A stretch of DNA of 25,262 nucleotides. It comes from a virus. The DNA lies in IMG/VR virus record IMGVR_UViG_3300037502_001740, positions 1-25,262 of that record; one strand, written 5' to 3'. Position numbers and translations under genes: made by a program. Each line of letters begins with the position of its first letter. Positions within the stretch are counted from its first letter, which is position 1. Under the pieces are notes generated by a model. It was given only the letters and a program-made list of their open reading frames with translations. It did not search any database and had not been told where the DNA came from. Below are positions 1-25,262 of the stretch, one piece after another.

Positions 1-149
1 GGGGGATGAGGTTTGCCAAACGGAGCATGAGGAGTGATGTCGCTTACATGTAAACCTACAGCAATACCGTTAGCAAATACTGTACTTGCTCCGGTTTTTA
101 TTTTACCGCCTGTAGTATTTTTATCACCCTTTCTGCTCAGTTTAGCCAT
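1..149 (-). CDS. PAAR-motif spike tip protein (partial, C-terminus outside window)
   Basis: This reading frame starts with ATG at 149 and runs off the left edge, so about 49 residues are visible. They open with a basic stretch, then a G-D-K-N-T-T-G-G pattern, a T-G-A-S-T-V-F-A-N-G segment and an H-x-S-D-I-T-P-H segment. This is the layout of PAAR proteins, which cap the trimeric spike of contractile tails (T4 gp5.4 is the model). If so, it is a late structural protein at the tip of the tail tube. It follows the Sm-like gene with a 3-base gap and has only a weak ribosome site. The family call rests on the N-terminal half; the distal His/Cys residues that could bind metal are not visible. Confidence 0.72.
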   Translation of the reverse strand, partial: MAKLSRKGDKNTTGGKIKTGASTVFANGIAVGLHVSDITPHAPFGKPHP

Positions 150-152
150 CAC

Positions 153-452
153 TTATCCCATTATAATTTTTTTGTCAGGCACTTTTACACCTGATACTGC
201 CTCTGAATACTTAGATTTAATATTGTATTCTGTTTCACAAATAACTGCGATACTAGTTCTATTTAGCATAAATTCACCGCCGGGATTTGCAGTGAACAAA
301 CTGGGTACTAGTCCCATACCTTGAGGACCGGGTGCCACTGATACTGGTTCTGAAATGACTAGATAAGTGTCGTTTACTTCTTTGACCCTAGTAATCATTT
401 CTTCACCAGAGTTTAGTTTAATGCTTACAACTTCATTTAATTTAATGTTCAT
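153..452 (-). CDS. Small Sm-like (LSm-type) phage protein, function unknown
   Basis: A 99-aa protein. Its first 35 residues follow an Sm1-like beta pattern: hydrophobic strand, then L-N-S-G-E-E-M, then alternating strands ending in E-P-V. This resembles LSm-type folds found in small proteins of marine T4-like phages. The middle is Gly/Pro-rich (P-G-P-Q-G-M-G) and the tail is basic. A ribosome site AAGGA lies a few bases before the ATG at 452. It sits between glutaredoxin and the PAAR gene and is probably cotranscribed with both. Whether it binds RNA like Hfq or plays a virion role cannot be told from the sequence; the fold assignment is moderate and the function is not assigned. Confidence 0.55.
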   Translation of the reverse strand: MNIKLNEVVSIKLNSGEEMITRVKEVNDTYLVISEPVSVAPGPQGMGLVPSLFTANPGGEFMLNRTSIAVICETEYNIKSKYSEAVSGVKVPDKKIIMG

Positions 453-461
453 TAAGTTTCC

Positions 462-686
462 TTAGTTAGTTAATCTTTGTTTAAGTTCTTGATATCCACC
501 CACATATTGATCGTCTAGAAAAATTTGTGGTACTGATCTTGCTTGTGGTACTGCTTCTAAAAGTTGTTCTTTAGTCCAGTCTTTTCCAATCTTTCTTTCT
601 TCAAATTCAATTCCTTTCATTGTGAGTAACTGCTTTGCTTGTTCGCAGTATCCGCACATATCTTTAGACCACACTATTGCTTTCAT
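462..686 (-). CDS. grxC: Glutaredoxin (phage NrdC-type)
   Basis: A 74-aa thioredoxin-fold protein. The redox motif C-G-Y-C is at residues 11-14, the cis-proline segment S-V-P-Q-I-F around 51-56 (P53), and the G-G-Y-x-E-L glutathione-site motif at 63-68. Short glutaredoxins of this size normally reduce class I ribonucleotide reductase. Its position two genes downstream of nrdB makes it the likely electron donor for the NrdA/NrdB encoded here. GGAGA lies about 5 bases before the ATG. The active site reads CGYC rather than the classical CPYC, a common glutaredoxin variant. The symbol is by analogy only; nrdC is equally defensible. Confidence 0.9.
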   Translation of the reverse strand: MKAIVWSKDMCGYCEQAKQLLTMKGIEFEERKIGKDWTKEQLLEAVPQARSVPQIFLDDQYVGGYQELKQRLTN

Positions 687-687
687 G

Positions 688-831
688 TTATCTCCAAGTT
701 TTCTTTGCGATATAATGCTGTATTCGTTGTATTTTCCATGCTAAAAATCTAGGAACTTTAAATAGTTTCTTACCGCTTGGAGTATACAAAGTTTTTCCGT
801 CGTTATCTACGCCCATTAATCCTATAAACAT
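688..831 (-). CDS. 47-aa basic protein of unknown function in the nrdB-grx gap
   Basis: An ATG at 831 opens a 47-codon frame ending in TAA at 688-690, one base before the glutaredoxin start. AAGAGGA lies just upstream of this ATG, and the frame fills nearly all of an otherwise empty gap of about 160 bases. The product begins with a Gly/Asp segment (M-G-V-D-N-D-G-K) and continues into a basic, aromatic tail with Lys, Arg, Trp and Ile, consistent with a short amphipathic helix. I recognise no family. The evidence for a real gene is the ribosome site, exact packing between neighbours and the gene-dense context; the translation is too short for more. Confidence 0.6.
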   Translation of the reverse strand: MFIGLMGVDNDGKTLYTPSGKKLFKVPRFLAWKIQRIQHYIAKKTWR

Positions 832-845
832 TAGTTAATCCTCTT

Positions 846-1946
846 TTATAAATCGGGTAGTTCATCATAATTGATATCGGCTGTTAATACACCGATAACA
901 TAGTTAGTTGATTCGTTTTCCTGCAAGGCCGTTTGCTTGTTACTTGTAGTAGAATGTTTGTTGAACCAAGGAATAGGAGTAGACTTAGGAGCATTACCTT
1001 GATACTTGATACCAACTTCTTTTAAAGCACCAAATGCTGTATAATCAACAAAGTCCTTTAAGATGTTTGCGTTCAATCCAATGACAGGACCTTTCTTGAA
1101 CAAATAGTCAGCCCAAGCTTTTTCTTCTCTAATCACATCCATGTAAAGAGCATACACTTCTTGTTCGCATTCTTGTTTAGCTTGAGCAAATCGCGGATCT
1201 TCTTTTACTACTTGATTGATTATATATGCTGTCCAATCTTTGTGTAAAATTTCATCTTGCAAGATCAAGCTAATAATGTTTCCATTACCGATAAAAATCT
1301 TGTTCTCAACCATAGCAAGTGAAGTAGCAAACGATACCATGAAGCGGAAAGCTTCAAGTGCGTAACTTGCATTTAAAGCTAACCAAATAGCTTTGATATG
1401 TTCTTTTTCGTCAATCTTGTGACCCAACTCTTTCTTACAGTTAAGCACATGCAGTTTATCGTAATACTGACCCACACTACTAGCCATTTCAACAATTTCT
1501 TGTGTGTCGTGAATAGTGTTGAAAACTTCTTTTGGCACATTGTAAATATTGCGAATAATGTGGCTATAACTTCTGCTATGAATATTCGTCTCGAAAAACG
1601 ACCAATTGTAAATCAGTGCTTCTAGCTCTGGTAGAGAAATCACAGGAGTAAAAATTTGACTGGGACCTCTACCTTGCAAACTGTCTAAAGCTGTTTGTCT
1701 TAACAAATTGCTAGTAAATATATGCTTAACCGCGTCACTAGCATCTTTAAAGTCTTGTGCGTCTTTTGTTAATGAAATTTCTTCAGGTACCCAAAAGAAT
1801 CCTCTAGCAGTTTCTTCTAGTTTAGCAATCTTGGGATACTTGAATTCTTCAAATCTTTGAATGGTTACAGGACCTGCAGGATCAAGAAACATCTTTCGTG
1901 TTAAGTAGTCCGTTTTTGTTTCTAAGTTGTATTGTTGCTTACTCAT
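846..1946 (-). CDS. nrdB: Ribonucleoside-diphosphate reductase small subunit (class Ia NrdB)
   Basis: A 366-aa beta subunit that carries the diiron-tyrosyl radical cofactor and works with NrdA to make deoxynucleotides. By alignment with E. coli NrdB the iron ligands are D88, E119, H123, E198, E232 and H235, and the radical tyrosine is Y127 in H-S-R-S-Y-S-H. The C-terminus (E-L-P-D-L) is the acidic, hydrophobic tail expected to dock on NrdA. One oddity is that E119 and H123 are four residues apart, where E. coli has E-x-x-H; the other ligand spacings (88 to 119, 198 to 232, 232 to 235) match. The start overlaps the preceding 52-aa gene by 8 bases. A 47-aa gene and glutaredoxin follow. Confidence 0.95.
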   Translation of the reverse strand: MSKQQYNLETKTDYLTRKMFLDPAGPVTIQRFEEFKYPKIAKLEETARGFFWVPEEISLTKDAQDFKDASDAVKHIFTSNLLRQTALDSLQGRGPSQIFTPVISLPELEALIYNWSFFETNIHSRSYSHIIRNIYNVPKEVFNTIHDTQEIVEMASSVGQYYDKLHVLNCKKELGHKIDEKEHIKAIWLALNASYALEAFRFMVSFATSLAMVENKIFIGNGNIISLILQDEILHKDWTAYIINQVVKEDPRFAQAKQECEQEVYALYMDVIREEKAWADYLFKKGPVIGLNANILKDFVDYTAFGALKEVGIKYQGNAPKSTPIPWFNKHSTTSNKQTALQENESTNYVIGVLTADINYDELPDL

Positions 1947-2097
1947 GTCTGATAGTCCATTTCTTAGTAATCTTGCTATATCTAAACCAAAATGCTTTTG
2001 AACCTAAATCTGTTAATGGTATCTTTGGTCCGTATCTAAACACAAATCCGAAATTACCTTTATCACTTAATGGATAAAAATTAAATCCGTTGTGCAT
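1939..2097 (-). CDS. 52-aa aromatic-rich protein of unknown function between nrdA and nrdB
   Basis: The likely start is the ATG at 2097, preceded by AGAAGGTGG, a strong ribosome site. The frame can be extended to a TTG at 2136 inside the nrdA 3' end, but that start has no clear ribosome site. The product of 52 residues is rich in Phe, Tyr, Trp, Gly, Lys and Arg (F-R-Y-G-P, F-W-F-R-Y-S), suggesting a small beta-structured domain. It overlaps the nrdB start by 8 bases, so translation is probably coupled. I recognise no family. Its place between the two reductase subunits suggests a role in nucleotide metabolism, or simply passenger status. Confidence 0.6.
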   Translation of the reverse strand: MHNGFNFYPLSDKGNFGFVFRYGPKIPLTDLGSKAFWFRYSKITKKWTIRHE

Positions 2098-2123
2098 TTT
2101 ACCACCTTCTGATCTGAAGTGTA

Positions 2124-4454
2124 TCATAATACGCAACTCTCGCAGTGTTCTTCATCTTCAGGGCCGTTCTTTAGTATATCCCACATCTTTTCTTCAGGAG
2201 TCATTTCATCTTCTACTTTAGAACCTGCTTTATTCACAAGTGAGTAGTACAGAGTTTTTCCGCCCCAATAATAGAACATCATTAAGTTCTTAGCTATCAG
2301 TGTAACAGGTACTTTACGATCAGCAAAGTGTGCTGGGTTATAGAAAGTGTTAGTACTGATACTTTGATCTACATACGCTTGTAGAACCGCTGCTGTTTTC
2401 AAGTAGTCGATACAATCTGTTTGATCCCACATTAACTGATATTTGTTTTTCAGTCTGTGATATTCTGGAACAACTTGGGTAAAGCTGCCTGCTTTTGATT
2501 CTTTAACTGTAATCAAACTCATGGGCATTTCAATACCGTTAGTTGAGTTGATTACTACTGAAGAACTTTCTACTGGTGCAATAGCCATTAGTGTAGCATT
2601 TCTAACGCCGTATGTTTTCATTTGTTCGCGCAAAGTTTCCCAGTCTAGTTCAGGAGTAAAGTCTACTAAGTCGTTTGCACCTTTTGCTCTGCGCTCCCAA
2701 GGGAAGATACCTTGACCATACCAAGTTTTGTCTGAATCTACACACTTACCGCGTTCTTTAGCAAGTTCTACTGTGGCTTCTGTTAGATAGAAGGCTTGAT
2801 GTTCCATCCAAGATTTAACTTCGTTTAGTGCGTCTTGTTCGCCATATTTCATACCACGCTTAGCATGCCAATAAGCTAAATTAGTAACACCAATACCAAG
2901 AGGTTGAATTTCATCGTTGCTTAATTTAGACTGAATAGACAAGAAATCTTGATAGTCAAGAATATTACATAGGCTACGCTGAAGAATTCTACACGCTCTA
3001 CGCATATCTTCTGGGTTTCTAAACGCACCCCAATTTATACTTCCTAAGGTACATAAGGCTATTCTGCCATTAGCATCATCTAATCGTTTAAATGCTTTAG
3101 TGGGCAACAAGATTTCTTGACAAAGATTGGATTGATAGATTGTATGATATGCGGTATCAAACGGGCCTTGATTTTGTACGTTGTCGATAAAGGTTAAGTA
3201 AATTCTACCAGTGTCTGTGCGCTCTTTAAGAATACCGCCTTTGAATACATCTTCAGCATTCATTACTTTTTTACGTAAATCTTTACGTTTTTCATATTTG
3301 ACGTAAAGTTCTTCAAACTTCTTGATATCACTGTAAAAAGCTTCGTATAAGTCTGGAACTTCGTTAGGATCAAAGAATGTGATGTTTTCTTTGTTTTTGA
3401 ATCGTTTCCAGAAAAATGCAGACAAGACTACATTATAGTCCATGTGTCTTACACGAGTTTCTTCAGTACCTTGATTATTTTTCAATACAATAAGATCGTC
3501 AAACTGGTAATGCCAAATCGGATAAGTGATTGTTGCTGAAGCGTTTCTAATACCACCTTGTGAACATGACCTAAGATCACCAAACCATTTTTTCAAGAAT
3601 GGGATCATACCAGTGTGCATGACTTCTCCGCCCCTGATTGGAGAACCTAACGGTCTTAGTCTGCCGATTTCTAATCCAATGCCTGCGCGTTTGCTAGCAT
3701 ACTTGGCCATCATTTCACCAGAAGCAAAGATACTGTCAAGATCATCGTCTGTTCTAATCAATACACAGCTACTAAACTGTTTAGTTGGTGTGCCCAATCC
3801 AGCTAGAACTGGTGTAGCTAGTGTGAATAATCCGTCACTAGCAGCGTTGTAGTATTCACGAATATAACGCATTCTTGCTGAATTAGGTTCTTCTTTGTGA
3901 AATACTGTTGCTGCTGCAATCATGTATCTAATCTGAGGGGTTTCGTAAATTTCTTTTGTTGCGCGGTTCTTAACTAGATATTTTTCTATAAGTTGTTCAA
4001 TGGCGGCATAAGAGTACTGTTCATCTTTTTCATGATCCAGCATGTCGTTCATCTTGTTCCAATCGTCTTCTGAATACCATTCTAGAAGTTCTGGAGTATA
4101 CAACCCAACAGTAACATTCTTTTTTACAATTTCATAAAGGTGGGGAGGTTGGTAGGTGCCATATACATCTTTTCTCAGCATTGATAAACGCTGCTTACCA
4201 GCTACATACTGATAGTTTGTGTGACCAACGTCTGGGTTATTTTCTACATCAATTAAGTCTACTATAGCTCTAAGAGTAATTTCATCAATTTCTTTTGTAG
4301 TGATGCCGTCGAAGAAATGTGGCTGGGCTTTGATTTCAATCATTGATTGACTTACATCTGCTGTTCCCTTGCATATAATAGCTACTTGTTGTTGCCATTT
4401 TTCAATGGTTAATGGCTCTTTGTTTCCTGATCTTTTTGTGACATAAATCTTCAT
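2124..4454 (-). CDS. nrdA: Ribonucleoside-diphosphate reductase large subunit (class Ia NrdA)
   Basis: A 776-aa catalytic subunit. Residues 1-95 form an ATP-cone-like domain (K-R-S-G-N-K-E start, then the G-H-T-N-Y-Q-Y-V-A-G segment), suggesting allosteric control. Active-site residues match the class Ia pattern: redox pair C230 (F-S-S-C) and C468 (A-L-C-T-L-G-S), thiyl-radical C445 within N443-L-C-Q-E447, and the radical-transfer pair Y736-Y737 (K-T-L-Y-Y). The C-terminal C771-x-x-C774 pair is positioned to be re-reduced by glutaredoxin. E. coli NrdA is of similar length (761 aa). The start overlaps the stop of the 147-aa gene as ATGA, with AGGA upstream. It lies at the downstream end of the sugar-modification operon, so it may be read from that transcript as well as from an unseen promoter. 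Confidence 0.96.
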   Translation of the reverse strand: MKIYVTKRSGNKEPLTIEKWQQQVAIICKGTADVSQSMIEIKAQPHFFDGITTKEIDEITLRAIVDLIDVENNPDVGHTNYQYVAGKQRLSMLRKDVYGTYQPPHLYEIVKKNVTVGLYTPELLEWYSEDDWNKMNDMLDHEKDEQYSYAAIEQLIEKYLVKNRATKEIYETPQIRYMIAAATVFHKEEPNSARMRYIREYYNAASDGLFTLATPVLAGLGTPTKQFSSCVLIRTDDDLDSIFASGEMMAKYASKRAGIGLEIGRLRPLGSPIRGGEVMHTGMIPFLKKWFGDLRSCSQGGIRNASATITYPIWHYQFDDLIVLKNNQGTEETRVRHMDYNVVLSAFFWKRFKNKENITFFDPNEVPDLYEAFYSDIKKFEELYVKYEKRKDLRKKVMNAEDVFKGGILKERTDTGRIYLTFIDNVQNQGPFDTAYHTIYQSNLCQEILLPTKAFKRLDDANGRIALCTLGSINWGAFRNPEDMRRACRILQRSLCNILDYQDFLSIQSKLSNDEIQPLGIGVTNLAYWHAKRGMKYGEQDALNEVKSWMEHQAFYLTEATVELAKERGKCVDSDKTWYGQGIFPWERRAKGANDLVDFTPELDWETLREQMKTYGVRNATLMAIAPVESSSVVINSTNGIEMPMSLITVKESKAGSFTQVVPEYHRLKNKYQLMWDQTDCIDYLKTAAVLQAYVDQSISTNTFYNPAHFADRKVPVTLIAKNLMMFYYWGGKTLYYSLVNKAGSKVEDEMTPEEKMWDILKNGPEDEEHCESCVL

Positions 4455-4894
4455 AGTGTTCCTACTTTCTGAATGATGGGTGTTATATCGTAGTGTCTAG
4501 TTATAGAAAAGTCACCTAGTTTATTATTTACTACAGTACCGGGCCAGTAATTAAGTATATATTTTGCGTTTTCGACCAAGACTAATACCACATCTACGCT
4601 ATTATAGTCAGTAGCGTCTACTAAGTCAATGTCTTTTATTCCCAACAATGATAAGGTATATATCATACCCAATGCTCTAGAGTAGTTACAATAAATGTTA
4701 TCGTCTAATAACTGCCATGGATCAGGCCAAGACTTGATATCAGCTGGGTGTAAATAGTGATTAGATATAGGACTTTGTTGCCAAAACTTATCTGTTCCTA
4801 CACATTGATCATAGAGTGTACAACTTTCGAGTTTAGTTCTTAAATCGTACCATGCTCTAAGCCTAGTGTAAAAATCAATTTGAAATACGTTCAT
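4451..4894 (-). CDS. 147-aa protein of unknown function upstream of nrdA
   Basis: I do not recognise this family. The protein is rich in Trp, Tyr and Asp, with no signal peptide, no transmembrane segment and no obvious catalytic motif. It has an N-terminal helical part (residues 1-35), a segment S-W-P-D-P-W-Q-L-L near 54-62, and a hydrophobic strand V-D-V-V-L-V-L-V near 99-106 that could be the core of an alpha/beta fold. Its stop overlaps the nrdA start (ATGA), and a short gap separates it from the GT9-like half gene upstream. The position links the sugar operon to the nrd cluster but does not indicate a function. Coding status is supported by the overlap and by complete packing. Confidence 0.75.
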   Translation of the reverse strand: MNVFQIDFYTRLRAWYDLRTKLESCTLYDQCVGTDKFWQQSPISNHYLHPADIKSWPDPWQLLDDNIYCNYSRALGMIYTLSLLGIKDIDLVDATDYNSVDVVLVLVENAKYILNYWPGTVVNNKLGDFSITRHYDITPIIQKVGTL

Positions 4895-4906
4895 ATCGTA
4901 TACTTA

Positions 4907-5359
4907 TCATAGTATAAAATTCTGAATTTCTTTCATTACTTGACTGGGCTCAACAAACGCATCTTTATTATATTCGCATTGCTCCCAAATATGAAATTGA
5001 TTGGGTCGTAGGTATTTTCTATCTTTTAATAAATTAATGTTTTCTTTATGACCAAATATAAGAGGATCACTTTGAGACCATAACACTATGCCGGGTTTTT
5101 GTATGTCCCAGCAAAAGTGTTGAAAGAAACTGTCTACTCCAATCCAAATATCGCATGAGTTTACTAGCTCAGCAAGGTCACTTAAAGATAAATTCTTTCT
5201 AAAATCTGTAACTAACTGATCTTCCCCCTCAACTCCTACTTGAACTATTTCATATCCTTCTTTAGATAACAAATTGATAAGTTCTGGCCAATATGGATAG
5301 TTTTTTGGATTAATCTTTTTATTTCTAAGTTTCTGTGCAAAAGGAGAAATAATAATCAT
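4907..5359 (-). CDS. GT9-like C-terminal (sugar-nucleotide binding) half protein
   Basis: A 150-aa protein resembling only the C-terminal Rossmann half of GT9 (heptosyltransferase-type) GT-B enzymes. It opens with a strand I-I-I-S-P-F followed by a basic loop, has a middle L-S-L-S-D-L-A-E-L-V segment, and the family hallmark I-G-V-D-S-F-F-Q-H near 73-81, where the Asp-Ser and His face the donor sugar nucleotide. The N-terminal acceptor half is missing here but appears at the end of the preceding gene. The two genes overlap as ATGA, so their translation is coupled. It probably acts as one part of a two-chain transferase on cell-surface or virion glycans. It could instead be a remnant that has lost activity. 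Confidence 0.72.
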   Translation of the reverse strand: MIIISPFAQKLRNKKINPKNYPYWPELINLLSKEGYEIVQVGVEGEDQLVTDFRKNLSLSDLAELVNSCDIWIGVDSFFQHFCWDIQKPGIVLWSQSDPLIFGHKENINLLKDRKYLRPNQFHIWEQCEYNKDAFVEPSQVMKEIQNFIL

Positions 5360-6342
5360 ACTCTGTACAACTCTTTAAATGCGTTTTCTAAACTGTCTTT
5401 CCATTTCCACTGATCCATCTTTTTATAAATGTTCCAATAATCAATATCACCAAATGTGTTTTTAGCTTCTTGAATACTTTTGCCCGGAACAATATCAGGA
5501 TAGCACGAATAAACCTCAGGGTTCTTTATCAGAGGTAATACGTGTTTAAAAACAATATGATCACCCATACCCGAGTCTAATACTACAATAGTTTTATCTT
5601 TATGTTCTAAGAACTTTCTAAAGATATATTCATCATGATCATAGAGTTCTTTGTTGTTTGTTGTTCTAATACCGCCTTCTGATTTAAAATGCCAAGTTGT
5701 AGCGTAGGGTATAACAAACAAATCGTAACCTAGTTTGTGAATACCATACGTGAATAATGTTTCTTCTCTGTGCGCTACTTTAGACAGTGCTAAGTTATAA
5801 TCGTAAATACCTGCACGATACAAGAACGAACAGTGTAAATGCTCTACTTGTTTTACTTTTCTAATATAACCCCATTGAATATTGGGTTCGTTGTCTATAT
5901 CTTCTATTTTACCTGTAGCCATTCTAGGTGTTGTGTCCCAATGGGGAGTTAATATAGCACCACCTACTGCGCCTGCCGTAGGTCTAAGATTCATACACTC
6001 TTCTAGTTTTTCTAATACTTGAGGTTCAGGTGAGTTGTCATCATCAACTCTCCATACAAAGTCATAACCTTCTCTGGCTGCTCGTTCGTTAGCCATTTGA
6101 TGATTATAGTGCTGACCTTTCTTTTGAGCAAAAACCCACTCCCACTTGATATTCATGATATCCAACATTCTAAACAATTGTTGATAAACTGGATATTTTC
6201 GCATATCTTCTGGTTGATCATTGTCATCATAAATGATTAAATGATCAGGTTTTCTAGTTTGATTAATAACACTTTGTATAGCTAAAGGCAAAAAGGTATG
6301 ATATCTACCTTTAGTTGATATAGAGCATAAGATTTTATTCAT
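5356..6342 (-). CDS. GT2-family glycosyltransferase fused to a GT9-like N-terminal half
   Basis: A 328-aa protein with two parts. Residues 1 to about 245 form a GT-A domain: an N-terminal strand with S-I-S-T-K-G-R, a nucleotide-binding I-I-Y-D-D-N segment near 36-41, and the metal-binding D-D-D at 100-102 within W-R-V-D-D-D-N. Residues 251-328 resemble the first half of a GT9 enzyme, with the loop G-M-G-D-H at 258-262 followed by I-V-F-K-H-V-L-P. The matching C-terminal half is the next gene. The start overlaps the upstream GT2-methyltransferase fusion by four bases (ATGA). It probably transfers a sugar from a nucleotide donor onto a surface glycan; donor and acceptor cannot be inferred. Confidence 0.78.
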   Translation of the reverse strand: MNKILCSISTKGRYHTFLPLAIQSVINQTRKPDHLIIYDDNDQPEDMRKYPVYQQLFRMLDIMNIKWEWVFAQKKGQHYNHQMANERAAREGYDFVWRVDDDNSPEPQVLEKLEECMNLRPTAGAVGGAILTPHWDTTPRMATGKIEDIDNEPNIQWGYIRKVKQVEHLHCSFLYRAGIYDYNLALSKVAHREETLFTYGIHKLGYDLFVIPYATTWHFKSEGGIRTTNNKELYDHDEYIFRKFLEHKDKTIVVLDSGMGDHIVFKHVLPLIKNPEVYSCYPDIVPGKSIQEAKNTFGDIDYWNIYKKMDQWKWKDSLENAFKELYRV

Positions 6343-7526
6343 GGTTTTTTAGCCTCTACCCTAAAATTATATGCGGGGTGAGGAATCTTTTCTTCCATAA
6401 TATGAATGTCAGTATATCCAGCTGCTGCTAAATGATTATATAAACTTTGAGGCCACCAACCGAATAAGTGAGGACTAGTAATGTCACCGGGGTCTCCTGT
6501 ATTAGTAGTATTAACACTACCATATACTGCGTTTAAAATACCGAACTTGCCCCAATAGTCAGCGGTAATAAAATTCTTACACAACTGTTCTATGTCAGGC
6601 ATTTCCATAACAAGGCTGCCTCCAGGTTTTAATACCCTCAACCAATCTTTTAGAATATTCATTGTTTTATAAGGGTTTAAGTGTTCAAACACATGTATGG
6701 CCATAATTTCAGATATTGAGTTATCATCGAAATCTAATTCGGATATGTCCATAGTAACATGTGCGCGTTTATCGTACAAGTCTACGCTAAGATATCCCGG
6801 ATAATCTATACCACCTGATCCTAAATTTAACTTGATATTTTTATTATATTTCTTACAATTGATCAGTCCATTTCGTTTTATTATATCTGAAGCGTATTCT
6901 GGTATTTCTCCAAAAGTCTTATTATTCTTGTGCCATATAGGGAACTTACCTATGTTAGTATTTGCTGTTTTACTATATTCAACATTATCACAAACACAAA
7001 TAGCTTTGTAGCCTGCTTGTACGGCTCGTATTGAAAAATCTATATCTTCGCCGCCACCGGGAGAAAATATTTCATCTAATAATCCTATTTCATCAAATAA
7101 TTCTCTTTTTATCATAACACAAAAGAATATCAATGCATAATGTGCTGCGTACGGGTCATATAATTGAAGAGGTCCGGTTAAGCCAACAGCAGAATCATTA
7201 AATGGGGCTACCAATTGATCCAGCCAACGATTTTGATCTTGTTTTAATAACTCGGTGTCGTTGTTCAGCAGCACAATATATTCACCTAATGCTTGCTTAA
7301 TACCTAAATTAGTAGCCTTAGTATAACCTAAGGCTTCATCTGACCAAATAAGTTTAGCCCACGATCCTAAACTAGTAACATACTCTTTAGTATTGTCAGT
7401 ACATCCATTTGCTACTACGATAACTTCTAGGGTTTCTAAATCACTATACTGCTTGATACTTTCTATACAAGGTTTCAAAAGATCATCGCAATGATTATAT
7501 GTAGGTATAATTACACTATATTTCAT
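6339..7526 (-). CDS. Bifunctional GT2 glycosyltransferase / SAM-dependent methyltransferase
   Basis: A 395-aa fusion. Residues 1 to about 215 are a GT-A, GT2-like transferase: start S-V-I-I-P-T-Y-N, nucleotide segment V-V-A-N-G-C-T-D-N, metal site L-N-N-D-T-E around 87-92, and the acceptor-side G-G-G-E-D-I-D-F near 157-164. Residues about 225-395 are a class I methyltransferase with SAM motif L-N-L-G-S-G-G at 233-239, an H-V-F-E-H-L motif near 278-283 and a post-motif L-K-P-G-G-S-L near 299-305. Such fusions typically add a sugar and then methylate or cap the product. It overlaps the 76-aa gene upstream (ATGA) and the next transferase downstream (ATGA), so it sits inside one operon. Confidence 0.85.
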   Translation of the reverse strand: MKYSVIIPTYNHCDDLLKPCIESIKQYSDLETLEVIVVANGCTDNTKEYVTSLGSWAKLIWSDEALGYTKATNLGIKQALGEYIVLLNNDTELLKQDQNRWLDQLVAPFNDSAVGLTGPLQLYDPYAAHYALIFFCVMIKRELFDEIGLLDEIFSPGGGEDIDFSIRAVQAGYKAICVCDNVEYSKTANTNIGKFPIWHKNNKTFGEIPEYASDIIKRNGLINCKKYNKNIKLNLGSGGIDYPGYLSVDLYDKRAHVTMDISELDFDDNSISEIMAIHVFEHLNPYKTMNILKDWLRVLKPGGSLVMEMPDIEQLCKNFITADYWGKFGILNAVYGSVNTTNTGDPGDITSPHLFGWWPQSLYNHLAAAGYTDIHIMEEKIPHPAYNFRVEAKKP

Positions 7527-7753
7527 TCGTTACTCGGAACTATTTGAAATCCAATCAAGTTATTAGAATCAAAAACTTTTAAATGAGTAAGAGTTTTAAA
7601 AGTAATATCTTTTCTGTCAGCAAATAAATTGCTGATATATGCTTCAGCATCTTCTGCTGAATTAACTTCTACACCATTAATCATTAGACCAAGCTCTAAA
7701 CTGATTAGGTGCATTCTGCCATTTCTGTCAATTATATAAATTTTCTTGTCCAT
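7523..7753 (-). CDS. 76-aa protein of unknown function in the glycan operon
   Basis: I recognise no family. The sequence begins with a short beta hairpin (K-K-I-Y-I-I-D-R-N-G-R-M), has a second strand pair around M-I-N-G-V-E-V, then an acidic helix (S-A-E-D-A-E-A-Y-I) and further strands near the C-terminus. It is probably a small soluble alpha/beta domain. AGAGGA sits about 8 bases before the ATG at 7753. The stop overlaps the start of the GT2-methyltransferase gene (ATGA), supporting real translation and coupling. No cysteine or histidine cluster or catalytic motif is visible. Confidence 0.7.
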   Translation of the reverse strand: MDKKIYIIDRNGRMHLISLELGLMINGVEVNSAEDAEAYISNLFADRKDITFKTLTHLKVFDSNNLIGFQIVPSNE

Positions 7754-7755
7754 TT

Positions 7756-8682
7756 TTATATCCTCTTTGTGTTAATTCGCTTAATCATATCTGCGATTGT
7801 TTCACTATTTACTACAGTATATCTACCGTCATAAAATTGTGGTTCTTGAAAATCAACAAATTCTTCGTTTGTATCGTCTATCCAAAATATCAAATCTGGA
7901 TTCAAGATAGTTCTTTGCTCTTCTAAAGGACACACTTGATTGATAAACGTAATATCATTGTCCGCACTATTTCTTGCCATTGTTAGTAATCTATGTGTAT
8001 GACGTAATCTGCCGCCTTCAGTATAGTCGATATCTTTATGCTTGACTCTTTGTTCATAGCTGTGTAATGCTATAGAGTTTTCAAAGTGCTTGGCTAATTC
8101 ATCAACTACTTGCTTCCTACTTGAAGAAGGTTTGCCCATAACTAAAACTCTAAAGTGTCTATCTGTAACCAATCTGTAGTATTGTACTAAGTTAGAGTCA
8201 AGTGCGTGAAATACCCATGGTCTAATAAATACACCTTGATTGGGTTCTAACAGTACATTAGTGTGTAAGTCCCATTCAAATAAGTTTCTATAATTAAAAT
8301 GATAACCTTCTAATGCTGTTTTAGCGTCTATTTCACCTTGCTTGTTTTTGTGATGAAATAAGTTTAATGTATTCTTTTCTAGTGCTACGATAAAACACCA
8401 TTCGTTTAATGAATCAAAATTTTCAAAGTGAATAATATTGTTGAAAGGCTTACGAAAGATTCCAGAATTTTTATGTTCAACAATTACTCGCTCACCCAAT
8501 ACTTTACTTAAAATAGGCTCTACTCCACCTAGAACCATATTAAAGTTTTCTAGTTCGTAACCATAGTCTTTTTCCGAAAATCTTACATCACTAACTGCTG
8601 CTACACATCTTTCTACATCGCCTGGAGGAAAGAATCCATCAGCATGTAACATTTTTACCATTGGTCTATTAGATGCTTTCAC
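7756..8682 (-). CDS. Jelly-roll (2OG-oxygenase-like) protein with degenerate APS-kinase-like P-loop domain
   Basis: A 308-aa protein in two parts. Residues about 10-172 look like a double-stranded beta-helix domain, with aromatic/His segments N-L-F-H-H-K near 107-112 and F-I-R-P-W-V-F-H near 152-159, reminiscent of 2OG-Fe(II) or cupin folds. Residues about 176-305 resemble adenylylsulfate kinase-like P-loop proteins, but the Walker A position reads G-K-P-S-S-S-R-K-Q (183-191), lacking the second Gly and the canonical Lys-Ser/Thr, so nucleotide binding is doubtful. The start is a GTG at 8682, backed by GGAG 7 bases upstream; it overlaps the Mrp gene by 14 bases. A role in sulfate activation for the nearby sulfotransferase is possible, but the broken P-loop argues against ordinary kinase activity. 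Confidence 0.6.
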   Translation of the reverse strand: MKASNRPMVKMLHADGFFPPGDVERCVAAVSDVRFSEKDYGYELENFNMVLGGVEPILSKVLGERVIVEHKNSGIFRKPFNNIIHFENFDSLNEWCFIVALEKNTLNLFHHKNKQGEIDAKTALEGYHFNYRNLFEWDLHTNVLLEPNQGVFIRPWVFHALDSNLVQYYRLVTDRHFRVLVMGKPSSSRKQVVDELAKHFENSIALHSYEQRVKHKDIDYTEGGRLRHTHRLLTMARNSADNDITFINQVCPLEEQRTILNPDLIFWIDDTNEEFVDFQEPQFYDGRYTVVNSETIADMIKRINTKRI

Positions 8683-9430
8683 TAATTTTCTCCGCTATTG
8701 TTTTATAAATTTCACTGATTTGATTGTTATCAAATGCTATAGGTTTACCTTGATCTGCGTTTATTCTTATTGTAGTTTGTAGAGGTATCTTACCTAATAC
8801 ATGTGTATTGTACTTTTCACTTAAATTAACTGCGCCATTTTCACCAAATATATGATCTATATTACCGCAATGATTACACAAGTAACCACTCATGTTTTCT
8901 ACAATACCTAATATTTTAATATTACGCTCTATAAACAATTCTATACCTTTTTTACAATCAAGTAATGCTACATCTTGCGGTGTAGTTACTATAACTGCTT
9001 TAGCGTTTGGTAATAACTCGCAAAGTGATATTTGTATATCACCTGTACCTGGAGGCATATCTATAACAAGATAGTCTAATTCTCCCCAATATGTGTTTAA
9101 AAGTAAGTTCTTTAATGCTACTGTAGCCATTGGACCCCGCCAACTAACTGCTTGATCATCTCTGATTGTACTAGCAATAGACATTATTTTTAAACCATAT
9201 GCTTCAAAAGGCAAAGTATATTTCATGTCTTCAGTAAGATTATATGGCTGATTGTTTTCTAGACCAAACATCATAAACTGACTGGGACCGTAAATATCAG
9301 CATCAAACACTCCAACACTAAAGCCTTGATTAAACAAAGCTGCTGCTAAGTTTGCTGCTACTGTGCTTTTACCCACACCACCTTTACCAGATGATACTAA
9401 TATTATGTTTTTTATTTGTGCTATATTCAT
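8669..9430 (-). CDS. Mrp/NBP35/ApbC-type iron-sulfur carrier P-loop ATPase
   Basis: A 253-aa SIMIBI-class ATPase. The deviant Walker A S-G-K-G-G-V-G-K-S is at residues 14-22, the switch I D-A-D-I-Y-G-P-S at 43-50 and the D-M-P-P-G-T-G-D motif at 124-131. The C185-x-x-C188 pair is where Mrp/NBP35 dimers hold a transferable 4Fe-4S cluster. Many bacterial Mrp proteins carry an extra N-terminal MIP18-like domain; this one lacks it and is the short form. GAGG lies 9 bases before the ATG. Immediate neighbours are a 2OG-Fe(II) oxygenase upstream and a jelly-roll/P-loop protein downstream. Its likely job is cluster delivery, but no obvious Fe-S client is encoded here. MinD/ParA-like partition proteins are less likely given the CxxC. 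Confidence 0.9.
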   Translation of the reverse strand: MNIAQIKNIILVSSGKGGVGKSTVAANLAAALFNQGFSVGVFDADIYGPSQFMMFGLENNQPYNLTEDMKYTLPFEAYGLKIMSIASTIRDDQAVSWRGPMATVALKNLLLNTYWGELDYLVIDMPPGTGDIQISLCELLPNAKAVIVTTPQDVALLDCKKGIELFIERNIKILGIVENMSGYLCNHCGNIDHIFGENGAVNLSEKYNTHVLGKIPLQTTIRINADQGKPIAFDNNQISEIYKTIAEKISESI

Positions 9431-9431
9431 G

Positions 9432-9980
9432 CTAAAACCTCGGATTGATTATGTTAAATCCTATTGATATTCTTTCTGTGCCAGAACGATTAGGTTCTAC
9501 CATATGCGGTAACCATGGAGGAAAAAACAACAGCATTTGATCTCGCGGTGATATTGTTAAGTAATTACCTTTACCTTCGTTGTAATACTTGTCATACAAG
9601 TTTTTACTATGATTTGTTCTTGGATCATAAAGTCTTATATTACCTGAATTTTCAGGAGCTTTTACATAATAAACACCGCTTAATAAAACACCATCATCTT
9701 GATGTGAGTGTATATCGTTCCAATCAAAACTACTATTGATGTTTAACCACGCTTGTATTTCAAAATACTTTAGCATGTGGTCGCTACGCTGAGGCATTTT
9801 TCGTTGTATTTCTTCAAATAAAACTTCAGATACAAAGTTATGCCCTTGATATCCTGTGTTAGAAATCTTTACCGTAGGCTCAGTATATCTGTGCTTGTTA
9901 GCTGTTTTAAGTATAGCAGCGTTGTCTATATCACATTGCTCTACTAATACAATTGTTTCAAAAAGTTGTAAGAATTCCAT
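9432..9980 (-). CDS. 2-oxoglutarate/Fe(II)-dependent oxygenase family protein
   Basis: A 182-aa protein of the short phage/marine 2OG-Fe(II) oxygenase type (resembling TIGR02466-like proteins). The metal site is formed by the H-S-H-Q-D segment at 91-95 (H93 and D95 most likely) and H159 in P-P-W-L-P-H. R170 in E-R-I-S-I-G-F-N is placed to bind 2-oxoglutarate. The core signature L-S-G-V-Y-Y-V-K is at 100-107. Such enzymes hydroxylate or otherwise oxidise side chains or sugars; the substrate is not evident. The ATG overlaps the stop of the upstream GT9 gene by one base (TAATG), and the Mrp gene starts two bases after its stop. Confidence 0.85.
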   Translation of the reverse strand: MEFLQLFETIVLVEQCDIDNAAILKTANKHRYTEPTVKISNTGYQGHNFVSEVLFEEIQRKMPQRSDHMLKYFEIQAWLNINSSFDWNDIHSHQDDGVLLSGVYYVKAPENSGNIRLYDPRTNHSKNLYDKYYNEGKGNYLTISPRDQMLLFFPPWLPHMVEPNRSGTERISIGFNIINPRF

Positions 9981-10912
9981 TATTCGCTGTATATATCGTG
10001 ATTAATTATGTTACACCAATGCTTTAACTCAGTTTTAGAAAAAGTCATTATACCATCGTTTAGTCTGTCAGTAAATTCACTGTCTACGCCACCAAACCTA
10101 ATAGGACTATAAACTGGCAATCTGTCAGGCTTGCGAAATATTCTAAAATGTTTGGGATAAGTTACATTCTTTTCAAATGTAGACCCCATGAATATTGTAC
10201 CCGGTTTGTCAAAAGCTCTAGCCATATGCTGACCAACTGAATCACAACCAATAAAATAATCACATTCACTAATTAAAGCCATAAACATTCTTAGATCGGT
10301 ATTTACTGTTTGTAAATCTACACTGATTTTATCACCCGGGTGTCTTAGTTCTTTAGGACCAAAATAGAAAAACAAACAATCTTTGCTTAAATTATCTAAC
10401 ATAAACAAATAATCATCGCTGTCTAAACTACGATGTGATGAATCATATGGTCTGTTGTTTGTAATTTGCATGGAACTACCATAAGGTTGAAATACTACAA
10501 CTTTACTTTTGTTTTGTTTTTCTTTAAATTCTTGTATGATTCTTTTTACTGAGTTCTTTTCATAAGTGCTTAGATAAAGATTTGGCTTGGTTAAATCTTT
10601 ATGATCAGTTGTTTGATTGATTTCTCTGTCAAATGCTTCCGCTAGCGATATCTTTTGGTTATAATAATCATGCTGATAATAAGGTTCAGGGCATACAATT
10701 TTTCTAGGTTTGATATATTGTTCAAATATATCTTTTTGATGAATACCAATAGTGCGTTGTTGTAGAACGGGATGAGACCAGTATAAGCTTTCCCATCCGT
10801 GTACGATTACTCTAAAATCATCATCGGGATTTAATCTGAGGTATTTTTCAAGAGCAGGGATAGCTGTAATTACTCTACCAGCACCGCCGTTAATAATAAA
10901 AGTTTTATTCAT
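9980..10912 (-). CDS. GT9-like (heptosyltransferase-type) glycosyltransferase
   Basis: A 310-aa full-length GT-B enzyme. The N-terminal loop N-G-G-A-G-R at 8-13 replaces the usual G-x-G-D, and the C-terminal donor site shows I-G-C-D-S-V-G-Q-H at 221-229 followed by A-R-A-F-D-K-P-G-T-I. This is the classical pattern of ADP-heptose:LPS heptosyltransferases and relatives. A segment F-Q-P-Y-G-S-S near 141-147 is the matching phosphate-loop region. It probably adds a sugar to an outer-membrane or virion glycan. Its 5' end overlaps the upstream gene by 8 bases. The missing Asp in the first loop may alter catalysis, so activity is less certain than fold. Confidence 0.8.
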   Translation of the reverse strand: MNKTFIINGGAGRVITAIPALEKYLRLNPDDDFRVIVHGWESLYWSHPVLQQRTIGIHQKDIFEQYIKPRKIVCPEPYYQHDYYNQKISLAEAFDREINQTTDHKDLTKPNLYLSTYEKNSVKRIIQEFKEKQNKSKVVVFQPYGSSMQITNNRPYDSSHRSLDSDDYLFMLDNLSKDCLFFYFGPKELRHPGDKISVDLQTVNTDLRMFMALISECDYFIGCDSVGQHMARAFDKPGTIFMGSTFEKNVTYPKHFRIFRKPDRLPVYSPIRFGGVDSEFTDRLNDGIMTFSKTELKHWCNIINHDIYSE

Positions 10913-11570
10913 TAATTAAAGTATTCCATGGAGCTATTAGCCCTTCACAATGTATTTGTTCTACTTCTAACAATTTGGTTTTGTCTATATTCTTAAACAT
11001 AGCTTCTTCTATAGTGGTACTATCAACAATATGTTGGTAAAATGATTTAGCAATTAAATCTTTCATATCTGTTAGTTCTGATCCGCATACTGACCATAAC
11101 CTAGCGTGTAATGATATTGCTCCATATTCGTTTGTAGTGCGAGTTTTAAACACATACTTACCATAAGTATCGTTATAAAAAGCTATGCTAAACGTATTAC
11201 TTAGTTTATATCTTCCTGATATTTTAAAAACTCTTTTGGGTAAAAGATTCAATCTGTTTATCAAATCTAATCCTACTAGTAACATATATGCTTCACCCGC
11301 TCCCTTTACGCCTTCTTTATTAAAGAGTTTACATGGTGTTCTGTTTCCAATATCTAAAAAATAAGTAGCATTACTAGCTAGTGTGTTGTACTGTTCGTCC
11401 GATAAAGGGACAGTTGAATTATCAATTAAAATGATAACAGCATCTTTATCTTTTTGTTTGATAGAATCAATTGTAGCAATAGTTTGTTGATATCTGTCTT
11501 CTACTGATATTAGTCCGTGCTGGGTATTTATAGTAGAAGTAATGATAAACACATTATTTTGTGTATTCAT
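10905..11570 (-). CDS. Putative GT-A-like sugar-operon protein, function uncertain
   Basis: The likely start is the ATG at 11570, giving 221 aa. A TTG at 11591 would add seven residues but has no supporting ribosome site. The N-terminus has strand-turn segments F-I-I-T-S-T-I-N and V-I-I-L-I-D-N-S, resembling the first strands of a GT-A nucleotide-binding fold, and residues about 115-165 hold a K-I-S-G-R-Y-K-L segment seen in some capsule and LPS transferase-like proteins. I see no clear D-x-D. It overlaps the downstream GT9 gene by 8 bases and the upstream GT-A gene by 17. I infer a glycosyltransferase-like role from fold hints and context only. Confidence 0.55.
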   Translation of the reverse strand: MNTQNNVFIITSTINTQHGLISVEDRYQQTIATIDSIKQKDKDAVIILIDNSTVPLSDEQYNTLASNATYFLDIGNRTPCKLFNKEGVKGAGEAYMLLVGLDLINRLNLLPKRVFKISGRYKLSNTFSIAFYNDTYGKYVFKTRTTNEYGAISLHARLWSVCGSELTDMKDLIAKSFYQHIVDSTTIEEAMFKNIDKTKLLEVEQIHCEGLIAPWNTLINE

Positions 11571-12336
11571 TCCACCACTTTTTCCAATCAATAAACGGAT
11601 CTATTTGTTGTTCAAACTGTAAGTGTAATGCTAAACTGGGAATAGGATTAAATCTTATAGCTTGATTGTTTTGCCATATCTTCCATATGGTGTTAGACTC
11701 TTCATAATGTTCTGTTCTGGGATTCAAATAATCACCATTGTATTTTAATGCTAAAACTTCAAACAAATCCCAATTAGCTTTAAATATTTCAGGTACTGTA
11801 AACAAAACATTAGTAGTAAATACACCAGTTCGCCAATGACGATTAGAACCGTGAACTATAAAATCTGTTCTGTTAGGTGGATTGTATTCGCTGGGTTCGT
11901 CAAACGGATAAAGCACAATATCAGTTCTTTTTAATCTTTCTTGAAACAGTGTATAGCTGTCTATCATTTCTTGAATAGCAGTGGGTACATGTAAATAATC
12001 ATCTTCAACAGAATAAACTAAATTTGCTTTACTGTCTCTACACATTAACCATTGTTGATGTGCTGAATAGTTGTATCCTGTTTCTGTTAGTTCAATAAAA
12101 GAGCCATTAACTTGAGCAATAATTTCTTTAATCTTTAGTTTTGTTTCTTCACTAGAATGATCGTCTAATACTGTTAATTTAACTATACAATCTTTTACTT
12201 GTTTAATAGAATTAACTAAAGACTGTGTACAGCCTATTACTATTTCTGGTTTAGACAAATTACAATAACGAACTCGCCAATCTATGTGAACATTGGTTCT
12301 GTCACAAGTTCTTAAAAAGATTTCTACAGTTTTCAT
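11554..12336 (-). CDS. GT-A glycosyltransferase (GT2-like)
   Basis: A 260-aa protein with a GT-A layout: N-terminal strand V-E-I-F-L-R-T-C-D-R, second strand L-T-V-L-D-D-H-S-S near 54-62, and the acidic metal site V-Y-S-V-E-D-D-Y-L around 107-115 (E-D-D at 111-113). The C-terminal part is Trp-rich (H-L-Q-F-E-Q-Q-I-D-P, then D-W-K-K-W-W). It would transfer a sugar from a nucleotide donor to a glycan or protein acceptor. Its start overlaps the FkbM methyltransferase stop (ATGA) and its end overlaps the next gene by 17 bases, so it is firmly within the operon. No membrane segment is visible; it is probably cytoplasmic. Confidence 0.75.
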   Translation of the reverse strand: MKTVEIFLRTCDRTNVHIDWRVRYCNLSKPEIVIGCTQSLVNSIKQVKDCIVKLTVLDDHSSEETKLKIKEIIAQVNGSFIELTETGYNYSAHQQWLMCRDSKANLVYSVEDDYLHVPTAIQEMIDSYTLFQERLKRTDIVLYPFDEPSEYNPPNRTDFIVHGSNRHWRTGVFTTNVLFTVPEIFKANWDLFEVLALKYNGDYLNPRTEHYEESNTIWKIWQNNQAIRFNPIPSLALHLQFEQQIDPFIDWKKWWNEYTK

Positions 12337-12956
12337 TTTATGAATATCAAATCCGATGCTACTTGTTTCATTTTAACATAACCTAAACCGGCTAAAAAGT
12401 GTATAATAGTTTCTGGTGGTATATTGTATTTTTTACTATGTCCCATCCACTCTACTACAATCGCAGGAGAACATTTTTTGATCGTGTTTAAAGCGCCCAT
12501 TAAAGCAAACATTTCATAACCTTCAGTATCTAAGTGAATACAATCTATAGTATCTAAACCTAAACTGTCTATGGTTATTTGTGGAATAGTTCCTTTATCT
12601 TTAACAAACCCTGTACCACAGTTGTTAGTTTCTACATTAGTTAAACTTATAGGTTCAGCAAAGCAACCTAACGCTGCTTGATACAATAATATATTATCAT
12701 TGTTTATTGTGTTTAGTGATAAACATTTAAAGTTAATCGTATCAGGTTCACATGCGATTACAGTTTGAAAGGTTTCAGCAAACTTTTTAGCATACACGCC
12801 CACATTTGCGCCAGCATGTACAATAGTGCGAGTTTGTTTACATGCTGCTACTACTTCATTAACTGAATAAATTTCACCATGAGACCATGCTTGACATACA
12901 GTGTCGGTTATTGGCCAATACAAGCCATCACTTCTTTTTTCTATTTCTGTTCTCAT
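12333..12956 (-). CDS. FkbM-family SAM-dependent methyltransferase
   Basis: I place the start at the ATG at 12956, because it overlaps the sulfotransferase stop as ATGA; an in-frame TTG nine bases upstream is less likely. The product is 207 aa. The SAM motif V-H-A-G-A-N-V-G-V-Y is at about 46-55, the acidic E-P-D following strand 2 near 70-72, and the FkbM hallmark I-H-L-D-T-E-G-Y-E near 139-147. FkbM enzymes O-methylate hydroxyls on sugars, polyketides or other natural products. Flanked by a sulfotransferase and glycosyltransferases, it probably methylates the glycan built by this operon. Confidence 0.88.
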   Translation of the reverse strand: MRTEIEKRSDGLYWPITDTVCQAWSHGEIYSVNEVVAACKQTRTIVHAGANVGVYAKKFAETFQTVIACEPDTINFKCLSLNTINNDNILLYQAALGCFAEPISLTNVETNNCGTGFVKDKGTIPQITIDSLGLDTIDCIHLDTEGYEMFALMGALNTIKKCSPAIVVEWMGHSKKYNIPPETIIHFLAGLGYVKMKQVASDLIFIK

Positions 12957-13726
12957 TTGCGCCAAACTTCCAAGTCGTGATACTTGTTTAAAATGTCAGG
13001 TGGCAAAATATAATTTCTAGTTCTGTGTTCTACACGCTTTCTAACTTCATGTAGTTTAATACCAATTTCTTGATCATATTCGTCCCAAGATGCTTCTACA
13101 TTTTCAAAGTCATGTTCAAAATAAGGCTCGTCAATAAAGTTATAAAGTGCTCGCATCATGTCTTGAGGCTTTTTAGTAAGTTGATCATATTCTAACAGAA
13201 ACAACATGTTTTTTTCTGGACCAGTAATTGCTTGTTTTATACCAACATAAGGAAAACCAACTACGCCTTTATCTTCCATTAGCATTTCAGCGCGTGAATA
13301 TACTGTACCAGATAAGCCACCAGTAACTGTATTTGTACTAAAAGGATTTCGTCTGTGCGCTAACTCAAAGCTATCTAATACCCAATTAATATCTCTTACA
13401 CATACAATAAATTTGGATGCGGGGTAAATTTCTTTTACTACTCCAGTTAAATAAGTCCAAGCACGATTTGTGTTAAAAATAACAGGCTTGTCTACGTCTT
13501 GATAGTAACCATCAAACAGTGATTTAGTAATGTTCTTTCTTCGTTGAATAGGAACTTCACTTTTCATGCCTGGCGAATCTTGTGATGCTTCTATGACACC
13601 TTTTACTAGATTAGCTAATGGATCAGTAATAGAAGCATGAAATCTAGGATTTTGTTTTAATATAGAAGTTAGTAGTGTAGAGCCTGAGCGGGGTAAACCG
13701 GTTATAAAGTGATATTGTTTGTTCAT
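12953..13726 (-). CDS. PAPS-dependent sulfotransferase family protein
   Basis: A 257-aa sulfotransferase-fold protein. The 5'-phosphosulfate loop G-L-P-R-S-G-S-T is at 10-17 and the 3'-phosphate-binding segment V-C-V-R-D-I-N-W-V-L-D-S at 108-119, with R111 as the key residue. It would transfer sulfate from PAPS to a hydroxyl, most likely on a carbohydrate or peptide. Sulfotransferases of this kind occur in several marine T4-like phages. It overlaps the TPR-glycosyltransferase (ATGA) upstream and the FkbM methyltransferase (ATGA) downstream. PAPS would have to come from the host unless the degenerate APS-kinase-like protein nearby is active. Confidence 0.88.
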   Translation of the reverse strand: MNKQYHFITGLPRSGSTLLTSILKQNPRFHASITDPLANLVKGVIEASQDSPGMKSEVPIQRRKNITKSLFDGYYQDVDKPVIFNTNRAWTYLTGVVKEIYPASKFIVCVRDINWVLDSFELAHRRNPFSTNTVTGGLSGTVYSRAEMLMEDKGVVGFPYVGIKQAITGPEKNMLFLLEYDQLTKKPQDMMRALYNFIDEPYFEHDFENVEASWDEYDQEIGIKLHEVRKRVEHRTRNYILPPDILNKYHDLEVWRK

Positions 13727-15078
13727 TTGTTTTCCATTAATTTTAAAACTTCTTGTTTAACTTGACTAAGAGGTTCATGCCAATCTCTTACTTTCTTTTG
13801 TTTGTGTACTTGAAAGTTGCTACCATACCAAGGAGTAGTTGTGTCTTTTCTTGATGTTGACCAGATATAATATTCAGCTATAGGTACAATAACAAAACAA
13901 GTTTTTCCTATTGCACCAGCAGCATGAACTAAACTTGTACAGCTACTTATGACACAATCCATTTGATCTATAAAATCTAGTGTATCTTCCCAAGAGTTTA
14001 TTCTATCGCCTAAGTCAATACAGCCCTCGTGATTTACCTCTTTGTCGATATAGTAAATTTCAGCATCTTGGGGCATATAGCTTAGCATAAGTTCTAGCGG
14101 TATCTTACGATATTCATCTTGTGAAAAATAAGGATTACCTGAACACTTAATACCAATCTTAAACTTATTACTTTCTATTTTGTTTTTAGAGTTTCTTAGG
14201 GGTGTTAAGTAAGGACCGCGCCATAGTTTATCTTCAGTTAAGTTTAAGTAACCAGGTAAACTCATCATTGGAGTCCACAGTTGTTTTCTGTCAATAGAAT
14301 AAGTTTCTGTGATAACTTCGTAACCATTTCTGCGAAAAAGATTAACCGTGTCTTCACGATATTTTGACCATGTAGAATATAATATAGGCTTCATGCCTAA
14401 ATCTTTAATATGATCAAAAAATCTTATGTTAATTATTTCATCACCAATACCACCTTCACCATCAACATAAATTGTTCTACCAGGCTGAATGATACCAGTC
14501 CATTTAGTCATACCAAACGCTTCTTCAAATCTACCATTTTTTGGTTTGATAGATTCCATAAACGCTAAAACACCTTCGGCTATTTTACCTTCCCTAAGCA
14601 TTTTACCCGAAAGAGCATTACGCATTGCTTGTGCTTTTTCTGGATGCTTTTCAGCTAATTTCATTAGCATGTCTTCAGAAGTTTTTCTATCACCTAAGAG
14701 TGCTATATTAAACGCTTTTTGTGTTTGAGTTTCAAAATCATCAGGTGTTAGCTTTAGATTTAACTCAATATAAAAAAGAGCTTTTTCTGGTTGATTTAAA
14801 GCATTGTAAGCTTTGTAGAGATTAGCGCGGGCAATATAAAGCTGGTCACCGGTTTCGGCTTTCGAGTAAGCAGCTTCAGCACACTTTAAATAAAGCGGTC
14901 TGTGTTCTGCTTTTAGTGACAAGTAACCAAGAGTATCAAAGTCTGCTATAGTTTCTGCTCGCTTAAAATACATTTCTAACATTTCAAAAGCGATTTTACG
15001 CTTTTCGTTAGAGAGCAAATCCATTACTACAGTAGTTAAATCTTGTATAGTAAATTCTTTATTCTTTGATGACAACAA
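13723..15078 (-). CDS. TPR-repeat protein with GT9/GT41-like glycosyltransferase domain
   Basis: A protein of about 451 aa. Residues about 25-190 are helical repeats of TPR type (A-x-x-x-Y-x-A-L-N-Q-P-E-K-A-L, then a G-D-R-K-T-S-E-D-M-L repeat). Residues about 200-445 form a GT-B half-pair with the loop D-G-E-G-G-I-G-D-E at 206-214 and a late C-V-I-S-S-C-T-S-L-V-H-A-A-G motif, the GT9-type donor site. TPR plus GT-B enzymes include protein O- and N-glycosyltransferases, so a protein acceptor is plausible. The start is unclear: TTG at 15078 or 15075 overlaps the upstream gene by about 20 bases, and the first ATG (15024) has no ribosome site. The stop overlaps the sulfotransferase start (ATGA). 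Confidence 0.82.
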   Translation of the reverse strand: MLSSKNKEFTIQDLTTVVMDLLSNEKRKIAFEMLEMYFKRAETIADFDTLGYLSLKAEHRPLYLKCAEAAYSKAETGDQLYIARANLYKAYNALNQPEKALFYIELNLKLTPDDFETQTQKAFNIALLGDRKTSEDMLMKLAEKHPEKAQAMRNALSGKMLREGKIAEGVLAFMESIKPKNGRFEEAFGMTKWTGIIQPGRTIYVDGEGGIGDEIINIRFFDHIKDLGMKPILYSTWSKYREDTVNLFRRNGYEVITETYSIDRKQLWTPMMSLPGYLNLTEDKLWRGPYLTPLRNSKNKIESNKFKIGIKCSGNPYFSQDEYRKIPLELMLSYMPQDAEIYYIDKEVNHEGCIDLGDRINSWEDTLDFIDQMDCVISSCTSLVHAAGAIGKTCFVIVPIAEYYIWSTSRKDTTTPWYGSNFQVHKQKKVRDWHEPLSQVKQEVLKLMENK

Positions 15079-15604
15079 GCTTCACCCACAATTCTTCAAT
15101 AATATTATTATGCTGTTTTAGATATGCTTCTACTTCTTCGCGTGGCTTACCAACAAATTGATCTTTAAAGTCTTTAGAAGGTATATAGTCCCAATCTAAA
15201 ATTTCAAAATCAACATCAAAGTAAAAACCAAGCCTAGAACTTGCTGCTTGTTGTTCTTCACATAGTCTGTTGTGTTTTTTACTGAATAATAGCAATCCGC
15301 CTACTGTAATGGGTCTACGATGTGTTGGGTCGTCATAAAAGTAATCGTGTCTGTGATGTGGAACTCTTATATCTATAGTAGCTCCATGCTTACAAACTCT
15401 GTATAACTCTTTTAAACAGTTGAAATAACCTTCACCCAAATGTTCTAAAACATGGTGTGCTACTACTACTTCTACTGAGTTATCTGAAAAGGGAAAAGTG
15501 TCTGTTTCTAAATTAAAGCAATAATCTGGGTTGTTTAACTTGTCATAGTCACAAGTTACAAACCCTTCTATTTTAGTTGAACCTGCTCCAATATTGATTT
15601 TCAT
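15059..15604 (-). CDS. Class I SAM-dependent methyltransferase, first gene of the glycan operon
   Basis: A 181-aa methyltransferase-11-like protein. The SAM loop I-N-I-G-A-G-S is at 3-9, the acidic C-D-Y-D following strand 2 at 18-21, and the H-H-V-L-E-H-L motif at 50-56. The second half is rich in His, Asp and Tyr (P-H-H-R-H-D-Y-F-Y-D-D-P-T-H-R-R), a pattern seen in phage and LPS-operon methyltransferases. It is the first gene after the consensus sigma70 promoter and has AGGA 9-10 bases before the ATG, so it should be the first cistron of that transcript. The substrate is probably a sugar or lipid-linked intermediate. Confidence 0.85.
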   Translation of the reverse strand: MKINIGAGSTKIEGFVTCDYDKLNNPDYCFNLETDTFPFSDNSVEVVVAHHVLEHLGEGYFNCLKELYRVCKHGATIDIRVPHHRHDYFYDDPTHRRPITVGGLLLFSKKHNRLCEEQQAASSRLGFYFDVDFEILDWDYIPSKDFKDQFVGKPREEVEAYLKQHNNIIEELWVKLVVIKE

Positions 15605-15614
15605 TTATAAATTC

Positions 15615-15638
15615 CTAGTATTTTGTTGATTATACTAG
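15615..15638 (-). promoter_or_regulatory. Inverted repeat overlapping the -10 box, possible operator
   Basis: A perfect 7-base inverted repeat (CTAGTAT at 15615-15621 and ATACTAG at 15632-15638, 10-base loop). One arm overlaps the -10 box of the promoter and the other covers the start of the transcript. No run of T follows on the minus strand, so it is not a normal terminator. It could be a repressor site or a weak 5' hairpin; a chance palindrome in AT-rich DNA is also possible. Confidence 0.35.
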
Positions 15639-15657
15639 TAATGTTATGATATGTCAA
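15622..15657 (-). promoter_or_regulatory. Consensus sigma70 promoter for the glycan operon
   Basis: On the minus strand, TTGACA (15657-15652), a 17-base spacer and TATAAT (15634-15629) form an exact match to the bacterial sigma70 consensus. The predicted start of transcription is near 15622, about 18 bases before the methyltransferase ATG. The -35 box overlaps the stop codon of the last propeller gene. Such a strong host-type promoter is typical of early phage genes, while the propeller genes upstream should be late. Confidence 0.85.
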
Positions 15658-17000
15658 TACTTTCGGATACCTAAACTAGAAGCCTGTCCTGCACTTACAC
15701 CACACCAATCTGTAAATCCACCAACAACTGAGACAGGTGATGATCTAACTGTTCCAGTATTATCACCTAATTGCCCGTCCGCATTACGACCCCAACCCCA
15801 AGCAGTGCTGTTTTGTCTGACAGCAAGTGAATGACAACCGCCTGCACTTATTTGACACCAATCTGTAAATCCACCTACGACTGAAACAGGTGATGATCTG
15901 TTTGTTCCAGTATTATCACCTAATTGGCCAGAACTATTTATACCCCAAGCCCAAGCAGTGCCATTCTGCCTTACTGCTAGCGAGAAACAACCCCCGCCGC
16001 TTACTTGACACCAATCTGTAAATCCACCGATGACTGAAACAGGGGAAGATTTATTTACTACTGTATTATCACCTAATAATCCACATGCACCGCAACCCCA
16101 ACTCCAAGCTGAACCGTTTGTTCTTACAGCAAGAGAATGTAAGCTTCCTGCACTGATCTGACACCAATCTGTAAAACCACCTACGACTGACACGGGTGAT
16201 GATTTACTTACTGTAGTATTATCACCCAATCTACCACAACAGTTGCTCCCCCAGGCCCAAGCCGTGCCATCTTGTCTTACTCCTAATGAATGACATTCAC
16301 CTCCGCTTAATTGACACCAATCAGTGAAACCACCTAGTACACTTACAGGTGATGATTTATTTGCTACAGTGCCGTCTCCCAATTTACCGCATTGTCCGTT
16401 ACCCCAGGCCCAAGCTGTGCTGTTTTGTCTTACAGCGAGTGAATGAGTTTGACCAGTACTAATTTGGCACCAATCAGTAAATCCGCCCACAACTGAAACA
16501 GGAGAGCTTCTAGCTATCGCAGTGTTATCACCTAATCTACCTTCACCATTATCACCCCAACCCCAAGCTGTACCATTACTTCTGATCGCAAGTGACTGCT
16601 GGAAGCCTGCACTCATTTGACACCAATCAGTGAAACCACCTACTACTGAAACAGGTGAGGATCTATTTGTTGTTGAGTTGTTACCTAACTGACCTGCACT
16701 GGCGCATCCCCAAGCATATATATCCCCGGCAATATAGTCTTGTCGTAAAACACGGTTATCTAGTGTCATCCAACATCCCACGCCAGCTACAACTGGAATA
16801 CACAGTGATTCCACAAAGAAAACTGTACCAACTGAAATAGTGTTAGCAGCTAAATCAGGTAAGTCACAAGTTTCTGCTACTGGTATAGAACGATTTACAG
16901 AAACATCATTTGTTTCTGCTGCTAATATAACCATTTCAGTTATATCTGAACTTGAAGTTAAGTTATCTATACAAGTTTGTATTTCTTGACAAGTTGGCAT
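15654..17000 (-). CDS. RCC1-type seven-bladed propeller protein 6 (N-terminal type C)
   Basis: A 448-aa protein. Residues 1 to about 95 are a non-repeat N-terminal module: a short Cys-containing helix region, then L-P-D-L, a V-F-F-V-E-S-L strand and W-M-T-L-D. Seven RCC1-type repeats of about 51 aa follow, each built as W-x-W-G, a variable loop, G-x-L-G-D, S-S-P-V-S-V-V-G-G-F-T-D-W-C-Q, S-A-G-x-x-x-S-L. Seven blades should close into a beta-propeller. The N-terminus resembles that of the 473-aa paralogue. The last blade reads D-W-C-G-V-S-A-G. No repeat contains an enzyme motif. I infer a virion adhesin or fibre-attached binding head. One base separates it from the preceding paralogue, and its stop overlaps the -35 box of the downstream promoter. 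Confidence 0.85.
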   Translation of the reverse strand: MPTCQEIQTCIDNLTSSSDITEMVILAAETNDVSVNRSIPVAETCDLPDLAANTISVGTVFFVESLCIPVVAGVGCWMTLDNRVLRQDYIAGDIYAWGCASAGQLGNNSTTNRSSPVSVVGGFTDWCQMSAGFQQSLAIRSNGTAWGWGDNGEGRLGDNTAIARSSPVSVVGGFTDWCQISTGQTHSLAVRQNSTAWAWGNGQCGKLGDGTVANKSSPVSVLGGFTDWCQLSGGECHSLGVRQDGTAWAWGSNCCGRLGDNTTVSKSSPVSVVGGFTDWCQISAGSLHSLAVRTNGSAWSWGCGACGLLGDNTVVNKSSPVSVIGGFTDWCQVSGGGCFSLAVRQNGTAWAWGINSSGQLGDNTGTNRSSPVSVVGGFTDWCQISAGGCHSLAVRQNSTAWGWGRNADGQLGDNTGTVRSSPVSVVGGFTDWCGVSAGQASSLGIRKY

Positions 17001-17001
17001 T

Positions 17002-18363
17002 TTATATACTCTGTAACGGAATTGTTGTTATTGTTCTACCCATAGACTGTAGACATCCTGCACTTACTTGAGCCCAAGTCGTAAATCCCCCTACTACAGA
17101 AACAGGTGATGATTTATTCGCCGCCGTATTGTCACCTAATCTACCAGAACCTCCTGCTCCCCAAGCCCAAGCTGTACCATTTTGCCTTACTCCTAGCGAA
17201 TGCTGTCCGCCTCCTGATACTTGACACCAATCTGTAAATCCCCCTACGACTGAAACAGGAGATGATCTGTCTGTAGTAGCATTAATACCTAATCTACCTA
17301 GAGCGCCGCCTCCCCAAGCCCAAGCTGAACCGTTTTGTCTTACTGCGAGTGAAAAATCATTACCTGCCGAGACTTGACACCAATCGGTGAATCCGCCTAC
17401 GACAGATACAGGTGATGATTTGTTTACTGTAGTATTGTCACCTAATATACCAGTTGAACCTAACCCCCAAGCCCAAACTGAACCGTTTTGTCTTACTCCT
17501 AGTGAAAATCTACACCCTCCTGATACCTGACACCAATCAGTAAATCCCCCTACTACTGATACAGGTGATGATTTTGATACTGTAGTACTGTCACCTAACA
17601 TACCACATAGACCTGATCCCCACGCCCAAGCTATTCCATTAGTTCTGACAGCAAGCGAGTGACAAGAGCCTGCACTAATTTGACACCAATCAGTAAAACC
17701 ACCCACGACTGATACAGGTGATGATTTACTAACAGTAGTATTATCACCTAATTGACCGCAATTATTACATCCCCAGGCCCAAGCTGTACCATTTTGGCGA
17801 AGAGCCACTACATGTGATCCTTCGTTATTGGTTGATACTCCAGTCCAATCAGTAAAACCACCTATAACTGATACAGGTGATGATTTATCTACTGTAGTAT
17901 TGTCGCCAACTTGCCCGACATTATTACAGCCCCAGGCCCAAAGAGTTCCCGATGTTCTCACTCCTAACCCAGTATTTCTACCCATTGATATCGATTTCCA
18001 ATCAGTAAATCCCCCTACTACTGAAACAGGAGATGATTTAGATACTGTCGTATTGTCTCCTAATGCACCAGAAGTTGCTGCTCCCCAACTCCAAATATCA
18101 CAACGAATAGCATGTGGTGTGCTTGAAAAATCATCACTCCATATTCCGCAAACAGCATAATAATATTTTGTTTGATCAGTTACATATACCATTCTGCCAT
18201 TGTAAGTAGTAGCGTTAGGAAGTAAAGCACAGCAAGCAACACTAAAAACTGGTTGACATAAAATTGTTAATGCGCTTTCAGCCGAGCAGCATTGTACCGG
18301 AGTTAAACCGCCAGTAGTTAAAGCACAGCATATTTTGTCAATTAAGTTTTGTGAGCTAATCAT
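17002..18363 (-). CDS. RCC1-type seven-bladed propeller protein 5 (N-terminal type A)
   Basis: The start is the ATG at 18363, with GGA about 10 bases upstream, giving 453 aa; a TTG twelve bases earlier overlaps the previous stop and is less likely. The N-terminal module (about 90 residues) is strikingly Cys-rich, with three C-C pairs and V-F-S-V-A-C followed by G-R-M-V-Y-V-T and W-S-D-D-F. It closely matches the module of the 446-aa paralogue. Seven RCC1 blades follow. Blade 2 has an enlarged loop (S-T-N-N-E-G-S-H-V) and blades 1, 2 and 7 lack the usual D-W-C cysteine. The C-terminus (R-T-I-T-T-I-P-L-Q-S-I) departs from its paralogues. A late structural or adhesin role is inferred. Confidence 0.85.
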   Translation of the reverse strand: MISSQNLIDKICCALTTGGLTPVQCCSAESALTILCQPVFSVACCALLPNATTYNGRMVYVTDQTKYYYAVCGIWSDDFSSTPHAIRCDIWSWGAATSGALGDNTTVSKSSPVSVVGGFTDWKSISMGRNTGLGVRTSGTLWAWGCNNVGQVGDNTTVDKSSPVSVIGGFTDWTGVSTNNEGSHVVALRQNGTAWAWGCNNCGQLGDNTTVSKSSPVSVVGGFTDWCQISAGSCHSLAVRTNGIAWAWGSGLCGMLGDSTTVSKSSPVSVVGGFTDWCQVSGGCRFSLGVRQNGSVWAWGLGSTGILGDNTTVNKSSPVSVVGGFTDWCQVSAGNDFSLAVRQNGSAWAWGGGALGRLGINATTDRSSPVSVVGGFTDWCQVSGGGQHSLGVRQNGTAWAWGAGGSGRLGDNTAANKSSPVSVVGGFTTWAQVSAGCLQSMGRTITTIPLQSI

Positions 18364-18367
18364 GATG

Positions 18368-19789
18368 TTATCCAAGATTTCTTATAGCAAGTGATTGAGA
18401 ATATCCAGCTGATACCTGACACCAGTCATTGAATCCACCTATGACAGACACAGGAGAAGATTTATTTACGGTAGTGTTATCGCCTAGCCTACCAATACAT
18501 CCGCAGCCCCAACCCCAAGCTGAACCATTTTGTCTCACTCCAAGTGAATGACCGCTACCTGCACTTACCTGACACCAATCAGTGAATCCACCGACCACTG
18601 AAATAGGTGAAGATTTAGCTACAGTAGTATTATCACCTAACCTACCTTGACTATTAGATCCCCATGCCCAAGCTGTCCCGTTTTGTCTTACTCCAAGTGA
18701 GTGAACAGCACCAATACTTACCTGACACCAATCCGTGAAACCACCTACTACTGAAACAGGTGAGGATCTATTTGTTGTTGAGTTGTTACCTAACATGCCG
18801 ACTCCGCCGCCATTATATCCCCAAGCCCAAAGAGTGCCATTTTGTCTTACCGCCAATGAAGACTTATCTCCGGCTGATATCTGGCACCAATCAGTAAATC
18901 CCCCAACTACAGACACAGGTGAGGATTTATTTACTGTAGTGCCGTCTCCTAATTGACCGGGGCCGCCGCAACTATTACAACCCCAAGCCCAAGCTGTACC
19001 GTTTTGCCTTACAGCAAGAGTAAAATTTGTATTGAATATACTAGCACTTACTTGACACCAATCAGTAAAACCTCCTACCACTGAAACCGGCGAAGATCGA
19101 TTCGTACCGGTGTTATCACCTAGATTGCCGCTAGCATTGAACCCCCAAGCCCAAAGAGTGCCGTTTGTTCTTACACCTAATGAAAATCCCGTAGTCGCGC
19201 CACCGAAACCGCCAGCTGTTACCTGACACCAATCAGTGAAACCACCTACTACTGAAACGGGAGATGATGTATTGTTAGTGTTATTAGTACCTAATGCTCC
19301 GTTGCCGCCTGCACCCCAAGCCCAAAGCGTGCCGTTTGATCTTACTGCCATTGTGTGGGAGTAAGCGGCCGATACCTGACACCAGTCATTGAATCCACCT
19401 ACTACTGATACAGGTGAGGATTTGTTTACTGTAGTATTATCACCTAATCTACCTGAACCATTGCACCCCCAACCCCAAACTTGCCCAAAAACAGTATCAG
19501 TTCTTATTGTAACTCCATCTAATGTAAGCCATTTACCGTTAGAACTAATAACTATAATACCTAACGATTGAACAAAGTAAACCATGCCATCGGGTACATT
19601 AGGGTTACCATATTGTAAGTTTGGTAAACTATCAACATCTGCTGATACAATTATATTGATATCACTTAAATCAACACCAGATAAAACATAAGCCAGCACA
19701 TCATCAGGAGAATATTCTACTAAGTAATATAATCTTGCCAGTTGTTCATTGTATCTGGCTTGTATGTCGCTGGTATTTACTTGCGGCAT
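18368..19789 (-). CDS. RCC1-type seven-bladed propeller protein 4 (N-terminal type C)
   Basis: A 473-aa protein, the longest of the set. The N-terminal module (about 105 residues) begins with a helix (I-Q-A-R-Y-N-E-Q-L-A-R-L-Y-Y-L), then D-S-L-P-N-L, M-V-Y-F-V-Q-S-L-G-I and W-L-T-L-D-G, matching the 448-aa paralogue. Seven blades follow. Blade 2 (A-G-G-F-G-G-A-T-T-G-F) and blade 3 (S-A-S-I-F-N-T-N-F) have lengthened loops, and blades 4 and 5 have lengthened first loops (C-N-S-C-G-G-P-G, Y-N-G-G-G-V-G). The start overlaps the stop of the 214-aa gene by one base (TAATG). A T4-late-type motif lies about 80 bases upstream inside that gene. Confidence 0.86.
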   Translation of the reverse strand: MPQVNTSDIQARYNEQLARLYYLVEYSPDDVLAYVLSGVDLSDINIIVSADVDSLPNLQYGNPNVPDGMVYFVQSLGIIVISSNGKWLTLDGVTIRTDTVFGQVWGWGCNGSGRLGDNTTVNKSSPVSVVGGFNDWCQVSAAYSHTMAVRSNGTLWAWGAGGNGALGTNNTNNTSSPVSVVGGFTDWCQVTAGGFGGATTGFSLGVRTNGTLWAWGFNASGNLGDNTGTNRSSPVSVVGGFTDWCQVSASIFNTNFTLAVRQNGTAWAWGCNSCGGPGQLGDGTTVNKSSPVSVVGGFTDWCQISAGDKSSLAVRQNGTLWAWGYNGGGVGMLGNNSTTNRSSPVSVVGGFTDWCQVSIGAVHSLGVRQNGTAWAWGSNSQGRLGDNTTVAKSSPISVVGGFTDWCQVSAGSGHSLGVRQNGSAWGWGCGCIGRLGDNTTVNKSSPVSVIGGFNDWCQVSAGYSQSLAIRNLG

Positions 19790-20433
19790 TATTCTTCCAA
19801 GTTATTTTCTGGTTCTATGATTACAATAGATAGTAATTCTTGTTTAGTTTGAGATTGATCTATTTGGTTATTTATATTTAATTCCCAATCAAAACACTGT
19901 TGTATATACTGAGCGCCGGCTTGTACACACAAACCTAAATCAGTTTTAGTTAGTGTTAGCCAAGTTTCTGGAAATTTCCAATTTACTGTGTCTGAATCAC
20001 TCATTAACAAATATTTTTGAACAAAAATATCTCTTGCGCCGCGATTAGTATCAATAGTTACTATATGATCTTGAATAGTAGCTGTTGTACCTTTAACTTC
20101 TCGTTTATATCTTTCTTGTGCTGCTAATTGTTTTAAGTTGTATCTAGCCGATTCAATTGGCGTATCGTGAACTTCATAATTAGCAATAGCTTTTGTTTCA
20201 GTGATATCCCAAAGCGGACCATAATAATATTCTACTAATGCGTTTAGTTCTGGTCTGACTTCTTCTACCTGCATGATCTTAGCATGATCATCAATTATTA
20301 TGGGTAAATCGTTTGGCGCTGTCCTTGGAAGAGAATATCTTATTCCCTTGCGCTCTAAAGCACCCTGAAACATACCGCGGTTCCAATTCATTGGACCTAC
20401 TAAAACTCTGTTATCATAAATTACTGCGTACAT
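19789..20433 (-). CDS. DUF4376-like tail-fibre-associated protein in the middle of the propeller array
   Basis: A 214-aa protein without RCC1 repeats. Residues about 1-85 form a beta-rich N-terminal part (Y-A-V-I-Y-D-N-R-V-L-V-G). Residues about 95-190 fit the DUF4376 pattern seen in phage tail-fibre and fibre-assembly proteins: A-R-Y-N-L-K-Q-L-A-A-Q-E-R-Y, I-V-T-I-D-T-N-R-G-A-R, then a Trp/Ala-rich helix and A-G-A-Q-Y-I-Q-Q-C-F. The strong AGGAGA ribosome site and the 35-base gap upstream make it the start of a translational unit inside the array. A fibre component or assembly chaperone is the best guess. The DUF call is from pattern memory, so family certainty is moderate. Confidence 0.65.
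   Translation of the reverse strand: MYAVIYDNRVLVGPMNWNRGMFQGALERKGIRYSLPRTAPNDLPIIIDDHAKIMQVEEVRPELNALVEYYYGPLWDITETKAIANYEVHDTPIESARYNLKQLAAQERYKREVKGTTATIQDHIVTIDTNRGARDIFVQKYLLMSDSDTVNWKFPETWLTLTKTDLGLCVQAGAQYIQQCFDWELNINNQIDQSQTKQELLSIVIIEPENNLEE
19869..19876 (-). promoter_or_regulatory. Possible T4-type late promoter (TATAAATA) before propeller 4
   Basis: The minus strand reads TATAAATA at 19876-19869, identical to the T4 late promoter core, about 80 bases before the 473-aa gene. The octamer lies inside the coding sequence of the 214-aa gene (I-N-N-Q-I-D region) and such octamers arise by chance in AT-rich DNA. It would suit separate late expression of the three downstream propellers. 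Confidence 0.35.
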
Positions 20434-20455
20434 GTTGTTTATCTCCTAATATTCT

Positions 20456-20463
20456 TTATTTAG
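20456..20463 (-). promoter_or_regulatory. Possible late promoter (CTAAATAA) in the 35-base gap before the DUF4376-like gene
   Basis: The minus strand reads CTAAATAA at 20463-20456, one base off the T4 late core TATAAATA in its first part. It lies in the widest noncoding gap of the adhesin block (20434-20468), just upstream of an AGGAGA ribosome site (20447-20442) and the ATG at 20433. The placement is better than chance would suggest, but the leader would be only about 16 bases. Confidence 0.45.
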
Positions 20464-20468
20464 TGTTT

Positions 20469-21848
20469 TTATACTTGTGGTGTACTTCTTAAACCAATAG
20501 AATGATAACCACTCCCTGACACTTCACTCCAATCAGTAAAACCCCCAACTACGGATACTGGTGAGGATCTTGATACTGTAGTACCGTCACCTAACCGCCC
20601 TAAATTATTAGAACCCCAAGCCCAAGCGGTACCATTAGTTCTTACTGCAAGTGAATGCCTATAAGCGGCTGCTACTTGGCACCAATCAGTAAATCCTCCT
20701 ACTACTGACACAGGTGATCTTTTTGATACTGTAGTGTTGTCCCCTAATCTACCGTATGTTCCCGCCCCCCAAGCCCAAGCCGTACCGTTTTGTCTTACAC
20801 CCATACTGTGTTGAGACGCGGCTGACACTTGACACCAATCTGTAAACCCACCCACAACTGATACCGGTGATGATTTTTTTGATATAGTGTCGTCACCGCC
20901 TTTACCGTAATCACCTTCACCCCAAGTCCAGGCTGTACCATTAGTTCTTACTGCAAGTGCATGACCAGAGCCATTACTTATTTGGCACCAATCAGTAAAC
21001 CCGCCCACCACTGATACAGGTGAGGATTTGTTTACTGTAGTATTATCACCTAATCTACCGTCGCCTCCCGCACCCCAAGCCCACACCGCACCATTTGTTC
21101 TTAACCCAAGTGAGCTCCACGCGCCCGCTGATACTTGGCACCAATCAGTAAAACCTCCAACTACGGATACTGGTGATGATCTATTCGTTGTAGTACAGTC
21201 GCCTAATGAACCGTAACAGTTTTGACCCCAAGCCCAAGCGGTACCATTTGTTCTTACACCAAGGGAGAATCGGTTTTTTCCAGCTGATACTTGACTCCAA
21301 TCAGTAAAACCACCAACTACGGATACCGGAGATGATCTAGAAGTTACGGTATTGTCCCCCAATTGACCGCAATTATTGTATCCCCAAGCCCAAGCTGTAC
21401 CATTAGTTCTTACCGCTAGTGAAAATTCTTGATACTGCTGAGAGCCCCCTGCTGATATTTGACACCAATCAGTAAAACCACCAACTACTGATACTGGTGA
21501 TGATTGACAAGCTGTACAGTTATTTCCTAATGGACCATTAGAGCCCATCCCCCAACCCCAAATTGTGTTAATATTAGGTAAGGCAGGTGCGATAGTTGCC
21601 CACGATGTGCTGTTACTAAAATACAATCGTTCTTCATCAGTAACAAATACTAACCAGCCCCCACTTGAAGCAGCAGCAGGTAAGCTTGCGAAATCAGCTA
21701 CAGTTCTTATTTGCCCCATGTTTAAAGCTTGAATAGCTTTTGCTAATTGTAAGTAATATAGTGTTGATGAAGTGCCATCTGTTGTGGCTTCTGCGGCTGC
21801 GTTGTTTACAGCGGTTTGTAATTGTATTTGTAAGTTATTAATGTTCAT
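20469..21848 (-). CDS. RCC1-type seven-bladed propeller protein 3 (N-terminal type B)
   Basis: The start is the ATG at 21848, giving 459 aa. It overlaps the preceding stop as ATGA, and the first residues (M-N-I-N-N-L-Q-I-Q-L-Q) match the start of the 443-aa paralogue (M-D-I-T-N-L-I-I-Q-L-Q). An upstream ATG at 21884 with an AGGAGG in front is coding sequence of the previous gene, not a start. The N-terminal module has a helical part, then A-S-L-P-A-A and L-Y-F-S-N-S-T-S-W-A-T-I. Seven RCC1 blades follow. Blade 1 has a lengthened loop (G-G-S-Q-Q-Y-Q-E-F) and blade 5 an unusual G-K-G-G-D-D. A virion adhesin role is inferred. Confidence 0.87.
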   Translation of the reverse strand: MNINNLQIQLQTAVNNAAAEATTDGTSSTLYYLQLAKAIQALNMGQIRTVADFASLPAAASSGGWLVFVTDEERLYFSNSTSWATIAPALPNINTIWGWGMGSNGPLGNNCTACQSSPVSVVGGFTDWCQISAGGSQQYQEFSLAVRTNGTAWAWGYNNCGQLGDNTVTSRSSPVSVVGGFTDWSQVSAGKNRFSLGVRTNGTAWAWGQNCYGSLGDCTTTNRSSPVSVVGGFTDWCQVSAGAWSSLGLRTNGAVWAWGAGGDGRLGDNTTVNKSSPVSVVGGFTDWCQISNGSGHALAVRTNGTAWTWGEGDYGKGGDDTISKKSSPVSVVGGFTDWCQVSAASQHSMGVRQNGTAWAWGAGTYGRLGDNTTVSKRSPVSVVGGFTDWCQVAAAYRHSLAVRTNGTAWAWGSNNLGRLGDGTTVSRSSPVSVVGGFTDWSEVSGSGYHSIGLRSTPQV

Positions 21849-23176
21849 GAGTCTACAAAATTCCTTATGGCTAATGTATACCATTTTCCTCCTGAAACAC
21901 TATACCAATCATTATATAACTGTACCGATACAGGAGAAGATTGGTTAGTTGTACCTCCATCACCTAAACTACCGCAACAATTGGATCCCCAAGCCCAAGC
22001 TTGACCATTTGTTCTTACACCCAACGAATGTTGTTCACCGGCTGAAATTTGACACCAATCAGTATAACCACCTACAACTGAAACAGGTGAGGATCTAGAG
22101 GTAACAGTATTTTGTCCCAATTGTCCTCTGTCATTAGCACCCCAAGCCCAAACTGTACCGCTTGATCTTATAGCTAACGAATGACAAGCACCTGCGCTTA
22201 TTTGGCACCAATCAGTAAATCCACCCACAACAGAAACAGGTGATATTTTTGATACAACAGTATTATCACCTATTTGACCTTGAACATTACAGCCCCAACC
22301 CCAAGCCGTGCCATTCTGCCTTACTCCCAATGAATGACAACAACCTCCACTTACTTGGCACCAATCAGTAAATCCTCCTACGACTGAAACAGGGGAAGAC
22401 CTGGCTGTAGCACTGTTATCACCTAATCTACCTTGACCATTATACCCCCAACCCCAAGCCGTGCCGTTAGTTCTTACGCCTAATGAATGAGCCTGCCCGC
22501 CTGATACTTGACACCAGTCGGTAAAACCACCGATAACTGAAATAGGTGATCTTTTTGATACTGTAGTGTTGTCACCTAATCTACCATTGATGTTATATCC
22601 CCAACCCCAAGCCGTGCCGTTAGTTCTTACTCCCAATGAATGTAATCCTGCGCTGCTTGCTGCTACTTGGCACCAATCAGTGAATCCACCCACAACCGAA
22701 ACTGGTGAAGCTCTACTTGTTATAGAGTTGTCGCCTAACTGACCTTGACCATTAAATCCCCAAGCCCAAGCCGTACCATTCTGTCTTACTCCAAGTGAGT
22801 GATACCCTGCACTTACTTGGCACCAATCGGTAAATCCCCCTACTACCAAAATTGGAATAGAACAATCTGCTACAAAACTACCATTACCCAATCTTCCAAA
22901 TGCATTCACTCCCCAACTTCGGGCTGTTTTTTCTATTATATAATCTATAGTGTCTATAGTAGTCCATGTAGTGCCATTACTATAATAAATTCCCAGTCCC
23001 CTGACATAGTACATATAACCATTAGAAGCAGAAGCGGCTGGTAAACTTGATATACTATCTATATAATTTACTTGACCGGTTTTTAATAATTCAATACTTT
23101 TAGTTACAGCCAACTGGTTATAAGTTAAATCATTAACTTTAGCTTGTAATTGAATGATAAGATTAGTAATATCCAT
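21845..23176 (-). CDS. RCC1-type seven-bladed propeller protein 2 (N-terminal type B)
   Basis: A 443-aa protein. The N-terminal module (about 88 residues) has a helix with I-Q-L-Q-A-K-V-N, then S-S-L-P-A-A-S-A-S-N-G-Y-M-Y-Y-V and I-Y-Y-S-N-G-T-T-W, a layout common in phage fibre and baseplate-wedge appendage proteins. Seven RCC1 blades follow. Blade 1 is divergent (W-G-V-N, S-I-P-I-L-V-V) and blade 7 lacks the G-G-F-T segment (V-Q-L-Y-N-D-W-Y-S-V). Blade 2 has a lengthened loop. Blade 3 shares a 65-base identical stretch with blade 6 of the 446-aa paralogue, evidence of recombination. It lies three bases downstream of that gene. Confidence 0.87.
   Translation of the reverse strand: MDITNLIIQLQAKVNDLTYNQLAVTKSIELLKTGQVNYIDSISSLPAASASNGYMYYVRGLGIYYSNGTTWTTIDTIDYIIEKTARSWGVNAFGRLGNGSFVADCSIPILVVGGFTDWCQVSAGYHSLGVRQNGTAWAWGFNGQGQLGDNSITSRASPVSVVGGFTDWCQVAASSAGLHSLGVRTNGTAWGWGYNINGRLGDNTTVSKRSPISVIGGFTDWCQVSGGQAHSLGVRTNGTAWGWGYNGQGRLGDNSATARSSPVSVVGGFTDWCQVSGGCCHSLGVRQNGTAWGWGCNVQGQIGDNTVVSKISPVSVVGGFTDWCQISAGACHSLAIRSSGTVWAWGANDRGQLGQNTVTSRSSPVSVVGGYTDWCQISAGEQHSLGVRTNGQAWAWGSNCCGSLGDGGTTNQSSPVSVQLYNDWYSVSGGKWYTLAIRNFVDS
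22521..22585 (-). repeat. 65-base identical repeat, copy 1 (propeller 2, blade 3)
   Basis: Identical to 23400-23464 in a different gene. It encodes the G-R-L-G-D-N-T-T-V-S-K-R-S-P-I-S-V-I segment. Most other blade pairs differ at several synonymous positions over this length. Confidence 0.9.
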
Positions 23177-23179
23177 TCT

Positions 23180-24520
23180 TTAAAACCCGCAACTTTTTCT
23201 TATAGCTAAACTATGTGCGCAACCCGCCGATATATACCACCAATCTGTATATCCACCTACGACAGAAACAGGTGAAGATTGATCTACTGTATTACCATCC
23301 CCTAATCTACCATTTAAATCAAGCCCCCAAGCCCAAGCTGTGCCACTTTGTCTTACAGCTAGTGAATGAGATTCACCAGCTGAAATTTGACACCAATCAG
23401 TAAAACCACCGATAACTGAAATAGGTGATCTTTTTGATACTGTAGTGTTGTCACCTAATCTACCTTCACCATTATCACCCCAAGCCCAAGCTGTACCGTT
23501 TGTTCTTACCCCAAGTGAGTGACACGAACCTGCACTTACTTGACACCAATCAGTAAATCCCCCCACTACTGACACGGGTGAGGATTTATCGTTTATAGTA
23601 TTGTCACCTAATCTACCGGAAGAGCCTTCACCCCAGGCCCAAGCTGTACCATTTTGTCTTATAGCTAGTGAATGAGATTTACCAGCTGAAATTTGACACC
23701 AATCTGTAAATCCACTTACTACTGACACGGGTGAGGATTTGTTTACTATAGTATTGTCACCTAATCTACCTTGACTATTTAATCCCCAAGCCCAAGCAGT
23801 GCCGTTTTGTCTTATTGCTAAAGAAAATTCTTCACCGCCGCTTATTTGACACCAATCTAAAATTCCTATTACTGACACAGGAGAAGATTTATTAACAGTA
23901 GTGCCATCACCTAACATACCACATGTTCCTCTCCCCCAAGCCCAAGCAGTGCCGTTTGTTCTTACCGCAAGTGAATGAAGCGAGCCGGCGCTTATTTGAC
24001 ACCAATCTGTAAATCCACCTACTACTGACACGGGTGAGGATTTGTTTACTATAGTATTGTCACCTAATCTACCTTGACCATTATCACCCCAAGCCCTAGC
24101 TGTACCGTTAGTTCTTAATCCAAGTGAAAATTGGTTACCGGCTGATATCTGACACCAATCTGTAAATCCACCAACGACTGAAACAGGCGAGGATTTAGTT
24201 GCTGCTGTGTTGTCACCTATTTGACCTTCATTATTTCGTCCCCAGCCCCAAGCTGAACTGTTTAAACCTTTAAAATCATCTATCCAAGCCGCACCGTTAC
24301 TAAACAAATACTTACATTCATTTGTAATATAAACAAATCTGCCAGTATTATCACTTGCTGTGGGTAAAGAGGCTTGACAAGCAACACTAAAAACTATGCT
24401 TGCTGGTAAGGATATTCCGCAACTAGAACCAGTTAATTGTAATAATTCTAAAGATGTTAAATCAGTGCGTGTAGCCGACTGATTAACGCAATTGATTAGA
24501 TTATTAACACCAAAGGTCAT
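23180..24520 (-). CDS. RCC1-type seven-bladed propeller protein 1 (N-terminal type A)
   Basis: A 446-aa protein, first propeller after the fibre gene, whose stop it overlaps by one base (TAATG). The N-terminal module contains F-S-V-A-C-Q-A-S-L-P, G-R-F-V-Y-I-T-N-E and W-I-D-D-F, close to the module of the 453-aa paralogue. Seven blades follow in regular 51-aa register. Blade 3 lacks one residue (V-I-G-I-L-D-W-C), blade 4 has S for G in V-V-S-G-F, and blade 7 reads D-W-W-Y. Blades 2 and 4 share an 85-base segment differing at one base. Direct translational linkage to the collagen-like fibre suggests it is a fibre-associated head or adhesin. Confidence 0.87.
   Translation of the reverse strand: MTFGVNNLINCVNQSATRTDLTSLELLQLTGSSCGISLPASIVFSVACQASLPTASDNTGRFVYITNECKYLFSNGAAWIDDFKGLNSSAWGWGRNNEGQIGDNTAATKSSPVSVVGGFTDWCQISAGNQFSLGLRTNGTARAWGDNGQGRLGDNTIVNKSSPVSVVGGFTDWCQISAGSLHSLAVRTNGTAWAWGRGTCGMLGDGTTVNKSSPVSVIGILDWCQISGGEEFSLAIRQNGTAWAWGLNSQGRLGDNTIVNKSSPVSVVSGFTDWCQISAGKSHSLAIRQNGTAWAWGEGSSGRLGDNTINDKSSPVSVVGGFTDWCQVSAGSCHSLGVRTNGTAWAWGDNGEGRLGDNTTVSKRSPISVIGGFTDWCQISAGESHSLAVRQSGTAWAWGLDLNGRLGDGNTVDQSSPVSVVGGYTDWWYISAGCAHSLAIRKSCGF
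23400..23464 (-). repeat. 65-base identical repeat, copy 2 (propeller 1, blade 6)
   Basis: The partner of 22521-22585. Identity stops sharply at both ends: g/a on the left and a/t on the right. Confidence 0.9.
23691..23775 (-). repeat. 85-base near-identical repeat, copy 1 (propeller 1, blade 4)
   Basis: Matches 23994-24078 with a single difference, at 23716 (the base behind the S/G change in V-V-S-G-F versus V-V-G-G-F). The two copies are 303 bases apart, two blade lengths minus the codon missing in blade 3. Confidence 0.88.
23994..24078 (-). repeat. 85-base near-identical repeat, copy 2 (propeller 1, blade 2)
   Basis: The partner of 23691-23775, with one mismatch. It suggests a blade-level duplication or conversion inside one gene. 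Confidence 0.88.
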
Positions 24521-25262
24521 TATTCACCTAATGCTAATATAGCTAATGTTCTAGCGTATTCGTCTATACCAAATCCAGTAGCACCAGTAGCACCAGTAGC
24601 GCCGCCGCCTCCGCCACCTTCAATAGTTATTGTAACAGCACCACTAACATTAGTAGCTACTACACCGTTTCCAACAAAGTCAAAACTTGTTACTGAGCTA
24701 GTTAATAAGTTTCCTTCATCATAAACTGCTATGTTAGCGCCTGATCCTGCTGGGCCAGTTGCACCTGTCGCGCCTTGTCCACCTATAGATATAGATGCAA
24801 AGCCAGTTTGAGCCGAACTAAAAGTAAGAGTAGTTGCGTTGGCGTTTGTAAAATTTACAACAGGATAATCATATCTACCTACAAAAGAATTTCCAGTAGA
24901 GTCTATGGGTTCTACGTTTACATATTGAACATTTAAATTATGAACTATGGTCCATACGTTTGACGCAGAGCCTTGTGTGTGAACATATGCTCCACCTAGA
25001 CTAGGTGAACCTGTAGCACCTACTGCACCCGAGTAACCGGAAGTACCAGAGAAGCCAGAAATACCAGAGAAGCCAGATATACCAGAATAACCAGAGAATC
25101 CAGATATACCCGAATAACCACTGAAGCCAGAAGTACCTTCACCTGAGTAACCACTTATACCTGAGTAACCAGAGAAGCCAGATATACCTGAGTCGCCACT
25201 AAATCCGCTTATACCTGAATAACCTGATATACCTGAGTAACCGCTTATACCAGAGAATCCTG
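24520..25262 (-). CDS. Collagen-like tail fibre / appendage protein (partial, N-terminus outside window)
   Basis: About 247 C-terminal residues are visible; the gene continues beyond the right edge. From the edge inward there are 24 Gly-X-Ser triplets (X mostly Ile, Phe or Tyr), broken once by G-E-G-T-S. A short G-A-V-G-A-T-G then leads into a globular domain with W-T-I-V-H-N-L-N and V-N-F-T-N-A-N-A-T-T-L-T-F, a pattern known from phage fibre proteins. Two short collagen-like stretches follow (G-A-T-G-A-T-G-P-A-G and a Gly run with G-A-T-G-A-T-G) and the protein ends T-L-A-I-L-A-L-G-E. This is a trimeric-fibre type architecture. The stop overlaps the first propeller gene by one base. Confidence 0.85.
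   Translation of the reverse strand, partial: GFSGISGYSGISGYSGISGFSGDSGISGFSGYSGISGYSGEGTSGFSGYSGISGFSGYSGISGFSGISGFSGTSGYSGAVGATGSPSLGGAYVHTQGSASNVWTIVHNLNVQYVNVEPIDSTGNSFVGRYDYPVVNFTNANATTLTFSSAQTGFASISIGGQGATGATGPAGSGANIAVYDEGNLLTSSVTSFDFVGNGVVATNVSGAVTITIEGGGGGGATGATGATGFGIDEYARTLAILALGE
25030..25262 (-). repeat. Gly-X-Ser triplet repeat tract
   Basis: An in-frame repeat of 9-base units encoding G-[I/F/Y]-S, often as 18-base doublets (GGTATATCTGGATTC-like). It continues beyond the right edge. Third-codon bases vary, so the tract is protein-constrained rather than freshly expanded. It is prone to length variation by slippage. Confidence 0.9.

Follow-up and report, generated by a model that had tools for sequence, protein, structure and literature searches.

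The six RCC1-type proteins encoded on a linear fragment of virus DNA of 25,262 bases (hereafter the window, meaning the whole stretch analyzed) probably serve as receptor-binding heads of a T4-like phage tail fibre, with variable faces and with their different types mounted together, a reading to which we assign a probability of roughly two in three. The tail-adhesin role is well supported by relatives of these proteins; for this phage we infer the virion location, the docking, the target binding and the physical 1:1:1 assembly.

The genes lie on the minus strand in the order collagen-like fibre gene, RCC1 genes A, B and C, a DUF4376 gene, and RCC1 genes D, E and F, with the RCC1 block at 15654-24520, where an earlier note on this DNA had placed it. 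That note described six adjacent paralogs directly downstream of a collagen-like fibre gene. The fibre gene is indeed there: the upstream gene (24520..25260, minus strand, its 5' end lost at the contig edge) matches PF01391 at 1.9e-9 and the PHROG tail fiber annotation, and its C-terminus reads DEYARTLAILALGE. The count of six genes also stands, while their unbroken adjacency does not, since a gene for a DUF4376 protein of 214 aa (19789..20433, minus strand; PF14301 at 9.9e-9; phrog_10508, tail fiber) runs from 20433 to 19789 between the third and the fourth. Each RCC1 gene, all six being on the minus strand, encodes an N-terminal module of 85-108 aa followed by a seven-bladed propeller. The modules are of type I in genes A (23180..24520) and E (17002..18375), type II in B (21845..23176) and C (20469..21884), and type III in D (18368..19789) and F (15654..17000). 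The RCC1 genes abut or overlap. The called ORF starts of two of them are probably too early, with more likely starts near 21848 for gene C (MNINNLQ...) and near 18363 for gene E (MISSQN...), because relatives begin there and most of the overlap with the preceding gene disappears.

A similar terminal peptide (D..ARTLA.LAL) ends the gene before the array in the window (24520-24570) and at loci L009, L012, L014 and L059. The bodies of these pre-array genes are unrelated despite the common C-terminal peptide, which is a possible candidate for a docking tail. Past gene F come a SAM methyltransferase (15059..15604; PF08241), a TPR-like protein (13723..15078) and a sulfotransferase (12953..13726; PF13469 at 2.4e-15), all on the minus strand, and then a run of glycosyltransferase and methyltransferase genes. 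Among 81 distinct RCC1 loci these three neighbours recur in 29, 50 and 38, respectively, and their products could act by decorating either the heads or the surface of the host. The TPR-like protein has a relative named TPR in the annotation of Synechococcus phage S-SRM01 and gave no Pfam or NCBIfam match; as it matches no family, we rejected its assignment as a glycosyltransferase. An Mrp/ApbC-like iron-sulfur carrier ATPase gene (8669-9430; PF10609 at 7.9e-92) also lies within the glycosylation block.

The number of blades and their similarity far exceed chance. A search with the Pfam RCC1 model PF00415 gave 42 matches in the window, each of them exceeding the curated cut-off, with seven in each of the six genes, which bears out the blade count that had been read from the translations; the same search of 14 control genomes gave zero matches. 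We ran AlphaFold2 on gene A with 30 related sequences and assigned genes B-F by sequence similarity. In the gene A model, which has a mean pLDDT of 86, the propeller (about residues 86-446) is mostly above 90 and the N-terminal helices (1-41) are below 50. In this prediction seven blades close into a ring, as had been proposed, giving an RCC1 propeller of the HERC2/UVR8 type: the model matches HERC2 RLD2 with Z 54.2 over 357 residues (rmsd 1.5), UVR8 with Z of about 50 and the related BLIP-II with Z 33.9. The notion that RCC1 repeats are chiefly eukaryotic has to be dropped, as hundreds of viral and bacterial stretches match. Single ORFs at three other loci (L073, L095 and L075) carry 39, 46 and 28 RCC1 blades, respectively, that is, several propellers per chain.

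The evidence for a place on the tail comes from fusions, gene neighbourhood and published proteomics. A collagen-like segment and seven blades are fused in one chain at L014:6409-7860, and a 2284-residue fibre at L055:5564-12418 combines seven RCC1 blades with a C-terminal Peptidase_S74 (S74) chaperone. In the T7-like phages PollyC and SeaP2 a fibre-type N-terminus precedes an RCC1 propeller at the usual place of the T7 fibre gene; this N-terminus scores 23 bits with the Pfam T7 tail domain, just below the cut-off, and up to 226 bits with PHROG tail families. The gene immediately before the array carries S74 at three loci (L024, L016 and L022), and the RCC1 genes of S-SRM01 follow a fibre and baseplate wedge genes. 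Virion mass spectrometry has detected six of the eleven RCC1-like proteins of phAPEC6 (PMC7247149, Table 1) and the RCC1-like GAP_001 of GAP32 (PMC5259590); these proteins, from Asteriusvirus/Rak2-like phages, are very divergent relatives. The T4 capsid protein gp23 was matched in 11 of 11 relative genomes, in one of them below the cut-off, the window covering a part of the genome that excludes this region. A search for psbA as a host clue found none in eleven contigs, and no result pointed to the marine origin that the earlier note had implied. The adhesin role proposed earlier from the neighbouring fibre gene is thus supported in relatives and carried over to this phage as a probable one.

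The binding surface would be a ring of variable residues. Five positions in each blade, within WG-X-n-XX-G and G-XX-H, have an entropy of 3.1-3.7 bits over the set of 42 blades, against mostly less than 1.5 elsewhere, and many framework positions are invariant. This gives 35 hypervariable positions per propeller, and the five-residue sets are distinct in all 42 blades. Among the window blades pN/pS is 0.97 at the five positions and 0.29 in the framework (framework dS about 1.2), a comparison that is partly circular because the columns were picked by variability on the same blades, so two independent tests were run. In blades of L009, L012, L014 and L015 these five positions are again the top-ranked ones; they are also top, with one or two other columns intermixed, at L016, L018, L020, L024 and L025, and the match is weaker at L022 and L026. 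Between gene F and its L013 ortholog, 27 of 35 hypervariable residues have changed compared with 55 of 319 in the framework (p 9e-13), and the corresponding pN/pS values are 0.59 and 0.21, the former of which is no demonstration of positive selection. A pair of loci tried as a test of recent evolution (L010 and L011) was set aside as uninformative because of its near-identity: the shared 21 kb has two differences, apart from the first approximately 140 mismatched bases.

A tendency to vary at the same five positions is also seen, more weakly, in the bacterial RCC1 proteins nearest to the query (median ratio 2.4, compared with 3.3 in the phage proteins), which makes the pattern in part a feature of the fold itself. 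As far as can be read from these sequences, the RCC1 fold varies at this ring in general, and the phage proteins show this in a sharpened form. We mapped the salt-bridge residues of the UVR8 dimer (PMC5091643) onto the blades by an alignment anchored at the W285A mutation, all but R234 and R338, which the alignment did not place. E43, D44, D96, R146, E182 and R286 coincide with the five variable positions and D107 falls outside them, against a chance expectation of about 0.7 of seven; the neighbouring chromophore residue W285 is also on a variable position. By this analogy the variable ring appears to be the counterpart of the UVR8 dimer-contact face. The earlier suggestion of multi-specific binding heads gains support from a hypervariable ring on such a face.

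Of the 208 residues at hypervariable positions 31 are cysteine, against about 18 expected from base composition; cysteine also occurs within the framework motif DWCQ and is much rarer in several other lineages. We rejected diversification by a DGR, as the codons are not of the NNY type (A or G is the third base in 72 of the 208 hypervariable codons). No reverse transcriptase was found in 10 of 11 relative contigs, which are possibly incomplete, and one distant RCC1 phage contig, G011 (L023), carries one at 226500-227144.

The N-terminal modules and the propellers have different histories. In three phages (the window, L009 and L012) the N-modules cluster by gene position, none of 200 shuffles being as good, with identities of 0.34-0.70 at the same position and averages of 0.27-0.28 between other positions. 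The propellers of the same three phages are not clustered by position (0.57-0.70, compared with means of 0.61-0.66), and the six L012 propellers form a clade of their own with support of 99/97. The longest identical DNA tracts between paralogs of the same genome measure 65, 60 and 50 nt in the window and 84 nt in L009, compared with 35 nt or less between genomes. Such long tracts, together with the clustering of propellers within genomes, are the expected outcome of an exchange of heads inside the genome, and the sequence comparison thus indicates that propellers are homogenised inside each phage and that N-modules are conserved by gene position. Among the phage records searched, the same N docking peptide was found only in S-SRM01, besides matches at chance level. 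A search with N-module B gave weak matches (E 0.09-0.9), some of them in collagen-like and tail proteins, which we did not use.

Three module types were recognized both by N-module profiles and in a tree made without those profiles, in which type II does not come out as a clean clade. Among relatives, the genes that could be classified comprise 16 of type I, 16 of type II and 16 of type III, plus one uncertain type III. The order I-II-III occurs once in L029, twice in L059 and three times in L031, and the search for the same array in other phage contigs that had been suggested for this DNA recovered the six-gene order of the window (I, II, II, DUF4376, III, I, III) in L009 and L012. L014 and L015, the two ends of one contig, read I, I, II and II, DUF4376, III, III, an array that is complete only on the assumption that the genome closes at that point. 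Short N-peptides mark a second lineage, in which 15 loci, the isolate S-SRM01 included, have three genes each, with peptides that agree between loci according to gene position (0 of 1000 permutations). Counting only arrays clear of the locus ends, in loci of which most were among the 80 best matches to a single query, hence not an unbiased sample, we found 35 interior arrays with more than one gene: 25 with three, two with six and one with nine, besides three with two and four with four. Fifteen further interior arrays have one gene, some being fused propellers. The DUF4376 gene is present in 35 of the 81 distinct RCC1 loci and precedes a type III gene in most arrays. Its protein is modelled at pLDDT 92, with weak fold matches to prefoldin-like hairpins (best Z 7.4), and the place of its gene between types II and III in most arrays (I-II-DUF4376-III) hints at a role in assembly.

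The equal numbers of the three module types point to an ancestral unit of one head per kind. Because the 1:1:1 proportion is kept in arrays of three, six or nine, three different heads are likely to be displayed together, and this bears on an alternative that the earlier note had left beside joint display, namely that the six are phase-variation or recombination cassettes, one of which is expressed or mounted at a time. The exact DNA tracts of up to 65 nt common to paralogs, which suggest exchange, would suit such cassettes, but N-modules are conserved by position in three phages, the genes are coupled by abutting or overlapping, and other phages join two or more propellers in one chain. The only inverted repeat that we found is a poor one, 26 nt at 77%, on which we rejected phase inversion. 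We therefore regard use as alternatives as improbable and keep the joint-display half of that proposal. A different account of the three types is that the proteins are virion adhesins whose N-modules serve three separate sites or fibres (for example collar, sheath and baseplate), with their numbers equalised by block duplication. L031 and L059 do repeat whole I-II-III blocks, and in S-SRM01 the third RCC1 gene lies approximately 4 kb from the second; however, the orders in the window and in L014/L015 are not simple block copies and their numbers are still balanced, and we consider separate sites unlikely, if a serious candidate.

The two remaining accounts take the proteins off the tail. In Rak2-like jumbo phages, where tandem RCC1 arrays have already been reported (PMC5259590, PMC7247149), the genes were read as DNA condensation genes, so that the proteins would condense or organise DNA in the head. 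The phAPEC6 authors suggested this (PMC7247149), the family carries the name in PHROG and GenBank, and the PHROG category is DNA metabolism. Against it stand the fusions to fibre parts, the adjoining fibre and baseplate genes, a hypervariable face unexpected in a DNA packer, and the near-neutral or acidic character of the six window proteins (pI 4.9-7.5, other viral members reaching pI 9), and we give this account very little credence. The name "DNA condensation protein" is thus probably misleading. Three PHROG families (phrog_4219, phrog_7220 and phrog_16766) are filed under DNA metabolism, and phrog_4219 matches the T7-like tail fibre of PollyC over its full length. It is likewise improbable that the proteins act inside the infected cell as effectors, binding host proteins in the manner of BLIP-II or UVR8: RCC1/BLIP-II propellers are general protein binders, and the BLIP-II fold match (Z 33.9) is in keeping with this, but the fibre fusions and virion mass spectrometry of relatives and the tight linkage to fibre and baseplate genes argue for the virion.

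If the proteins are tail-fibre heads, each N-module would dock its head at a fixed place, with the closed propeller behind it, and a trimeric fibre would end in, or be accompanied by, three different heads, each with its own N-module. The ancestral set would be one head per docking kind, probably co-mounted on fibre or baseplate; this phage would carry two such sets, extra sets adding faces. The rings of variable residues would point outward and bind the cell surface, and propellers would swap sequence within the genome while the docking modules stay, so that binding faces are reshuffled without loss of assembly. Tentatively, and at somewhat less than even odds, we suggest that this is an obligate three-part adhesin with 1:1:1 docking modules, each bearing an interchangeable propeller with approximately 35 variable surface residues, that presents three, six or nine faces renewed by recombination.

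Phage RCC1 proteins are numerous and carry a DNA condensation label; should they prove to be tail heads, a sizeable class of receptor-binding proteins in T4-like phages is now misnamed and overlooked by host-range prediction. Conserved docking modules with exchangeable propellers would amount to a natural modular-binder design, the defined variable positions could make specificity comparable between phages, and the three-type rule is a sharp structural prediction that can be checked in the isolate S-SRM01. The literature searched, which left most subscription journals outside, yielded no paper in which RCC1 arrays of phages are taken for adhesins, and we met neither that reading there nor the separation of module and head, the hypervariable ring or the three-type rule.

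Like the window, the Rak2-like coliphages phAPEC6, 121Q, PBECO4, UB and GAP32 have many tandem RCC1-family genes, and we saw such an array in UB. Their sequences are very divergent and are named DNA condensation proteins; the fibre partner and the N-modules of three types were recognized in the window and its relatives. The Synechococcus phage S-SRM01 (Kyanoviridae) has the order S74 fibre, RCC1, DUF4376-like, RCC1, TPR, ... RCC1, sulfotransferase, but it has a single trio with short N-peptides of 33-44 aa; the terms searched in the S-SRM01 paper led to no discussion of its RCC1 genes. In the T7-like Pseudomonas phages PollyC and Ppr_SeaP2 the tail fibre gene includes an RCC1 propeller, but as one fused fibre with no array and with divergent blades (26-28% identity). 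UVR8, the HERC2 RLD and BLIP-II have the same fold as the window propellers, but they are single cellular proteins, each with a fixed partner, where the window has a phage array. T2-type gp38 adhesins place a separate variable head, of one type and with glycine-rich loops, on a trimeric fibre, and the heads proposed here would follow the same working principle with an unrelated fold.
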